Shown piece after piece: positions 1 through 64,000 of a DNA stretch of 64,000 nucleotides (within the stretch, counting starts at the first letter, position 1; each line of letters starts with the position of its first letter). Made by a program: the position numbers and the translations under genes. Origin of the DNA: an uncultured Eudoraea sp. (GTDB lineage Bacteria > Bacteroidota > Bacteroidia > Flavobacteriales > Flavobacteriaceae); contig NZ_CANLGX010000005.1 in assembly GCF_947490415.1 (NCBI RefSeq), positions 124,001 through 188,000 of the forward strand. Reading direction: 5' to 3'. Below the pieces are notes generated by a model, which saw only the letters and a program-made list of their open reading frames with translations, did no database searches and was not told where the DNA came from.

Positions 1-1126
1 CAAAGTGTCCATAGGCGGCCGTTTCCAGGTAAATGGGATTTCTTAATTTAAGTCGTTCTTCTATTTCAAAAGGCCTCATTTTAAATAGTTCTGCAACTTT
101 CTGGGCTATTTCACCATCGCTCAAAGCCACTTTTGAGGTTCCGTAAGTATCTACAAAAATCGAAGTCGGCTCGGCCAATCCAATAGCATAACTTACCTGT
201 ACCAGTATTTCATCGGCAACACCTGCTGCAACCAAATTTTTTGCTGCATGTCTCGCGGCATAAGCGGCGCTGCGGTCTACTTTACTAGGATCCTTTCCGC
301 TGAAAGCACCTCCCCCGTGAGCTCCTTTACCTCCATAAGTATCAACAATAATTTTTCTTCCGGTCAAACCGGTATCCCCATGAGGCCCACCAATCACAAA
401 TTTACCGGTAGGATTGATATGGTAGGTAATCTTATCGTTAAACATGCTCTGGGTGTTCGGCGGTAACTTTGCTTTAACTCTTGGTATTAAAACAGTAACA
501 AGGTCTTGTTTTATTTTTGATAGCATTATCTCATCATCCTTATCAAACTCATCGTGCTGGGTTGATATTACGATTGTATCAATTCTAACAGGGATATTAT
601 CATCCGAATACTCAATAGTAACCTGCGCTTTTGAATCAGGTCTTAAATAAGTTAGCTCTTTATGTTCTTTTCTTAACAGGGATAATTCCTTAAGTATTCG
701 ATGTGAAATATCTAATGCCATTGGCATATAATTTTCACTTTCGTTAGTCGCATAACCAAACATCATACCCTGGTCACCGGCACCCTGTTCTTCTTTTTTT
801 TCGCGATCTACTCCCTGATTTATATCCTTAGACTGTTCGTGTATCAATGAGATGACTCCACATGAATCTCCACTGAACTGATATTCCCCATTGGTATATC
901 CAATTGTATTAATAACATCTCTTGCAATTTGTTGTAAATCTACATAAGTATGACTCTTTACTTCACCAGCTAATATAACCTGACCCGTAGTTACCAAGGT
1001 TTCACAAGCGACCTTACTTTCTGGATCAAAGGCTAAAAAGTTATCTAATAAAGCATCACTAATCTGATCTGCAATCTTATCCGGATGTCCTTCACTTACA
1101 GATTCCGAAGTAAACAAATAGGCCAT
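1..1126 (-). CDS. metK: S-adenosylmethionine synthetase, 3' end cut by the window edge
   Basis: MetK makes S-adenosylmethionine from methionine and ATP in the cytoplasm. The reading frame on the minus strand opens at the ATG at 1124-1126 and begins [17 protein letters not shown], the nearly invariant start of the family. The frame stays open to position 1, so about 375 codons are present and the C-terminal end lies outside the window. Reading on, the family's Gly/Asp-rich catalytic segments are present (for example the [11 protein letters not shown] stretch, encoded near 750-785). The gene sits alone behind a SAM-II-like riboswitch in its leader, which fits feedback control by its own product. 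Identity is very secure; only the C-terminus cannot be judged. Confidence 0.97.
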
Positions 1127-1200
1127 AAATTTTACTTTTTAAAAATTAAAACTGATTTGACGGATGCTCGAAAAGAAGTTTACAAGACAACTTGATCTGT

Positions 1201-1305
1201 AGAAACTGCTTTAGCATTTTTTCTTTTGCAGAACCTGAATAATAATTTTAAACTAAAATTGGGTTCTGTATAAGAGGTTGCAATCAGTCAAATCCCTCCT
1301 CTTAT
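1201..1305 (-). promoter_or_regulatory. SAM-II-like riboswitch with an inserted hairpin, upstream of metK
   Basis: Read on the minus strand. An 8-bp perfect stem AUAAGAGG / CCUCUUAU (1305-1298 with 1276-1269) closes a loop holding GAUUUGACUGAUUGCAA, which resembles the conserved SAM-II loop. Downstream is AUGCUAAAGCAGU (1217-1205); its CAGU can pair with ACUG in the loop, giving the H-type pseudoknot of SAM-II, and GCUAAA matches the conserved 3' strand. Between the two lies an extra hairpin CAGAACC / GGUUCUG (1267-1261 with 1235-1229). SAM-II normally has a short connecting loop here; long-loop relatives are known in Bacteroidetes. The aptamer lies about 75 nt before the metK start. SAM binding is inferred, not shown. 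Confidence 0.85.
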
Positions 1306-1315
1306 TTAATGTTAA

Positions 1316-1323
1316 CAAAAGTA
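1316..1323 (-). promoter_or_regulatory. -7 element of the metK promoter
   Basis: TACTTTTG on the minus strand matches the Bacteroidetes -7 consensus TAnnTTTG. It would place the transcription start about 10 nt before the first riboswitch stem, so the whole aptamer would be in the leader. No clear -33 TTG is seen at the expected distance. Confidence 0.6.
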
Positions 1324-1464
1324 CATAATTTCTGTTGAAATAAAAATTATGATAAAATATAATTATCTCCGGTATTTCAACAACTATTTTTTCTCATCAA
1401 GGTTATACTTTGTATATTGTGTTGCTCTTAAATTTAAGACACCAACCATAAATTCAAATACTAT

Positions 1465-2079
1465 ATGCATATTGCCGTTGCTGGAAATATAGGAGCCGGA
1501 AAAACTACCCTCACCAGGCTTTTAGCAAAACATTACAGATGGGAGGCACATTTTGAAGACGTAGTTGACAATCCTTATTTGGATGATTTTTACAATCAGA
1601 TGGAACGGTGGAGTTTTAACCTGCAGATTTATTTTTTAAATAGCAGATACAGACAAATACTTAAGATCCGGGAAACAGGTAAAAATATAATCCAGGACAG
1701 GACCATTTACGAAGATGCCCACATTTTTGCGCCTAATTTACATGCTATGGGCTTAATGACCAACAGGGATTTTAGCAACTACTCCAGCCTTTTTGAACTT
1801 ATGGAAAGCCTGGTACAACCACCCGATCTATTAATCTACCTTAGAAGTTCTATCCCTAATTTGGTGAACCAGATTCACAAACGAGGCAGGGATTACGAAA
1901 ATTCCATATCTATTGATTACCTAAGTCGGTTGAACGAACGATATGAAGCATGGGCCCACGGTTATGAAAAAGGCAACTTATTGGTAATTGATGTAGACCA
2001 ATTGGATTTTGTTGATAATCCGGAACATCTAGGTGAGGTAATTAATAAAATTGATGCTGAAATACACGGACTTTTTTAG
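1465..2079 (+). CDS. Deoxynucleoside kinase (dNK family)
   Basis: This enzyme phosphorylates deoxynucleosides to dNMPs using ATP, feeding the nucleotide salvage pool. The 204-aa protein opens directly with a P-loop, GNIGAGKTT at residues 7-15. It has the DRTIYED substrate/catalytic segment (residues 78-84) and the arginine-rich LID KRGRDYE (139-145), all diagnostic of the dGK/dCK/TK2 family. The length is typical for bacterial members. It is monocistronic and ends at a strong bidirectional terminator shared with hppA. A second dNK domain occurs in this window, fused to FolK at 40928-42067, so the organism has at least two paralogues. Substrate preference cannot be read from sequence. Confidence 0.93.
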   Translation: MHIAVAGNIGAGKTTLTRLLAKHYRWEAHFEDVVDNPYLDDFYNQMERWSFNLQIYFLNSRYRQILKIRETGKNIIQDRTIYEDAHIFAPNLHAMGLMTNRDFSNYSSLFELMESLVQPPDLLIYLRSSIPNLVNQIHKRGRDYENSISIDYLSRLNERYEAWAHGYEKGNLLVIDVDQLDFVDNPEHLGEVINKIDAEIHGLF

Positions 2080-2090
2080 AGCTATTAAAT

Positions 2091-2125
2091 AAAAAAAACC
2101 CCAAGCTGAGCTTGGGGTTTTTTTT
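2091..2125. terminator. Bidirectional terminator between dNK and hppA
   Basis: A-run, then perfect stem CCCCAAGC / GCTTGGGG (2099-2117, loop TGA), then an eight-T run. It is flanked by A and T tracts on both sides, so it can stop transcription from both convergent genes. Confidence 0.93.
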
Positions 2126-2151
2126 GCTTTAAAGAGTTCCCTATTCCTCGG

Positions 2152-4530
2152 TCACTTCTTTTCAACCTTTTCTATGCGGATTTTCGCTTTCTTATCGGTT
2201 TCAGGTAATGCCTCTATCTGTGCTTTTACTTCTTCCTCGCTTCCTTCAAAAATAAGCTCACGGGTATTATCCACGCCGTTTTCCATACTAGTTATTGTAA
2301 CAACTGCCTTTACAAGACCGTCATCATTTTTATTCATTTCAACATGTACTTCCTTCTGGACCTCTGTAATTACTTTTTGCTCAGCATACGCAGTTAAGGT
2401 GTCTGAAGAAATCGCAATACTCGGTGCTATCACCAAAGCTACTACAGACATAAGTTTTAAAAGGATGTTCAATGAAGGACCTGAAGTATCCTTAAAAGGA
2501 TCTCCAACGGTATCTCCTACTACTGCTGCTTTATGAGCATCTGTCCCTTTACCGCCATCAGCTTCGATCATTTTTTTGGCATTATCCCATGCACCACCGG
2601 CATTAGATTGAAATATCGCCATAAGCACACCACAAGTAGTTACTCCTGCTAAAAGGCCTCCAAGCATTTCTGCGCCGCCAATAAACCCAACTGCCACAGG
2701 TACTGCTATAGCCAATAATCCTGGTAATACCATTTCCTTGATGGAAGCTTTTGTTGAAATATCAACACATTTGTCGTATTCAGCTAACCCATCGGCGGCA
2801 TCAAATATTTTTCTATCCTCGACACTTGCCTTAGACATATCTGAATCATACTTGCGCATCACTTCCAATGCAGCATGTAATTCCGGAATGTCTCTAAATT
2901 GTCTTCGAACTTCTTCTATCATTGCCATTGCTGCACGACCTACAGCATTCATAGATAAAGCGGAGAATACAAATGGAAGCATCCCTCCCACTAATAAACC
3001 AGCCATAATCTGAGGTCTTGAAACGTCTATTGCAGTAACATTAGCCACTTTCATAAAGGCTGCAAACAATGCCAAAGCAGTCAATGCCGCAGAGGCAATA
3101 GCAAAACCTTTTCCAATAGCTGCTGTGGTATTCCCTACAGCATCTAATTTATCAGTGCGTTCACGAACTTCCTTAGGCAATTCTGCCATCTCGGCGATAC
3201 CACCGGCATTGTCAGAAATAGGACCATAAGCATCAACTGCTAATTGAATTCCTGTATTTGCTAACATTCCGACCGCGGCAATTGCAATACCGTATAAACC
3301 TGCAAAATGATGTGAAACTAAAATAGCTGCAGCTATTAGCAAGATTGGTACTGCTGTAGACATCATGCCAACACCCAGACCCGCTATAATGTTAGTAGCG
3401 GCTCCTGTATCAGATTGCCTTACTATAGATTTAACAGGTTTTGTCCCGGTACCTGTATAGTACTCTGTAATTTTACCAACCCCAAAACCGGCAACTAAAC
3501 CGGCAAGTGTCGCCCAAAAAACACCTATTGCTCCTGAAGGCAAACCTTCAATATTTTCCGGTAACATATTGGTTATAATAAAATATGAGGCAATGATCAT
3601 TAATGCACCAGATCCGAATTCGCCCAGGTTTAAGGCCTTATGTGGGCTTCCACCGTCTTTTACCTTTACAAAGAAAGTGCCAATAATAGACATCACAATA
3701 CCTACTGCAGCTAATACCAATGGTAAATATACTGCTCCTAATCCCCCAAATTCAGGGGTAAAAATAAATGCCCCCAAGACCATAGTACCGATAATCGAAC
3801 CAACAAAAGATTCAAATAAATCGGCCCCCATTCCTGCAACATCCCCAACATTATCACCAACGTTATCTGCAATGGTTGCCGGATTTAAAGGGTGATCTTC
3901 CGGGATTCCGGCTTCAACTTTACCTACTAAATCGGCACCAACATCTGCTGCCTTGGTATAAATACCACCACCAACACGAGCAAATAATGCTATGGATGAT
4001 GCTCCCAGGGAGAATCCAGAAAGTACATTTAGTACCATAGGAATATTTTCAGCTCCCGGCCAAATCATTTGGTAAATCATAAACAACCCACTCAATCCAA
4101 GAACACCAAGACCTACAACACCTAATCCCATTACAGAACCACCTGCAAAAGCTACTTCCAAAGCCTTACCTAAGGATTTTCTTGCTGCTTGTGTTGTTCT
4201 AACGTTTGCTTTAGTAGCAACGCGCATACCTATAAATCCTGCCAATGCAGAACAGATAGCACCAACAATAAAAGAAACGGCCACCATTCCATTTGAACCT
4301 TCCTCAGCATTCCCCTTGAAATACAATAAAATGGCCACAGCGACGACAAAGATTGATAAGATTTTGTATTCTGCCTTTAAGAAGGACATTGCTCCATCAG
4401 CAATATTTTTGGCTATCCTTGCCATTTTTTCATTGCCTACTTCCTGTTTGGATACCCAAATATTTTTTATTAATACAAAAAGCAGTGCCAAAACACCAAA
4501 AGCCGGTAAAATGTTTACGATTAATTCCAT
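2152..4530 (-). CDS. hppA: Membrane-bound pyrophosphatase, K+-dependent (ion-pumping) type
   Basis: This inner-membrane enzyme hydrolyses pyrophosphate and pumps Na+ and/or H+ outward. The 792-aa protein has about 16 hydrophobic helices. It carries the PPi/Mg2+-binding segments [11 protein letters not shown] (residues 196-206) and DNVGDNVGD (222-230), and a matching C-terminal acidic motif [12 protein letters not shown] (671-682). [10 protein letters not shown] (466-475) has Ala where K+-independent enzymes have Lys, which marks the K+-dependent subfamily; many of these pump Na+. After the last membrane helix (about residue 710) there is an extra hydrophilic tail of roughly 80 residues rich in Glu and Lys, which is not part of the catalytic core. 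The gene is monocistronic. Identity is certain; the pumped ion is inferred. Confidence 0.97.
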
Positions 4531-4617
4531 ATTAGTTAGTTATTAGCTATTTAAAACGGGTGCAAAAGTAGTAAAATGGATTAGAATAAAAAAGCCTAAA
4601 TATTTTCCCTGAATGAT

Positions 4618-7110
4618 TTAAAAACTAAAACCAAATGTTCCCTTAATACTAAAAGGACGGGCATCCGGATTCTCCAGGTAATTGCCTCTGAAATTAAAGT
4701 CGATTCTGAAAATTTTAAAGATATTACCAATACCAAAAGAATATTCCCAATAAATACTATCAGACGGAGCAATTAACGGGATGTTTGTTGGGCTGCTAAG
4801 TGTAATATTTTCATCAGTTAAACTACCCCATGCTCCTCTTAGACCTACAATTTCCCTTAAATTCCAATTTCGAATAATTGGAATCCTTGATAAAAACCGG
4901 CCATTAAAATTATGTTCCAAATGAACAGTGGCATAAGTATCTGTTACAAACTCGTAAAAATTCAAATTTGGAAATGTATTATAGATCGTCCATAAGGTCT
5001 GGTTTCCTGGTATTACGCTTAAAAGTCCAAGTGGAACGGCTCCGAAAGTTTTACCAACCTCAACTGTACTTAACAATCTGCCAAAACCTCCAATCTGCCA
5101 AGGTTTTGTATAAGAAAACTGAATTTTATCAAATTCAAAATCACTTTGAAATAAACCTTTCAGCCCCTTTGTGTAATTTAATAAAAGAGTGCTATAATTA
5201 TCATTTACATCTCTGCGCTCCACCCCGTTGCCGATAGTTTTTTTTCCCGGTGTGAATAATAGAATGGTATTTAATTCAAATTGTTTAATCTCAGAAGATA
5301 TCCCCGTGGGAGATGTAGCATCTATATAATCCAGGCTGAATGCATCAGGTAGTGCAGAGCTTAAGGTACGATAAGAACTCCCAAAACGAACCCTGAAGTT
5401 GGTAATTGGCTCAATTTCAATATTAAATGTGGACAGCTTAATATTGGTAAGCCTGTCATTGGAACCCACAGTAAAAATGGCAGATGAGGCTACACTTCTT
5501 CCAAGTACATCCGTTGTTTGAGTGAGGTTTAGACCTAATTGTTCTATATCTCTGCGGTTCCCCCCGGATAGTATTAGTCTGGTTTTTTTATCTACCAGCC
5601 ATTTGCCTGAAATACCATGTTTAAATTTTTCATCCTTAAATCCATAAGCCATATATCCTTCAATTCGCCAGGGATCATTTTGTCCAAAATAGGTTCTTGC
5701 CCCCCCTCTTAATCTAATTCCTTCGGCTTCATTATACCCAAAACCGCTGTAGATGCTTCCAAGATCTATATTCCATTTATCAATTTCCACATAACCCGAT
5801 GCCAAAATACTTGCAATGTCATAAGCTGTATTAAAACGCGGTACAGTCTTTAAAGTATCTAAGAGGTCATATATCCCCTGTTCATCCTTGTTTAGGGATT
5901 CCAGTCGATTATTTTCCCAAAATATGCTGTCTCTTTCAAAGGTTATGGGATCAAAAGGGTCTGTCTTATTTTTATAAAACTGTTTTGGTCTTTCAATATC
6001 AAATTTATAATTACCATAAACTGTAGTTCTTTTCCCATAAATCCCCTTGGACTCCTCTTTTTTAAAGAGGCTAAAATCACTAAGCATATAATCTCTTTCT
6101 AGTAAAAAGACCGAATCATTAACTACCTCAAAGTCCTGCTCTATATAGATTTCTTTCACCCAATTTATATTAGCACTCTTTGTAACCTCCAGGTTAATTT
6201 TCTTTATGGCGAACGTTGAATCATTTACCCAAAAATCACCTTTAAAAGTGAGTTCATTTTTACGCCTGGGGTAATAAATAATATGGTAGCACCATTTATT
6301 CTCTATATAAGCACTATCTGAAAGCACGTAATTATAAGCATCTATTCCTGCTTCGGAAACCGGACTGGGAAAACTCTTGTCAAAAAACTTTAGATACTTA
6401 TCATAGATATCATATTCCGAATAAAGATCTTTTACAAATCCAATTATAGCCTGATTATTGCTAAATCCGGAATTTTTATTCCCTAAAACATCCTCTTTGG
6501 TCTGAGCAAGGATATTATCACCATAAACTTTACTTGAGGTTTCATTTAAGAAAATTGGCAAATAGGTTTTCCCTGTAATTCGTGAAGTATCCAGATCCTG
6601 AAATACAAATTCCATTCCTTTGAAAAGTTTACTCTTCATCATGGCACTATCAATAGAATTAAGGTCAAATTCCACCTTTTCATATTTATCATATTGATAT
6701 TGCTTAAACATTCGAAGACCATTGATCTTCTTTTTTGCCCAAATTTTCTTTAGGATATCTATTGCCGGATTATTCTTTTTAGATTGTTTCCCCATATAGA
6801 CTATAACCTCATCTAGCTGTTCGCCCTGCAACATGACAACTCTGAGATTATAGTTTACCCGTTGCGGTAATTCCAATTCTTCGGTTTTATAACCAATAAA
6901 TGATATGATCAGGGAGTTGTACTCTTTTGAAGATTCCAAATAGAATAAACCATCTTCGTTAGTTATGGCGCCTTCAGTAGAGCCTTTAAATATAACATTA
7001 GCAAATGCTACAGGGTCCCCTTCCTCATCTACCACAATACCACCAGCTTTTGTCTGAGACCAGATAAATAATGGCGTTAATAAAAGAAAGAAAAGCAGGA
7101 GTCTTCTCAT
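4618..7110 (-). CDS. DUF5686 / CarboxypepD_reg-like outer-membrane protein
   Basis: A large protein of about 830 aa common in Bacteroidetes, of unproven function, probably in the outer membrane. I chose the ATG at 7110 (MRRLLLFFLLLTPLF), which opens a clear signal peptide; the open frame reaches a TTG six codons earlier. After the signal comes a carboxypeptidase-regulatory-like beta-sandwich (AGGIVVDEEGDPVAFANVIF), as at the N-terminus of SusC-type receptors. A long middle region and a C-terminal half rich in alternating aromatic/polar strands follow, ending in ...GTFGFSF, typical of a beta-barrel with a terminal aromatic residue. There is no plug domain or TonB box that I can see, so it is not a standard SusC. 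It is monocistronic on the minus strand. Confidence 0.85.
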   Translation of the reverse strand: MRRLLLFFLLLTPLFIWSQTKAGGIVVDEEGDPVAFANVIFKGSTEGAITNEDGLFYLESSKEYNSLIISFIGYKTEELELPQRVNYNLRVVMLQGEQLDEVIVYMGKQSKKNNPAIDILKKIWAKKKINGLRMFKQYQYDKYEKVEFDLNSIDSAMMKSKLFKGMEFVFQDLDTSRITGKTYLPIFLNETSSKVYGDNILAQTKEDVLGNKNSGFSNNQAIIGFVKDLYSEYDIYDKYLKFFDKSFPSPVSEAGIDAYNYVLSDSAYIENKWCYHIIYYPRRKNELTFKGDFWVNDSTFAIKKINLEVTKSANINWVKEIYIEQDFEVVNDSVFLLERDYMLSDFSLFKKEESKGIYGKRTTVYGNYKFDIERPKQFYKNKTDPFDPITFERDSIFWENNRLESLNKDEQGIYDLLDTLKTVPRFNTAYDIASILASGYVEIDKWNIDLGSIYSGFGYNEAEGIRLRGGARTYFGQNDPWRIEGYMAYGFKDEKFKHGISGKWLVDKKTRLILSGGNRRDIEQLGLNLTQTTDVLGRSVASSAIFTVGSNDRLTNIKLSTFNIEIEPITNFRVRFGSSYRTLSSALPDAFSLDYIDATSPTGISSEIKQFELNTILLFTPGKKTIGNGVERRDVNDNYSTLLLNYTKGLKGLFQSDFEFDKIQFSYTKPWQIGGFGRLLSTVEVGKTFGAVPLGLLSVIPGNQTLWTIYNTFPNLNFYEFVTDTYATVHLEHNFNGRFLSRIPIIRNWNLREIVGLRGAWGSLTDENITLSSPTNIPLIAPSDSIYWEYSFGIGNIFKIFRIDFNFRGNYLENPDARPFSIKGTFGFSF

Positions 7111-7269
7111 TAGTATGGCATATTGCAATTCCCGATCCTAAATAATCGAAAATGAAAAATTTGCAGCTACGGTTTAAGGTAAATTGACTTCGAATAGAAT
7201 TCCTTTTATAAAAAAGCTTCGTTCAACCTTGGTTGACGAAGCTAAGATACCTTTACAAAGTCATTTAAC

Positions 7270-8247
7270 TTATTTATATAACACTTTCTTAACAGCCTTA
7301 ATCACATCTTTATAATTGGGGATCCATTCTTCCAACAATACGGGAGAGTAAGGTGCAGGCGTATCTGCGGTGTTAATTTTTACAACAGGTGCGTCCAAAT
7401 AATCAAAAGCCTCTGATTGCACCAAATAAGTAATCTCTGTTGCAACGTTTCCAAATGGCCACGCCTCTTCAAGAATGACTAATCTGTTTGTTTTCTTTAC
7501 AGAGTTCAATATTGCTTCACGATCCATTGGCTTTACTGTGCGAAGGTCAATTATTTCACAACTTATACCTTCCTTCTCCAATTCGTCAGCCGCTTTGTAA
7601 GCTTCTTTTATAATTTTACCGAAAGAAACAATAGTAACATCTTTACCTTCCCTTTTAATTTCAGCTACTCCAAGGGGAATAGTATACTCTCCTTCAGGAA
7701 CTTCACCCTTGTCCCCATACATTTGTTCAGACTCCATAAAGATTACAGGGTCATCATCGCGAATTGCCGTTTTCAAAAGTCCTTTAGCATCATTGGGATT
7801 AGATGGCACAACCACTTTTAAACCCGGACAATTGGCAAACCAGCTTTCAAATGCCTGCGAATGGGTCGCCGCCAATTGACCAGCAGAACCTGTAGGTCCT
7901 CGAAATACAATTGGGCAATTAAACTGACCTCCGGACATCTGTCTGATTTTTGCGGCATTATTTATTATCTGATCTATACCCACCAAAGCAAAATTAAAGG
8001 TCATAAACTCAATGATAGGCCTGTTACCGTTCATTGCAGATCCAACACCTATTCCTGAAAAACCTAATTCAGAAATTGGAGTATCTAGAACACGATCCGG
8101 ACCAAATTCGTCTAACATTCCTTTTGATGCCTTATAGGCACCATTGTATTCTGCGACCTCTTCACCCATTAAATAAATGGATTCATCTCTTCGCATTTCT
8201 TCTGACATTGCTTCAGCAATTGCCTGCCTAAATTGTATGGTCTTCAT
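7270..8247 (-). CDS. pdhB: Pyruvate dehydrogenase E1 component, beta subunit
   Basis: The 325-aa protein is the beta subunit of the thiamine-diphosphate-dependent E1 of a 2-oxoacid dehydrogenase complex, here most likely pyruvate dehydrogenase making acetyl-CoA. It begins MKTIQFRQAIAEAMSEEMRRD and carries the family's MGEEVAEYNGAYKASKGM segment, with the ThDP-contacting Glu region, FMTFNFALVGIDQIINNAAK, and RGPTGSAGQLAATHSQ. The C-terminal transketolase domain begins near IDLRTVKPMDREAI. The alpha subunit is not adjacent, so alpha and beta are split in this genome or alpha lies elsewhere. It is transcribed away from etfB, with a palindromic operator-like site in the shared intergenic region. 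Confidence 0.95.
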   Translation of the reverse strand: MKTIQFRQAIAEAMSEEMRRDESIYLMGEEVAEYNGAYKASKGMLDEFGPDRVLDTPISELGFSGIGVGSAMNGNRPIIEFMTFNFALVGIDQIINNAAKIRQMSGGQFNCPIVFRGPTGSAGQLAATHSQAFESWFANCPGLKVVVPSNPNDAKGLLKTAIRDDDPVIFMESEQMYGDKGEVPEGEYTIPLGVAEIKREGKDVTIVSFGKIIKEAYKAADELEKEGISCEIIDLRTVKPMDREAILNSVKKTNRLVILEEAWPFGNVATEITYLVQSEAFDYLDAPVVKINTADTPAPYSPVLLEEWIPNYKDVIKAVKKVLYK

Positions 8248-8291
8248 CTAATTGTGGTCCCCCTTTTAAATAATTCATTTACAAATGCCCA

Positions 8292-8299
8292 CAAAAATA
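8292..8299 (-). promoter_or_regulatory. Probable -7 element for pdhB
   Basis: TATTTTTG on the minus strand matches TAnnTTTG about 45 nt before the pdhB start. The upstream TTG is at a shorter than usual distance, so the promoter call is tentative. Confidence 0.4.
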
Positions 8300-8347
8300 G
8301 GAAAATATCTACCAATTAACCCTGCCAGGGTATTAAAAAAAGATACA

Positions 8348-8375
8348 AAATTTACTATGCATGCATAGTAAATTT
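8348..8375. promoter_or_regulatory. 28-bp perfect palindrome, likely repressor operator for etfBA (or pdhB)
   Basis: The half-site AAATTTACTATGCA is followed at once by its exact reverse complement, with no spacer. The site lies between the divergent pdhB and etfB genes, 58 bp before the etfB start and just upstream of a TATCTTAG box (8389-8396) that could be the etfB -7 element, so its right half would overlap the -33 region. The ACTATGCA/TGCATAGT core has the look of an operator for a dimeric winged-helix (MarR-type) or TetR-type regulator; which one is inference. No regulator gene is adjacent. Confidence 0.6.
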
Positions 8376-8432
8376 GAAAATTAATAGCTATCTTAGCAGC
8401 CACTTTTTGAATGTACAAAACGCGAAATAAGT

Positions 8433-9179
8433 ATGAAGATATTAGTTTGTATCAGTAACGTACCGGATACTACTTCCAAAATCAATTTTACTGAAGGAGA
8501 TACTAAATTTGATACCAATGGTGTACAATTTGTAATTAATCCAAATGATGAATTTGGTTTAACCCGTGCCATGTGGTTTAAAGAAAAACAGGGCGCAACT
8601 ATTCATGTAGCAACCGTGGGGGGACCTGCTGTTGAACCAACCATTAGAAAAGCTTTGGCCATTGGTGCAGATGAAGCTGTTCGCATAAATGCAGAACCAA
8701 CAGATGGACTATTTGTTGCACAGCAGCTTGCCGAAATTATTAAAACTGGCGCTTATGATCTTATAATTGCTGGCAGAGAATCTATCGACTATAATGGGGG
8801 TATGGTTCCCGGTATGATCTCAGCCATATTAAATTTTAATTTTATAAATACCTGCATAGGGCTCGAAATTGAAGGAAATACTGCTACTGCCATTAGAGAA
8901 ATTGACGGTGGTAAGGAAAATATCTCTACTACCCTTCCCTTAATTATTGGTGGGCAAAAGGGTCTGGTAGAGGAAAGCGACCTTCGTATACCAAATATGA
9001 GGGGCATTATGATGGCGCGTCAAAAAAAGCTAAACGTTCTGGAACCGGTTGAAACTAACCATGGAACAGAAGACATTAAATTTGAAAAACCAGCAGCCAA
9101 AGGTGCAGTGAAATTAGTGGAAGCAGATAATATTTCGCATTTAATTGATCTGTTACACAATGAAGCAAAGGTCATCTAA
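8433..9179 (+). CDS. etfB: Electron transfer flavoprotein, beta subunit
   Basis: The 248-aa protein is the beta subunit of the FAD/AMP-containing electron transfer flavoprotein, which collects electrons from acyl-CoA and other dehydrogenases and passes them to the quinone pool. It opens MKILVCISNVPDTTSKINF, with NPNDEFGLTRAM and the family's AGRESIDYNGGMVPGMIS near residue 112. etfA follows after 59 bp, in the same orientation, so the two form an operon. The operon is preceded by a 28-bp perfect palindrome, suggesting dedicated control. Length and motifs are typical. Confidence 0.96.
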   Translation: MKILVCISNVPDTTSKINFTEGDTKFDTNGVQFVINPNDEFGLTRAMWFKEKQGATIHVATVGGPAVEPTIRKALAIGADEAVRINAEPTDGLFVAQQLAEIIKTGAYDLIIAGRESIDYNGGMVPGMISAILNFNFINTCIGLEIEGNTATAIREIDGGKENISTTLPLIIGGQKGLVEESDLRIPNMRGIMMARQKKLNVLEPVETNHGTEDIKFEKPAAKGAVKLVEADNISHLIDLLHNEAKVI

Positions 9180-9238
9180 TTATTAAATCAGGTTTCAAAG
9201 TTCATCGAAATTTTGAAATTAATCTTTAAAAGAAAATT

Positions 9239-10207
9239 ATGTCAGTACTTGTTTATACGGAATCCGATAACGGTAAATTCAAAAAAAATGCCTTTGAGGC
9301 TGCCTCTTATGCGTACAAGTTAGCGGAACAATTAAGCACTTCAGTTACCACAATAACTATTAATGCGTCTGATTCTGAGGAAATTGGAACTTATGGAGTT
9401 TCAAAAATATTGAAAGTTACTAATGATAAACTTTCCATTTTTAACGCAAAAGCTGTCGCAACAGTTATAGCTCAGGCAGTGGAAAATGAAGGAGCTAGTA
9501 CAATTGTTGTTAGTTCAAGTACAGACACGAAATATATGGCATCCATACTCGCCGGATTACTAAAAGCGGGATATTGCACTAATGTGGTTGCTCCGCCATT
9601 AAGTACTAATCCTTTGGTGGTAAAAAGGACTGCTTTTAGCAACAAAGGTTTTGCCCATACGCAGTTTAAAACCGATATAAATATTATTGGGGTATCTAGT
9701 AATGCCTATGGAATATTCGAAAATAAAGTGAGTCCTGAGGTGGAAAACTTTGAACCCAACTTAACTGATTCCGATTTCTCTGTTCAATCAGTTAATATTG
9801 ATAAAGTAGTTGGTAAGGCAACTATAGCCGACGCAGACATAGTCGTGTCCGGAGGAAGAGGACTGAAAGGTCCGGAAAATTGGGGCATGATAGAAGAATT
9901 AGCCGAAGTTCTCGGAGCTGCCACAGCATGCTCTAAACCAGTTTCAGATATGGGCTGGCGGTCTCATAGTGAACACGTTGGACAAACAGGGAAACCCGTT
10001 GCCAGTAATCTTTATATAGCCATTGGTATCTCAGGAGCTATACAGCATCTTGCCGGAATTAATGCGTCTAAAGTAAAAGTTGTAATCAATACTGATCCCG
10101 AAGCACCATTTTTTAAGGCTGCAGATTATGGTATAGTGGGTGATGCCTTCGAAGTAGTACCCGAACTCATTGAAAAATTAAAAGAATTTAAGGCCCAAAA
10201 CGCTTAA
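9239..10207 (+). CDS. etfA: Electron transfer flavoprotein, alpha subunit
   Basis: The 322-aa partner of EtfB. The C-terminal FAD-binding domain is clear: VVSGGRGLKGPENWGMIEEL, GAATACSKPVSDMGW, HVGQTGKPVASNLYIAIGISGAIQHLAG split over residues 200-285, then NTDPEAPFFKAADYGIVGDA. The N-terminal domain is shorter and more divergent than in mitochondrial ETF, as usual in Bacteroidetes. It is co-transcribed with etfB. The combined EtfAB dimer probably serves fatty-acid beta-oxidation or amino-acid breakdown through ETF:quinone oxidoreductase, which is not encoded here. Confidence 0.96.
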   Translation: MSVLVYTESDNGKFKKNAFEAASYAYKLAEQLSTSVTTITINASDSEEIGTYGVSKILKVTNDKLSIFNAKAVATVIAQAVENEGASTIVVSSSTDTKYMASILAGLLKAGYCTNVVAPPLSTNPLVVKRTAFSNKGFAHTQFKTDINIIGVSSNAYGIFENKVSPEVENFEPNLTDSDFSVQSVNIDKVVGKATIADADIVVSGGRGLKGPENWGMIEELAEVLGAATACSKPVSDMGWRSHSEHVGQTGKPVASNLYIAIGISGAIQHLAGINASKVKVVINTDPEAPFFKAADYGIVGDAFEVVPELIEKLKEFKAQNA

Positions 10208-10292
10208 TTTTTGTTAATTTGTGCTCCTAAAGGGCTATTTAAATATCTGGATAACCCTTATTTAAAAAGCCCTGAGTGGTTTACTTATAGAT

Positions 10293-10922
10293 ATGAGCTT
10301 AGTAAGGTTAAAAATAAAAGGTATTTCTTATAGCCAGACACAAAATGGGGCTTATGCCCTTATTTTAAATGAAGTAGATGGCGATAGAAAATTACCGATA
10401 GTCATTGGGGCTTTCGAAGCACAATCTATTGCCATTGCCCTTGAAAAAGAGATAAAACCTCCAAGGCCTCTTACCCATGATCTTTTCAAAAATTTTTCAG
10501 ACAGGTTTGATATTGTAGTAAAACAGGTCATCATACATAAATTGGTGGATGGAGTCTTTTATTCAAGTATTATCTGTGAGCGTGATAAAATTGAAGAAAT
10601 AATAGATGCGAGGACAAGTGATGCCATTGCTCTTGCACTTCGTTTTAACGCACCCATTTTTACTTATAAAACCATTCTGGACAAAGCGGGTATTTTCCTT
10701 AAGTTTTCATCCAAGGATAAGGATAAAGAAGAGGGTGATGACAGTATAGTGGTTGATGAAATTTTACAGGAGGGTGAAACCGTAGAAATAGATCCGGGTA
10801 CTACTACTCCGTATAAAGAATTAAGCCTCGAGGAACTTAACAAAGAGTTAGCCAAGGCGGTGGCCAACGAAGACTATGAAAAAGCTGCGAAACTGAGGGA
10901 TGAAATATCCAAACGCAATTGA
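10293..10922 (+). CDS. Bifunctional nuclease family protein (DUF151) with UVR domain
   Basis: The 209-aa protein has an N-terminal BFN/DUF151 domain (residues 1-130; GDRKLPIVIGAFEAQSIAIA and RTSDAIALALRFNAPIF). It ends in a UVR motif (ELNKELAKAVANEDYEKAAK, about 180-200), the short helical hairpin by which UvrB-like proteins contact partners. BFN members have reported RNase/DNase activity, but the biological role is unclear. It starts 85 bp after etfA and ends 18 bp before the nucleoside transporter, so it may be read through with either. The linker between the domains is acidic (KDKDKEEGDDS). Confidence 0.88.
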   Translation: MSLVRLKIKGISYSQTQNGAYALILNEVDGDRKLPIVIGAFEAQSIAIALEKEIKPPRPLTHDLFKNFSDRFDIVVKQVIIHKLVDGVFYSSIICERDKIEEIIDARTSDAIALALRFNAPIFTYKTILDKAGIFLKFSSKDKDKEEGDDSIVVDEILQEGETVEIDPGTTTPYKELSLEELNKELAKAVANEDYEKAAKLRDEISKRN

Positions 10923-10940
10923 TAATATAGCATCTCTTCT

Positions 10941-12401
10941 ATGAACCTTAGGTTTTGGATTCTTTTATTTTTATTGACCTTTTCATTTCCTCTAACAGCT
11001 CAGACAGATCTTATTCCCGATTCTCTGTCGATTACCATAGATACCCCTACCATAAATGACATTTCCACCCAGACTATGGACATCATAACTCCTAATCAGG
11101 GATTCTCATTTAACTCATTTTGGAGAGGCACTTTGGGGATGTTTATACTCATATTAATATCCTATATCTTTAGTGCAAACCGAAAGGGAATTAATTGGAG
11201 AACTGCTGGAATTGGACTTTCTATTCAATTATTAATAGCCATTGGTGTTTTACAGGTCCCTATTATACAATCGGCCTTTGAAGCAGTTGGGAAAGTATTT
11301 GTAAGTATTCTGGATTATACAAGGGCTGGTAGCGAATTTTTGTTTGAAGGTCTTGTAGTGGATATGGATACATTCGGATTTATTTTTGCATTTCAGGTGT
11401 TACCTACTATTATTTTCTTTTCCGCCCTGACATCAGTTTTATTTTACCTGGGAATTATTCAAAAAGTGGTAAAAGGGCTGGCATGGCTTTTATCTAAATC
11501 CTTGGGTATATCCGGTGCCGAAAGTCTGAGTGTTGCGGGCAATATATTTTTAGGGCAAACGGAAGCTCCCTTGCTTATCAAAGCGTACTTAGAGAAAATG
11601 AACCGGTCTGAAATGCTTCTGGTAATGATTGGTGGAATGGCCACTGTTGCCGGAGCTGTTTTGGCTGCATATATCGGATTTTTAGGGGGTGATGACCCCT
11701 TGTTAAGACTTCAGTTTGCCAAACATCTGTTAGCTGCTTCTGTGATGGCGGCTCCAGGGGCTATAGTAGTATCTAAAATTTTATACCCTCAAACGGAAGC
11801 CGTTAATAAGGATATTCATATTTCTTCAGAAAAAATAGGAACCAATCTGCTCGATGCGATTGCAAATGGCACTACTGAAGGTTTAAAGCTTGCAGTAAAT
11901 GTTGGTGCCATGTTACTCGTATTTCTTGCCTTTATAGCCATGATCAATGGTATTTTGGGTTGGGTAGGAGATTTTACCAGCTTAAATGACTGGATCGCTG
12001 CCAATTCTTCCTATCAGTCTTTTTCTCTTGAAGCCATTTTGGGGACCATTTTTGCCCCGTTAATGTGGCTAATAGGAGTGAATACTGAAGATATTATGCT
12101 TATGGGGCAATTGCTTGGTATTAAACTGGCTGCCAGTGAATTTGTGGGATATCTGCAATTGGCAGACCTGAAGAATATGCTAAATACCACTCATTTTGCC
12201 TATAGTAAATCTATAATCATGGGAACCTATATGTTATGTGGTTTTGCCAATTTTGCTTCAATAGGAATTCAAATTGGCGGAATAGGCTCCTTAGCACCCG
12301 GTCAGAGAAAAACACTATCAGAATTTGGTATGCGAGCCGTTTTAGGCGGAACTATTGCTTCGCTGCTATCCGCTACCATCGCAGGGATGATATTGGGTTA
12401 G
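10941..12401 (+). CDS. Concentrative nucleoside transporter (NupC/CNT family) with N-terminal signal sequence
   Basis: An inner-membrane, cation-coupled nucleoside importer. The 486-aa protein has an unusual secretory signal (MNLRFWILLFLLTFSFPLTAQ) and a short polar segment before the CNT core. The core begins near FWRGTLGMFILILISYIFSA and includes the family signature GQTEAPLLIKAYL (about residue 210), the GGMATVAGAVLAAYIGFLG re-entrant region and the C-terminal gate region. CNT proteins of enterobacteria lack such a cleavable-looking N-terminus; extended forms are known in Bacteroidetes. It lies 18 bp behind the bifunctional nuclease gene and 110 bp ahead of thyA, so a nucleoside/thymidylate group is plausible. 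Confidence 0.93.
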   Translation: MNLRFWILLFLLTFSFPLTAQTDLIPDSLSITIDTPTINDISTQTMDIITPNQGFSFNSFWRGTLGMFILILISYIFSANRKGINWRTAGIGLSIQLLIAIGVLQVPIIQSAFEAVGKVFVSILDYTRAGSEFLFEGLVVDMDTFGFIFAFQVLPTIIFFSALTSVLFYLGIIQKVVKGLAWLLSKSLGISGAESLSVAGNIFLGQTEAPLLIKAYLEKMNRSEMLLVMIGGMATVAGAVLAAYIGFLGGDDPLLRLQFAKHLLAASVMAAPGAIVVSKILYPQTEAVNKDIHISSEKIGTNLLDAIANGTTEGLKLAVNVGAMLLVFLAFIAMINGILGWVGDFTSLNDWIAANSSYQSFSLEAILGTIFAPLMWLIGVNTEDIMLMGQLLGIKLAASEFVGYLQLADLKNMLNTTHFAYSKSIIMGTYMLCGFANFASIGIQIGGIGSLAPGQRKTLSEFGMRAVLGGTIASLLSATIAGMILG

Positions 12402-12510
12402 ATCCTTTTTAATAGTCTGTTAGAAATCCAGCCTGGTTAATAAGTTTTTAAAACTCAAAAAGCAACCCAATCTATCTTTCATTAAATTCGTCTCAGAAAG
12501 TTTATTTTTT

Positions 12511-13335
12511 ATGAAGCAATACCACGATCTACTAAAGCATGTTCTTAAAACAGGGGCTCAAAAATCAGACAGGACCGGAACCGGCACCTATAGTGTATTT
12601 GGTTACCAAATGCGATTTGACCTCAGCGAGGGATTTCCCATGGTAACTACCAAAAAATTACATTTGAAATCTATCATTTATGAATTGCTATGGTTTTTAA
12701 AAGGTGATACCAATATTAATTACCTGCAGGAAAATGGAGTTAGGATCTGGAACGAATGGGCTGATGAAAATGGTGAATTAGGTCCAGTATATGGCCATCA
12801 GTGGCGCAATTGGAATGGGGAGCACATAGATCAGATAACCGAAGTCATCAAAACCTTAAAAGAAAATCCGGATAGCCGAAGAATGCTGGTGACAGCATGG
12901 AACCCAAGTGTATTACCAGATACTTCAAAATCCTTTTCGGAAAATGTGGCAAACGGAAAAGCGGCATTGCCCCCCTGCCATGCATTTTTTCAGTTTTATG
13001 TTTCAGATGGAAAATTATCATGTCAGTTGTATCAGCGAAGTGCAGATATATTTTTAGGGGTTCCTTTTAATATTGCCTCATACGCTTTATTTACACTTAT
13101 GATAGCCCAGGTATGCGGTTATGCACCTGGTGAATTTATCCATACTTTTGGCGATGCCCATATATACAACAATCACTTAGAGCAAATAGAGCTCCAACTC
13201 AGCAGAGAGCCCAGATCATTACCAAAAATGGTCCTTAATCCTGAAGTCAAAAATATCTTTGATTTTAAATTTGAAGATTTTAAGCTGTTGTATTACGATC
13301 CGTATCCGCATATCAAAGGAGCCGTAGCTGTGTAA
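12511..13335 (+). CDS. thyA: Thymidylate synthase
   Basis: ThyA methylates dUMP to dTMP with methylene-tetrahydrofolate, leaving dihydrofolate for FolA (also in this window at 17856). The 274-aa protein has the [19 protein letters not shown] segment, the catalytic cysteine in [13 protein letters not shown] (about residue 155) and the dUMP-binding [20 protein letters not shown]. It is about ten residues longer than the 264-aa E. coli enzyme because of an insertion, [14 protein letters not shown], just before the catalytic loop. It ends in the conserved [13 protein letters not shown]. It appears to be monocistronic. Confidence 0.98.
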
Positions 13336-13393
13336 TTAATAAATAATTTCATCGCCGCGCATAAATTCTTATATTTAAAAGAAAAACTGCGTT

Positions 13394-14554
13394 ATGCTTC
13401 TTACCCAGACACTCCTGGAAACATTCATAAGTACCAGAAAAGAAAGTGAAACCATATGTGCCCCTCTGGAAATTGAAGACTATGTGGTTCAGCCCATAGA
13501 AGATGTTTCCCCTCCTAAATGGCACCTTGGACATACGACCTGGTTCTTCGAAGAATTTCTGCTCAAAGCATATTTAAAGGATTATAAGGTTTACGATGAG
13601 GACTTTTCATTTGTATTCAACAGCTATTATGAAACTGTGGGAAAAAGAGTCATCCGCGCAGACCGTGGCAATCTTTCAAGACCATCAGTCCAAAAAGTAT
13701 ACGCCTATAGAAATTATGTAACAAATGCCATCAAAATACTTTTAGATAAAAACTCGGATGAGAATCTACTTCAACTTTTAGAAATTGGTATACATCATGA
13801 AAAGCAGCATCAGGAACTCTTATTAACAGATATCAAATACATTTTAGGTAATAATCCACTTTTACCAGCCTATTCAGATTCAATAAAAGAACATAAGGAA
13901 GAAAGTCACCAACAGGATTGGGTCGCAATTGATGCCGGCATATATGAAATTGGCCATGACTTAGATACATTTTGCTTTGACAATGAATTAGGAAGGCATA
14001 AGGTGTATTTACATACTTATGAAATTTCAAATAAACTTATTACCAATAAAGAATATTTAGCATTTGTTAATGCCGGTGGTTATACTTCATTTGAATTCTG
14101 GCACGCCGAAGGATGGGATTGGGTTTGTAAAAATCAGATTTCTTCCCCCCTCTACTGGCATATTATTGATGGAGAATGGTATAGTTATACTCTTGAAGGA
14201 CTACAAAAAATTAATCCGAATACTCCGGTTTCTCATCTTTCATATTTTGAGGCCTTTGCCTTCGCACAATGGAGAGGTTGCCGCCTGCCTACTGAATTTG
14301 AATGGGAAGTAGCGCAGCAATATTTTCCATGGGGCGACCGATGGGAATGGACAGAAAGTGCATACCTGCCTTACCCTGGTTATCAGAAAGAAGAAGGGGC
14401 CTTAGGTGAGTATAATGGTAAATTTATGGTAAGTCAGAAAGTTCTTCGGGGAGGATCATTCGCCACGCCATCCAATCATACGCGCCCCACATACCGTAAT
14501 TTTTTTCACCCCCATCTAAGATGGCAGTATACCGGGTTAAGGTTGGCCAAATAA
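13394..14554 (+). CDS. egtB: Ergothioneine biosynthesis sulfoxide synthase EgtB
   Basis: EgtB is a non-haem iron enzyme that uses O2 to join hercynine to a thiol donor. The 386-aa protein has an N-terminal DinB-like helical bundle with the three iron histidines in place: H47 in WHLGHTTWFFEE and H135/H139 in HHEKQHQE. The C-terminal formylglycine-generating-enzyme-like domain ends RGGSFATPSNHTRP...YTGLRLAK. At 386 aa it is shorter than mycobacterial EgtB (about 430). egtD follows after 16 bp, so the two are co-transcribed. No egtA or egtC is present here, which suggests, but does not prove, that free cysteine rather than gamma-glutamylcysteine is the donor. Confidence 0.95.
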   Translation: MLLTQTLLETFISTRKESETICAPLEIEDYVVQPIEDVSPPKWHLGHTTWFFEEFLLKAYLKDYKVYDEDFSFVFNSYYETVGKRVIRADRGNLSRPSVQKVYAYRNYVTNAIKILLDKNSDENLLQLLEIGIHHEKQHQELLLTDIKYILGNNPLLPAYSDSIKEHKEESHQQDWVAIDAGIYEIGHDLDTFCFDNELGRHKVYLHTYEISNKLITNKEYLAFVNAGGYTSFEFWHAEGWDWVCKNQISSPLYWHIIDGEWYSYTLEGLQKINPNTPVSHLSYFEAFAFAQWRGCRLPTEFEWEVAQQYFPWGDRWEWTESAYLPYPGYQKEEGALGEYNGKFMVSQKVLRGGSFATPSNHTRPTYRNFFHPHLRWQYTGLRLAK

Positions 14555-14570
14555 TTCCGACAAAATCAGC

Positions 14571-15539
14571 ATGCAACAAAAAACAACATTGATTTCAACG
14601 TCTCAATTCCATAAAGACGTCTATAAAGGACTTACTGATTTTCCTAAACATTTATCTTCAAAATATTTCTATGACGCAAAAGGAGATAAGTTGTTTCAGG
14701 AAATTATGGATATGCCAGAATACTATCTGACAAATAGCGAGTTTAAAATTCTTGATAAATTTAAAGATGAAATATGCCGAGCATTTTTTAAAGATTCAAA
14801 AGAATTTAACCTTATTGAACTTGGTGCAGGAGATGGAAAGAAAACTAAAATTCTGTTAAGACATCTTGTGGCTGAGGGAATTCCTTTTCAGTACGTCCCG
14901 ATAGATATTAGCGAGAATGCCCTGATTCAACTTGAGGAGTCAATCAACAATGAACTTCCTTCAGTAAGTGTGGTGTCTTTACAGGGAACCTATTTTGAAA
15001 CCCTTGAAAAGCTCTGCAAAATGCAGCACAAGAGGAAAGTCATTATGTTTTTGGGGTCAAATATTGGTAATTTACTTCATCCGCAAGCAGTGGAATTTTT
15101 GATGAGTATACAAAAATTAATGACTGATGATGATCTTTTGTTTATTGGTTTTGATCAAAAAAAAGATCCGCAGACCATTCTAAATGCCTATAATGATGCT
15201 GCAGGGATAACCGAAAGGTTTAATAAAAATTTGTTAGCAAGAATAAATAGCGAGTTGGATGCCAATTTTGATCTCGATAAGTTCTTGCACTGGGAAGTAT
15301 ACGATCCGGAAACAGGTACTGCCAAAAGTTACCTGGTGGCCAAGGAAAATCAAACAGTGCACATTAACGGGCTTGATCTTACCATAACTTTTGATGCATG
15401 GGAAACCATACATACAGAAATTTCGCAAAAATATGACGACAAAATAGTTACATGGTTAGCGGATAAAGCAGGAATGCAAATAAGTAGAATTTTTAGTGAT
15501 GAGAATAAATTTTATAAAAATTATATTTTAAAAAAATAG
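14571..15539 (+). CDS. egtD: L-histidine N-alpha-methyltransferase EgtD
   Basis: EgtD trimethylates histidine to hercynine with three SAM, the first step of ergothioneine synthesis. The 322-aa protein shows the family's LSSKYFYDAKGDKLFQEIMD near residue 30, YYLTNSEFKIL, the SAM-binding LIELGAGDGKKTKILLRHL (about 82-100), PIDISENAL, and FLGSNIGNL. It sits between egtB (16 bp) and a DUF427 gene (2 bp) and uses product from metK-type SAM supply. Length and motifs match the family fully. Confidence 0.96.
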   Translation: MQQKTTLISTSQFHKDVYKGLTDFPKHLSSKYFYDAKGDKLFQEIMDMPEYYLTNSEFKILDKFKDEICRAFFKDSKEFNLIELGAGDGKKTKILLRHLVAEGIPFQYVPIDISENALIQLEESINNELPSVSVVSLQGTYFETLEKLCKMQHKRKVIMFLGSNIGNLLHPQAVEFLMSIQKLMTDDDLLFIGFDQKKDPQTILNAYNDAAGITERFNKNLLARINSELDANFDLDKFLHWEVYDPETGTAKSYLVAKENQTVHINGLDLTITFDAWETIHTEISQKYDDKIVTWLADKAGMQISRIFSDENKFYKNYILKK

Positions 15540-15541
15540 AA

Positions 15542-15823
15542 ATGAAAGCTATTTGGAATAATACAATTATAGCCGAAAGTAACGATACAATTGTAGTTGA
15601 GAACAATCATTACTTTCCTTCTGAAAGCATAAAAAAAGAGTATTTTAAACCTAGTACAACACATACTACATGCCCATGGAAAGGTATTGCATCGTATTAT
15701 ACCCTGGAGGTTAATGGAACGGAAAACAAAGATGCGGCTTGGTATTACCCTGAAATCAGTGAACTGGCAAAACAAATTAAGGGTTCTGTAGCTTTTTGGA
15801 AGGGTGTAGAAATTATTGAATAA
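15542..15823 (+). CDS. DUF427 domain protein
   Basis: A 93-aa protein of the DUF427 family: MKAIWNNTIIAESNDTIVVE, the fold's FPSESIKKEYF and CPWKGIASYYTL with a conserved Cys-Pro-Trp, and ending in AFWKGVEI. Its biochemical role is unknown to me. It starts two bases after egtD and ends in a terminator, so it is the last gene of the egtB-egtD operon; an accessory role in this pathway would be inference from position only. Confidence 0.88.
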   Translation: MKAIWNNTIIAESNDTIVVENNHYFPSESIKKEYFKPSTTHTTCPWKGIASYYTLEVNGTENKDAAWYYPEISELAKQIKGSVAFWKGVEIIE

Positions 15824-15860
15824 AAAAACCGGGATATTCCATGAACATCCCGGTCTCTTT
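15822..15860. terminator. Terminator between the egt operon and the CBM48 gene
   Basis: A7 run, then stem ACCGGGAT (15828-15835) and ATCCCGGT (15847-15854), followed by a short T-rich stretch. It serves the plus-strand operon and probably also the convergent minus-strand gene, whose side of the hairpin is flanked by a T run on that strand. Confidence 0.85.
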
Positions 15861-15875
15861 AATACTAACTGTTAA

Positions 15876-16172
15876 TTACAGCTCTAATACAGCATTTTCA
15901 GAACCAGCGAATTCATTCCACTGGTAACGGTCTGCTTCTGTCTCATTAACATAATTCCCATCTACGAGATATTTAAACTCGTAAGTATTCTCTTTTGGCA
16001 AATCAAACGTTCCTTTAAAAGTTCCGTTTTTAAGTTTTTTCAACATGCTTCCTTTGGGATTCCAGTTATTGAAATCTCCGACTACGGCTACTTTTTTTGC
16101 ATCTTCAGCAGGTACTGTAAAAGTAACCTTGCATATTGGTTTTGTTTTCAAATATTGTTTTGCGATTGACAT
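15876..16172 (-). CDS. Isoamylase early-set / CBM48-like glycogen-binding domain protein
   Basis: A 98-aa single-domain protein of the AMPK-beta/isoamylase early-set E-set fold. It contains VTFTVPAEDAKKVAVVGDFN (about 16-35), NWNPKGSMLKKLKNGTFKG and YEFKYLVDGNYVNETEADRY, the classic 'VGDFNNW...W...Y.F.YLVDG' pattern of glycogen-binding modules. No catalytic domain is attached. Such stand-alone versions are common in Flavobacteria and may bind glucans or act as a scaffold; the function is unproven. It is monocistronic and convergent to the egt operon. Confidence 0.88.
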   Translation of the reverse strand: MSIAKQYLKTKPICKVTFTVPAEDAKKVAVVGDFNNWNPKGSMLKKLKNGTFKGTFDLPKENTYEFKYLVDGNYVNETEADRYQWNEFAGSENAVLEL

Positions 16173-16325
16173 GTTTTTTAATTTATGTGATTTCGGTGCA
16201 AAAATAATACATTAAATTCCTCATTTCCAATGATTAAAATCATAATTATTGATTTCTTAAAATATTCATGTCTTTTAGTTCACTTTAATAAAAAGGTCCG
16301 GGTTCTTTTCTCAAGTAGGTAATTC

Positions 16326-17411
16326 CTACCTCACCTTTCTAATGATCTCTAAAATAGAATCTATATCTTCCACAGTATTATAATGGTGAAAACTAAGTCG
16401 AATACCTTCTCCACGTCTGGAACAGACTATATTTTCTTCCCTTAAATGGTTAAATAACGCATTATTTCCTTTAATGTTAAAAATGGTACTATGCTGATTT
16501 CTATGGATAATATCTTTATTTAACAGTCCTAATTCGCTAAAACCCTTAGAAGCCTTTTTACTTAAATTCTCGTTATGAGCCGTAATTTCTTTCATGCCAA
16601 TATCATTCAGAATGCCCAGTGCACATTTAAGGCTTCCAAAATTTAAACTATCTAGATGCCCTGGTTCAAACTGTTTATTAAAGGGTATCGTATTCTTTGC
16701 TGTGAGAACAGCATTTGCAGAATTGAATCCAGTGGTTTTAATTGTGAATCTTCCTTTGGCTAAATCCTTGAATAGCATAAACCCATTACCCGTTCCTGCC
16801 AACAGCCATTTATAGCCACTCGCCCCGAGTACATCGATCCCCGAATTTTCAAAATCAATTTCAAAAGCCCCACAAAATTGTGTGCCGTCTGCAATGATCA
16901 TAAGCTGCGGAAATTCTTTTTTTAAAGATTTTAGGAAATCCAGATCTACACGTATTCCGTTTATCCATTGAACCAAACTAAGAGCTAGTATTGTTATAGA
17001 ATTCGTCCTGACTTTTTCTAAAATATTCTGTTCTAACTTTTCATCTATTTTAGCATAAGAAATTTGAAAACCTCTACTTTCAAAAGGCCAATTAACGGAG
17101 GGGTAGTCATTTTCAAGTAATAAAATACGTTCTCTGCTATCTAGTCCTTCGAGCAACATGTTCAGACCTAAAGAAAAATTAGGAACCAGGGCAACCAGAT
17201 CCCTCTTGCACTTAAAAAACGTTCCAACCATATCCCTTGCCTCACTTATAAAGCCTAAACTCTCAATTTTCATAGAACTGCCCCCAATCAGGTAATCCAA
17301 ATCGTGATTTTGACGCCACTCCAAAAGTTCATCCCCCAAAAGACCATATGCCGCAGTATTTGCATAAATACAATGGCTAAGTACAGGATATGATTTTCTA
17401 TTATTTAGCAT
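16326..17411 (-). CDS. Class V aminotransferase-fold PLP enzyme
   Basis: A 361-aa PLP-dependent enzyme of the NifS/kynureninase/EgtE-like group. The cofactor lysine is in GASGYKWLLAGTGNGFM (about residue 205), with the PLP-ring aspartate in LMIIADGTQFCGAFEIDF (about 170-190). The C-terminal part (RGEGIRLSFHHYNTVEDID) is typical of the group. The start MLNNRKSYPVLSHCIYANTAAYG agrees with family members that begin '...YLNTAAYG'. It is neither a cysteine desulfurase (no conserved active-site Cys loop) nor a clear kynureninase. Because the egtB-egtD pair lies nearby and the missing pathway step is a PLP C-S lyase (EgtE), that role is possible; it is a hypothesis from position and fold only. Confidence 0.85.
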   Translation of the reverse strand: MLNNRKSYPVLSHCIYANTAAYGLLGDELLEWRQNHDLDYLIGGSSMKIESLGFISEARDMVGTFFKCKRDLVALVPNFSLGLNMLLEGLDSRERILLLENDYPSVNWPFESRGFQISYAKIDEKLEQNILEKVRTNSITILALSLVQWINGIRVDLDFLKSLKKEFPQLMIIADGTQFCGAFEIDFENSGIDVLGASGYKWLLAGTGNGFMLFKDLAKGRFTIKTTGFNSANAVLTAKNTIPFNKQFEPGHLDSLNFGSLKCALGILNDIGMKEITAHNENLSKKASKGFSELGLLNKDIIHRNQHSTIFNIKGNNALFNHLREENIVCSRRGEGIRLSFHHYNTVEDIDSILEIIRKVR

Positions 17412-17472
17412 CCCTGATAGTTATTGTAATTTTTGATTTGCTGTATCTTTGTACCTAAAGATAACTATTAGA

Positions 17473-17856
17473 ATGTTTTCCAAAAATAAAAGTGAATCCA
17501 TTATAGATAGAGAACAGCATGAACAGCTCGAGTATGCCCATAAACGAATTAAGCAAAAAAAAAACCTATACGTTCATTTTGTGCTATTTCTTATAGGTAG
17601 TGTATTTCTTATTTTGATAAACAAAATTCTAAAATACGGTGAGGAATATAACTGGTTTATATGGGCTATTACTTTCTGGGCGTTCTTGTTTGTTGTGCAT
17701 GTAGTAAATGTCTATTTCACTCAAAAGTTTATGGGAATTGACTGGGAACGTGCACAACGTGAAAAATTAATCGCTAAACAAAGGCAGCGGATAAAGGAAC
17801 TTCAAAACGAAATTGAAATCGATTTTCCGATGACTAATTATAAAAAAAAAGATTAG
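17473..17856 (+). CDS. 2TM domain protein
   Basis: A small membrane protein of about 127 aa with the Bacteroidetes 2TM domain. An N-terminal helical segment (HEQLEYAHKRIKQKKNLYVH) is followed by two transmembrane helices (FVLFLIGSVFLILIN and WFIWAITFWAFLFVVHVVNV) and a basic C-terminal helix (WERAQREKLIAKQ). I chose the ATG at 17473 (MFSKNKSES); an in-frame start eight codons earlier is possible. Its stop codon overlaps the folA start by one base, so the two are translationally coupled. The function is unknown; in this phylum the domain also occurs fused to LytTR/HTH regulators. Confidence 0.85.
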   Translation: MFSKNKSESIIDREQHEQLEYAHKRIKQKKNLYVHFVLFLIGSVFLILINKILKYGEEYNWFIWAITFWAFLFVVHVVNVYFTQKFMGIDWERAQREKLIAKQRQRIKELQNEIEIDFPMTNYKKKD

Positions 17857-18356
17857 TGGGTAAGATTGTTATGATAGCTGCCATTGGAAAGAATAATGCC
17901 TTAGGAAAGGATAATGATCTTCTCTGGCATCTTCCGGATGATTTTAAACGTTTTAAACAATTAACAACTGGTCATAAAATTATTATGGGCAGGAAAACAT
18001 TTGAAAGTTTTCCAAAACCACTTCCAAACCGCACTTCTATAATCATTACACGAGACCTCAAATATAATCTTGAATTACCCCAATGTATTGTGGTACATTC
18101 AATGGGGGAAGCTTTGAAATTGGTACAGAATGATTCCCTTTCCTATATTATCGGAGGAGGAGAAATCTATGATTTAGGGATGCCCCATGCCGATGTCTTG
18201 GAAATAACAAGAGTCCATGAATCTTTTGACGCCGATACGCATTTTCCGGAAATAGATGAAAAAATATGGAAACTGACTAAAGAGGAGTTTCACCCAAGTG
18301 ATGAAAGACATAATTACAACTTTACTTATCTCACCTACCAAAGACGGAATACCTAG
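17856..18356 (+). CDS. folA: Dihydrofolate reductase
   Basis: Reduces dihydrofolate to tetrahydrofolate with NADPH, closing the cycle with ThyA. The 166-aa protein has MIAAIGKNNALGKDNDLLWHLPDD (in two parts), the NADPH-binding IIMGRKTFESF, PLPNRTSIIITR and IIGGGEIYDLG. The start is a GTG at 17856 whose G is the last base of the preceding TAG stop. The alternative ATG at 17871 would cut off the residues of the first beta strand (KIV), so GTG is preferred. It forms an overlapping pair with the 2TM gene. Confidence 0.96.
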   Translation: MGKIVMIAAIGKNNALGKDNDLLWHLPDDFKRFKQLTTGHKIIMGRKTFESFPKPLPNRTSIIITRDLKYNLELPQCIVVHSMGEALKLVQNDSLSYIIGGGEIYDLGMPHADVLEITRVHESFDADTHFPEIDEKIWKLTKEEFHPSDERHNYNFTYLTYQRRNT

Positions 18357-18440
18357 GAAAAATTTAAATTATTCATTTTCAACCCTGATAGAAACAATAA
18401 TTATAAATTGAAAATATAATTTATTTTGCAGGCAGTAGTT

Positions 18441-19229
18441 TCAAAAGTTTAGATATTCGATTTGTTTTAATTCATCAACATCTTGCAGAAATGAAGTTAA
18501 GATCTTTGTATCCTTATTTGTGAAAAACTGAATTTTACCCGGGGCTTTTTTAGGATTTTGGAGATTTTCTTTATTAAGAACCGCAAGGGTTTGCTTGGCC
18601 ACAGCAGCACCGCAATCGATAATGTTCACATGAGGAGGCAATATTTCCCTTAAGACCGGAATTAAATAGGGGTAGTGAGTACAACCTAAAACCATATGAT
18701 CCATATTTGCCTCGAGCATAGGCTTAATATAGTTAATCAATAATTGTTTCGTCTCTGTAGAATTTATTTTTCCACTTTCAATTAATGGAACAAGTCCAAC
18801 ACCTTCCTGTTCAACAAGGGTTATTTCGCCTGCATGATCCTTTGAGGTTTTTAAAAAGAGACTGCTGCTTAAAGTGCCCTTTGTTGCTAATACTCCCACC
18901 GTTCCTGTTCCGGAATTGAGTGCCGCCGGTTTAATAGCTGGCTCTATACCTATAAAAGGGACCTTGTAATTTTCTCGTAAATATGATATTGCATTGGTGG
19001 TAGCTGTATTACAGGCAACAACAATGAGTTTACAGCCTCTTGAGAGCAAAAGTTCAGTGTTCTTAACACTTAAAGAAATTATTTCTTCTTTGGTTTTTTG
19101 ACCATAAGGTGCATTCTTACTATCTGCCAAATAAATAGTATCCTCATGAGGCAGCAGCGTATGTATTTCTTTCCATATGGAAGTACCTCCTACGCCCGAA
19201 TCAAAAATACCTATGGGTTTTGCATTCAT
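18441..19229 (-). CDS. murI: Glutamate racemase
   Basis: Converts L-glutamate to D-glutamate for peptidoglycan. The 262-aa protein has the start PIGIFDSGVGGTSIWKEI, the first catalytic cysteine in VVACNTATTNAI and the second in MVLGCTHYPYLIP, both present. It follows the ompH/skp genes on the same strand but behind a strong terminator and 240 bp, so it is probably a separate unit. The order porG-uppS-bamA-ompH-ompH-murI is conserved in Bacteroidetes. Confidence 0.97.
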   Translation of the reverse strand: MNAKPIGIFDSGVGGTSIWKEIHTLLPHEDTIYLADSKNAPYGQKTKEEIISLSVKNTELLLSRGCKLIVVACNTATTNAISYLRENYKVPFIGIEPAIKPAALNSGTGTVGVLATKGTLSSSLFLKTSKDHAGEITLVEQEGVGLVPLIESGKINSTETKQLLINYIKPMLEANMDHMVLGCTHYPYLIPVLREILPPHVNIIDCGAAVAKQTLAVLNKENLQNPKKAPGKIQFFTNKDTKILTSFLQDVDELKQIEYLNF

Positions 19230-19412
19230 GTAAAATGCGGTTTACTATAAATAATTTTCAACAACAAAGTTATACATTCCTAAAACAAGACTTCAGTACC
19301 TGAAAAGATATTATAAAAACCCCTTCTCCCGATAACGCTATTAGTAAAATATTGCCTGCTAATTGGTTAATGATCTAAAAAGAATTGAAGCCTAGTTGCT
19401 TTTAAAATAATT

Positions 19413-19450
19413 AAACAAAAAAAACTGCCCTTAAAAGGACAGTTTTAATA
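19413..19450 (-). terminator. Terminator after the ompH pair
   Basis: On the minus strand, AAAACTGTCC / GGGCAGTTTT with a short TTTTAA loop, followed by a run of eight T. It closes the envelope operon before murI. Confidence 0.9.
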
Positions 19451-19471
19451 TAAGTTAGAACAAAACAAAAA

Positions 19472-19981
19472 TTAAAATCCTAATTCCTGTTTTACTTCGG
19501 CTAAAAGATCCTTTCCTTTTGCAACAATTAAACCACCACCTTGGGTAGCATCTATCACATAATCATAGCCTTGAGCAGCAGCTACTTTTTCTATAGCGGC
19601 TTTTGCCTTTATAGAAATAGGCTCAAACAATTCTGCTTGTTTTTTGGCTAATTCCTGCTGTGCAGCTTGTTGAGCGTCTCCAATATTTTTTTCAAAACCC
19701 TGAAGTTCCTGAGCTCTTTTTTGATTCTCTTCTTCAGATTTTGAAGTAGCTTCATTGGAATACTGAGTATATTTATTCTTAAGCTCTGTCATAGAACTTT
19801 CAATATCTGCCCTGTATGTTTCCTGTAGTTTTTTTAATTCTGCCTGTGCTGCCTTCATTTCCGGCATCTCGCCCAATAATTCTGTTACATTGATGTGCGC
19901 GATTTTGCTTTGTGCATTTACAAAACTAGTAGCGGCTACTAATAAAACTATGGCTATTGCTACTTTTTTAAACTGTTTCAT
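19472..19981 (-). CDS. OmpH/Skp family periplasmic chaperone
   Basis: A 169-aa periplasmic chaperone that holds unfolded outer-membrane proteins. It has a signal peptide (MKQFKKVAIAIVLLVAATSFVNAQ), then SKIAHINVTELLGEMPEMKAA, a long charged coiled-coil tentacle region (about residues 45-120) and the C-terminal VAAAQGYDYVIDATQGGG that closes the Skp body. It is the last gene of the bamA operon, 48 bp after a second, larger OmpH-like gene. The length is typical. Confidence 0.92.
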   Translation of the reverse strand: MKQFKKVAIAIVLLVAATSFVNAQSKIAHINVTELLGEMPEMKAAQAELKKLQETYRADIESSMTELKNKYTQYSNEATSKSEEENQKRAQELQGFEKNIGDAQQAAQQELAKKQAELFEPISIKAKAAIEKVAAAQGYDYVIDATQGGGLIVAKGKDLLAEVKQELGF

Positions 19982-20029
19982 GATTTTTGAATTTACTTTT
20001 TGAGTGTTAATTTAATTTAATTTCGAGTT

Positions 20030-20854
20030 TTAGTTTATAGTGTCTTCCTTCTTTTCAATTACTTGTTTTCTTTCTTCTACTTTTTCTTTTTTCTTTGCCT
20101 CCCGCTCTTCTAATAATTTCTTTCTTCTTTCTTCATAGGCCTTTTTTCGCTCTTCTCTTATTTTAAGTTGCTCTTCTCTCCGCTCCTCGGCAGTTTTGAT
20201 TCTTGTTTCTTCCGCCTGTTTTGCCATTGCTTGTCTCTCGAGGAGGGCATCACTAATTTCCTCTTCTTCCGGGTCACCTTCAAAGGTTTCTAACTGGCTT
20301 TTGGCCTTCGCCTTCGGCGCACTTACCTTCCTGGTCCTCGCTATTCCCCTCAACACCAATTCACTTATGTCGTGTCTTTTTTGGGAGTACAACATTACAA
20401 CATCCGCCGATTTATCAAAAATAAAATCGTATTTTTTATTTGATCCAATTTTTTGCACCTCATTAAAAACCTGATCCTGTATAGGCTGAATTAACCTTTT
20501 CTTTTGCAGAACCAAATCACCATTAGGCCCGAATCGGTTTTGCTGGTATTCAATCATTTCTTTTTCCAGAATTTGGATTTCTTCCTCCCGTTCTAGTATA
20601 AGTTCATTTGTCAATAACACTTTTTCTGCCATCAAATCCTTCTTCATTTGATCGACTTCGCTTTGCTTCTGGTCTATTTCAATTTTCCATCGTTGTACTT
20701 TATTTTCCAACTGCTCGCTTGCATCCCGGTATTCTTCAACATTTTCAAGAATATACTCCATGTCTACATAACCTATTCTTACACCCCTTTGTGAAAATGT
20801 GTTAGACCAAAGCAATAAACCCACAACTACTAAAAGAACTTTTGTCTTCATCAT
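20030..20854 (-). CDS. OmpH/Skp family protein with long charged C-terminal tail
   Basis: The 274-aa protein has a signal peptide (MMKTKVLLVVVGLLLWSNTFSQ), then RVGYVDMEYIL-type Skp start (RIGYVDMEYILENVEEYRDA), coiled coil and the closing segment YDFIFDKSADVVMLYS (about 140-155). Beyond the Skp core it carries some 100 extra residues that are almost wholly Glu/Lys/Arg (EERREEQLKIREERKKAYEE repeats), predicting a long single helix. It belongs to the operon bamA-ompH-ompH. Paired short and long Skp homologues are usual in Bacteroidetes; the tail's role is unknown. Confidence 0.9.
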   Translation of the reverse strand: MMKTKVLLVVVGLLLWSNTFSQRGVRIGYVDMEYILENVEEYRDASEQLENKVQRWKIEIDQKQSEVDQMKKDLMAEKVLLTNELILEREEEIQILEKEMIEYQQNRFGPNGDLVLQKKRLIQPIQDQVFNEVQKIGSNKKYDFIFDKSADVVMLYSQKRHDISELVLRGIARTRKVSAPKAKAKSQLETFEGDPEEEEISDALLERQAMAKQAEETRIKTAEERREEQLKIREERKKAYEERRKKLLEEREAKKKEKVEERKQVIEKKEDTIN

Positions 20855-20950
20855 TTAATTCATTTTATTACATAGAAAATATCGTGCCAAAATTACTAAT
20901 TATTTTAAAATGAGTGGATTAACTTAAAGTGTTATTGGAAAATTCCTAGA

Positions 20951-23557
20951 TTAGAACTGTTGTCCTATAATAAAGTGCGTTTGCCATCCGCTAGGACCAG
21001 CGCCTGCAGACTGTGGTCTGCCATCTTCATCAAAACCATAACCAAAGTCAATTCCCAATAGACCAAAGGCCGGCATAAATATCCGGACACCCACTCCGGC
21101 CGATCGTTTTAAGAGAAACGGATTATATTCCTGAAAATTGTTGAAATTATTTCCAGCTTCTAAAAAAGTTAAGGCATAAATAGATGCAGAAGGCTTTAAT
21201 GTTAATGGATATCGAAGTTCCAAGGAGTACTTATTAAATATGATTCCACCTTCCTGTTGCCCGGTAACAGGATTTAATGGTGTAATGGAATTATTCTCAT
21301 AACCCCTTAATTGAATGGTCTCTCTACCATCTAATGTAAAATTACCCCCAAGACCATCTCCTCCCATGAAGAAGCGTTCGAATGGTACTGTTCCCACATC
21401 GCTGTTATAACTTGCCAGAAAACCAAACTCAATATTTGTGCGCAGTACTAATTTCCCTACTATTCGTGTATACCAGTCTCCCTTAAATTTAATTTTGAAA
21501 TACTCTAACCACTTAAATCTCTCCTGTTCTATTGACTCCTGTTCCGAGATTTCATCCGGGGTCAAAGGACGTTGTTGATTTATCTCACTAAGCTCATTGC
21601 TTCGGTCCTGTAAACCTTTATAGTCTTTATCGTTAAAAAGAGAATACGGGGGTGTTAACTTGGCGGTCACTTCAAAAATAGACCCTGATAATGGAAATAT
21701 TCTTCCAGGTCCTGCCGAACTCCTGGATATGCCTAAAGTATAGGCAAGGGAATTAGATGTCCCATTACCAAATCTAAAGAGGCCGGAATTGTAATTCTGA
21801 AAATCATATAGTTGATAACCCAATGAATGAGATATGGTAAAAAAATCATCTGGCCATTGCAATCTTTTTGCCAGTCCAACGGAAACGCCAGTTATGGAAA
21901 ATTGCTGATCTTTATTTACCTGAATCCTTCCTGAGTTGTCAAAAGAGGCCAAGAATTGCTGTGTCCTGGAAAATGACATATTAAACCTTACCGGCTTTTT
22001 GCCACCAAGCCATGGTTCTGAAAAATTAAGACTATAAACCCTAAAAGTTCTACTGGCTTGCAAACGCAATGCAAATGTTTGCCCATCTCCCATAGGAACA
22101 GGTTTATAAGCCTTACCATTAAAAATATTTTTTATAGAAAAGTTATTAAAAGACAAGCCAAGGGTACCAATAAATCCGCCGCCGCCATAACCTCCTTGTA
22201 ACTCTATCTGACTCGATCCGGATTCCACAAGGCTATACTTCAAATCAACCGTCCCGGCATTAGGATCCGGGTTTAAAATATCTGGTTTTATTTGTTCAGC
22301 ATCAAAAAAGCCTAGTTGCCCCAATTCCCTTACACTACGAACAATGTTGTCTTTACTGTATTTCTGCCCGGGACGAGTTCTTAATTCTCTATAAATAACA
22401 TGATCATTGGTTTTGTCATTCCCTTCAACAAGGACGTGATTTAAAAAAGTCTCTTTCCCTTCAATGATCCTTATCTCAAAATTTATCGTATCGTTCTGAG
22501 CAGATACTTCAACCGGATTTATTTGTGAGAACAAATAACCATTATTTTGATAGAGGTTTGTGATATCTTCAGCATCAGGTTTAGAGTCATCCGCAATACG
22601 TTCTCTCAGGAGTACACCATTGTATGTGTCTCCTTTTTTAATTCCCAAAACCTTATTTAGCTGAGCATCAGTATAAACAGAATTCCCTACAAAATCTATT
22701 TCCCCAAAATAGTATTTGTTACCCTCCTCAACTTTAATATCTATATTTATTTTCTTATCATTAATTATGGTAATTGAATCTGTAATCACTCTGGCATCCC
22801 TGTATCCTTTCTCAGCATATTTGTCGACCATTGCTGCAAGATCTTCCTGATAGTCAGCTTCAATATATTTCGATTTTTTCCAAACCCTGCCGAATTGCTG
22901 TTTTTTGGTATTCTTCAGTGCTTTTCGAAGCTGCTTGTCCGAGAGCATTTTATTCCCGTCAATAGTGATATTTTTAATCTTAACCTTATCTCCTGTCTTA
23001 ATATTAACCACCATGCTTTCCGCATTGGTGTCTGATGTGTCCACGGCGGTAGCAATTGTAACCTTGGCATTTAAATAACCATCCTTTTTATATTTATTCT
23101 CAATATAGTTTCTGGTATTTGAAATAAAACTCTCCGTTACCTTTTTTCCTTTTTTAAGGTCTGTTTCTTTAATTATTTCATCAATTTTTTTCTTCTTAAT
23201 CCCATAAACCGTTACCTTAGATAAGGTTGGTCTTTCCACTATATTAAGTTCCAGGAAAACCTTATCACCTTCAATATTTGAGATATAAAAATTAATATCG
23301 CTAAACAATTCAAGATCCCATAGCTTTTTAATTACCGCACTAATTTGATCACCTGGAACCGTAATCGGCTGGCCATCCCTAAGTCCGGTAAATGTTTTGA
23401 CAGTCTGCTCATTATAACTTTGCAAGCCTTTAACTTCAATTCCCCCGAGTATATACTTTTTGCCATTTCCATAGGAAGTTTCCTGAGCAGAACTGAAAGT
23501 AGTAAAAAGGAGTAGTAAAAATAAAATAAGAAGTTCAAGTGATATGAACTTCTTCAT
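20951..23557 (-). CDS. bamA: Outer membrane protein assembly factor BamA
   Basis: Inserts beta-barrel proteins into the outer membrane. I chose the ATG at 23557 (MKKFISLELLILFLLLL), which opens a proper signal peptide and leaves 4 bp after uppS; an in-frame ATG eleven codons earlier would overlap uppS. About 868 aa. It has five POTRA repeats (visible starts: KYILGGIEVKG, LSKVTVYGIKK, VKIKNITIDGN, YFGEIDFVGN, FLNHVLVEGN) and a 16-strand barrel with the IQLRGYENNS-type lid motif (ETIQLRGYENNSI), ending in Phe. The barrel holds a long charged insertion (DRSNELSEINQQRPLTPDE) typical of flavobacterial BamA. It sits in the conserved porG-uppS-bamA-ompH operon. Confidence 0.97.
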   Translation of the reverse strand: MKKFISLELLILFLLLLFTTFSSAQETSYGNGKKYILGGIEVKGLQSYNEQTVKTFTGLRDGQPITVPGDQISAVIKKLWDLELFSDINFYISNIEGDKVFLELNIVERPTLSKVTVYGIKKKKIDEIIKETDLKKGKKVTESFISNTRNYIENKYKKDGYLNAKVTIATAVDTSDTNAESMVVNIKTGDKVKIKNITIDGNKMLSDKQLRKALKNTKKQQFGRVWKKSKYIEADYQEDLAAMVDKYAEKGYRDARVITDSITIINDKKINIDIKVEEGNKYYFGEIDFVGNSVYTDAQLNKVLGIKKGDTYNGVLLRERIADDSKPDAEDITNLYQNNGYLFSQINPVEVSAQNDTINFEIRIIEGKETFLNHVLVEGNDKTNDHVIYRELRTRPGQKYSKDNIVRSVRELGQLGFFDAEQIKPDILNPDPNAGTVDLKYSLVESGSSQIELQGGYGGGGFIGTLGLSFNNFSIKNIFNGKAYKPVPMGDGQTFALRLQASRTFRVYSLNFSEPWLGGKKPVRFNMSFSRTQQFLASFDNSGRIQVNKDQQFSITGVSVGLAKRLQWPDDFFTISHSLGYQLYDFQNYNSGLFRFGNGTSNSLAYTLGISRSSAGPGRIFPLSGSIFEVTAKLTPPYSLFNDKDYKGLQDRSNELSEINQQRPLTPDEISEQESIEQERFKWLEYFKIKFKGDWYTRIVGKLVLRTNIEFGFLASYNSDVGTVPFERFFMGGDGLGGNFTLDGRETIQLRGYENNSITPLNPVTGQQEGGIIFNKYSLELRYPLTLKPSASIYALTFLEAGNNFNNFQEYNPFLLKRSAGVGVRIFMPAFGLLGIDFGYGFDEDGRPQSAGAGPSGWQTHFIIGQQF

Positions 23558-23561
23558 ATCG

Positions 23562-24302
23562 CTAGTTGAGTTGTTCGCTAGTTTTTCCAAATCTTCGTTC
23601 TCTGTGCTGGTAATTCTTTATAGCCTCTAACAAATGATGCTCTTTAAAATCGGGCCAAAATACATCGGTAAAATATAGTTCAGCATACGCTATCTGCCAA
23701 AGTAAAAAATTGCTAATCCTGTGTTCACCACTGGTTCGGATTAGCAAGTCTACGTCTGGTAAATTTCGCGTGTAAAGATGGTTATTAATAATGGTTTCAT
23801 CAATATTTTCGGGAGAAATTATATTATTTTTAACTTTGGCACTAATGCTTTGAATTGCATTTTTAATCTCTTCTCTTGAACCATAGCTTAGAGCAAGTGT
23901 CAGGGTCATTGTTGAATTCTGACTAGTCTTGGCCATTACTTCTTTAAGTTCTGCAAGTGCCCTGGCGGGAAGAGATTCAATATTGCCAATGGCATTTAGT
24001 TTTATATCATTCTCGTTTAGAGTAGGAAGTTCTTTTTTTAAAGAGGATACCAATAATTTCATTAAGGTATCAACTTCTATTTTAGGTCGTTTCCAGTTTT
24101 CTGTAGAAAAGGCATATAGGGTAAGGTACTTAATTCCAATCTTTGAAGAGTTTACAGCTACATCGCGTACTGCTTTAACACCATGTTCATGACCAAAAAC
24201 ACGCAGTCGTCCCTTTTGTTTAGCCCATCTGCCATTACCATCCATGATAATAGCCAGATGCTTCGGAAGTTTCCCGTTTTTTATATCATCAATAGTGTTC
24301 AT
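23562..24302 (-). CDS. uppS: Isoprenyl transferase (undecaprenyl diphosphate synthase)
   Basis: Makes the C55 lipid carrier for peptidoglycan and O-antigen. The 246-aa protein has HLAIIMDGNGRWAKQKGRLR with the catalytic Asp and diphosphate-binding Gly/Asn/Arg, HEHGVKAVRD, TLYAFSTENWKRP and the C-terminal DLLIRTSGEHRISNFLLWQ. It lies 8 bp after porG and 4 bp before bamA, in a tight envelope operon. Length and motifs are standard. Confidence 0.97.
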   Translation of the reverse strand: MNTIDDIKNGKLPKHLAIIMDGNGRWAKQKGRLRVFGHEHGVKAVRDVAVNSSKIGIKYLTLYAFSTENWKRPKIEVDTLMKLLVSSLKKELPTLNENDIKLNAIGNIESLPARALAELKEVMAKTSQNSTMTLTLALSYGSREEIKNAIQSISAKVKNNIISPENIDETIINNHLYTRNLPDVDLLIRTSGEHRISNFLLWQIAYAELYFTDVFWPDFKEHHLLEAIKNYQHRERRFGKTSEQLN

Positions 24303-24310
24303 AATAAGTG

Positions 24311-24997
24311 TTACTCAAAACAATCGGAACATGGTTTTCTACCAAAGGTATAAGTTAATGTAATTCCTGAGAAAACGTACCAATCATCACTAAAAATATT
24401 TCCAAATTTAAATTGCTCAAAATTAGATCCTTCCGGATTACTGCCATCTAAATTGTCAGTAAAAGTCAAGCGAGCTCCTATTTCCGCACCTAAAATCAAA
24501 AACTGCGACAACCTTATCTTCATACCCACAGTCATTGGAATGGCAAAAGAACCATCTTTTTGATCTATATCCTGCACCTGCCCGGCATCAAAATATTTAT
24601 ACTCATATCGGAAATACGTAATACCGGTATACAAATACGGGGTAAACGCAGGTCCCAATTTATGCAAATTATAATCCACAAAATTAAATTCCAGTCCTGC
24701 TGATGCCTCTATCACAGAATTATCCATCTTATAGGCCCTTTGGCGTCTGGAAGAAATACTTGATTTTGTATCATCGGCAGTAAACTTTCCATAAATCACG
24801 CTGGCTCTCCAAGCATAACGTTTACTTTTATTCCATTTAAAAATACCCCCAATCGCCGGACCCGAAGGTGCTATATAGTTTGTTCTGCCAACATCTCCAA
24901 TATTATTGGTACCCCCCGCATAAACTCCAATTTCATAAGTTTGGGCATTTATCAAGCCAAATCCAAGTAAAAGAATAACAACAATAAACGCTCTCAT
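24311..24997 (-). CDS. porG: DUF6089 outer-membrane protein, PorG-like (type IX secretion)
   Basis: About 228 aa, with the start at ATG 24997 (MRAFIVVILLLGFGLINAQ, a signal peptide); an in-frame TTG three codons earlier is less likely. The mature part begins YEIGVYAGGTNNIGDVG and has alternating beta strands typical of a small barrel, ending in FSGITLTYTFGRKPCSDCFE. In Porphyromonas gingivalis the gene before uppS-bamA-ompH-ompH encodes PorG, an outer-membrane part of the type IX secretion system that contacts the PorK/PorN rings. The family, the signature ending and the synteny all agree here. No other T9SS gene is in the window. Confidence 0.85.
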   Translation of the reverse strand: MRAFIVVILLLGFGLINAQTYEIGVYAGGTNNIGDVGRTNYIAPSGPAIGGIFKWNKSKRYAWRASVIYGKFTADDTKSSISSRRQRAYKMDNSVIEASAGLEFNFVDYNLHKLGPAFTPYLYTGITYFRYEYKYFDAGQVQDIDQKDGSFAIPMTVGMKIRLSQFLILGAEIGARLTFTDNLDGSNPEGSNFEQFKFGNIFSDDWYVFSGITLTYTFGRKPCSDCFE

Positions 24998-25111
24998 TAA
25001 ATTCAAAAGTTTGCAAATATAATTAATATAGTATTTTACAACTATTATCTTATACCCCTATTTACTTTTGATAAACAGTATTTGCCGTTTTTTATTGTTT
25101 TAAGGAAGTAT

Positions 25112-25993
25112 CTAATTCCGCTTATCCTGGCCCCACAGCAATTTGTTTCTTATGGTTTCCAAAAAGCTCTCGGAAGTATAGGCAATCATTTTTATAGTAA
25201 ATGGAGCCTTTTTAACGATTATTTCTTTACCATTTTCGATGGTAGCGATTCGGGAATCTAATGAAACAAGATGATTTACCTCGCGCCCCGATACTTTTAA
25301 TCTAATGATGGTGTCGTCTGAGATAACCAGGGGTCTTGCATTTAAGTTATGGGGGGCAATTGGGGTAATTACAAGAGATTGTACTCCCGGCATTATAACG
25401 GGGCCTCCACAACTCAAAGAATAGCCAGTAGATCCTGTTGGTGTTGCTACTATAAGGCCATCTGCCCAATAAGAGGTTAAATATTCATTATTAAGATGTG
25501 TTTCCACAGTTATCATTGAAGTAGTATCCTTCCTGCTTACAGATACTTCGTTCAACGCGTAATTCATATCCCTGAATTCAGGAATATCAAAATCGGCAGT
25601 TACTTCGACCAAACTGCGCTCGACTATGGAATAAGCCCCGGAAACAAATTCGGTAACCACTCTTCTGACTTCTTCTTTTTTTAAAGTGGATAAAAAACCA
25701 AGTCTTCCTGTATTTACTCCAACTATAGGAATTCCCAAATCGCGGATATACGTAATAGCTCTTAAAATAGTTCCATCCCCTCCAAAGCTCACGAACATTT
25801 CAAAAGTCGGATCCAAACCAGTTTTGCGATCAAAAGTCCTGTAATTTTCAATTTGTCTTGAAACGGATAATTGAGTATAAAAATCCGATTCAATATATAC
25901 TTCAGCGCCAACATTTTTACATTCATCCAGTAACTCCAAAACATAATCTAAGGCCTCGCTCTCGTAGCTCTGACCATATATTGCAATTTTCAT
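25112..25993 (-). CDS. nadK: NAD kinase
   Basis: Phosphorylates NAD to NADP with ATP. The 293-aa protein has the diacylglycerol-kinase-like fold with the GGDGT motif in FVSFGGDGTILRAITY (about residue 75), the VNTGRLGFLS segment, ALNEVSVSR, and the TPTGSTGYSLSCGGP loop (about 180). It lies 105 bp upstream of porG on the same strand and 87 bp downstream of a CBS-domain gene; this order is common in Flavobacteria. Length and motifs are standard. Confidence 0.97.
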   Translation of the reverse strand: MKIAIYGQSYESEALDYVLELLDECKNVGAEVYIESDFYTQLSVSRQIENYRTFDRKTGLDPTFEMFVSFGGDGTILRAITYIRDLGIPIVGVNTGRLGFLSTLKKEEVRRVVTEFVSGAYSIVERSLVEVTADFDIPEFRDMNYALNEVSVSRKDTTSMITVETHLNNEYLTSYWADGLIVATPTGSTGYSLSCGGPVIMPGVQSLVITPIAPHNLNARPLVISDDTIIRLKVSGREVNHLVSLDSRIATIENGKEIIVKKAPFTIKMIAYTSESFLETIRNKLLWGQDKRN

Positions 25994-26080
25994 ATTAGGA
26001 TGGTTTACGAAATTAGCCTACAATTAGTTACGCCAATGGGGGTAAAATCTTTTTCTTCAGAACACTTCCCCGCATAGAAT

Positions 26081-26737
26081 TTAAACATTAAGGTATTTGT
26101 CGAGATAATCTGATCTTTCCTTTAAATTCTCAATAAACTGATCATCCTTGTTACCAAAGAGAATATTGTAATTGTATCGCCGGAAGGTTTGGACCACTTC
26201 ACTAAAATTACCGGTACTAATTTTTATTGTAATCTGAATAATATCATTTCGAATATCAGTAATAAATGCTCCGAGTAACTTGGTATTATTACTTTCAACT
26301 ATCTGAGATATTTCACTGAAAGAATAGTCTTTTATACCTTTTGCTACTACGAGCATTCCCCCCGGTTCTGTAAAGAATGGCGTATCTATAAAAACACCAA
26401 CAATATCATTAAGGTCATAATAACCTATTACCTGTTTTTCGTCATCCAGCACCGGTAACAAATTACATTCATTTCTTGCAAATTGTTCAAGGACATCGAG
26501 CCATGAAGTACTTTTTAATGCAAAAAAGGACTCAAGATTATATTTGTAGTCTTCAATTTTTTTCTCGCTCTCAAAGGTTTCAAGATCATTTTCCGATAAG
26601 ACCCCTAAAAAAATATTATCCTCAACTATAGCCACATGTGAATAGGTGGTATGCTTAAAAAAATGAATAACCTCATTAAGCGTTCCTTCCAAATTAAAAA
26701 CTGGAATTGTATCAATTATATGGGATTGAATCTGCAT
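26081..26737 (-). CDS. CBS-domain protein
   Basis: A 218-aa cytoplasmic protein with two N-terminal CBS repeats (about residues 1-55 and 70-125; YSHVAIVEDNIFLGVLSEND and NLLPVLDDEKQVIGYYDLND). These are followed by an ACT-like C-terminal region (GMLVVAKGIKDYSFSEISQI, ITIKISTGNFSEVVQTFRRY). CBS pairs bind adenosyl nucleotides (AMP, ATP, SAM) and control partner proteins. It is transcribed ahead of nadK, so a link to NAD(P) or adenylate sensing is possible but unproven. The ligand and partner are unknown. Confidence 0.86.
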   Translation of the reverse strand: MQIQSHIIDTIPVFNLEGTLNEVIHFFKHTTYSHVAIVEDNIFLGVLSENDLETFESEKKIEDYKYNLESFFALKSTSWLDVLEQFARNECNLLPVLDDEKQVIGYYDLNDIVGVFIDTPFFTEPGGMLVVAKGIKDYSFSEISQIVESNNTKLLGAFITDIRNDIIQITIKISTGNFSEVVQTFRRYNYNILFGNKDDQFIENLKERSDYLDKYLNV

Positions 26738-26795
26738 GGGCTTAAAATCTTACGCAAAATACTAATTTTAAACATCAAAAGGTATGCCTAATTTG

Positions 26796-26803
26796 TATTT
26801 TTG
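26796..26803 (+). promoter_or_regulatory. -7 element of the pdxJ promoter
   Basis: TATTTTTG matches TAnnTTTG 28 bp before the chosen pdxJ ATG. It supports the ATG at 26831 rather than a further upstream start inside the promoter. Confidence 0.55.
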
Positions 26804-26830
26804 AGCCCTGGAAAATATAAATATCGCAAA

Positions 26831-27544
26831 ATGACAAAACTAAGTGTTAATGTTAACAAAATAGCTACTCTAAGAAATTCACGAGGTGGAAATGTTCCAA
26901 ATCTCTTAAAAGTAGTTGCCGATATAGAAGATTTTGGTGCGCAAGGAATCACTATTCATCCGCGACCAGACGAAAGACATATAAAATATGAGGATGCTCG
27001 TAAGCTCAAGAAGGTAGTAACTACTGAATTGAATATCGAGGGGAATCCAATTGATAAGTTTATTGATTTGGTCCTCGAAGTTCAACCCGCTCAGGTCACT
27101 CTGGTTCCCGACTCAGTTAACGCTATTACCTCTAATGCCGGCTGGGACACTATAACTCATAAAGACTTTCTAAAGGAAGTTATTGGAATTTTTAAAGAAA
27201 AAAATATTCGAACTTCCATATTTGTTGACCCCGAAATAAGTATGATTACCGGTGCTGCCAAAACTGGTACCGACAGAATTGAGCTCTATACCGAAGAGTA
27301 TGCAAAGAGCTATGAAGCAGGCAACAAACTTGGGATTCAACCTTTCATTGATGCCGCTAATGCTGCCCATGAACTAGGTCTGGGTATTAATGCCGGACAT
27401 GATTTAAGTCTCAATAATATTAAGTATTTTAAAGATAATATCCCCAATCTGCTTGAAGTATCTATTGGGCATGCCCTAATTTGTGAGTCGTTATATCTGG
27501 GATTGGAAAACGTTATAAATATGTATTTACACAAATTACGCTAA
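26831..27544 (+). CDS. pdxJ: Pyridoxine 5'-phosphate synthase
   Basis: Condenses 1-deoxyxylulose-5-phosphate with 3-amino-2-oxopropyl phosphate to pyridoxine 5'-phosphate, the last step of DXP-dependent vitamin B6 synthesis. About 237 aa. The start MTKLSVNVNKIATLRNSRGG is family-typical, followed by GITIHPRPDERHI, VTLVPDS, ELYTEEYA and GINAGHDLSLNN. I chose the ATG at 26831, because a consensus -7 box lies just upstream and family members begin with this sequence. The stop codon overlaps the start of the next gene by one base (TAATG). Confidence 0.96.
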   Translation: MTKLSVNVNKIATLRNSRGGNVPNLLKVVADIEDFGAQGITIHPRPDERHIKYEDARKLKKVVTTELNIEGNPIDKFIDLVLEVQPAQVTLVPDSVNAITSNAGWDTITHKDFLKEVIGIFKEKNIRTSIFVDPEISMITGAAKTGTDRIELYTEEYAKSYEAGNKLGIQPFIDAANAAHELGLGINAGHDLSLNNIKYFKDNIPNLLEVSIGHALICESLYLGLENVINMYLHKLR

Positions 27545-28314
27545 TGTCATTACTTCATTCAAACATCATAGGTGAAGGTAAACCTTTAATGATCCTTCAC
27601 GGCTTTTTGGGAATGTCGGATAATTGGAAAACGCTGGGTACCCAATATGCACAACATGGCTATGAAGTTCATCTTATAGATCAACGAAATCATGGTAAGA
27701 GCTTCTGGTCAGAAGAGTTTAATTATACGATTCTTGCTGAGGATTTATACCACTATTTTAACTATTATAAGTTTTCAAGTGCTTGTATCCTGGGGCATTC
27801 TATGGGTGGTAAAACGGCAATGACCTTTGCTTGTAAGTATCAGGATTCAGTTGATAAACTAATAGTTGCCGACATTGCTCCAAAATTTTATCCTCCTCAT
27901 CATCAATATATTATTGATGCCTTAACAACCCTACGAATGGACGAAATTCCCTCTCGAAGTCAGGCCGATTTTCTTCTTGCAAAACACATTCATGATTGGG
28001 GAATAAGGCAGTTTTTATTAAAAAACCTTTATTGGAAGGAAAAAGGAAAATTAGCCTTTCGTTTTAACCTTGACGTCCTGGCACAAAAAATGGAAGAAAT
28101 TGGGGAACCCCTTGGCCATACAGAGTCCTTTGCCGGCCCGACCTTATTTTTAAGAGGCAGCAGATCAGAGTACATTACTACTGAAGACCTGTTTGAAATT
28201 AAGCGTCATTTTCCGAAAGCCGAGCTTGAAACAATCGATGATGCAGGGCATTGGTTACATGCCGAAAACCCGCAACAGTTTATTGAAAAATCTATGGTTT
28301 TTCTGAATGCTTAA
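27544..28314 (+). CDS. Alpha/beta hydrolase (YbfF-like esterase)
   Basis: The 256-aa alpha/beta hydrolase has the oxyanion-hole HGFLGMSDNW, the nucleophile elbow GHSMGG (about residue 86) and the catalytic His in DDAGHWLHAENP (about 239). It resembles the YbfF/ABHD11 esterase group. Its start overlaps the pdxJ stop by one base, so it is translationally coupled to pdxJ; no link between the two functions is known to me. The substrate is unknown. Confidence 0.9.
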   Translation: MSLLHSNIIGEGKPLMILHGFLGMSDNWKTLGTQYAQHGYEVHLIDQRNHGKSFWSEEFNYTILAEDLYHYFNYYKFSSACILGHSMGGKTAMTFACKYQDSVDKLIVADIAPKFYPPHHQYIIDALTTLRMDEIPSRSQADFLLAKHIHDWGIRQFLLKNLYWKEKGKLAFRFNLDVLAQKMEEIGEPLGHTESFAGPTLFLRGSRSEYITTEDLFEIKRHFPKAELETIDDAGHWLHAENPQQFIEKSMVFLNA

Positions 28315-28319
28315 AAAAA

Positions 28320-28363
28320 GGGGCTAACCTGCATAGACTTGACCCTATGGGTTCTGCGGGCCC
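28320..28363 (+). terminator. Hairpin after the pdxJ-hydrolase pair, possible terminator
   Basis: An imperfect stem formed by GGGC, ACC and CATAG on the left and CTATG, GGT and GCCC on the right. It starts a few bases after the hydrolase stop. The bases after it are A-rich rather than T-rich, so it is not a textbook intrinsic terminator and may be another RNA structure. Confidence 0.4.
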
Positions 28364-28450
28364 TAATAATAAATATTAAAAAAAATAACTACTTTTAAGG
28401 ATACCAATTGACTTTGACACTCTTTTTATTAATGCTAAAGACCTAATCAA

Positions 28451-28801
28451 ATGAAACTTATTATTCGAATTTTATTAAGTGCCCTGGCAGTAGTCATACT
28501 GGCAAATATCCTGCCTGGTGTTGGAGTAGATTCCTATACTACGGCGATCATAGTGGCCATTGTATTAGGCCTTTTAAATTTTATTGTTAAACCTATTTTG
28601 ATAATACTTACTTTGCCTATTACCATACTAACATTGGGCTTATTCTTACTTATTATTAACGCCCTGATTATATTGCTGGCAGACAGGTTTGTCTCCGGGT
28701 TTACCGTAGATACTATTTGGTGGGCGTTGTTGTTCAGTCTTCTGTTAACCTTCCTTGAATCTCTCTTTTTCTCCTTTTTAAAAGAGGATAAAATTTCCTG
28801 A
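28451..28801 (+). CDS. Phage-holin-4-like (YvlD family) membrane protein
   Basis: A 116-aa protein made almost only of four transmembrane helices (LLSALAVVILANILPGVGV, IIVAIVLGLLNFIVKPILII, TILTLGLFLLIINALIILLA, WWALLFSLLLTFLESLFFSF). This is the pattern of the phage_holin_4_2/YvlD family, which is chromosomal and widespread despite its name. There are no phage genes around it, so prophage origin is not supported. The function is unknown, possibly envelope stress. It lies just ahead of tig, but tig has its own promoter. Confidence 0.85.
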   Translation: MKLIIRILLSALAVVILANILPGVGVDSYTTAIIVAIVLGLLNFIVKPILIILTLPITILTLGLFLLIINALIILLADRFVSGFTVDTIWWALLFSLLLTFLESLFFSFLKEDKIS

Positions 28802-28832
28802 TTCAAGATTTGATAATCAGCTATTTAAAAAC

Positions 28833-28863
28833 TTGTCCCAGTTCATAAAATATCTTATTTTTG
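28833..28863 (+). promoter_or_regulatory. Promoter of tig
   Basis: TTG at 28833-28835, 20 bp spacing, then TATTTTTG at 28856-28863. Both boxes and the spacing match the Bacteroidetes sigma-ABfr consensus. The second box lies 33 bp before the tig ATG. Confidence 0.7.
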
Positions 28864-28896
28864 CATCCCATTTTAGAAAGCAAATAAGAGATATCA

Positions 28897-30219
28897 ATGA
28901 ATATTCAGAAAGAGCAGATAGACGAGTTAAATGCCATTGTAAAAGTAGCTATATCGAAAGAAGACTATAGTGACAAGGTAGATAAAATTCTTAAGGATTA
29001 TAAAAAACAGGCAAATATTCCGGGGTTCAGGAAAGGTCAGGTTCCCATGGGATTAATCAAGAAACAGTACGGTAAAGCCGTTTTGGTTGACGAAGTAAAT
29101 AAACTTTTACAGGATAACCTTAATAAATATCTCACCGAAGAAAAATTAGATGTCCTTGGAAATCCCCTTCCAAAACAACAGGATAATTTTAATTGGGAGG
29201 CAGAAGATTTTTCTTTTGAATTTGAATTGGGCCTTGCTCCTAATTTTGAAGTAACTCTAAAGACAAAAAAACCGGTTATTCATTATAAAATTGTAGCTGA
29301 TAAGAAGATGATAGATGAACAGGTTGAGCGTATTAGAAAACAATACGGCAAACTGATTAGTAAATCTGAAGCTGGGAAGAACGACGAACTTACAGGTGTT
29401 TTTAGAAATGAAGAAGAGGAAATAGATCATAAGTCCAACCTTGAAATGTCTAAAGTGAAAAGTAAAAAGGCCATAGACAGTCTTCTGGGAAAAAAAGCAG
29501 GTGATACAGTAATTTTGAAAACCAAAGGCCTATTTAAAGAAGACTATTTATTATCAGGAGCTTTAGGAATTCAAAGGGAAAAGGTAGAAAAACTAAATAT
29601 AGAAGTAAGTTTTACTATAGAGGAAATCAATGAGAGGGAGTCTGCGAATTTAGATCAGGAATTGTTCGATAAACTTTTTGGCAAAGATGCTATTACTTCA
29701 GAAAAAGATCTCAGAGAAAGAATTAAAGAAGATTCAGAGAAACAATTTGAACAACAGGCAGATCAGAAATTATTGAATGATGTTACAGAACGGCTTATTG
29801 AAACTATAAAATTTGATCTTCCAGCCGGATTCCTTAAAAAATGGATTCAGACCACAGGGGAAAAATCCCTATCCGAAGAAGAGGCCAATGATGAATATGA
29901 AAAGTCTGAAAAAGGACTTCGCTATCAATTAATTGAAGGCAAAATCATTAAGGATAACGGTATTGAAATCCAATTTGATGAATTGAAAGAGTTTGCCAAA
30001 GGTTTTATTAAATCTCAGATGGCACAATACGGGCAGTTAAATCCACAAGAAGAAGAACTGGACAATATTGCATCCAGAGTTTTGGGCAATCAGGAAGAAG
30101 TAAAAAGACTATCTGAACAGCTAATGAGTCAAAAACTTCTTGCCCTTTATAAGGAAAAGGCGAATTTGAAGAAAAAAGAGGTTACTTATGATAATTTCGT
30201 GAAAGAGGTTTACGGGTAA
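28897..30219 (+). CDS. tig: Trigger factor
   Basis: A ribosome-bound chaperone that meets nascent chains. The 440-aa protein has the ribosome-binding signature IPGFRKGQVPMGLIKKQYGK (about residues 42-61, the GFRxGxxP loop), a central PPIase-like region that is divergent (KAIDSLLGKKAGDTVILKTK) and a long helical C-terminal arm domain (LDQELFDKLFGKDAITSEKD onward). It is followed by a strong terminator and then clpP and clpX, the usual tig-clpP-clpX order. The weak conservation of the FKBP-like domain is usual for Bacteroidetes. Confidence 0.95.
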   Translation: MNIQKEQIDELNAIVKVAISKEDYSDKVDKILKDYKKQANIPGFRKGQVPMGLIKKQYGKAVLVDEVNKLLQDNLNKYLTEEKLDVLGNPLPKQQDNFNWEAEDFSFEFELGLAPNFEVTLKTKKPVIHYKIVADKKMIDEQVERIRKQYGKLISKSEAGKNDELTGVFRNEEEEIDHKSNLEMSKVKSKKAIDSLLGKKAGDTVILKTKGLFKEDYLLSGALGIQREKVEKLNIEVSFTIEEINERESANLDQELFDKLFGKDAITSEKDLRERIKEDSEKQFEQQADQKLLNDVTERLIETIKFDLPAGFLKKWIQTTGEKSLSEEEANDEYEKSEKGLRYQLIEGKIIKDNGIEIQFDELKEFAKGFIKSQMAQYGQLNPQEEELDNIASRVLGNQEEVKRLSEQLMSQKLLALYKEKANLKKKEVTYDNFVKEVYG

Positions 30220-30247
30220 AATTAAAAAATAAATTAAGTATCTTTAC

Positions 30248-30283
30248 GGTGCCGAAAGCAGTAATTTCGGCACCTTTTTTTTT
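30248..30283 (+). terminator. Intrinsic terminator after tig
   Basis: Perfect 10-bp stem GGTGCCGAAA / TTTCGGCACC with a 7-nt loop, followed by nine T. It separates tig from clpP. Confidence 0.95.
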
Positions 30284-30303
30284 AAAAAAATATCATTATA
30301 AAT

Positions 30304-30984
30304 ATGGATTTCGGAAAAGAATTTCAAAATTATGCCATTAAGGACCAAGGCATCAACAGCATGTACTATGAGCGTATTATTAGTAGTATGTATCCGGTTA
30401 ACATGACCCCAAACATTATTGAGGAAAGGCAATTGAACGCCATTGCAATGGACGTTTTCTCGCGACTTATGATGGACCGTATCATTTTTCTAGGAACAGG
30501 AATTAATGACCAGGTAGCCAATATTGTGCAGGCGCAATTACTTTTTCTGGCCAGTGCAGATTCATCAAAAGATATCCAGATTTATATTAACTCTCCGGGA
30601 GGTAGTGTTTATGCAGGCCTGGGCATCTATGATACCATGCAATTTATTAAACCGGATGTGGCTACTATTTGCACAGGAATGGCCGCTTCCATGGCTGCAG
30701 TTCTTCTATGCGCCGGAGAAAAAGGCAAACGCAGTGGTTTGACACATTCACGGGTAATGATTCACCAACCGATGTCCGGAGCCCAGGGGCAGGCAAGTGA
30801 CATAGAGATTGCTGCTATTGAAGTCCTTAAAATTAAGGATGAATTATACCAAATTATATCTAAACACTCTGGTCAAAAATTTGATAAAGTATATGAAGAT
30901 AGCGATCGGGATTATTGGATGAAAGCTCAAGAAGCGAAAGATTATGGTATGATTGACGAAATTTTAGAAAGGGATAAGGATTAA
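30304..30984 (+). CDS. clpP: ATP-dependent Clp protease proteolytic subunit
   Basis: A serine protease that forms the tetradecameric ClpP barrel with ClpX. The 226-aa protein carries the nucleophile in [13 protein letters not shown], the catalytic His in HSRVMIHQP and the Asp in the DRDYWM segment. [19 protein letters not shown] is the oxyanion/strand region. It is some 25-30 residues longer than E. coli ClpP at the N-terminus, which may be a propeptide. clpX follows after 96 bp. It starts only 20 bp after the tig terminator T-run, so its promoter must overlap the terminator or lie within tig. Confidence 0.97.
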
Positions 30985-31080
30985 TTTCGACGAAATACCC
31001 ATATTTAAAGTATTATGGGGTTATTTTAATGAACCAAAATTGCTTTTGTTTCGTTATTGTTTAGAAATCTAGTTAAAGTT

Positions 31081-32316
31081 ATGGCTAAGGAAAATCTGGA
31101 ATGTTCTTTTTGTGGAAGAAAAAAACCTGAGACCAATCTTTTGATTGCAGGTTTGGACGCTCATATTTGTGATAGATGTATAGAACAGGCACATGGCATA
31201 GTAGCAGAAGAATCCAAGCAATCTAAGAATGATGATCTGTCTTCAGAACTTATCTTAAAAAAACCTATAGAGATAAAAGATTTCCTCGATACATATGTCA
31301 TTGGTCAGGAACGCACAAAGAGGGTATTATCAGTGGCGGTCTATAATCACTATAAAAGGCTATTGCAACCTCATTCCAAAGATGACGATATAGAGATACA
31401 GAAAAGTAATATTGTCATGGTGGGCCAAACCGGGACGGGCAAAACATTGATGGCTAAAACTATTGCCAGAATGCTTAATGTACCACTAGCCATCGTGGAT
31501 GCTACCGTATTAACGGAGGCCGGATATGTAGGCGAAGATGTGGAAAGTATCCTAACACGGCTTTTGCAGGCAGCAGATTACAATTTAGAAAAGGCCGAGA
31601 GAGGTATTGTTTTTATTGATGAGCTTGATAAAATAGCTCGTAAGAGTGATAATCCTTCTATTACACGTGACGTTTCCGGAGAAGGTGTACAACAAGGATT
31701 ACTGAAATTATTGGAGGGAACCATGGTAAATGTACCACCAAAAGGTGGGAGAAAACATCCCGATCAAAAATTTATAGAAGTGAATACTGAAAATATTCTT
31801 TTCATCGCAGGTGGCGCTTTTGATGGAATAGAGCGGATTATAACCAAACGATTGAATATGCAGGCCATTGGCTATAGCGCTGCAAAAAAAGAAGAAAGTT
31901 TGGATAATACCAATGTACTTCAATATATAATACCAAGAGATTTAAAAGAATTTGGGCTTATTCCTGAAATAATTGGAAGGTTACCTGTGCTAACGCATAT
32001 GAATCCTCTGGATGAAAAAACATTAAGAGCTATATTAACAGAACCCAAAAATGCCATTATTAAACAGTATGAAAAATTATTTGCCATGGATGGCATTAGT
32101 TTTAAGATTACTGAACAGGCATTGGATTACCTCGTGGAAAAGGCCATTGAATATAAGTTAGGAGCAAGAGGATTAAGATCCTTATGCGAAGCTGTTTTTA
32201 CAGATGCAATGTTTGAAATGCCCAGCAGCGATGAAACAGAATTTAAGGTAACTAAACCTTATGCAGAGAATAAATTATCTTATGAAACTATTAAGAAACT
32301 AAAGGCCGTTTCTTAA
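31081..32316 (+). CDS. clpX: ATP-dependent Clp protease ATP-binding subunit ClpX
   Basis: An AAA+ unfoldase feeding ClpP. About 411 aa from the ATG at 31081 ([12 protein letters not shown]); an in-frame upstream start at 31057 adds eight residues not seen in the family. The N-terminal zinc-binding domain is CSFCG...CDRC, Walker A is [11 protein letters not shown], Walker [11 protein letters not shown], with sensor and arginine-finger segments in [16 protein letters not shown] and GRLPV. The C-terminal [10 protein letters not shown] is the sensor-2 region. Its last 26 bases overlap the convergent gene at 32291. Confidence 0.97.
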
Positions 32317-32857
32317 AACTCATCGTATTTTTTAATAAGGCATCCAACAAATCCATACATACTTTTTGGATTACTTTGTCGTCGCTATATAATTCTCTGC
32401 CGAATTTAGGCATAATCTCCATATTCACATCCATTTCTGACAACCACTCCGGTGTTGGCTTATCCTCGTGATATTCCCCATAAAGTAAATTGATCTTACA
32501 GTCTGGTTGTTCTTTTAGTAAATGAATATTCATTGGAGAGATTGCCGTTAAAGATTTTATTGGCAACCCAGATAAACCGGCATTCCAGGCAATAGTGCCA
32601 CCTGCACAAAAAGTGAGGTAATGGCTTTCTTCACTTTCTTTCCTTAGAAGCTGAGCCAATGCCGTTCTCATGCCTCCATTATTAAGCGCTTCGCAGACAT
32701 GTTCAACTGTATCACTTTTAGGATTTATATCGGAAAGTTGACGAATATCATAAAAAACAATATCAAAATATTGTTGCAAATAGCCAAGATACGAAGTAAT
32801 CCATATGCCCTTTTTAGCGCCCCACATGTCGGATAAAACAACCAATCGTTCTGCCAT
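32291..32857 (-). CDS. Alpha/beta-hydrolase-fold protein with an altered catalytic triad
   Basis: A 188-aa protein of alpha/beta-hydrolase shape: [20 protein letters not shown] at the start, a nucleophile-elbow position [15 protein letters not shown] (about residue 86), and [11 protein letters not shown] near the acid position. The elbow has Cys where serine hydrolases have Ser and lacks the first Gly of GxSxG. The place where the catalytic His would be expected reads FGRELYSDD. It may therefore be non-catalytic or use other chemistry. It resembles small BioG/DUF452-like hydrolases only loosely. Its 3' end overlaps clpX by 26 bp, convergently. Confidence 0.7.
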
Positions 32858-33017
32858 AAGAATAAAGTTAATTAATAAGCTGGTTAAGTTTAGAGTGGCA
32901 AAATCATCATTATTTGTCCATTTCCACTATTTTTTTGTTCACTGGATGCATTTCATCGATATACCAGCATTATAAACAATAGTCTAAAGTGAGAACAGGT
33001 AGGTTTATGTGTAATTC

Positions 33018-34532
33018 CTATTTATTCATTTCGAGCAATTCGTCTACATAGACCCTGTCATTAGACAATCGGGGGATCTTATGTTGGCCACCTAATTTTC
33101 CTTTAGACTTTAACCAGTCGTAGAAAAGGTTTTTTCTGGCCATATGAACTTTGGGCATTTTTAAAGTCATGCTGTTATATCTCTTGGCCTCATAATCAGA
33201 ATTTATAGATTTAAGGGCATTATCCAATACTTCTGTAAAATATTCAATTTCCTCAGGAGCCTTTCTGAATTCAATAATCCATTCATGCGCTCCTTTTTCA
33301 TTACGTGACATAAAAATGGGAGCTGCCGTATAATCCATTATTTCCGCGCCGGTTTTTTGACAACTACTTCTAAGAGCCTCTTCGGCATTTTCTATAATGA
33401 GTTCTTCTCCAAAAGCGTTAATATGGTGTTTGGTCCTTCCTGTAATCTTTATCCTGTAAGGATTGGTAGAAGTAAAACGAACAGTATCCCCTATTTTATA
33501 ACGCCAAAGTCCGGAATTGGTAGTAATTATAATGGCATAATTCTTATGAACCTCCACCTCCCATAATGGAATTACTTTTTGATCCAGGCTTCCATAAGTT
33601 TCCATAGGAATGAACTCATAAAAAATCCCATAATCAAGCATTAATAATAAATCATCTGCATTATTCCTGTCCTGAATGGCAAAAAACCCTTCAGACGCAT
33701 TGTAAATCTCATAATAATTAAAACTCTTCTTTGGGAGTAGATTATGGTATTGTTCCAGATATGGATTAAAACTCACTCCGCCGTGGAAATATACTTCAAG
33801 GTTTTCCCATATTTCAAACAAGTCCTGCTTACCTGTTTTTTCCAATACTTGATTTAACAGAACTAACATCCAGGATGGAACACCAGCCAAACTAGTGACA
33901 TTTTCATGTATGCTTTCCTTTATAATAGCATCCATTTTAGTTTCCCATTCACTCATAAGAGAGACCCTACTGCTTGGTGTACTGCTCAATTCTGCCCAAA
34001 ATGGCATATTATCTATTAAAATGGCCGAAAGATCCCCAAAAAATGTACCGTTATCTTCGTATAACTCCTTGCTACCTCCTAAGCGAAGACTTTTACCTGC
34101 AAATAACTGAGAATTTTCATTATTGTTTAAATAGAGGCATAATAAATCCTTTCCTGATTTATAATGGCAATCTTCTAATGCCTCAGCACTTACGGGAATA
34201 AATTTACTTTTAGCATTTGTTGTCCCGCTACTTTTTGCAAACCACTTTATGGTAGTTGGCCAAAAGATGTTTTGTTCTCCTCTTCTGGTGCGCTCTATTA
34301 AAGGTTCTATTTCTTCATAGGTAACAATAGGAATACGTTCAGCAAAAGTCTTATAGCTTGTAATTGAATCAAATTCATGCTCCCTGCCAATCTTTGTATC
34401 TTCAGCTATTCCCAGTAATTGAAACAATACTTCCTCCTGTACTTCACCAGGGTACTTCAGAAAAAGTTCTATCTGGTGATAGCGCTTTTTTAAAAGCCAT
34501 GAAGCAATGGAATTAAATAAAGGTATTGGCAT
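33018..34532 (-). CDS. GH3 auxin-responsive-promoter family protein
   Basis: The 504-aa protein belongs to the GH3 adenylate-forming superfamily, whose plant members join amino acids to auxin or jasmonate. It has the family's ATP-binding KWFAKSSGTTNAKSKFIPVS (about residues 98-117), FFAIQD, LLMLDYGIFYEFIP, and YKIGDTVRFTSTNPYRIKITGR. Bacterial GH3-like proteins are frequent in Bacteroidetes; their substrates are unknown. It is monocistronic and divergent from the DUF2797 gene. Adenylation of some acid is a reasonable inference; the acceptor is not known. Confidence 0.88.
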   Translation of the reverse strand: MPIPLFNSIASWLLKKRYHQIELFLKYPGEVQEEVLFQLLGIAEDTKIGREHEFDSITSYKTFAERIPIVTYEEIEPLIERTRRGEQNIFWPTTIKWFAKSSGTTNAKSKFIPVSAEALEDCHYKSGKDLLCLYLNNNENSQLFAGKSLRLGGSKELYEDNGTFFGDLSAILIDNMPFWAELSSTPSSRVSLMSEWETKMDAIIKESIHENVTSLAGVPSWMLVLLNQVLEKTGKQDLFEIWENLEVYFHGGVSFNPYLEQYHNLLPKKSFNYYEIYNASEGFFAIQDRNNADDLLLMLDYGIFYEFIPMETYGSLDQKVIPLWEVEVHKNYAIIITTNSGLWRYKIGDTVRFTSTNPYRIKITGRTKHHINAFGEELIIENAEEALRSSCQKTGAEIMDYTAAPIFMSRNEKGAHEWIIEFRKAPEEIEYFTEVLDNALKSINSDYEAKRYNSMTLKMPKVHMARKNLFYDWLKSKGKLGGQHKIPRLSNDRVYVDELLEMNK

Positions 34533-34542
34533 TTTTGGGTAT

Positions 34543-34571
34543 CTTTAGCGGTTTAAACCTAACTGCTAAAG
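34543..34571. promoter_or_regulatory. Nested inverted repeats between GH3-like and DUF2797 genes
   Basis: CTTTAGC (34543-34549) and GCTAAAG (34565-34571) flank a perfect GGTTTAAACC palindrome. Each arm is also part of a TAnnTTTA box (TATCTTTA on plus, TAACTTTA on minus), so the repeats may be the -7 elements of the two divergent promoters, or an operator. Confidence 0.4.
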
Positions 34572-34611
34572 TTAGTATTTTCAAATGAATTTTTAATAAA
34601 AATCGCCATTC

Positions 34612-35406
34612 ATGGGTTACGAGGGTGTATTGCGTAAGATGCAATCTGAAATGGGGCAACCCATTCAGTATTATTTGATATTTAATGACGACTTTTTAAA
34701 TGTCAATCAGGTATTGGACAAAGAAATGCAGTTCAATTTTATAAAATACCAGTGCCTGAATTGTAATGAAGACAGGCCAATTTTCAGGCAAGGTTATTGT
34801 CAAAATTGTTTTTTTGAAACTCCTGCCGCGGGTGACTGGATAATGAGACCAGAACTTAGTGTGGCACATTTAAACAAAGAAGACCGGGATTTGGAATATG
34901 AAAAAAAAGTGCAATTACAACCTCATATTGTTTACCTGGCAAATTCCAGTAATGTTAAGGTGGGTGTTACACGGAAATCGCAGATCCCTACAAGATGGAT
35001 CGATCAGGGTGCACATGAAGCCATCGAAATTGTTGAGGTTCCCAATCGTTATTTGGCCGGTATAACAGAACTGGCCTTAAAAGAACATGTCAGCGATAAA
35101 ACCAATTGGCGTAAAATGCTAACTAATACAATTGAAGACGTAGATTTAATTCAATGGCGAAATAAGTTAAGTAAATACATCCCCGAAGAAGCTGCTACAT
35201 ATTATATTGAAAACAATCAGGAAACCCATATGGAGTTTCCAGTTCTGCAATATCCGGTAAAAGTGAAAAGCCTTAATCTCGAAAAAACCAGAGAGTTTAA
35301 GGGTGTCTTAAAAGGAATAAAGGGACAATATTTAATTTTTGAGGATAATACGGTGTTCAATATTAGAGGTAATGAAGGTTTGTATGTTTCTCTCGGTGTC
35401 AGTTAA
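34612..35406 (+). CDS. DUF2797 zinc-finger protein
   Basis: The 264-aa protein has a four-cysteine zinc site, CLNC and CQNCFFETPA about 20 residues apart (near residues 48 and 65), followed by a GIY-YIG-like region (HIVYLANSSNVKVGVTRKSQ, WIDQGA, ITELALKEHVSDKTNWRKML). These are the DUF2797 hallmarks. The fold suggests nucleic-acid contact, but the function is unknown. The last eight bases overlap the convergent AsmA-like gene. Confidence 0.86.
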   Translation: MGYEGVLRKMQSEMGQPIQYYLIFNDDFLNVNQVLDKEMQFNFIKYQCLNCNEDRPIFRQGYCQNCFFETPAAGDWIMRPELSVAHLNKEDRDLEYEKKVQLQPHIVYLANSSNVKVGVTRKSQIPTRWIDQGAHEAIEIVEVPNRYLAGITELALKEHVSDKTNWRKMLTNTIEDVDLIQWRNKLSKYIPEEAATYYIENNQETHMEFPVLQYPVKVKSLNLEKTREFKGVLKGIKGQYLIFEDNTVFNIRGNEGLYVSLGVS

Positions 35407-38152
35407 TTGTATCCTCCTGTTTCTTTGAATTATTTGAATTTTTTTTCTTTCCACCCAAAATTCCACCTAAAATCCCTTTTGCCGTTGTAGTCAGGGGATC
35501 TTCTTTTGCCAACGAGTCCTTAGTAGTGGTGGTTGTATCTTTGTTTTTTGTATTGTTCGACAGCACATCACCCAAGACATCATTTAATTTTACATTTTCT
35601 GCGCTCTTATCACTCAAAGAATCTTTTTTAGTCTCATTTGCCGATAAAAGGCCTCCAAGTAATTCTCCTGCTTTCTCAGTACCCTTATTAATCAATTTTT
35701 GCTTTTGCACAGCTATTAATCTTGAAGTTAGGTCCTTTATTCCTGTAGTTAGGTCTGTATTTATTTCCGGTGCGTCATAAAAGCCCCCAACAGTTGCCTT
35801 TACCGGGAGCGTTAAATTATCCAGTTCGTTTTCATCAATCTGTGCAATAAGTGAATTAACCTGTTTACCCAAGTACTTTCGGGGGACCTCAAAATTTAAA
35901 TTATAATTCAACTTTTTATCAAATGAATGGCTACCATCGACGGTAATGGCAATGTCCTCATATTTTATCGTAAATGGTTTAACATTTACAATCCCATCTT
36001 TGAATGAAAGAGCAGTTTTCAAGGTCTTTAAATTAAATTTGTCCGCTTCAATAAAATTTAGCTGGGAATTTAAGCTGTTTAAAATTTTAGCGTTTTCAGG
36101 ATTCAATTTCACTGCCAATGCTTCAGCAAGTACATTCCCGGAAATTGTTTTTAGATCCGGAGTAAAATCATCCTTCAGGTTTCCAGATATTTTTATAACG
36201 GAATTAAGTTTCCCTTCCAGAGCAGCGGCCATAGGAGCCAATACCCTAAAAAGCTCCACAGATTTAAAGGTCTCTTCTAAATTTAAACTGCCCATATCCA
36301 GTTCCATTGAAAAACTGGGTATTTCGCCTTTTGTACTTGTATACCCATTTAAATTAAGGGTTCCATTGTATAAGGACGATTGGAAATTGGAAAGGATTGC
36401 CTGTTGATCAACAATTTTTAATTGCCCTTTTACATTTCTCAAAATTAGGTTGTCATAAACAACCGAATTTGCCCTGGCATCAATAGTGCAATCAAGGAAT
36501 GCCGGGATTTGTATTTTTTCTGTTTTAAGCTCAGTGCTTTCCTGCCTTAATTCGGATTTATCACTTCCCGATTTCGCAACATCTTCCTGTGACATAAAAT
36601 CGCCCAAATCAAAAATGTCAGAATTCATTTTAAAACTACCTGTCACTTTCTCATCGTTAAACAAAAAACCCAGCAGGTTTTTAATGATTCCGTCAATTTT
36701 AAAATCCGTTTTTCCAAGCTGTCCATTCATATTGTTGAGTAGGACCCTTGCCGGGGAAAATTCCATACTTGCCTCATGAATTGTAAGAGGACCAGATAAA
36801 TTATTAGAATTGTATCTTAGTTCATTTACCTTTAAATGACCGTTTAGCACTGTATTTTCATACCTCTTTTTTTCAATGGATTCCATATCAAATGAGGTAT
36901 TTATATCGGCATTGAGCAGACCTTTTAAATCTACCGCCTCGGGCATGGGGTATGCCTTAGAAATATTAGCAAGATTCATATTGCATACTAAATGCGAACG
37001 AACTTTGGTATTGCCTAATAATTCTGTAAGCTTTGAGCTTAATTCAAAACGATCATTTTCAATTGCGAAGGATGCCTTCGTAATATCAATATAAGTATCC
37101 TCAGCAAGACCTGAAGTATTTTTAATACTAAGATCCATATTGATGTTCTTTATGGCCTTTGGCAAATCAGGATATTTCATGGAAGCGTCCCTGGCATCAA
37201 TCTGAATATTAAATTCCGGGATATGTTCATCATCTATAGTACCGGCTAGCTCTCCGGCTATATTGAAAATTCCTGTGGTTTGGACATCCTTTATATTTTG
37301 GGAATAAATTTCAGGAATAACTGCTAAAAAATTATCAAACTCAGATGAGGGAGTTTTAAATTTAATGGCCACTTCCTGTTTTTCTTCAAAATTCCTGACA
37401 AATCCCTCAAACACCAGAGGAAGTTGGTTTATAAAGCCCTCGTTCTTTAAAAAGGAATAGGTATTCGTTTTAAGATCAACGCCTATTAACGCATCCAGGT
37501 TAACCTTTGTGTTATCCAGATAGCGGGTACTGTCTAATTCAAATGATACAAGAGCACTGGTTTGTGTTTCTAATTCACTCAATTCCAAAGAAAGATCTCC
37601 TTTGCCTGTATGTTCAATGTCTGTCATCTCCAGGAGTACTCCTGAACTTAAATCTTCATAGATTATTCCAGAATTCATCAACTGAAAAGACTCAAGACTA
37701 AAAGTAAAACCACCGGCTTCTGTATCAATTTCAGACTTTCCCCCCCCCTCTTTGGCGATCTCATAATTTGCATTTTGCTGCTTATCTGTTTTGAGCTTTA
37801 AAACTGCTTTGTCAAGAATCAGGGTATTTATTGTTATTGGTTCCCCGGCCCCTTTTAATAGTTCTTTAATGCCCATTTCTAAAGAGATAGATTTCGACTT
37901 AAAGAGGGTGTCACCTTCAAACGGATCTTTGGTTAACAAATACAAATCCTGAATTCTTAGTTCGGCCTTGGGAAAGCTCCGCAGCAGACTCAGGTTAACT
38001 TCGGAAAAATCCAAAGTCGCGTTAATGTTCTTATTAACATTGTTTTTAATCAGGTCGCCAATCTTAGCCTCGAGGAAAAAAGGCACAGCGATCAGGATAC
38101 CTAGTACGAGTAACAGAAACAGGCCGGTAATTTTTAAAATTTTCTTTTTCAT
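35399..38152 (-). CDS. AsmA family envelope protein
   Basis: A 917-aa envelope protein. One N-terminal membrane anchor (MKKKILKITGLFLLLVLGILIAVPFFLEAKI) is followed by the AsmA N-terminal domain (LRSFPKAELRIQDLYLL), then long beta-rich repeats and the C-terminal AsmA_2 region (SGNVLAEALAVKLNPENAKI, LNYNLNFEVPRKYLGKQVNS). AsmA/TamB-like proteins form hydrophobic grooves bridging inner and outer membrane and are linked to phospholipid transport. The last 70 residues are low complexity (Thr/Lys/Asn-rich, two GILGGILGG-like blocks), which is unusual for the core fold. Monocistronic. Confidence 0.88.
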   Translation of the reverse strand: MKKKILKITGLFLLLVLGILIAVPFFLEAKIGDLIKNNVNKNINATLDFSEVNLSLLRSFPKAELRIQDLYLLTKDPFEGDTLFKSKSISLEMGIKELLKGAGEPITINTLILDKAVLKLKTDKQQNANYEIAKEGGGKSEIDTEAGGFTFSLESFQLMNSGIIYEDLSSGVLLEMTDIEHTGKGDLSLELSELETQTSALVSFELDSTRYLDNTKVNLDALIGVDLKTNTYSFLKNEGFINQLPLVFEGFVRNFEEKQEVAIKFKTPSSEFDNFLAVIPEIYSQNIKDVQTTGIFNIAGELAGTIDDEHIPEFNIQIDARDASMKYPDLPKAIKNINMDLSIKNTSGLAEDTYIDITKASFAIENDRFELSSKLTELLGNTKVRSHLVCNMNLANISKAYPMPEAVDLKGLLNADINTSFDMESIEKKRYENTVLNGHLKVNELRYNSNNLSGPLTIHEASMEFSPARVLLNNMNGQLGKTDFKIDGIIKNLLGFLFNDEKVTGSFKMNSDIFDLGDFMSQEDVAKSGSDKSELRQESTELKTEKIQIPAFLDCTIDARANSVVYDNLILRNVKGQLKIVDQQAILSNFQSSLYNGTLNLNGYTSTKGEIPSFSMELDMGSLNLEETFKSVELFRVLAPMAAALEGKLNSVIKISGNLKDDFTPDLKTISGNVLAEALAVKLNPENAKILNSLNSQLNFIEADKFNLKTLKTALSFKDGIVNVKPFTIKYEDIAITVDGSHSFDKKLNYNLNFEVPRKYLGKQVNSLIAQIDENELDNLTLPVKATVGGFYDAPEINTDLTTGIKDLTSRLIAVQKQKLINKGTEKAGELLGGLLSANETKKDSLSDKSAENVKLNDVLGDVLSNNTKNKDTTTTTKDSLAKEDPLTTTAKGILGGILGGKKKNSNNSKKQEDTIN

Positions 38153-38283
38153 AATATATTGGAGCTCAGTCCGATTAAAACTTAAAAAAGCGAGTATTAG
38201 TATACCTTTTGTCGAAAAGATAAAAAATAAAAAAGCAGGTCAATCAACAGGACAAACTTTAGATTCAATACAACTAATCTGTA

Positions 38284-38994
38284 CTAGGTATCAAGGTCTA
38301 TTTCTTCACCCACGGCCAGATTAAATCGCTTTCGGAAGATATATACGAACAAATAAAGAAAAGGGGTGTCCAGAAAAGCGATAAAAATCTTAAAAATAAC
38401 ACCACTAATTATCAACCCCTGAAACATCTTCCAGGGAATTACCCCAAAGATGCAAAGAAGTCCCACCACAGTTGTGGTGTCAATAATCTGCGATAAGAAA
38501 GTAGAAAAATTGTTACGAAGCCATAAATATTTACCTTTAGTTAAACGTTTCCAAAAATGATAGATAGCAATGTCCACATACTGTGCACATAGATAGGCCA
38601 GCATTGAAGCCAGAACAGCTAAGGGGGACAATGCGAAAACATTACTAAAAACTTCATCCCCCACGGGTGAGGAAGAAATTGCCGGAACCAAATTGGAAAC
38701 CAGGATGATTCCCATGGAAAAAAAGGAAGCAAAAATACCAGTCGTAACAATCTGATTCGCTTTTTTTCTTCCATATATTTCTGATATAAGGTCCGTTATT
38801 AAAAAGGTGATAGGATAAGGTAGTACCCCAACAGAAATTTCAAATAAAGGTGCTCCAAAAACAGTTACATCTCCAAAAGGGTACCAAAAAAAGAATTTTT
38901 GGAAAATTAAATTGGAAACCACCAGGGAAGTAATAAAAAGTGCCCCCAGGTATATATAAATACGATATGCTTCTTTTCTGCTTTTGGGAGTCAT
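38284..38994 (-). CDS. Queuosine precursor transporter (YhhQ/VUT family)
   Basis: A 236-aa inner-membrane protein with six hydrophobic helices and the YhhQ-family signature: FGAPLFEISVGVLPYPITFL, FLITDLISEIYGRKKANQIV (about residues 58-77) and the AYLCAQYVDIAIYHFWKRLT and SQIIDTTTVVGLLC segments. YhhQ imports preQ0/preQ1 for queuosine in tRNA. It starts 4 bp after sppA and is co-transcribed with it. No preQ1 riboswitch is seen in the leader of this two-gene unit. Confidence 0.9.
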   Translation of the reverse strand: MTPKSRKEAYRIYIYLGALFITSLVVSNLIFQKFFFWYPFGDVTVFGAPLFEISVGVLPYPITFLITDLISEIYGRKKANQIVTTGIFASFFSMGIILVSNLVPAISSSPVGDEVFSNVFALSPLAVLASMLAYLCAQYVDIAIYHFWKRLTKGKYLWLRNNFSTFLSQIIDTTTVVGLLCIFGVIPWKMFQGLIISGVIFKIFIAFLDTPFLYLFVYIFRKRFNLAVGEEIDLDT

Positions 38995-38998
38995 TAAG

Positions 38999-40756
38999 CT
39001 ATTTAATGGTTAAGGTAAACGGCAAGCGCGCCTGAATTCCTTTTTGCTCCATTACCGATTTGACTTCCTTTAAAACACGGTAAGCTTCAGCACCAATTTC
39101 TTCCCGGATCAAATGTTCTTTATTAAGAATACTTGCACCTCCAAAATCTTCCATAAATCTTTCCAAACTAGTTTTATACTTCGGATATTTTTTAATGGAG
39201 TAAGAATCCACATTGGCCAGTAAGGCTGCCGCTTCTATTGCATCTTCAAGACCTCCCAATTCATCTACCAGTCCTAATTTTTTGGCTTCGGTGCCACTCC
39301 AAACTCTCCCCTGGGCAAGACTATCTGCCTGGGCGATTGTTATATTCCGACCCTCAGATACTTTACTTAGAAAAGTCTGGTAAATGGTTTCTATCCCTTC
39401 TTTTACAAAACCTCTAAATTCATCAGTCATAGGTTCAAACAAAGAATAATCAACAGAATTCTTATTGGTTCCCACCTGTTCCGCATTAATTCCGATATTT
39501 CCTGCCAGTTCACTAATATTTGGAATGGTTCCAAAGACCCCAATAGATCCGGTAATGGTGGTGGGTTCAGCAAATATTTTATCAGCGCCTGTCGAAATAT
39601 AGTAACCTCCTGAGGCTGCAACATCTCCCATTGATACGACTACTGGTTTTTTCTCCTTTGCCTTCTCAATTTCGCGCCAAATAATGTCTGATACAAGTGG
39701 GCTCCCTCCTGGAGAATTTACGCGCATAACAATTGCCTTGACCGATTTATCATCTCTGGCTTTAATAATAGCCTTATTTATGATTCCCTGCCCAATAACA
39801 TTTGGGCCTCCTTCTCCATAGAGTATATTCCCCTGTGCAAAAATGACCGCTATTTTATCTTTGCCATTGTGCAATTTCTTTTTGCGGGAAATCTTTGTAT
39901 AATCTTCCAGTGAGATAGAATTGAGTTTATCCTCCTTGCCAATACCTAAGGCCCGTTTTAAACGATTTTCATATTCGTCGAAATAAACTATGTCATCTAG
40001 CAATCCAGAAGCTTTAGCATATTCTGGTTTTCTGCCCCCCAGAGTATCTGCTATAATATTTATGTTTTCCTCAGTAATTGATCTATCCACTGCAATTTCA
40101 GAAACAATTGAACCCCAAATTGAGCCCATAAGTTCCTTGATTTGAGTTCTGTTGGCCTCACTCATTTCATTGGATAAAAAAGGCTCAACCGCACTCTTGT
40201 ATTTACCATGCCTTATTACTTCCATCTTAACTCCCGTCTTTTCCTGCAATTCCTTAAAATATAAGACTTCTGCAGAAAGTCCTTTAAAATCCATTGCACC
40301 AACCGGGTTTAGAAAAACACTATCTGCAACACTGGCCAGATAGTAATCTTTTTGAAGATAATAATCCCCGTAGGCATATATAAATTTTCCACTTTCCTTA
40401 AAATCAGACAAGGCTTTCCTTATGGCCTGAGTTGTGGAAATTCCAGCAGTAATATAATTATTATTAATGCTGATCCCCTTAATATTATCATCCTCTTTGG
40501 CCACTTTTATTGCGTGAAGAATTTGATCCAAGCCCTGCGACTTATCAAAAAGAATGTCAAAAGGATCCCCTTCACTATTCCCCGTATAGTCATTGATGGG
40601 GTATTTCATTTGTAATTCCAAAACGGAATTCTTCTTAACGCTTACGGTTTCTTCAGTATTAACAAGACTTACAAAAAAGACGAACATGAAGAACATGATA
40701 CCAAATGCTATCAAAGTGCCGACGATTGCGGCAAGGAGGTTTCTTAAAAATTTCAT
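38999..40756 (-). CDS. sppA: Signal peptide peptidase SppA, 67K type
   Basis: A membrane-anchored serine protease that degrades cleaved signal peptides. The 585-aa tandem-domain form has an N-terminal anchor (LLAAIVGTLIAFGIMFFMFV). The catalytic lysine lies in EVIRHGKYKSAVEPF (about residue 187) and the nucleophile serine in GDVAASGGYYIS (about residue 380), both present. The two S49 domains are of equal size, as in E. coli SppA. It is the first gene of a pair with the queuosine-precursor transporter, divergent from folK-dNK. Confidence 0.95.
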   Translation of the reverse strand: MKFLRNLLAAIVGTLIAFGIMFFMFVFFVSLVNTEETVSVKKNSVLELQMKYPINDYTGNSEGDPFDILFDKSQGLDQILHAIKVAKEDDNIKGISINNNYITAGISTTQAIRKALSDFKESGKFIYAYGDYYLQKDYYLASVADSVFLNPVGAMDFKGLSAEVLYFKELQEKTGVKMEVIRHGKYKSAVEPFLSNEMSEANRTQIKELMGSIWGSIVSEIAVDRSITEENINIIADTLGGRKPEYAKASGLLDDIVYFDEYENRLKRALGIGKEDKLNSISLEDYTKISRKKKLHNGKDKIAVIFAQGNILYGEGGPNVIGQGIINKAIIKARDDKSVKAIVMRVNSPGGSPLVSDIIWREIEKAKEKKPVVVSMGDVAASGGYYISTGADKIFAEPTTITGSIGVFGTIPNISELAGNIGINAEQVGTNKNSVDYSLFEPMTDEFRGFVKEGIETIYQTFLSKVSEGRNITIAQADSLAQGRVWSGTEAKKLGLVDELGGLEDAIEAAALLANVDSYSIKKYPKYKTSLERFMEDFGGASILNKEHLIREEIGAEAYRVLKEVKSVMEQKGIQARLPFTLTIK

Positions 40757-40885
40757 ACAATTCTATAATTTATAGATACCAAAGATAACCAAACTTAGGA
40801 TGATGTAATTAAGTTATTTTTTAGGTAATCATAATTCAACTTAAGTAAAAGAAGTAATTAGCATTTAATAAATAGAGTGCCTTTA

Positions 40886-40917
40886 TTGTAATTTATTTAT
40901 CATCTGGCTTACCTTTG
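40886..40917 (+). promoter_or_regulatory. Promoter of folK-dNK
   Basis: TTG at 40886-40888 and TACCTTTG at 40910-40917, 21 bp apart, fit the Bacteroidetes consensus. The -7 box ends 10 bp before the ATG, so the leader would be almost absent. Confidence 0.65.
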
Positions 40918-40927
40918 TTTACACAAT

Positions 40928-42067
40928 ATGAAGGAAGCTAAAACTATATATCTTTCGCTTGGAAGCAACCTTGGAAACAAACTTTTCAATTTGCAGCGGG
41001 CCGTCCTCCTTTTAAAAAAAGAGCTGGGAATTATTCTTCAAATATCCGGAGTTTATAAGAGTCCTTCCTGGGGATTTGAAGGAGAGGACTTTATGAATGC
41101 ATGTTTGTCTCTCGAAACTCAATGCACAGCTGTGGAAGTTTTACATATTATCCTGAAAGTTGAGCAGGAAATGGGCAGGAAACGGGTTACGGAAGAGGGC
41201 TATCAATCCAGAAATATTGATATAGATCTGTTGTATTATGGTTCCGAAATAATTAAAACAGATGAGCTTACCGTACCGCATCCTCAAATGCATTTGAGAC
41301 GATTTGTCCTGAAACCCCTGGCAGATATTGCACCCCAATTCTATCACCCCGTATTAGGCAAGGATACCAGAAATTTATTGCAGGAATGTAGGGACAGGGA
41401 TAACTTAATTCAAACCAATTATAAATTATATGCCAGCAGGGAGTTACTCCTATCTCAACTTCATTTGGTGGCAATTGAAGGTAATATTGGTGCAGGAAAG
41501 ACCACCCTGGCCAAGAAAATAGCTGGCGATCATAATGCCAAACTCGTATTGGAACGTTTTGCGGATAATCCGTTTTTGCCCAAGTTCTACAATGATCAAA
41601 GCAGATATGCCTTTCCATTGGAAATGTCTTTTTTGGCAGACAGATACCAGCAATTTACAGATGACACCACCCAGCTTGATCTTTTTAAGAATTTTATGGT
41701 AAGTGATTATGATATCTACAAATCGCTGATTTTTGCCCAAATAACCCTTCAAAAAGAAGAATTTAAGCTCTATCGTAAAATGTTCAATTTTATGTACAAA
41801 GAAGTAAAAAAACCTGATATCTATATCTTCCTTTACCAAAGTACCGACCGCTTGTTAGAAAATATTAAAAAAAGGGGACGTGATTATGAGCAAGGAATAA
41901 ATAGAGAATATCTGGAGAAAATTAATCGGGGTTATTTTGATTTTTTAAAGGGTTTTCCGCATCGCCAAAGTTTGATAATCGATATCGCTGATCTGGATTT
42001 TGTGGATAATAAAGCAGATTACGAATTAATACTAGATAAAATTCTGGAGCAGGTACTTAAAGATTAA
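40928..42067 (+). CDS. folK: Fusion of HPPK (FolK) and deoxynucleoside kinase
   Basis: A 379-aa fusion. Residues 1 to about 150 are 6-hydroxymethyl-7,8-dihydropterin pyrophosphokinase (YLSLGSNLGNKLFNLQRAV, YKSPSWGFEGEDFMNACL, the ATP/Mg motif RNIDIDLLYYG, VPHPQMHLRRFVLKPLADI). Residues from about 180 are a deoxynucleoside kinase with P-loop GNIGAGKTTLAKK (185 on), the DY(D)IYKS segment and the LID KRGRDYEQG. The frame runs through the joint without a break, so this is a true fusion. It ties folate synthesis to deoxynucleoside salvage, both feeding thymidylate synthesis. It is paralogous to the free dNK at 1465, and both end in a similar DLDFVDN segment. FolK-dNK fusions occur in Flavobacteria. 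Confidence 0.95.
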   Translation: MKEAKTIYLSLGSNLGNKLFNLQRAVLLLKKELGIILQISGVYKSPSWGFEGEDFMNACLSLETQCTAVEVLHIILKVEQEMGRKRVTEEGYQSRNIDIDLLYYGSEIIKTDELTVPHPQMHLRRFVLKPLADIAPQFYHPVLGKDTRNLLQECRDRDNLIQTNYKLYASRELLLSQLHLVAIEGNIGAGKTTLAKKIAGDHNAKLVLERFADNPFLPKFYNDQSRYAFPLEMSFLADRYQQFTDDTTQLDLFKNFMVSDYDIYKSLIFAQITLQKEEFKLYRKMFNFMYKEVKKPDIYIFLYQSTDRLLENIKKRGRDYEQGINREYLEKINRGYFDFLKGFPHRQSLIIDIADLDFVDNKADYELILDKILEQVLKD

Positions 42068-42208
42068 GGCCTTTATTTGAGACCGAATTTTAAGTAGAAG
42101 GCAATAATTTTTTTAACATATATTTGGCAATTTTCTTGCATAGTTGAAAGGGAATTACTTTATTGCACCACAATTTATGAGAAACTAACTAACTCAAACT
42201 ATATATCC

Positions 42209-42237
42209 AAAACCCTGACATTTTTGTCAGGGTTTTT
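42209..42237. terminator. Terminator between folK-dNK and the SPOUT methyltransferase
   Basis: AAAACCCTGACA / TGTCAGGGTTTTT with a TTTT loop: A tract, 10-bp stem, T tract, so it works for both convergent genes. It lies 140 bp after the folK-dNK stop, and the stretch between (42068-42208) is T/A-rich with an actaactaact repeat but no gene that I can support. Confidence 0.9.
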
Positions 42238-42275
42238 ATTTTCAGGCAGTTACAAGCCGAAATACCCAATGAAAT

Positions 42276-42818
42276 TTATTTCTTTTTTGAAAGAAGCTGA
42301 AGTTTGGACCAAAGGTCCCATACAACTACCCCGACACTTACAGATATATTTAAAGAATGCTTAGTTCCAAACTGAGGTATTTCTAAAACACCCTGACAAC
42401 TATCCACTACTTCCTGTGAAACCCCTTTTACTTCATTGCCAAAAACCAGAGCGTATTTGGTTGAAGTTTTAGGAATAAAGTGATTAAGAGGAGTGGCATT
42501 TTCTGTTTGTTCTACCGCCAGGCACAAATAGTCTTTCTGAAGTTCAGCAATTAAATCTACAGTGTTCTTTTTATACTCCCAGGCCACACTCTCAGTAGCT
42601 CCCAAAGCTGTTTTGTGAATATCCTTGTGTGGAGGAACAGCAGTTATACCACATAAATAAATCTTTTCAATCCGGAAAGCATCTGCGGTTCTGAAGACTG
42701 AGCCAATATTGTTTAAACTCCTAATGTTGTCCAAAATAAGAACCAGGGGTGTTTTTGAAGCGCTTTTGAACTGATCAATGTCCAAGCGGTCTAATTCACT
42801 GTTTTTTAGTTTTCGCAT
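42276..42818 (-). CDS. SPOUT-family (TrmH/SpoU) RNA 2'-O-methyltransferase
   Basis: A 180-aa single-domain SPOUT methyltransferase acting on tRNA or rRNA with SAM. Motif 1 is LILDNIRSLNNIGSVFRTAD (N and R of the catalytic site, about residues 28-47). Motif 2 is YALVFGNEVKGVSQEVVDSC (about 122-141) and motif 3 is LEIPQFGTKHSLNISVSVGV (about 145-164), giving the trefoil knot. It has no N-terminal substrate-binding domain. The RNA target cannot be read from sequence. Confidence 0.92.
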   Translation of the reverse strand: MRKLKNSELDRLDIDQFKSASKTPLVLILDNIRSLNNIGSVFRTADAFRIEKIYLCGITAVPPHKDIHKTALGATESVAWEYKKNTVDLIAELQKDYLCLAVEQTENATPLNHFIPKTSTKYALVFGNEVKGVSQEVVDSCQGVLEIPQFGTKHSLNISVSVGVVVWDLWSKLQLLSKKK

Positions 42819-43012
42819 AAACTGACTGAGATTTCCTAATGCTTATTTTTGATTTAATTTTTGCTTTTGGTGAGTTAAATCTATCGATAAAGCTCTTCTT
42901 TAAACTAAGCTAAACTAAGTTATCCGAAAATATCAACAAGGTGTGACAATCCCTGGGAAAAATAGTATTTTCGTTTACTCTCCAGTTCACAAAAATAGGA
43001 GAATAAACTACT

Positions 43013-45634
43013 TTGGCCAATTCCGATAAAATAAAGAAAGAAACGCCTCTGATGAGGCAGTACAATACCATCAAGACCAAATATCCTGATGCACTTCTGC
43101 TATTCAGGGTGGGCGATTTTTACGAAACTTTTGGAGCGGATGCAGTAAAAGCAGCAGGAATTTTAGGGATCGTGCTTACACATAGAAACAATGGGGGTGA
43201 AAAGACAGAACTGGCAGGTTTTCCGCATCATTCCCTTAACACCTATCTCCCTAAACTGGTTAAGGCAGGGCAGCGGGTTGCCATTTGTGATCAATTAGAA
43301 GATCCTAAATTAACCAAGACCATAGTTAAACGCGGGGTTACCGAGTTGGTTACCCCGGGAGTAGCATTAAACGATGATATTCTAAGTGCTAAATCCAATA
43401 ATTTTCTCTGTGCGGTCCATTTTGGAAAAAATATTCATGGTGTTTCCTTTCTTGATATCTCTACGGGTGAATTCCTCACTGCAGAAGGTAATCTGGAACA
43501 AATAGACAAATTGCTGCAAAATTTCTCTCCCAATGAAGTGCTGGTTTCCAAAACGCACAAGACAGATTTTACAGAAGCTTTTGGAACGCGTTTCCATACC
43601 TTCTTTATGGAAGACTGGATTTTTCAGGAAGATTACGCTTTTGAAACGCTTACCAACCATTTTAAAACAGCTACTTTAAAAGGTTTTGGCGTAGCTCAGC
43701 TGAAGTATGGTATAATTGCCTCAGGAGTCATTATGCATTATCTATCTGATACCCGGCACAGTCAATTGAAGCATATCAGTAAGATACAAAGAGTAGCAGA
43801 AGAAGAATATATATGGATGGACAGGTTTACCATTAATAACCTGGAATTGTACACTTCACATAATGAAAACGCTGTCACTCTAATAGATGTTATTGATAAG
43901 ACGATTTCTCCAATGGGAGGCAGGATGTTAAAGCGCTGGCTGGCACTTCCCCTTAAAAATATTGAAAAAATAAGAAGCAGGCATGAGGTAATTTCTTATC
44001 TCCTTGAGAATGAAGGTTCACTGCAAAAACTGCAATATGGGATTAAACATATTGCTGATCTTGAACGGCTGATTTCCAAAGTTGCGACCGGAAAAGTAAA
44101 CCCCAGGGAAACGGTACAGCTAAAAAATTCTTTGGAAGCTATTGTTCCTATTAAGCAATTAATAACACAAAGTAAAAACAAATCATTAAGCCAAATAGGT
44201 GATCAGTTAGATACCTGTGGTCTCGTGCGTGAAAAAATAAAAAAGCTGTTACAGGAAGATGCCCCTGTTAATGTTCTTAAAGGTAATGTTATTGCAAAAG
44301 GATATTCTGAAGAACTGGATGAACTAAAGGCTTTAGCTTTTACCGGAAAGGACCATCTTGATCAGATGCTGAAAAGAGAAACACAACGAACCGGGATTAC
44401 TTCTCTGAAAATTGCTTCTAACAATGTTTTTGGATATTATATTGAAGTGCGTAATACACATAAGGATAAGGTGCCTGAAGAATGGATACGCAAGCAAACC
44501 CTGGTAAACGCAGAACGCTATATTACAGAAGAACTTAAGGAATACGAATCCAAGATATTGGGGGCTGAGGAACGTATTTTAAGCCTTGAACAGCAATTGT
44601 TCTCCCAATTGATTGTATGGCTGCAGGAATATATTTTACCTGTACAAAAAAATGCTTATCAGATTGCTAAACTCGATTGCCTTTGTGGTTTTACGCAATT
44701 AGCCATGGAAAATAACTATGTGGCTCCATCTTTAAATGACAGTACGGAAATATCTATTAAAAATGGCCGGCATCCTGTAATAGAAAAGCAACTCCCTTTA
44801 GGCGAATCATATATTCCCAATGATGTTGTTTTAAACAGGGAATCACAGCAAATTATTATGATTACCGGGCCAAATATGAGTGGTAAATCGGCTATATTAA
44901 GACAAACTGCACTTATTGTTTTGCTGGCACAAATGGGAAGTTTTGTTCCTGCCGAAGCAGCTCAGATAGGCTATGTTGACAAGATTTTTACACGGGTTGG
45001 TGCCAGTGATAATATTTCTCTGGGTGAATCTACCTTTATGGTTGAAATGAATGAAACAGCATCCATTCTCAACAATCTTTCTGAAAGGAGTTTGATACTA
45101 CTAGATGAAATTGGCAGGGGTACCAGCACCTATGACGGTATTTCTATTGCGTGGGCTATTTCCGAATACCTGCATGAACATCCGGCCAGGGCCAAAACCT
45201 TATTTGCGACCCACTATCATGAACTGAATGAAATGGCCGCGACCTTTGAGCGGATAAAGAATTATAATGTAGCTGTTAAAGAGCTTAAGGACACGGTCTT
45301 GTTTTTAAGAAAACTTGTACCGGGGGGAAGCGCACACAGTTTTGGTATCTATGTGGCTAAAATGGCAGGGATGCCGCAGCAGGTTATCCACAAAGCCGAA
45401 AAGATCTTAAAAAAACTGGAGAAATCCCATAGTAGTGAAGAGCTCACCGATAATTTACAAGCGGTACAAAATGAAATGCAACTCAGTTTTTTTAACCTCG
45501 ATGATCCCTTACTGGAGCGAATTAAGGAAGAACTATTGCATTTAGATATCAATACTTTAACCCCCGTTGAAGCTTTGATGAAGCTTAATGAAATTAAGCG
45601 GATGCTCAACAAAAATAAAAAAGCCTCTTCCTGA
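43013..45634 (+). CDS. mutS: DNA mismatch repair protein MutS, TTG start
   Basis: Recognises mismatches and starts repair. The 873-aa protein has the mismatch-binding Phe-x-Glu in [16 protein letters not shown] (about residue 32), the Walker [17 protein letters not shown] (about residue 620), [23 protein letters not shown] and the C-terminal helix-turn-helix. The frame opens at TTG ([18 protein letters not shown]). There is no earlier in-frame ATG, and the next ATG ([15 protein letters not shown]) would remove residues that homologues have, so TTG is preferred. The gene sits just ahead of the tRNA block. Confidence 0.95.
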
Positions 45635-45735
45635 TTTAAACGTGCTTATAAGTCCATTCCTGAACTACCAATTTCCGGTTTAAAATAAATTCATCCCAAA
45701 TGGTCATTAACCTGATTCTTTTTAAATAAAAGTTC

Positions 45736-45765
45736 TTTGCTTTTTATAGAATTGTATTAAATTTG
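45736..45765 (+). promoter_or_regulatory. Promoter of the tRNA block
   Basis: TTTG at 45736-45739, 18 bp, then TAAATTTG at 45758-45765: a close match to the Bacteroidetes consensus. It lies 134 bp before the intact tRNA-Gly and 42 bp before the broken copy, so it likely drives both tRNAs. Confidence 0.75.
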
Positions 45766-45806
45766 CGTCCGCGTCCATTTTTGGGATGCGACGTTCTTTA
45801 AAAAAC

Positions 45807-45854
45807 GCGAAAATAGCTTCCCGATAGTTATCGGGAGATGAGCGCCACATTGCC
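45807..45854 (+). pseudogene. Broken tRNA-Gly copy carrying a small inverted repeat
   Basis: GCGAAAATAGCT (45807-45818) equals the first 12 nt of the intact tRNA-Gly, and AGCGCCACATTGCC (45841-45854) matches its D-stem/anticodon-stem half with one change, including GCC. Between them, in place of the D loop, sits TCCCGATA-GT-TATCGGGA (45819-45836), a perfect 8-bp inverted repeat. No T arm or acceptor 3' strand follows. The 18-bp AAAAACGCGAAAATAGCT occurs at both copies (45801-45818, 45893-45910). Confidence 0.7.
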
Positions 45855-45898
45855 TTAGTAATTAGCACTCGATCTTTTAAAGCCTATTTTCTAAAAAC

Positions 45899-45971
45899 GC
45901 GAAAATAGCTCAGTTGGTAGAGCGCCACCTTGCCAAGGTGGAGGTCGCGGGTTCGAATCCCGTTTTTCGCT
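45899..45971 (+). tRNA. tRNA-Gly (anticodon GCC)
   Basis: A full 73-nt cloverleaf. Acceptor GCGAAAA/TTTTCGC, D stem GCTC/GAGC, anticodon stem CCACC/GGTGG with loop TTGCCAA (anticodon GCC), variable AGGTC, T stem GCGGG/CCCGT with loop TTCGAAT, discriminator T. The 3' CCA is not encoded. Confidence 0.97.
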
Positions 45972-46026
45972 CAAAGAAAGCTCCACGTGCTGCCCGTGTT
46001 TAGGCAGCCGCTACCAAGGTAGTTAG

Positions 46027-46110
46027 GCTCGAGTGGTGGAATTGGTAGACACGTTGGACTTAAAATCCAATGGCCATTAGGCCGTGCGGGTTCAAGTCCC
46101 GCCTCGAGTA
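46027..46110 (+). tRNA. tRNA-Leu (anticodon TAA)
   Basis: An 84-nt class II tRNA. Acceptor GCTCGAG/CTCGAGT (one G-U), anticodon stem TTGGA/TCCAA with loop CTTAAAA (anticodon TAA), a long variable arm (TGGCCATTAGGCCGT), T stem GCGGG/CCCGC with loop TTCAAGT, discriminator A. The 55-bp spacer after tRNA-Gly holds two short hairpins (TGCC...GGCA and CTACC/GGTAG), as seen in processed tRNA transcripts. Confidence 0.97.
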
Positions 46111-46115
46111 CTTTT

Positions 46116-46148
46116 AACCCTCTTAATCATTTGATTTAGAGGGTTTTT
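46116..46148 (+). terminator. Terminator after the tRNA block
   Basis: AACCCTCT / AGAGGGTT stem with an AT-rich loop, followed by TTTT, five bases after the tRNA-Leu. It marks the end of the core region. Confidence 0.85.
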
Positions 46149-46473
46149 AATTTCTATCTAGCCAACTATTAGACAACAAATCTATAATTATTAAAAAATA
46201 CCCCCTTGATTAAGTCTCAAGAGATTATAGTTTTGAATCCTGTCGAGGTCACTTAATAGAAACGTAACCAATTAAATGTTAATAGGTTTCGTTTTCTTCC
46301 TTTGAATAAAAGCCCATATTTAGTCCAAAATATTTCTTTAAGGTGAATTAGGTTGTTTTATTTACCTTTAGTCATCTTATATAAGTCTGAGTCAATAAAT
46401 CAAAGGTCAACCTATTACTTTTTATGATTCTATTCTAACACTCAGATCTCAATAAGCATTATAAAACAATATT
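46149..46473. other. Gene-free stretch between the tRNA block and the island, with a possible att-like fragment
   Basis: No open reading frame that I can support. At 46224-46252 a segment (TAGTTTTGAATCCTGTCGAGG and onward) resembles a degraded T arm and acceptor 3' strand of a tRNA, which would fit a scar left by an integrating element. The match is weak (four of five T-stem pairs, one wobble, and no matching 5' half). Confidence 0.3.
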
Positions 46474-47559
46474 ATGAATAGGGTGGTAATCATTGGCAAT
46501 GGATATGATTTGTCTCTTGGACTAAAATCATCCTATAAATCGTTTTTAATGTGGTACTTGCATTTAAAAGTGATTCCGGGAATCCGTTATATGCCGAAAC
46601 CTTATGATGACAACCTTATTCGCCTAACAGATAATAATGGTCCATTCCCCAAAGAAGAATTTGACCAAACCGATTTAAAAAATTGTCTTAAACAAATACT
46701 CGAAGTAGATACAAAACATTCAAGGAGTAGCGTCTCGCCACTTCTTGATAAGTGTATCAATAATGGGCAAGAAAATTGGGTAGATATAGAACAAACATAT
46801 TATGATTTGCTATGTAACTATTCAGTTAAAAAAGTAAAGACCGATCAGGATGTTGATATGGTTAATGTGAAGAATCTAAATCGAAGTTTGAAACAGATAA
46901 GAATCTTCCTTATCGAATATTTGATCCAGATTCAAAAAGAAATAGATTCGTCGATCTTTCCTATTAAATGGCAAAAACTAAAAGCCCCATTTGAAACTTC
47001 TGAGGTTCGTAGCAAGAGATTAGAAAAAATTGAAACAACTAAATTAGAAAATCTTTTAATTTTAAACTTCAATTATACCTCTACGCTTACTCCCTTGATG
47101 TTACTCTTTAAAAAGCAACGTATAGAAGCAGAATTAATAAATATACATGGAAACATAGAAAAACCTGATGGGCCAATAATATTTGGATATGGCGATGAAA
47201 CTATTCAAAGTTATTTGGAACTCGAAAACTTAAATATAAATGAATGTCTAAAAAACATCAAGTCTTTTAAATATTTGGAATCACAGAACTACCAACGCTT
47301 AATGAATTTTATTGATATAAAGCATTTCGATGTATTAGTGGTTGGACATTCCTGTGGTATTTCAGATAGAGTCTTACTTAAAAGTATATTTGAACATTCC
47401 CATTGCATATTTATAAAACCTTTCATATATCAAAAAATGGATGGAACTAGCGATTATTTCGACAAAATAGCAGCGATTTCAAGACATTTTGAATTAAATC
47501 AAGAGATGAGAGACAAAGTAGCACAAAAAAAGTATTGTCCTGATTTCATAAAAAAGTAG
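46474..47559 (+). CDS. AbiH-family abortive infection protein
   Basis: The 361-aa protein belongs to the AbiH family, first found in lactococcal abortive phage infection. It opens MNRVVIIGNGYDLSLGLKSS, the family's nucleotide-fold start. Later it has LILNFNYTSTL (about residue 198), the IHGNIEKPDGPIIFGYGDE block (about 224) and VVGHSCGISDR (about 290). This spacing of GNG, NxNY, HG and GHS recalls the SIR2-like fold, so NAD binding is an inference. It is the first gene of the island after the tRNA block and is monocistronic. The target phage step is unknown. Confidence 0.9.
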   Translation: MNRVVIIGNGYDLSLGLKSSYKSFLMWYLHLKVIPGIRYMPKPYDDNLIRLTDNNGPFPKEEFDQTDLKNCLKQILEVDTKHSRSSVSPLLDKCINNGQENWVDIEQTYYDLLCNYSVKKVKTDQDVDMVNVKNLNRSLKQIRIFLIEYLIQIQKEIDSSIFPIKWQKLKAPFETSEVRSKRLEKIETTKLENLLILNFNYTSTLTPLMLLFKKQRIEAELINIHGNIEKPDGPIIFGYGDETIQSYLELENLNINECLKNIKSFKYLESQNYQRLMNFIDIKHFDVLVVGHSCGISDRVLLKSIFEHSHCIFIKPFIYQKMDGTSDYFDKIAAISRHFELNQEMRDKVAQKKYCPDFIKK

Positions 47560-47821
47560 CCATTCATATTTAATTAATTCAAGAACAATTTTCGCTTATA
47601 TATTATGTTGAAAACCGCACAAACCATCCATTTTAACATTTGAATATACTTTTTTAAACTTATAGGAATTAAGGCTAAAAAACCTAGTGGATTGCTAAAG
47701 GAATCCTAGTGATTTAAGTATGTTTTTAAGGATAATACTTTTAAATAGTTAGCGTAATACGTTTTAATAATTATCTTCAATAATCAATCTACTGTTTCAT
47801 TAGATGGACAAGTTTTACAAC

Positions 47822-48298
47822 TCAGTGGGGAGGTTTCTCATACTTGTCCCTAAATTTTGAAATCTCCCCTAGGGCTTCTGATTTTATCTTTTTAAGACTG
47901 TCTTGTAGTATTTTTTCTATCCAATCATAAACTTGTTTTTTATACACAGTGTCAACCTCGTTATCGTTCTCTCCCAAAATTTGAAGTGAATCATTATGAA
48001 CGAGAGAAAATGCTATTAAATCACAGATATTTCCTACTCGAAGTATGCTTTTAACACCAAATTGATAAGCGTAACCCTTTACCCAGTCATTAATATAATC
48101 AACTTTGCCTCTATCGTTAAATGGGCGGTCAAGTTCACTCATTTTGCTTTTGAGGATAACCATTGCAATATTTTTTGGAGTATGTTCAAAGTTTTCAGAT
48201 ATAGACCATAGTCTTTGGTTGTTGCTATTAAAAAGTTTTATTTTTTGCATGATGTTTGAATCTATGACCCAAGTTATTAAAGATAGAATTTTTAACAT
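47822..48298 (-). CDS. Hypothetical protein
   Basis: The 158-aa product is not recognised. The first ATG gives MLKILSLITWVIDSN before a second ATG (at 48250, MQKIKLFNSNNQRLWSISEN); the second looks the more natural start because the first adds an isolated hydrophobic stretch. The C-terminal third is charged and probably helical (WIEKILQDSLKKIKSEALGE). It is the third of three minus-strand genes, 79 bp after the MGLFDF gene; the gap contains a small TTAAC/GTTAA hairpin. It lies between AbiH and a restriction-modification pair, so a defence-related role is possible from position only. Confidence 0.6.
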   Translation of the reverse strand: MLKILSLITWVIDSNIMQKIKLFNSNNQRLWSISENFEHTPKNIAMVILKSKMSELDRPFNDRGKVDYINDWVKGYAYQFGVKSILRVGNICDLIAFSLVHNDSLQILGENDNEVDTVYKKQVYDWIEKILQDSLKKIKSEALGEISKFRDKYEKPPH

Positions 48299-48377
48299 TT
48301 AAACAAAACTACACCTTAACAGAAAGCGTTAAGTATTCCTAAAAGGTCATTTCCCGATAATTGTTTTAATATAAAAA

Positions 48378-48764
48378 TCACCATACATAAAGATCTCCCA
48401 TACGTCTAATTTCTGATGGTGATCTTCCATGGATCATCATTGCGTCATTTAAGACATTAAGATAACGATGAAATTCTTTGACTTGAGAATCTGTAAAGTG
48501 ATGAAGACAATATCCCGCAAGATGTCGCCTAAGCCTTTCTTTTGTAAAATCCCTTGAGATACGGCTAATTCCAGTAGATAATCTTACTATTTCCTGTGCT
48601 TCATCTAGGCTAATTCTGTTATTCAGAATGTACAGTAGTTCATTAGCGGCTGCATTAATGTCCTTGTCTCCTTTTGGAAATCTTGATTCCAACAAATTCT
48701 TTAAAATCCTCATTGTTTTTTGTGTCCTTCTTTTTTCTGGATTAAGAAAATCAAATAGTCCCAT
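48378..48764 (-). CDS. Hypothetical protein, MGLFDF N-terminus
   Basis: A 128-aa cytoplasmic protein from the ATG at 48764 (MGLFDFLNPEKRRTQKTMRI); an ATG two codons earlier and a TTG three codons earlier are also in frame. It is helical throughout with many Arg/Lys (RISRDFTKERLRRHLAGYCL, FHRYLNVLNDAMMIHGRSPS) and no motif that I can assign. The N-terminus resembles that of the larger gene upstream (MGLLDFQKQKIIQ), and the two share an identical two-part motif before their starts. It may be an accessory or immunity-like partner; this is inference from arrangement. Confidence 0.6.
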   Translation of the reverse strand: MGLFDFLNPEKRRTQKTMRILKNLLESRFPKGDKDINAAANELLYILNNRISLDEAQEIVRLSTGISRISRDFTKERLRRHLAGYCLHHFTDSQVKEFHRYLNVLNDAMMIHGRSPSEIRRMGDLYVW

Positions 48765-48794
48765 GATCATCAAGTTAGGTTATTTAATAATTAA

Positions 48795-48824
48795 ATTATC
48801 AATTTTCGTTCGTATTCTGTTTGT
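48795..48824 (-). promoter_or_regulatory. Shared 30-bp upstream motif, copy 2
   Basis: On the minus strand: ACAAACAGAATACG, 8 variable bases, TTGATAAT. The same two blocks at the same spacing occur at 49993-50022. It lies 31 bp before the MGLFDF start at 48764 and inside the 3' region of the larger gene's end and spacer. Confidence 0.6.
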
Positions 48825-48828
48825 ACAA

Positions 48829-49965
48829 TTACTCAATATTCTTGACATATTTTTTAGCAAAACCTGGAATATTTGAAGTATTATAATAGCTACTGTATTT
48901 TTCCCAACACGACAATGTTTTTAAATGATCAATAACTTTTTCATAAGTATAATCATGATCATACTCAAATATTGAAGATTGATACTTACCCCGTTTGAAC
49001 TTAACTCTTATGACCAATCCCTTTCCATAATCTTTCTCTGAAATCTTATAATGGGAAAGAATTGTACTAGCAATTGATCTATGATCATTATTACTGCTAC
49101 CAAACTCAACTGATGTTGTTGGTTGTTTAGTCGTCTTGACTTTCTTTACAACTAATCGCTGATTTGATAGTTTTGACGAAAATTTAATTAACATGTCTTG
49201 CCCTATGTTTATTATCTTAATCTTATTCCCTGCTGCTTCAAGAAACTCAATAAACTTCTCTTTCTGAATCGATGTTTTATAATACTCTTGGTAAAGAATT
49301 TTTTTAACCAGATTTAGGAATATATAATCTTCTCCAAAATCTGAACTCATTTCATATTTCCTAGGTGAAGGAAAGGGAAAATGATTCATTGGAGATAATA
49401 ATCTTATCATTCTTGAATCTATCGATAATTCTTCAAGTGATTCGCCACGGGGTGCGCACTCAAGAATGTGACAGTGCTTTAAACCAGAAGAAGAAAATAA
49501 ATTTTCTCGAGAATTTTTCCCATATCTAAAATGATCATTGGAATACTTTTTTTCTTCAGATTTAAGTGCAAATGCAATTGGAAAAGACTTGTTCTCCTCA
49601 TAAGAAGAGAAATCACTGATTTTCTCCTCAAAACATTCCATATAAAACCATAGAGCAGGCTCATTATCTGTGACGGTAAAGGTTCTATCCCATTCGTTAT
49701 AAATATTTCCACGATGGGGGTAAGATTTAAACTTTCTGATATAACGGACTTTATTTACATCATTCAAGTAGCTGTACAACGATTCAGTAAACGAAATAAT
49801 ATCATCTACTTTTGGCAATGAGGGAATAATTATTTCTTTAATATAATCTGAAGCAGTTCCTGAATAAGTTGTTTGATCGAAACTTTGCACTACGTTCATA
49901 GACGCATTTCTAATTTTTCTGTCCATTTGAATTATTTTTTGCTTTTGAAAATCAAGTAACCCCAT
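48829..49965 (-). CDS. Hypothetical protein, MGLLDF N-terminus
   Basis: The 378-aa protein is not recognised. It starts MGLLDFQKQKIIQMDRKIRN. The middle holds an aromatic/charged region (ALWFYMECFEEKISDFSSYE, SSGLKHCHILECAPRGESLE) and the last 100 residues are Lys-rich with beta-strand character (QRLVVKKVKTTKQ, GLVIRVKFKRGKYQSSIFEY). There are no membrane segments and no signal peptide. It is the first of three minus-strand genes; the second gene has a similar start and the same upstream motif. Its position in a defence island makes it a candidate effector or sensor, with no motif to support a mechanism. Confidence 0.6.
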   Translation of the reverse strand: MGLLDFQKQKIIQMDRKIRNASMNVVQSFDQTTYSGTASDYIKEIIIPSLPKVDDIISFTESLYSYLNDVNKVRYIRKFKSYPHRGNIYNEWDRTFTVTDNEPALWFYMECFEEKISDFSSYEENKSFPIAFALKSEEKKYSNDHFRYGKNSRENLFSSSGLKHCHILECAPRGESLEELSIDSRMIRLLSPMNHFPFPSPRKYEMSSDFGEDYIFLNLVKKILYQEYYKTSIQKEKFIEFLEAAGNKIKIINIGQDMLIKFSSKLSNQRLVVKKVKTTKQPTTSVEFGSSNNDHRSIASTILSHYKISEKDYGKGLVIRVKFKRGKYQSSIFEYDHDYTYEKVIDHLKTLSCWEKYSSYYNTSNIPGFAKKYVKNIE

Positions 49966-49992
49966 GATAATATAAATATTAATTAAAACTAT

Positions 49993-50022
49993 ATTATCAA
50001 AAGGATTTCGTATTCTGTTTGT
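49993..50022 (-). promoter_or_regulatory. Shared 30-bp upstream motif, copy 1
   Basis: Minus strand ACAAACAGAATACG, 8 variable bases, TTGATAAT, 28 bp before the MGLLDF start at 49965. It matches copy 2 in both blocks (22 of 22 positions) and in spacing, while the 8 bases between differ. This suggests a bipartite promoter or operator. Confidence 0.6.
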
Positions 50023-50201
50023 TTTTTTTGACTCTCTTTTAGCAAATTATACCTGTTTGAAATAAAATAATTGCATTTTGATATTGATTAGTAATAATTA
50101 TATAAAATATTGCTAACACATTTATATTAATATCATGTGTTTCCTTTCAGCGTTTTTCCTTTTTGAACCCTCATTACAGAAAAATTTTACACACAAAATT
50201 A

Positions 50202-50224
50202 AAGGCCCCTAATAAGGGTCTTTA
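50202..50224 (-). terminator. Hairpin after the interrupted small gene
   Basis: AAAGGCCC / GGGTCTTT (one G-U) with a 7-nt loop; on the minus strand it is followed by a T-rich stretch. It lies 24 bp past the stop of the interrupted gene at 50249. Confidence 0.7.
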
Positions 50225-50248
50225 TTTTAAGTGGGTTGGGCGGTTAAA

Positions 50249-50485
50249 TTAAAACTCCTTAGGAACATTGCTATACCGATCCAGACTATCTCCTTCTTTG
50301 AATGTTCCCTTGCCTATTATCTCATCCTTTTCTATATCCCATAGTACCTCAACAAAGAACATATTCAAAGCATAAAGGACATATTTAGAATTACCTTCAA
50401 TAACTAAATCTAGGAACTTGCCTTTGGCAAATACCGTGTCGTACTACTCATCTTCTGAAAGCATTTTGTATTCGTAGAGTGTCAT
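50249..50485 (-). pseudogene. Small gene interrupted by an in-frame amber codon
   Basis: On the minus strand an ATG at 50485 opens MTLYEYKMLSEDE, then TAG as codon 14 (50444-50446). The same frame then continues without a break for 64 codons (YDTVFAKGKFLDLVIEGNSK, VLYALNMFFVEVLWDIEKDE, ...GDSLDRYSNVPKEF) to a TAA and a terminator. The two parts read as one 78-codon protein of a small hypothetical type I have the impression is common in Flavobacteria. A single base change (for example CAG to TAG) would explain it. Recent inactivation, suppression or a sequencing error cannot be told apart here. Confidence 0.7.
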
Positions 50486-50575
50486 AGACCTAAATTAAGT
50501 ATGTTGAGAGCAACTATAATGCAGGATTAAGATGATTTAATACTATTTATATCTATGTTTATGTCAAATAGAGCC

Positions 50576-50803
50576 TTATGGAAGGAGTGCCTCAAGGCTA
50601 TCCCTAAGAGCAGTCAGTTTGATGATGATAGGATGATGGCTGTCAGCAGCATTATCACTTATTATCCCTATCTCCCTATCTAGGTCAGTTATCATAGTCT
50701 CTACGCTGTCAATTTTGGCTTGAGACATTTCTGGTGACTTCTTAACTACTTCTCCACAACTAATAAGGAGAATCAGAATGGATAATATTGCTGTTGCTTT
50801 CAT
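50576..50803 (-). CDS. Small lipoprotein
   Basis: A 75-aa protein with a lipoprotein signal: MKATAILSILILLISCGEVV with the lipobox LIS-C at Cys16. The mature part is a short charged helix (MSQAKIDSVETMITDLDREI ... LTALRDSLEALLP). Gly and Glu follow the Cys. It is most likely exported and anchored; the function is unknown. It stands alone between two pieces of gene debris. Confidence 0.65.
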   Translation of the reverse strand: MKATAILSILILLISCGEVVKKSPEMSQAKIDSVETMITDLDREIGIISDNAADSHHPIIIKLTALRDSLEALLP

Positions 50804-51001
50804 ATTTATCAGTTGTTAGATAGTTAAGGAACGAAAGTAAGATATTACTTAATAAAAGCACCTAACATTTATCCCCATTTCAAGCATGCTTATTTAAGGA
50901 CTGAAAAATGAATTTGAGTCTTATAAGGAAGAAGGGAATAGCTTCCCTGATTAGGCCCAAATTGGGATATTTTTCCAAATCTTAGTTATCTTTATATATC
51001 A

Positions 51002-51201
51002 ATGACAAAATATATCCTTTCCAAATCAACCTTTATATTAGAGGTCTTCAGTGCGAAAAGACCTTATATTTATGCAAAAATCACTACAATTTAAAAGACG
51101 AGACATCGGCTCATTTTAAAGATATTTTTGATAAGGGCAACACCGTGGGACTTTTGGCTCAAGATTTATTCAATTGCGAAAAAATTGATAACATTGCCTA
51201 A
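51002..51201 (+). pseudogene. Frameshifted and truncated DUF2779 gene start
   Basis: The ATG at 51002 opens MTKYILSKSTFI, then the frame must shift (two extra bases, AT, near 51035-51038) to continue IRGLQCEKTLYLCKNHYNLK and GNTVGLLAQDLFNCEKIDNI, stopping at TAA 51199-51201. Joined, the two parts match the first 65 or so residues of DUF2779 proteins (SKSxF..GLQCEK..Y, then the conserved GxxVGxLAQ motif, of PD-(D/E)XK-like type). The rest of a protein of several hundred residues is missing. This is a remnant cut off by later insertion of foreign DNA. Confidence 0.7.
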
Positions 51202-51319
51202 CAAGAACGATAAACGTGCTGCTATCGCATCACAATTTTATAAACAAACCCTTGAAATTCATTCTAAATATGATTTAAACATAAACACATACTATCTTTG
51301 TGAAACGATAATAGAATAA
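51128..51319 (+). CDS. Doubtful small ORF before the methyltransferase
   Basis: A 63-codon frame from a TTG start. Its first half overlaps the DUF2779 remnant in another frame and so is probably not coding. The second half (NKNDKRAAIASQFYKQTLEI and onward) is unrecognised and could be the tail of a truncated gene. It ends 9 bp before the methyltransferase start. It has no helix-turn-helix, so it is not an obvious controller protein. Confidence 0.25.
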   Translation: MIRATPWDFWLKIYSIAKKLITLPNKNDKRAAIASQFYKQTLEIHSKYDLNINTYYLCETIIE

Positions 51320-51328
51320 ATAGGATTT

Positions 51329-52897
51329 GTGAATTGTATAGATTTATATAGTGGTATTGGAGGATGGACATTAGGGATGAAGCTTAATGGGATTGATCAT
51401 GTTAAGTCTTTTGAGTGGAATAAGGATTCTAATCAAACACATAATATAAATTTTGGAACGAATACTGAAGAGATTGATATTAGAAAACTTGATTTCAAGA
51501 CGTTGCCAGAAGTCGGCACAATAGATTTTGTTGTAGGAAGTCCACCTTGCACACAATTCTCTTATTCCAATAAAGGTGGCGGTGGGGATATCCAAGATGG
51601 ATTGGTGGATATGTACCAATTTCTTTGTGTGGTTGAATATCTTAAACCAAAGTATTGGGCTATGGAAAATGTGCCAAGGGTTAAAAATATCTTGGAAAAA
51701 GCTCTAAACGAAGATTCAAAATTTAAGCGATTCAAGAAACTATTTAATTATTTGGAAGTTGTTGATTCAAGTGACTTTGGTGTTCCGCAGAAAAGGAAAA
51801 GAATGATCGCTGGGAATTTCCCTTATAAATTATTTGAATCATATAAAGAACATACAGTTGAAAGAACGCTTGGCGATATTCTTAATGCCCTAGAACAAGA
51901 TGTTGTAATTGACCCAGTTTATAAATATTCCCTTCCCAAAAACGAAATAACAGACCATATTATAGAAGAAGCACTCAATCCAGAGGAATTGAGATTAAAC
52001 AGAGAATCAAAAACTTACCACCCAATTTACAATGGCATGTCCTTTCCAGAAAGATTAGATAAACCTTCTAGAACCATAACTTCAACTTGCACAAGAGTTT
52101 CTAGAGAAAGCTTGGTCATTAAAAATGGAGTTGGCTATAGAAGACTCACTGTTAGGGAAAGAGGTATGCTCATGGGATTTCCTGTTACATACCAATATTA
52201 TGGCAAGACATACAACTCTAAATTAAAGATGATTGGAAATGCTATACCCCCAGTAGTAACATATTATTTGTTTCAAAGTATGAAGGAAGTTCCAGTTGAG
52301 CAATTGACCTTAATAGATGATGTCAAAGTTTATCGCCATAACTCGCCGACAGAAGAAATCCCTATTACGCCTCCGGATAAAGTAAAGTTCAAATATAGAG
52401 ATGTGCGTTCTTTTAGATTAGCTATTCCAGAATACAGATTAGGTAGCGGGGTTAGATTCGAACTTTCAAACAAGTGTACAGAGAATATTTGTGTCTGGAG
52501 TATAAAATTCTTCTACGGTTCATCAAAGAAAATTAACCAAGTACTATTTACACATAAAAAATATAAGCAAATAATAGAATTTTTGAAAGTTCAGGACGTC
52601 AGAATTGACTGTGAACTTAATGAATTAATAAGCTTTTCCAAGACTGTTAGTTCTAGTCAATTGCAAAAAAGGTGGACCCATAAATCTAAGGAGTACACTC
52701 ATCCTTATGATGTGTTGGATAAGCTTTCTGAGTTTGGATTGAATTTGAAGAAAAGCCTATTAAATGTGAATATTTCTGATTCAGAATTTACTTCAATAGT
52801 TGGGAACAATTTGAATGCAAAGCTATTTGATAATAAGGGTTTGATTCTTTCTGGAATTGTTTTAGGGTATGTATTCAATAAAAATATTAAAAAATGA
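51329..52897 (+). CDS. DNA (cytosine-5) methyltransferase of a type II restriction-modification pair
   Basis: The 522-aa protein begins at a GTG (MNCIDLYSGIGGWTLGMK). It has motif I LYSGIGGW, motif IV with the catalytic Cys74 in VGSPPCTQFSYSNKGG, motif VI ENVPRV (113-118), motif VIII QKRKR (154-158), motif IX in RTITSTCTRVSR and motif X GNAIPPVV (303-310). A further region of about 190 residues follows motif X (containing FRLAIPEYRLGSGVRFEL), longer than minimal m5C methyltransferases. Its stop overlaps the endonuclease start (ATGA). It protects the host DNA at the site cut by the partner enzyme; the recognition site cannot be read directly. Confidence 0.94.
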   Translation: MNCIDLYSGIGGWTLGMKLNGIDHVKSFEWNKDSNQTHNINFGTNTEEIDIRKLDFKTLPEVGTIDFVVGSPPCTQFSYSNKGGGGDIQDGLVDMYQFLCVVEYLKPKYWAMENVPRVKNILEKALNEDSKFKRFKKLFNYLEVVDSSDFGVPQKRKRMIAGNFPYKLFESYKEHTVERTLGDILNALEQDVVIDPVYKYSLPKNEITDHIIEEALNPEELRLNRESKTYHPIYNGMSFPERLDKPSRTITSTCTRVSRESLVIKNGVGYRRLTVRERGMLMGFPVTYQYYGKTYNSKLKMIGNAIPPVVTYYLFQSMKEVPVEQLTLIDDVKVYRHNSPTEEIPITPPDKVKFKYRDVRSFRLAIPEYRLGSGVRFELSNKCTENICVWSIKFFYGSSKKINQVLFTHKKYKQIIEFLKVQDVRIDCELNELISFSKTVSSSQLQKRWTHKSKEYTHPYDVLDKLSEFGLNLKKSLLNVNISDSEFTSIVGNNLNAKLFDNKGLILSGIVLGYVFNKNIKK

Positions 52898-53505
52898 AAA
52901 TAGGAGCGCAATATTCCCATCTAAATGGTTTCGAATGGATTCAGTATCATCAAAAATCCTTATGGATGGAAATCGAAGAGGTAATCAACGCTATTAATGC
53001 AGATGAATATAGAACAAAGATAAGTAAGGAAAAAACCATGAAGGGTAAAAAACTATTTAGCCCGGTTGACTTAAATGGTAGGATAAAGGTCGAATTTGAA
53101 CATAGAGCATGGTTTGAAAGTAGGACCAGCTATTGGGTTACGGATGATTACAAATTGATTACGAAAACTATGCACTTAAAAGCTGAGGAGCAAAAGGCAA
53201 TTATAGAAGAGTCAAAAAGAACCCCAATCTATTCTTATAATCAAACAGATTTTGTTAAGAATAGAATTGCTGTAGAAGTTCAGTTTGGTAAATATAGTTT
53301 TATTGCATACGATTTATTTGTAAAGCATTTGGCATTTTATATTGGAGATACAATTGATGTGGGCGTTGAGATTTTGCCTATGAAATCAATGCAAGTTGAA
53401 ATGTCTTCTGGTCCAGGCTACTATGAATCTGCACTCTATGATCTGGCAAGACAGGGAAGGGGTGTGCCAGCAGTTCCACTTGTATTAGTAGGTATTGAAC
53501 CTTAA
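52894..53505 (+). CDS. BglII/BstYI-family type II restriction endonuclease
   Basis: The 203-aa protein matches the BglII/BstYI endonuclease family. The catalytic triad is in place: D119, nine residues on E128, then Q130 (TDFVKNRIAVEVQFGKYSF), the same spacing as Asp84/Glu93/Gln95 of BglII. Family-typical sequence follows (FIAYDLFVKHLAFYIGDTID, VGVEILPMKSMQVEMSSGPG, VPAVPLVLVGIEP). Its ATG overlaps the methyltransferase stop by 4 bp, so methylation protein is made first. Known members cut AGATCT or RGATCY, but partner methylases there are not always m5C, so the site here is open. It ends 9 bp from the convergent 370-aa gene. Confidence 0.9.
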   Translation: MKIGAQYSHLNGFEWIQYHQKSLWMEIEEVINAINADEYRTKISKEKTMKGKKLFSPVDLNGRIKVEFEHRAWFESRTSYWVTDDYKLITKTMHLKAEEQKAIIEESKRTPIYSYNQTDFVKNRIAVEVQFGKYSFIAYDLFVKHLAFYIGDTIDVGVEILPMKSMQVEMSSGPGYYESALYDLARQGRGVPAVPLVLVGIEP

Positions 53506-53514
53506 TTATTCGCA

Positions 53515-54627
53515 TTAGATCATTCTTTCAAATAGGTAGAAGTGTTTATAAAGATCATGCAACAACTCAATTCCACTTTCATTCTCATGGCATAGGTCTT
53601 CTATAATATCCAACTCTTCAGATTGTGGAAGTATTGAAATATTGATTTTTTCCTTAAATGACTTTCGAATCTTTTCCATTACAGCAGCAGAATTAGTGTT
53701 CGTATAGATTCTAAAAAGTTCATAATATTCTAATTCATGTGTGGTTGAATCTAATAGAAATTCATTTTGAAGGATAAGATCTTCTAATTCTTTTCTCTTA
53801 ATGTGATAACCTTTTGGATAATCTTTTCTTTTGGCAGTATCAAATAGAGGAGTCTGGACAAATCCTTGAGCAAATATCTCCAAATATTTTCGATTAAGTG
53901 CTAGTATAAATTGGTGCAAAATTGGAGTATTGCCCTTAAAAAAACTTTCTCTATAAGACTTGATCAACTGATCAAGGAAGAGGATTGTAATCTTAATCTC
54001 ATTTATATTTTCAAACTTAAAGTTCAAATGCCAAGCTCTAGTAAAAAGAATATGAATAGTAATCATCTTTTTGAGATATTCAGTATTTTCTATATTAGAT
54101 ATAAGGAACTTAGTATAGATGTGTATGACTTCAACCTTGATGGAATTTGTAGTATTATTACGTTTAATTTCCCAATTATTTGGTCTTAGACTAGTAAAGG
54201 AACTTAAATGATCATTCAAGAAATCTTTTAGGGTTGATGAAAAATAAATATCTGTTTCATCTAAGAATTTCTTAAAGAAAAATTCTAACCCCCACATTAA
54301 ATCGTTATTATAGCTTAGTCTTGTTTCAAAGACCCTCTGATTCTTATCAAGACAGGTGATTACTGAATTAAAATCCTTCTCAAATAACAGATTTGTTAGA
54401 ATAAAGTCCTTGTCATAATCCCAAATTAATTCTATTAATTCTTTATAGAATTTACATATCACTGCTGGACCACTTTCAGAAATGTTATTATAATAATGAG
54501 TTATCCTTTTGAGTAATTCATCTCGAAAGGATTTATATAAAATATCTTTTTGATCAATAGAAGATTTATAAAATTCAGATGTAAATCGCTGGCGTAAAAA
54601 ATACTTATTTTGTTCTTCAAAACCCAT
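53515..54627 (-). CDS. Unrecognised 370-aa protein, last gene of the DISARM-like operon
   Basis: A 370-aa protein starting MGFEEQNKYFLRQRFTSEFY. It is AT-rich in codon use and predicted largely helical, with no signal peptide, no membrane helix and no HKD motif, so it is not a phospholipase-D type DrmC. Its start overlaps the end of the drmB-like gene by 11 bp, so the two are translationally coupled. The C-terminal half (LEDLILQNEFLLDSTTHELE, EKIRKSFKEKINISILPQSE) gives no motif that I know. It stands where class 2 DISARM loci often carry drmC, so it may be a functional replacement or an added factor. Confidence 0.65.
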   Translation of the reverse strand: MGFEEQNKYFLRQRFTSEFYKSSIDQKDILYKSFRDELLKRITHYYNNISESGPAVICKFYKELIELIWDYDKDFILTNLLFEKDFNSVITCLDKNQRVFETRLSYNNDLMWGLEFFFKKFLDETDIYFSSTLKDFLNDHLSSFTSLRPNNWEIKRNNTTNSIKVEVIHIYTKFLISNIENTEYLKKMITIHILFTRAWHLNFKFENINEIKITILFLDQLIKSYRESFFKGNTPILHQFILALNRKYLEIFAQGFVQTPLFDTAKRKDYPKGYHIKRKELEDLILQNEFLLDSTTHELEYYELFRIYTNTNSAAVMEKIRKSFKEKINISILPQSEELDIIEDLCHENESGIELLHDLYKHFYLFERMI

Positions 54628-56719
54628 TTAACAAATCTTTAAAAAATCCTTTATCCATATCTACGAGCAATTTTCGGTCTAAATATAAATTTCTATGCTC
54701 ACAGGAAGTTTCACTTACTAAACTACAGGAAAAGCAAGAAGCAAAATTTAAATCGAATAATCCTTGACCTTCAGACTCCCAGCACAATGGATCGCTATTA
54801 CAAATAGTAGCTCTTTTTATAGCACTTTTTATTAAATTATTTAGATTTTGACGTCTAGTTTGAGCTATCAATCCTCCCATACTTCCTTCTGCTCCCTCAG
54901 CCGTATATATTAAACAGCCATACATTTTATGTTTTATTTCATTGGATACATATATTCTTTCTGACAAAGAGGCCGTGGGATAACCACATCTAAATTCCAA
55001 TTCTCGCATTATCAAATGAGAAAATGTATGAACTAAATATAATTGCCAATTCATAACATTAGCAAAATCAACAGCACCTTTATTGAATGAATTTGTTTGC
55101 TTATGCAAATAAGCTAATTGAATTTGCAATTTTTCTATAATGTTATTATTGTTAATAAACTCATCAATCAACTCATTCTTAAACGAAAAGAAGATGCCTT
55201 CACCAAAATTCTCCACTACGGGGTAAACTTGGACTTTATCATTATTACTTCTAAATATATTTTTAGAATGTACATTTTCTGCATCCGGATCTATTGGAAC
55301 AACTCTTGAAAAATCTAGCTGAGCAGATGTTACTTTCATGTTATCTACTCTAAGTACTCGAGTGAAATAACCTTTAGTTTCTTCATCTAAATTTTGGGTA
55401 ACCTCCTTTACTTTTAAGTCTTTAGGGTATTTTGTTAATAAAGCCTCATCTTTATGAAACGCTTGGAATTCATTAAATCTATAAATCATTTCACGCTCTG
55501 AATCCAAAACTACTGTCTTTTCCTCCCCAGGCTGTTTAGCTTCTAACTCTTTAATTTTATTGTTTAACTCTTCAGCTAAACTGTATTTTTCATTACTAAC
55601 GGCCTGTTCCTTCTCCGATTCTAATTTCATAATCGCTAAAGCAATGTCACTCTCAAATAATTCACTATGCAAGTATATGCTCGATTTTATTCTTGAATAA
55701 TAAATGTTATTCCCTGTTGTTAAGGCCACCTTCATCGGTTTTTCACAATTACAAGTTTCGAAAGGAGGCCCCTTTATTCTGGAATTCATATTTCCAGAAT
55801 ATGGAAAACGAACATCTAATGCTGTAGAAGATTCCCAAGGTTTATGGCCAGGACATTTAATTTTAACACCCATTAAACCCTTAAGTGATGTTCCTTTATT
55901 TCCTAAACAACCAGGATTATTACAGCGCAGATATTTACCATCATATCCAGATGCATTCCCTATGTTTGAGGTTATTTTAATTTGAGGATTATTACAACAA
56001 TCTTGATTAATAAATATTTCTACAGAATTTTCTACATATATGGCTAAGGGTTCTTCTTTACGCCATCTTAAAAATTTAGACCATGGAAAATCACTTATAT
56101 GGCCATGTTCACAAAGTAATATTATATTGTCTTGTTTTAAATCACTTGTCCACCCCTTTTTTTCATTAGCAACATATTTTGGTGGATGAAACTGTTTTCC
56201 ATATTCATCTGTTTTCTTACCATCACTATCACTTCTTTCAGTCCATTCTTTATACCATTTTCTATATGATTTATAGTTCTTGTTGTCATCTGCAAACACT
56301 TTAGGCATATAGGTGCTTGGAATAGCTAATTCAACGCCACTTTTTATTTTATTACTATATGTGACCAACTCAATATCTGGTATTAACACGAGGTATTTCA
56401 AGTTTGGCAATTCCTTACTTATTTGCAAAGATTCTAATAATCTATTGTCATTTGAGATTCCTATGTTTCCATTTCTTTCCAATCCAGCATCTATAGAAAC
56501 TTCTTTAACGATTTTATCTTCAGCGGTTCCTTTTTGAATAAATTCATTATGAATTTCTAAAACCTTTTTTAGAAATCCCCACTCTTCAATACAAGAAATA
56601 ATGATACTGCCATATTGTGTATGTACTAAAGACCCTGGTCCGCCATATGCAGATAGCAACTTGTATTTACTGACAGATTCGTTTGCAGCGCTATTTTGGA
56701 CATGTTCTTTTTTTGCCAT
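54617..56719 (-). CDS. DISARM DrmB-like DUF1998 protein
   Basis: The 700-aa protein ends in a DUF1998 domain: MNWQLYLVHTFSHLIMRELE (about residue 555), CGYPTASLSERIYVSNE and CLIYTAEGAEGSMGGLIAQT (about 605). A C-terminal Cys-rich zinc site follows (CNSDPLCW, CFSCSLVSETSC). Upstream are LCEHGHISDFPWSKFLRWRK and CC/C pairs of another metal site. DrmB pairs with the helicase DrmA in DISARM and helps it to load on DNA. The gene follows drmA after 3 bp. Identity as DrmB is inferred from the domain and the DrmA neighbour. Confidence 0.85.
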   Translation of the reverse strand: MAKKEHVQNSAANESVSKYKLLSAYGGPGSLVHTQYGSIIISCIEEWGFLKKVLEIHNEFIQKGTAEDKIVKEVSIDAGLERNGNIGISNDNRLLESLQISKELPNLKYLVLIPDIELVTYSNKIKSGVELAIPSTYMPKVFADDNKNYKSYRKWYKEWTERSDSDGKKTDEYGKQFHPPKYVANEKKGWTSDLKQDNIILLCEHGHISDFPWSKFLRWRKEEPLAIYVENSVEIFINQDCCNNPQIKITSNIGNASGYDGKYLRCNNPGCLGNKGTSLKGLMGVKIKCPGHKPWESSTALDVRFPYSGNMNSRIKGPPFETCNCEKPMKVALTTGNNIYYSRIKSSIYLHSELFESDIALAIMKLESEKEQAVSNEKYSLAEELNNKIKELEAKQPGEEKTVVLDSEREMIYRFNEFQAFHKDEALLTKYPKDLKVKEVTQNLDEETKGYFTRVLRVDNMKVTSAQLDFSRVVPIDPDAENVHSKNIFRSNNDKVQVYPVVENFGEGIFFSFKNELIDEFINNNNIIEKLQIQLAYLHKQTNSFNKGAVDFANVMNWQLYLVHTFSHLIMRELEFRCGYPTASLSERIYVSNEIKHKMYGCLIYTAEGAEGSMGGLIAQTRRQNLNNLIKSAIKRATICNSDPLCWESEGQGLFDLNFASCFSCSLVSETSCEHRNLYLDRKLLVDMDKGFFKDLLNGF

Positions 56720-56722
56720 AAC

Positions 56723-59700
56723 CTATTGTTGTACTGTTTTAATAACTGCAGAAGCTCCTATTTCTCTTAAGGAATATGAAACTTTCCAATGATTTGGATA
56801 GTTATCGTCACTTGCATTAATAAACAATGATTTTAATCTATTTTCATGATTTCTATAATTCAAATCAACAGGCTGTGGCAAGTTGTCGATTAACCCTATC
56901 CATCTTTCTAGTAATTCATTCACTTTAAAATCAATATCATCAACTTCTTCTTGTGTGATTATACCGTCAATAGTTGAAGTTATTCCTGCTGTTCTGGTTT
57001 GCAAATGTTTGTCTAACTTTTTTCCGTTATTATACACTTCTTGAACTTCTGAAGTTATTAAATCCTTGATAATTTTAATTTTATCGTTGTCAATATCTCT
57101 AGCAGATTCATTATTTATCAATCCCAAATCTTTATTGTGGCGAATGATGACAATTGCATACATAGCTAAATAGCGATCTAAAGCTTTACTTGCAAAAGGA
57201 GTTACAGATATTGGTTCAACATAGCTATAAAATTTTTCGTGAAATTCTTTGAATTTTTGATAATGAGAAATATCTCTCGACCTGAATGGGTGATGCACTG
57301 TAAAAACAACACCATCTTCATCTCTTGCTACCCTACTTGAGGCCTGTATGTATTCAGCAATATTTCTAGGCATAGAATTAATCACAATAGTATTAAACCG
57401 TGAAACATCAATACCTACAGATATCATATTGGTAGAAATAACGAATTCTGGCGAGCTAATTTTTTTTAATTTCAATTTATCTGAATCCTCTATTGGCTCC
57501 AGGAGAGTCCATTCTTTTTCAATATCAGCTAAATGTGTTTTAACCTCTTCACCAGATAATCTACCTGTAAGTTCGGAATACTCTATTCTTTCTTTCCTTA
57601 TTAACTTATCTAAGAAGCTCCAAGGAATGGTGTTTTTTATAACATGGTTTATATCTCCAGGTAAATAATGGTCTAACTGTGATTGTGCCTTACCAACATC
57701 TTTTAAACTGTTATAATACGCTAGGATAGTATGATAATAATCAAATACCTTTTTAAGCTTTTCAAGAGTTTCTGGAGTTTCAAAAACTTCATCAATGGTA
57801 TATTTTTCTTTAAAATATTTTAGCCTATGACTTAAGCTAATGGATATGATACGTAATTGCATCCAAACTTGAGTTTTTCCTATAGGTAATACTCCAATAT
57901 ACTTTCTTTTAGATTCATATTCCCATATGTTATCTTGATTTACTTTTCTTTTATAAAATGCAAAAAATGAATCGTCACATGTAATTCCTTGTTTGGGAAA
58001 AATTTCAGACCTCCTATTAAACAAGGCAAAAATTTGTTTGTCGGTATTTCTGGTTGTTGCCGTGGAAGTGACTATTTTGGGTTTTATTTTGTTCCCATTT
58101 TCATCATGGTAAGTACATAAATAGTCTATACTTTTCTCAAACAAACCAACTGAAGAACCTAATGGACCTAACAAAAGATGTAATTCATCTTGAATTATTA
58201 ATTCCGGTGGTAAAACATCCCTTTCATTATATCCTTTGCCCACTAATCTTTGAGAGTCTTTATTTCTTCTGCCACTTTCTGTAGATACATTATTAGCAAA
58301 AGCTGCAAATTTATCTACCGTACCAAATAATAAGGTTGGAGGATATTTATAAATATCCTCATCAAATAATCTAAATGGCAAACTTTTTGTATTAGATGGT
58401 CTTCTGCTATGAAAAGTGCAACCTGTTGTATTGCAAGCGATATTTAATTGATCATTAATCCCATAATTCCCAAAGTGATTTGGTTTTATATTCTTTAAAT
58501 CCTTATCAACAAACAAAGCTCCCCCACACCAAGGACAATTTGTAAAAGGAATATTCGTGGAAATTGATTGATCATTTTCGATTAAATCAGAAATCTTCTT
58601 TAACTCTTTAATCATAGATTTATCACCTTGACTCCAATAGTTTGGCAACGAATCTCCTCCTACAAATAAACCAATAGAAATACGTTCATCGCCTAAAGAA
58701 AAGTTTTCGGGTAAAGAAAATTCATCTTTTCTAATTACATCTAATGCAAAAATTAGTATTGTAGCCCTTTGAAACTGTTGAAGGGTTAGCATTCTCAAAG
58801 TATAACGCATTAGAATTGTAGTGCCATAACCGTTTTCTCCTTTGGTAAATCTTCTTAAGGAAATAGCGAAGGCAATTATTCCTAAATATGCCTCAGTTTT
58901 ACCACCACCAGTTGGAAACCAAACCAAATCTGCAATTTCATTTCTTTCAGGCCAACCTGAACCAAATACATCCTCTACAGTGTTATCTTCCTCATTTGGT
59001 TTTACAAAAGCATCTATGTTAAGAAGAATAAATGCCAACTGAAAAGAACGCCACTTATAATCATTTTCCAATGAGACATTTTTATAATACTTCTCATCGT
59101 TATTTTTAGGCACAAATAGTTTGTTCCCTTTATCAGTTTTGATACTATGATGTAACTGCATAAACATAGCAGTGTTCATTGTTCTAAATGAAGCAATAGC
59201 TTCTTTATTTCTTTCTAATAAAGCAATGTTTCTCTGTAATCGCCTATAATCTTTTCTACAAGCTTCTAATTGTTTGTTAAGTAGTTGTTTTGATTTATCA
59301 TTAAGCTTTTCATTATTTAAATTTAAATTTTCTTGTTTGTCATTTATCCAACAAATAGAACCTTCATTACCATAGGCATCAATAAATGAATTTAAACCAT
59401 CAATAACTTCTTCGTCTTTAGCGTTGCTCAAAGTAGACAAATAGCGCATAGATAAAATACCATCATCTAAAAGCCTATTTTTTATATCGTTGCCTTGAAT
59501 TTCACTAGGCTTGAAATCAACCGATGGAGTTTCTTGTGTCGGTAGAAAATCAGATGATATGAAGGTTAGGTTGTCCTTTGATTTCCCCCAATTAACTGAT
59601 GTATTATATCCTTCTCCATAATCTATATATTCCCTGTATATTAATTTATTAAAACTATCTTCTTCATCAAAATCTAACAATTGAGGAGGGTTATATTGTA

Positions 59701-61000
59701 AGAGTGAATTTTTAGTGGTTTCATTAATTTTTAATTCAACACCAAAGAATGATAATTTATTTGCTCTGTTTTTTTTATTTAATTGAGGAGTCTCATTTGG
59801 TTCTAACTCATATTTATTAGCGTTTTCAATTAATATTTTCACATAAACTTCATTCTCCTCCGCTTTAGGAATTAAGTATTGAACATAATATTGCAAACTT
59901 TCTTTATCCTTCTCGTCAATTGCTTTTCGTTTATCTCTTTGAATTGCTATTCCTTTTAACTTTGGTAAAGTAATTTTTCTACTAGATATTTCAGATTCCC
60001 AAACTGGTGAAGAGTCCTTTTCTTTTAGAATTGTTTTTAGGTCTGTTGTAATTTGAATTAGCTGATTATAAATCTCTAGTTCTTTTATTAAATCTTTATA
60101 TATAGAATAGTTAACGATTCCACATTCTAATTTTTTTTGAATAAAGCTGCTTATTGCGTCACTGAAAATTGTGAAAACATTGGAATGAGAATACTTTGTA
60201 TCTGAGATAGAGTAAAACTGTTTATTCCCATCCTCTAAACCAAAATACTTTACTCCTTTGACCATATTTAATTCAACTATTTTATTCTCAAAAGGTTGAA
60301 TTAAAGCTGATAGGAATTGATCTCTTACGTATGCATTTAATAAATTATAATCAATACTGTAAATATCATCTTGATTAAAAATCCTTTTTGGATAAACAAA
60401 AAGATTATTATCCTTTTCCTCAATTCCAAAATCTTGTGTTAAATATTTTGTTACGATATGTTTTATTTCAGCCTTATACTCTTTTATGTTTATTGCTATT
60501 CTGTTTTCAAGAAGGGTCTTTTTCGAAACTTGCTTATATTTCCTGTAAGAAAGTGAAATTAGCAAATCATCATTAATGTTTTTGTTTTTGTCAAAAACAA
60601 ATGATAACCCAAAAGTATTAGGATAATTTTGCTGTGTTAGTACAATATTTGAAGATGTGTCTTCAGAAATATTTTCATCATCTGCAGAAGTATTTGAGCT
60701 TTCTTCTTCAATATCTTCACTTTCATCAATTACCTCTTGACCTTCTTTTCTGTTTTGTGGTTGAGTGGGTTGAGTGGTTATTGGAAATAAAATGGCGGAA
60801 CTGTATTGATAAGCAGGAACCTCTGGGATAATTTCATTAAAGTTCTGTAAGGCAGGAATCTGAGATAAATCTTTTCTATAATACTCTGATTTGTCCCAAT
60901 CTTTAAGAAAAAAGTATTTTTTATTGTATGCTCCTGGGCCTATAATTTGTTCCTTAACAAAAATCTCTAAACCATTTCTTTTTTCTATGAACTCATTCAT
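56723..61000 (-). CDS. DISARM DrmA-like superfamily 2 helicase
   Basis: The 1425-aa protein is a large SF2 helicase. Walker A is in WFPTGGGKTEAYLG (about residue 694), the DExH-like box in IIQDELHLLLGPLGSSVGLF (about 935), and motif VI in YIQASSRVARD (about 1220) with the preceding STNMISVGIDVSRF. Between Walker A and the DExH box lie a Cys4 zinc site (CPWCGG, CNTTGC). This combination, with 'FPTGGGKTEAYLG' and 'QDELHLxxGPLG', is the DrmA pattern. The N-terminal 650 residues are divergent. It overlaps the 771-aa gene by 4 bp (ATGA) and precedes the DrmB-like gene by 3 bp. Confidence 0.87.
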   Translation of the reverse strand: MNEFIEKRNGLEIFVKEQIIGPGAYNKKYFFLKDWDKSEYYRKDLSQIPALQNFNEIIPEVPAYQYSSAILFPITTQPTQPQNRKEGQEVIDESEDIEEESSNTSADDENISEDTSSNIVLTQQNYPNTFGLSFVFDKNKNINDDLLISLSYRKYKQVSKKTLLENRIAINIKEYKAEIKHIVTKYLTQDFGIEEKDNNLFVYPKRIFNQDDIYSIDYNLLNAYVRDQFLSALIQPFENKIVELNMVKGVKYFGLEDGNKQFYSISDTKYSHSNVFTIFSDAISSFIQKKLECGIVNYSIYKDLIKELEIYNQLIQITTDLKTILKEKDSSPVWESEISSRKITLPKLKGIAIQRDKRKAIDEKDKESLQYYVQYLIPKAEENEVYVKILIENANKYELEPNETPQLNKKNRANKLSFFGVELKINETTKNSLLQYNPPQLLDFDEEDSFNKLIYREYIDYGEGYNTSVNWGKSKDNLTFISSDFLPTQETPSVDFKPSEIQGNDIKNRLLDDGILSMRYLSTLSNAKDEEVIDGLNSFIDAYGNEGSICWINDKQENLNLNNEKLNDKSKQLLNKQLEACRKDYRRLQRNIALLERNKEAIASFRTMNTAMFMQLHHSIKTDKGNKLFVPKNNDEKYYKNVSLENDYKWRSFQLAFILLNIDAFVKPNEEDNTVEDVFGSGWPERNEIADLVWFPTGGGKTEAYLGIIAFAISLRRFTKGENGYGTTILMRYTLRMLTLQQFQRATILIFALDVIRKDEFSLPENFSLGDERISIGLFVGGDSLPNYWSQGDKSMIKELKKISDLIENDQSISTNIPFTNCPWCGGALFVDKDLKNIKPNHFGNYGINDQLNIACNTTGCTFHSRRPSNTKSLPFRLFDEDIYKYPPTLLFGTVDKFAAFANNVSTESGRRNKDSQRLVGKGYNERDVLPPELIIQDELHLLLGPLGSSVGLFEKSIDYLCTYHDENGNKIKPKIVTSTATTRNTDKQIFALFNRRSEIFPKQGITCDDSFFAFYKRKVNQDNIWEYESKRKYIGVLPIGKTQVWMQLRIISISLSHRLKYFKEKYTIDEVFETPETLEKLKKVFDYYHTILAYYNSLKDVGKAQSQLDHYLPGDINHVIKNTIPWSFLDKLIRKERIEYSELTGRLSGEEVKTHLADIEKEWTLLEPIEDSDKLKLKKISSPEFVISTNMISVGIDVSRFNTIVINSMPRNIAEYIQASSRVARDEDGVVFTVHHPFRSRDISHYQKFKEFHEKFYSYVEPISVTPFASKALDRYLAMYAIVIIRHNKDLGLINNESARDIDNDKIKIIKDLITSEVQEVYNNGKKLDKHLQTRTAGITSTIDGIITQEEVDDIDFKVNELLERWIGLIDNLPQPVDLNYRNHENRLKSLFINASDDNYPNHWKVSYSLREIGASAVIKTVQQ

Positions 61001-63312
61001 TTTTTAATAGTTTTTATTTCAGTTAATGTGAGTTGACTTAATATTGTTGATATTATAGATTCAGAAATTTCTGTGATTTCAGTTTTATCAGTAGTATTGA
61101 AAATGCTGTTGTATTTATTAACAATTTTAGATACTGTATTGATAATAGTTGGGTCTTCAATTTTGCCTAACCAATTATTTTCTAACAACAACTCAATAAT
61201 TGATTTATACATCTTTTTTAAATCATTCTGCTTGCTTCTTCCATAATATGCAATAAATGCTAGTTGTTGATCTGAGTGGTTAATGTTTAAGAACTCGCAA
61301 ATTATTGCCCAATCTTTTTTTCTTCTTGAAATTCTAAATGTATGCTCTTCATTTATTTCTAAGACATAGTTATTATCAAAGTAATTTTGATGCTGATAAG
61401 AAATACCTTTATTTTTTAAAGTTTGATAAACATTTTCTTTTTTAAATAACTGATTTTGATACTTCAAAACATCTTGAGGTATATTTACCAATTTATCGTA
61501 CAAATTATTCGATTTATACAATTCTGATATATCAATATTTCTTACAAAAAAATCACCCTTTTTAAGATTAAAAGCTTTTACAAATATCAAGGTGTCCTTT
61601 TGTAATAGAACTTTTTCTGTTGATGAAATTGCTAGTTCATTTTCTAAGTATTGATTTATTATAATTATTTTATTCTCGTGGTTAACTTCAGAAGCAGTGT
61701 TTTCAATTTCTTCAGCATTTGTGAATTCTAAATCTTCCAAATTTGGATTTTCATCTTCTATTTCATCTTCTATTTCATCTTTGTATTTGCTTCTATAATT
61801 TTTTAAATCCAATTTAATTCCTCTTTTTATCTCTATCTTTAACTCTTCAATTTCCTCTTTGTTAGAAATATAATTCTCATCCAAAGCTTCTCTCAAGCCA
61901 ATAAATAATGGCGTAAATTGATAATTGAATAAATATAATTTAATAAAAGGCTTGTATCCAAAATATAAAAAATCAGGTACCATTACATTAATAGTATCCT
62001 CACAATTAAACTGATTTAAATTTGCTAAATAGATAATATTAAATGAGTCAAATACTTTTACGTTTTTATAATTATGAGATTCGACTTTATCGATAAATTC
62101 AACATTTTTGTTAAGAGAAGTGACATAGTTTCTAAAATTATTATATACAAACTCTAATCTTTTTTTTCTTAAACTTTTTAATTCTGGAAATAGGATTATT
62201 GTTGAATCTGTTAATACACTTTCAATCCAATTTAATTCAATCACCTCATCTATAATTTTTTCGATAGTTCTTATTATTGGCTTTTCAGCAACCGCGGGAA
62301 AGTCTTTTTTAAATTGCTTAAGCCATTCCTCATTGGTTAAGGAAGCATTTAAAAACAGCAACCAATATTTAGGGAAAGGAGTTGTGAATTTATTTAATTC
62401 TAATTGAAACCACTGCTCATTAAAAGATCTAAACAATTCATATAAATCTTTACTGTGGTTTGTATCAATTATAGTATACTCTATTTTAGTTGTTAGATTA
62501 GCTTCGTCTTTTAATAGAACCAAATCATTTTTTAAAATGTCATTGTATGCAAAGCGATTATTAAAAACTAATTTGAATTTCTTTTTAGCAATATCGATTA
62601 AATAATCGTGTGGTTTTTTAGAATATGGATATTTTATTAAGAGACTATTATTTAATTCTTGAGCCATAAGTTGGTCCTCTAATTCCATAGCCGAGTCATC
62701 GTCTAAAGTGCTATCAACAAAAAATAGATTTTCAGAAATAAATTCATTATCAATATTTTCTAAATTATTAAAGGATAACATCGTTTCATCTAGTTCAATT
62801 AGTAGTGGGAAATCAAAAACCTCTGTTTTTCGGATGCTTTTAAATAATTCAAAAGTGTTTTTGATTGTTTTTGATTTATTAAGCCTTATTATTTCTTCTT
62901 TACTAAAAACAGGTAAAAATGCATCTAATTTTGCAAGCGTATTTTCTCCTTTTGTAAGCGTATTTTCTCCCCATAAAACGTGGTTTTCGTTTAGTTTGAT
63001 AAAATCTAAAGTCAATTCATCCATTTTTTCACAGGATGATGCATTGAATATATCAAATAGGCAAGTGCCTTCAAATTCAGTTAGTTTTTCCCCTTTTAAC
63101 AGATTAAAAACTACAGTAAAAGCCCTGATATAATTAAAAGATAACGTTAATAGTTCCTCAGAACAATAGGGTAAATGCAACGAAAGCTTTTCTTGATTTG
63201 ATACTAGAAAACGAAAATACCAAGATCCTATGACTGCTAATTCATTATTATTTTCTTCTTGTAGAAAATCAATAATTACATTATGGATTTTTTTAAACTC
63301 TATTTTGTCCAT
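60997..63312 (-). CDS. Unrecognised 771-aa protein, DrmE-like by size and position
   Basis: The 771-aa protein starts MDKIEFKKIHNVIIDFLQEE and lies directly upstream of the drmA-like gene with a 4-bp overlap. I see no helicase or nuclease motif. A region with acidic repeats (KDEIEDEIEDENPNLED) and a Lys-rich C-terminal half (FLVKAFNLKK-type GDFFVRN segment, RISRRKKDWAIICEFLNI) are visible. Class 2 DISARM loci encode a similarly long protein of unknown function, DrmE, next to the DrmA/B genes, and this is the best candidate here; I cannot confirm the match. Two short in-frame tandem repeats occur in the gene. The start overlaps the UvrD-like gene by 13 bp. Confidence 0.6.
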   Translation of the reverse strand: MDKIEFKKIHNVIIDFLQEENNNELAVIGSWYFRFLVSNQEKLSLHLPYCSEELLTLSFNYIRAFTVVFNLLKGEKLTEFEGTCLFDIFNASSCEKMDELTLDFIKLNENHVLWGENTLTKGENTLAKLDAFLPVFSKEEIIRLNKSKTIKNTFELFKSIRKTEVFDFPLLIELDETMLSFNNLENIDNEFISENLFFVDSTLDDDSAMELEDQLMAQELNNSLLIKYPYSKKPHDYLIDIAKKKFKLVFNNRFAYNDILKNDLVLLKDEANLTTKIEYTIIDTNHSKDLYELFRSFNEQWFQLELNKFTTPFPKYWLLFLNASLTNEEWLKQFKKDFPAVAEKPIIRTIEKIIDEVIELNWIESVLTDSTIILFPELKSLRKKRLEFVYNNFRNYVTSLNKNVEFIDKVESHNYKNVKVFDSFNIIYLANLNQFNCEDTINVMVPDFLYFGYKPFIKLYLFNYQFTPLFIGLREALDENYISNKEEIEELKIEIKRGIKLDLKNYRSKYKDEIEDEIEDENPNLEDLEFTNAEEIENTASEVNHENKIIIINQYLENELAISSTEKVLLQKDTLIFVKAFNLKKGDFFVRNIDISELYKSNNLYDKLVNIPQDVLKYQNQLFKKENVYQTLKNKGISYQHQNYFDNNYVLEINEEHTFRISRRKKDWAIICEFLNINHSDQQLAFIAYYGRSKQNDLKKMYKSIIELLLENNWLGKIEDPTIINTVSKIVNKYNSIFNTTDKTEITEISESIISTILSQLTLTEIKTIKK
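61751..61781 (-). repeat. 12-bp tandem repeat inside the 771-aa gene
   Basis: The unit TCATCTTCTATT occurs twice in full (61751-61762, 61763-61774) and then for seven more bases. It encodes an alternating acidic run (DEIEDEIEDE). As a multiple of three it keeps the frame and could vary in copy number. Confidence 0.75.
62929..62970 (-). repeat. 21-bp tandem duplication inside the 771-aa gene
   Basis: Two adjacent 21-bp copies (62929-62949 and 62950-62970) differ at one base. They encode the twin GENTLTK GENTLAK. A recent in-frame duplication is the simple explanation. Confidence 0.85.
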
Positions 63313-64000
63313 AAGACTATTTTAACCTGATCCATAGCTCTTGTAACTGCTACATAGTTTTGAATCTTAGACTTTTCATCCAAGTTATTTGTAATTAAAT
63401 ACACAGATTTGTTTTCTAGACCTCTATATTTAATTGGGGTTGTAAACCTAATTTTAGAAGATGGAATATTAATGTTACTTTCGACTAATTCCTCTAAATC
63501 ATTTTTAAAATAATCTTTAACTATTTCTTTAAAATAATCAATTAATGAGCTGTGAATTAAAATTATTTGTTCTGTTTTTATGAATTTAGTTTCGTCAATA
63601 ATTTCTTTAATTATTTTTAACTTTTCTACTAATTCTAAAACTATTGCATCATGTTTAATCACATTACTATTAAGTAGTTCATTAGAGAGAGTTACTATAT
63701 GTTTATTTTGTCCACATCTGTATGTTTCGTCAAATAGATAATGTGTAAAACCATTTTCAATATAAAAATCTGTATAAAAGGAAATGTCATTAAAATTGTA
63801 GATTATAGTTTGTTTAGGATCATATAGGACCAGCAGTTTGGGAAGTTCCATGTTATATTCAAATTGTTCAATCAACTCGAATAATCCTTTATTAAAATAT
63901 TCCTGAGCTTCATCAAAAATTACGAACTCAATTTCATTAGATAAATCTTCATTTATGGAATTTTCATGGTACACTTTGAATGTAATTAATGTATCGTCTA
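63300..64000 (-). CDS. UvrD/Rep-like helicase, 5' part cut by the window edge
   Basis: The minus-strand frame stays open to position 64000, so the gene starts beyond the window. About 233 codons are visible. They hold SF1 helicase motifs: motif II FVIFDEAQEYF (Walker B variant DEAQ), the DETYRCGQNKHIVTLSNELL segment, YRGLENKSVYLITN and motif VI YVAVTRAMDQVKIVLWTK at the C-terminus. Motif I (Walker A) must lie upstream. UvrD-type motors with such a C-terminal end occur in many phage-defence systems. The gene overlaps the 771-aa gene by 13 bp, so it belongs to the same operon. An N-terminal nuclease-related domain is possible but unseen. Confidence 0.85.
   Translation of the reverse strand, partial: DDTLITFKVYHENSINEDLSNEIEFVIFDEAQEYFNKGLFELIEQFEYNMELPKLLVLYDPKQTIIYNFNDISFYTDFYIENGFTHYLFDETYRCGQNKHIVTLSNELLNSNVIKHDAIVLELVEKLKIIKEIIDETKFIKTEQIILIHSSLIDYFKEIVKDYFKNDLEELVESNINIPSSKIRFTTPIKYRGLENKSVYLITNNLDEKSKIQNYVAVTRAMDQVKIVLWTK

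Follow-up and report, generated by a model that had tools for sequence, protein, structure and literature searches.

A probable Bacteroidota variant of DISARM with a fused NERD nuclease-helicase on a tRNA-Leu island

The operon at the right-hand end of the window (the whole 64,000-nucleotide stretch analysed) is probably a variant of a known defence system, DISARM, that has no usual nuclease gene and carries a fused nuclease-helicase gene in first place. Judged from its sequence, it most plausibly represents a Bacteroidota branch of DISARM, located on a tRNA-Leu island, in which a NERD-SF1 fusion would act as the nuclease instead of DrmC, together with a diverged DrmE-like partner.

Operon architecture and genomic island

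The operon consists of five minus-strand genes with spacings of -13, -4, +3 and -11 bp, and the coordinates and coupling given in the initial annotation were reproduced. Read 5' to 3', the genes encode a NERD-helicase, a 771-aa DrmE-like protein, DrmA, DrmB and a 370-aa all-helical protein. The operon is complete once the DNA past position 64,000 (L003) is added; this extension, which the initial annotation had proposed, places the operon start at gene 1, whose full product is 554 aa long. The nearest same-strand gene upstream encodes a 784-aa mobile-element protein and ends about 1.27 kb away.

DrmA and DrmB, proposed earlier as a DISARM core, are supported as such by the PADLOC, NCBIfam and Pfam family models. 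Gene 3 (56723–61000, minus strand) encodes a 1425-aa DrmA, an SF2 helicase of the YprA type, matched by NCBIfam NF038325 (7.2e-217; 723 bits, under the cut-off of 950) and by the PADLOC DrmA model (2.9e-175); its helicase motifs are GGGKT at 698, DELH at 938 and QASSR at 1219. DrmB (MZB/DUF1998; 700 aa) is the product of a separate gene, gene 4 (54617–56719, minus strand), which adjoins drmA across the 3-bp gap and exceeds the cut-offs of both NF038324 (282.5 bits against 240) and PF09369 (27.3 against 24.2). An acidic loop in DrmA was considered as a mark of the clade and proved to be nothing special beside 70 other DrmA rows. No relative of the DrmA alignment was found on viral contigs.

The operon converges with a type II restriction-modification (R-M) pair on the plus strand, the last stop codons lying 9 bp apart. 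The pair is composed of a 522-aa C5-cytosine DNA methylase (51329–52897; PF00145, 156 bits), which is the sole PF00145 match in a search of the whole genome, and a 203-aa BstYI-like endonuclease (52894–53505) identified through PDB, Pfam and PADLOC (267 bits over residues 1–203 of BstYI, 1sdo; PF09195, 106 bits; REase_II, 1.6e-84). Operon and R-M pair together sit on a 25.4-kb tRNA-Leu island. Its left attachment-like repeat (46116–46137) lies beside tRNA-Leu (46027–46111), and the right copy (L003:10524–10545), 25.4 kb away, beside an integrase gene (L003:9073–10344); the repeats are exact over 22 bp, inside about 45 bp at 93% identity.

A NERD nuclease-helicase in an operon lacking DrmC

Gene 1 (63300–64000, continuing to about 64964; L003:2300–3964; minus strand) encodes a NERD nuclease joined to an SF1 helicase of the Schlafen group, according to Pfam matches above cut-off (PF08378, 55 bits; PF09848, 51.9 bits). 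These matches rule out a plain UvrD protein: the second helicase of the initial annotation is present, its UvrD assignment gives way to that of a NERD-Schlafen-group fusion, and the association of two helicases of different superfamilies in one operon (SF1 in gene 1, SF2 in DrmA) was borne out. Since gene 1 encodes a nuclease fused to a helicase, the operon does have a nuclease. Residues Q72, D74, E87 and K89, as well as the SF1 motif residues, are invariant in all 18 aligned rows, and the NERD-helicase of L038 has the same nuclease and helicase motifs. In Nhi, a NERD-type nuclease and an SF1 helicase are likewise combined in one protein; the likeness of gene 1 to Nhi is one of domain make-up, and unlike Nhi, which acts as its own system, gene 1 sits in a DrmAB operon. 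None of its seven PADLOC matches is named Nhi, and a single 14-bit match to PglW falls in the NERD part; NERD is listed for 'Nhi-like' in the available part of PMC10952713.

No DrmC is encoded among the operon genes, as had been claimed, and a genome search with NF038319 yielded one match of 30.6 bits, under the cut-off of 133. The initial annotation had reasoned that a drmC or standard drmE gene just outside the window, with the partner genes missing in relatives, would indicate an ordinary class 2 DISARM; neither gene was found there, and relatives keep the partner genes.

Full-length or nearly full-length relatives of this DrmA number 22, all of them in Bacteroidota. The gene order recurs there, and in the 11 relatives whose spacings were determined the genes are coupled, at -23 to +17 bp. 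Of the five-gene set that the initial annotation had suggested looking for in other Bacteroidetes, the order and the partners are shared, and the 370-aa gene occurs in one sub-branch only. Of 19 distinct complete loci of the clade, the window among them, 18 encode the NERD-helicase, as the first or second gene of the coupled operon; the operon of L059 (Filimonas zeae) has none. Outside the clade, another 18 DISARM loci have NERD-helicases, at several operon places. Gene 1 matches above 500 bits were found in 4 of 395 Bacteroidota genomes, the same four that have a long DrmA, more than chance would give; two of these, the window genome and G053 (L070), match by construction, being in the search alignment, and G245 and G373 are not in it.

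Among 61 distinct DISARM loci with flanking DNA available, picked by similarity to the window DrmA, 31 had only the NERD-helicase, 18 only DrmC, 12 neither and none both (one DrmC locus, L100, has a 13-bit NERD-helicase profile match, below threshold and not counted). Fisher's test gives 6.6e-8 for this exclusion, a value that ignores kinship. On the DrmA tree, with rows of unknown state left out, DrmC requires only 3 changes and the NERD-helicase 6, or 8 if those rows are scored as lacking it. Of six independent pairs, 0 or 1 are informative (sign test p 1), which gives the exclusion no support; the exclusion cannot be separated from kinship. On this tree DrmC forms nearly one clade, so that the tree lends no support to the NERD-helicase having replaced DrmC repeatedly.

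The partner proteins

Gene 2 (60997–63312, minus strand; 771 aa) has nothing under E 0.1 in PADLOC, Pfam, NCBIfam or PDB, and neither it nor gene 1 is matched by the DISARM models of PADLOC and NCBIfam. Comparison of family profiles with hhalign gave 95.8 against 16 DrmE rows, a set including L040 and L047, which come from an iterated profile and have no NCBIfam DrmE match, and 95.2 against the 14 rows left after dropping both; unrelated control families reached at most 0.3. The C-terminal halves alone scored 96.2 and the N-terminal halves 1.8, and with only the four NCBIfam-checked DrmE rows the probability drops to 6.0. These comparisons suggest a distant homology to DrmE that is limited to the C-terminal part of the gene 2 product. 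The gene also occupies the place of drmE, before drmA, so that a DrmE-like character first proposed from size and place gains a profile-based counterpart at the C-terminus. Its structure model (pLDDT 75.1, pTM 0.50) matched no PDB fold at E<=0.001, the profile gave only the phage protein 2ao9 (E 0.049) and the intein chain 5o9j (E 0.37), and no match was found in the plasmids or phages searched. Local Foldseek matches to intein folds (42–46 columns, probability <=0.85, E >=2) are recorded as a lead only.

Gene 5 (53515–54627, minus strand; 370 aa) has no family match under E 0.1 in PADLOC, Pfam or NCBIfam. Its AlphaFold2 model is all helix (mean pLDDT 75.7) and matched no PDB fold at E<=0.001. 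A degenerate DrmC, or the helical domain of DrmC, is unsupported by the model, the fold search and hhalign, the last of these being the profile comparison that the initial annotation had suggested. Homologues occur only in the sub-branch of the window, and gene 5 therefore looks like an accessory protein.

Relation to known systems, proposed mechanism and alternative readings

DISARM class 2 comprises drmE, drmA, drmB, drmC and drmMII. The present operon resembles it in DrmA, a separate DrmB, a DrmE-like gene before drmA and, in many relatives, a C5-methylase. It differs in having no DrmC and no methylase, in its NERD-SF1 nuclease-helicase, in the strong divergence of the DrmE-like gene and, in the sub-branch of the window, in the extra helical protein. 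With class 1 it shares the DrmA-DrmB core; unlike class 1, its genes include no DrmD-like helicase, adenine methylase or DrmC. The layout had been called unlike either class, and no description of it was met in the literature covered. Of the two options raised initially, a variant DISARM is favoured over a separate DrmAB-based system by the C5-methylases and the DrmE-like gene of its relatives.

In the proposed mechanism, DrmA-DrmB would scan for, and be activated by, free-ended, single-stranded or unmarked invading DNA; activation by such DNA is reported for another DISARM in the part of PMC9142583 available. The NERD-helicase may then be recruited to the loaded DNA, or follow it, and degrade it, a role suggested by its conserved motifs and the absence of DrmC, and the DrmE-like protein would join the parts together. 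Host DNA would be spared, having no such ends and being marked by a partner enzyme, namely the C5-methylase of the operon in many relatives and here perhaps that of the adjoining R-M pair. For DISARM systems in which DrmC is missing or can be dispensed with, Bravo et al. (PMC9142583, in part) describe the means of DNA degradation as a mystery and propose a borrowed PLD nuclease. A nuclease-helicase kept in operons without DrmC offers a testable alternative, and we consider it a candidate cutter of phage DNA there.

It is rather unlikely that two systems stand side by side, a DrmAB module and an independent Nhi-like nuclease-helicase co-transcribed by chance. Nhi is presented in the available text of PMC10732053 as a defence in its own right, NERD-helicases occur without DrmA (weak matches of 84 and 78 bits in G042 and G069, outside the 44 genomes with DrmA matches), L059 keeps the rest of the operon without one, and the NERD label on the DrmA tree could be mostly inherited; however, the fixed place of the gene in 18 of the 19 complete clade loci, where neighbouring genes overlap or almost touch, and the presence of NERD-helicases at differing places in the 18 further DISARM loci, argue against chance.

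An ordinary class 2 DISARM whose drmE is poorly conserved, and in which the NERD gene has no part, is less probable again: accidental neighbours would hardly be kept first or second in a coupled operon with invariant catalytic residues, even though relatives carry C5-methylase and DrmE-like partners as class 2 does and DrmC is reported as dispensable and often missing (PMC9142583, in part). Assignment to another YprA-helicase system (ARMADA, TALON or BRIGADE) seems very improbable. TALON, like the operon, combines a YprA helicase and a NERD nuclease, but has ARMADA-like helicase, TPR-CSD and TBP genes, and separate DrmA and DrmB genes are consistent only in DISARM (PMC12458937, in part). In the operon DrmA and DrmB come from two genes, and NERD is fused to an SF1 helicase. 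The best-matching models are those of DISARM DrmA and DrmB, and the five genes have no BrxHII-like, PglX-like, TPR-cold-shock or TBP family match. With a DISARM variant preferred, automatic DISARM annotation would widen by the families of genes 1 and 2.

A proposed self-marking slot

The proposed self-marking slot varies among loci. The initial annotation had noted no dedicated drmM gene; none is present among the operon genes, and the claim needs qualifying by the C5-methylase of the adjoining R-M pair. A methylase lost from upstream of gene 1 was also considered, and no remnant lies there. The C-terminal part of the window methylase has no BLAST match to DISARM methylases (best E 0.62, to other proteins), so its kinship to them is that of the C5 domain. 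A C5-methylase gene heads the operon in 9 of the 19 complete clade loci, and in 2 a gene of the same kind lies next to it. On the basis of two loci, the window and L056, in which a type II R-M pair adjoins the operon, it is possible that the adjoining C5-methylase stands in for the absent one.

More tentatively, DISARM may be modular at two slots, with killing by either DrmC or a Schlafen-like NERD-helicase, and self-marking by a C5-methylase, by a radical-SAM enzyme making a mark that is not plain methylation, or by a methylase borrowed from an adjoining GATC-type R-M system, as in these two loci. A radical-SAM-like gene occupies the methylase place in six Bacteroidales loci and, if its product marks DNA, would point to a new self-recognition chemistry.

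Operon architecture and genomic context

The five minus-strand genes and their spacings were confirmed in the sequence of the window (G000:C5:124001-188000; genome of 3.89 Mb, completeness listed as 100%), and the absence of drmC from the operon, proposed in the initial annotation, was borne out. Extension past the window's end showed that gene 1 encodes 554 aa and heads the operon. Gene 3 encodes DrmA, which reaches 723 bits where the family cut-off is 950 and keeps the GGGKT, DELH and QASSR motifs; gene 4 encodes DrmB, which passes its own family cut-off. The operon as a whole would serve in defence. Mobile-element genes lie upstream, encoding an integrase, a helix-turn-helix protein and a 784-aa protein, which has no family match over the cut-off and is read as primase/helicase-like.

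The operon is situated in a tRNA-Leu island. A 22-bp repeat that comes after the tRNA-Leu gene (46027-46111) has its second copy by the integrase, 25.4 kb away; a wider match, 93% over about 45 bp, takes in the tRNA 3' end. The G+C content is 30-32% within the island and 36-37% outside. In a congener (G399, 82% complete) the island flanks are only about 0.3 kb apart, and DrmA of the window type was found in none of nine congeners. The same island also carries a plus-strand restriction-modification pair, composed of a C5-cytosine methylase (51329-52897) and an endonuclease (52894-53505), and an AbiH-family abortive infection protein (46474-47559; PF14253, 101 bits).

Conservation of the operon in Bacteroidota

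To collect relatives, four DrmA sequences were compared with genome contigs, and the best 80 of at least 558 relatives were kept. Among these best 80, 22 (L050-L070 and L095) match the window DrmA over its full or most of its length, and all 22 are titled Bacteroidota. In a FastTree phylogeny of 87 DrmA rows, the window's clade (22 rows, with the window and L038 in and L051 and L065 out) is starred at 100. In the 11 relatives for which spacings within the operon were measured, these range from -23 to +17 bp. Among the 19 clade loci that are distinct and complete (4.5 kb or more on each side; window counted, duplicate L037 dropped), 18 have the NERD-helicase of gene 1, and L059 lacks it. Gene 5 is supported only in the window's own sub-branch.

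There, gene 5 homologues occupy the same place in all nine other members with a 3' flank (L050, L052-L058 and L095), with 18-28% identity in the eight that were aligned; the link of L056 is weak (BLAST E 0.009). No supported homologue was found in the sister sub-branch, where the gene at this place in L060 is without BLAST support and L062 is cut off at this point. The predicted model is all-helical (mean pLDDT 75.7), a fold search of the PDB gave no match at E<=0.001, and no relation to DrmC was found.

Gene 1, a NERD nuclease-helicase

The initial view of gene 1 as a plain UvrD-type helicase did not hold: Pfam assigns residues 44-143 to NERD (PF08378, 55 bits) and residues 271-441 to the helicase domain of Schlafen group 3 (PF09848, 51.9 bits), and a profile comparison with solved chains puts Schlafen 11 and 5 first, over spans of 62-96 positions. 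No variation is seen across 18 aligned rows, window included, in Q72, D74, E87 and K89 (QxD...ExK), the Walker A residues G278, G280, K281 and T282, the DE[AG]Q-box residues D351-E352 and Q354, and R542; the protein of L038, outside this alignment, has the same motifs. By these domains and motifs, gene 1 encodes a nuclease-helicase, which could act as a nuclease effector.

Above 500 bits, the gene 1 alignment found matches in 4 of 395 Bacteroidota genomes (G000, G053, G245 and G373; the first two are themselves part of the alignment), which are also the four genomes with the long DrmA. Of five weaker matches, three share a contig with a DrmA (G104, G241 and G374), and the other two come from genomes in which no DrmA was matched (G042 and G069). 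This search, in which three candidates were scored per genome, undercounts, since it missed the known NERD-helicases of G143, G179, G205 and G028. No mention of a NERD-helicase in DISARM was found in the available parts of PMC9142583, PMC10952713, PMC10732053 and PMC12458937; those parts report NERD in TALON (PMC12458937) and in Mokosh and Nhi-like systems (PMC10952713).

NERD-helicase and DrmC

NERD-helicase and DrmC profiles (thresholds 1e-20 and 1e-10), applied up to 7.5 kb from drmA, labelled 94 loci. The two proteins do not co-occur in the sampled loci: among the 61 distinct loci flanked by 4.5 kb or more on each side, 31 have the NERD-helicase only, 18 DrmC only, 12 neither and none both, and outside the window's clade (n=43) the respective counts are 14, 18, 11 and 0. 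This pattern is not independent of kinship. On a tree of 76 labelled rows, with rows of unknown state omitted, NERD requires six changes and DrmC three, and among six independent pairs with a NERD difference, at most one also has a DrmC difference (sign test p 1). DrmC is thus nearly restricted to one DrmA clade, and one switch fits the data as well as many. The NERD gene varies in position, preceding drmA or the DrmE-like gene, or following drmB.

The DrmE-like protein

Gene 2 (60997-63312) had no match under E 0.1 in family libraries or PDB sequences. When its family profile (20 rows) was aligned with 16 DrmE-related rows, hhalign gave a probability of 95.8 over 137 C-terminal columns, with 90.1 and 82.1 for the single sub-branches, 96.2 and 1.8 for the C- and N-terminal halves, and at most 0.3 in ten control comparisons with unrelated families. 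The NCBIfam DrmE cut-off was passed by four of six DrmE rows scanned; the other two (L040 and L047) had no match, and dropping them left a probability of 95.2. Homology of the gene 2 C-terminus to DrmE is likely by profile comparison and depends on alignment depth, since the probability falls to 6.0 (E 0.0063) with the four confirmed rows only. The protein might serve as a linker.

At residues about 549-592, the C-terminal part shows a weak local likeness to intein/Hint folds by Foldseek and by sequence profile (E 0.37), both short of significance. By iterated profile, the DrmE-related gene appears split (about 300 + 490 aa) in L076, L082, L085, L086, L087, L089 and L092; the L087 pair has no NCBIfam match, and the three such loci with full flanks (L076, L087 and L089) carry neither DrmC nor NERD-helicase. 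L040:6936-17005 (G057) encodes a 690-aa Piwi-domain, argonaute-like protein; 13 bp downstream of it comes a gene whose relation to DrmE is seen by iterated profile only, and then DrmA and DrmB.

Candidate self-marking genes in and beside the operon

A C5-methylase of about 570 aa is the first gene in 9 of the 19 complete clade loci, and in two more (L057 and L095) a methylase of the same kind, 42-63% identical to the others, lies divergent or convergent beside the operon. Six loci instead carry in the head slot a radical-SAM-like protein of 470-500 aa (L061:4383-5795, L064:3656-5158, L066:3439-4866, L067:4433-5866, L068:3269-4702 and L069:4430-5842), with CxxxCxxC in all six; Pfam Radical_SAM, applied to three of them, was below cut-off in two (E 0.0023 and 0.042) and gave none in the third. 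A search of 296 Bacteroidota genomes with this protein gave a single weak match (E 5.7e-5). No C5-methylase was found in these six loci by BLAST with the window methylase. Against a radical-SAM mark, five of the six genomes have C5-methylases elsewhere, so that the mark may be a methyl group; the exception is L066 (1.4-Mb assembly), which has none.

The remaining two loci, the window and L056, have neither gene and carry a convergent restriction-modification pair instead, ending 9 bp and 14 bp, respectively, from the operon end. The window endonuclease resembles BstYI, matching 1sdo over all 203 aa with 267 bits; the abutting L056 pair (L056:17514-20175) is a MutH-domain endonuclease and a C5-methylase, the make-up of the Sau3AI system. 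BstYI recognizes RGATCY and Sau3AI GATC. In both genomes the methylase of the pair is the sole PF00145 match, and we hypothesize that the self-mark is borrowed from the adjoining restriction-modification system. In the F. tructae relative (G245/L054), which lies on two contigs, a C5-methylase 64% identical to that of L052 is located upstream of gene 1.
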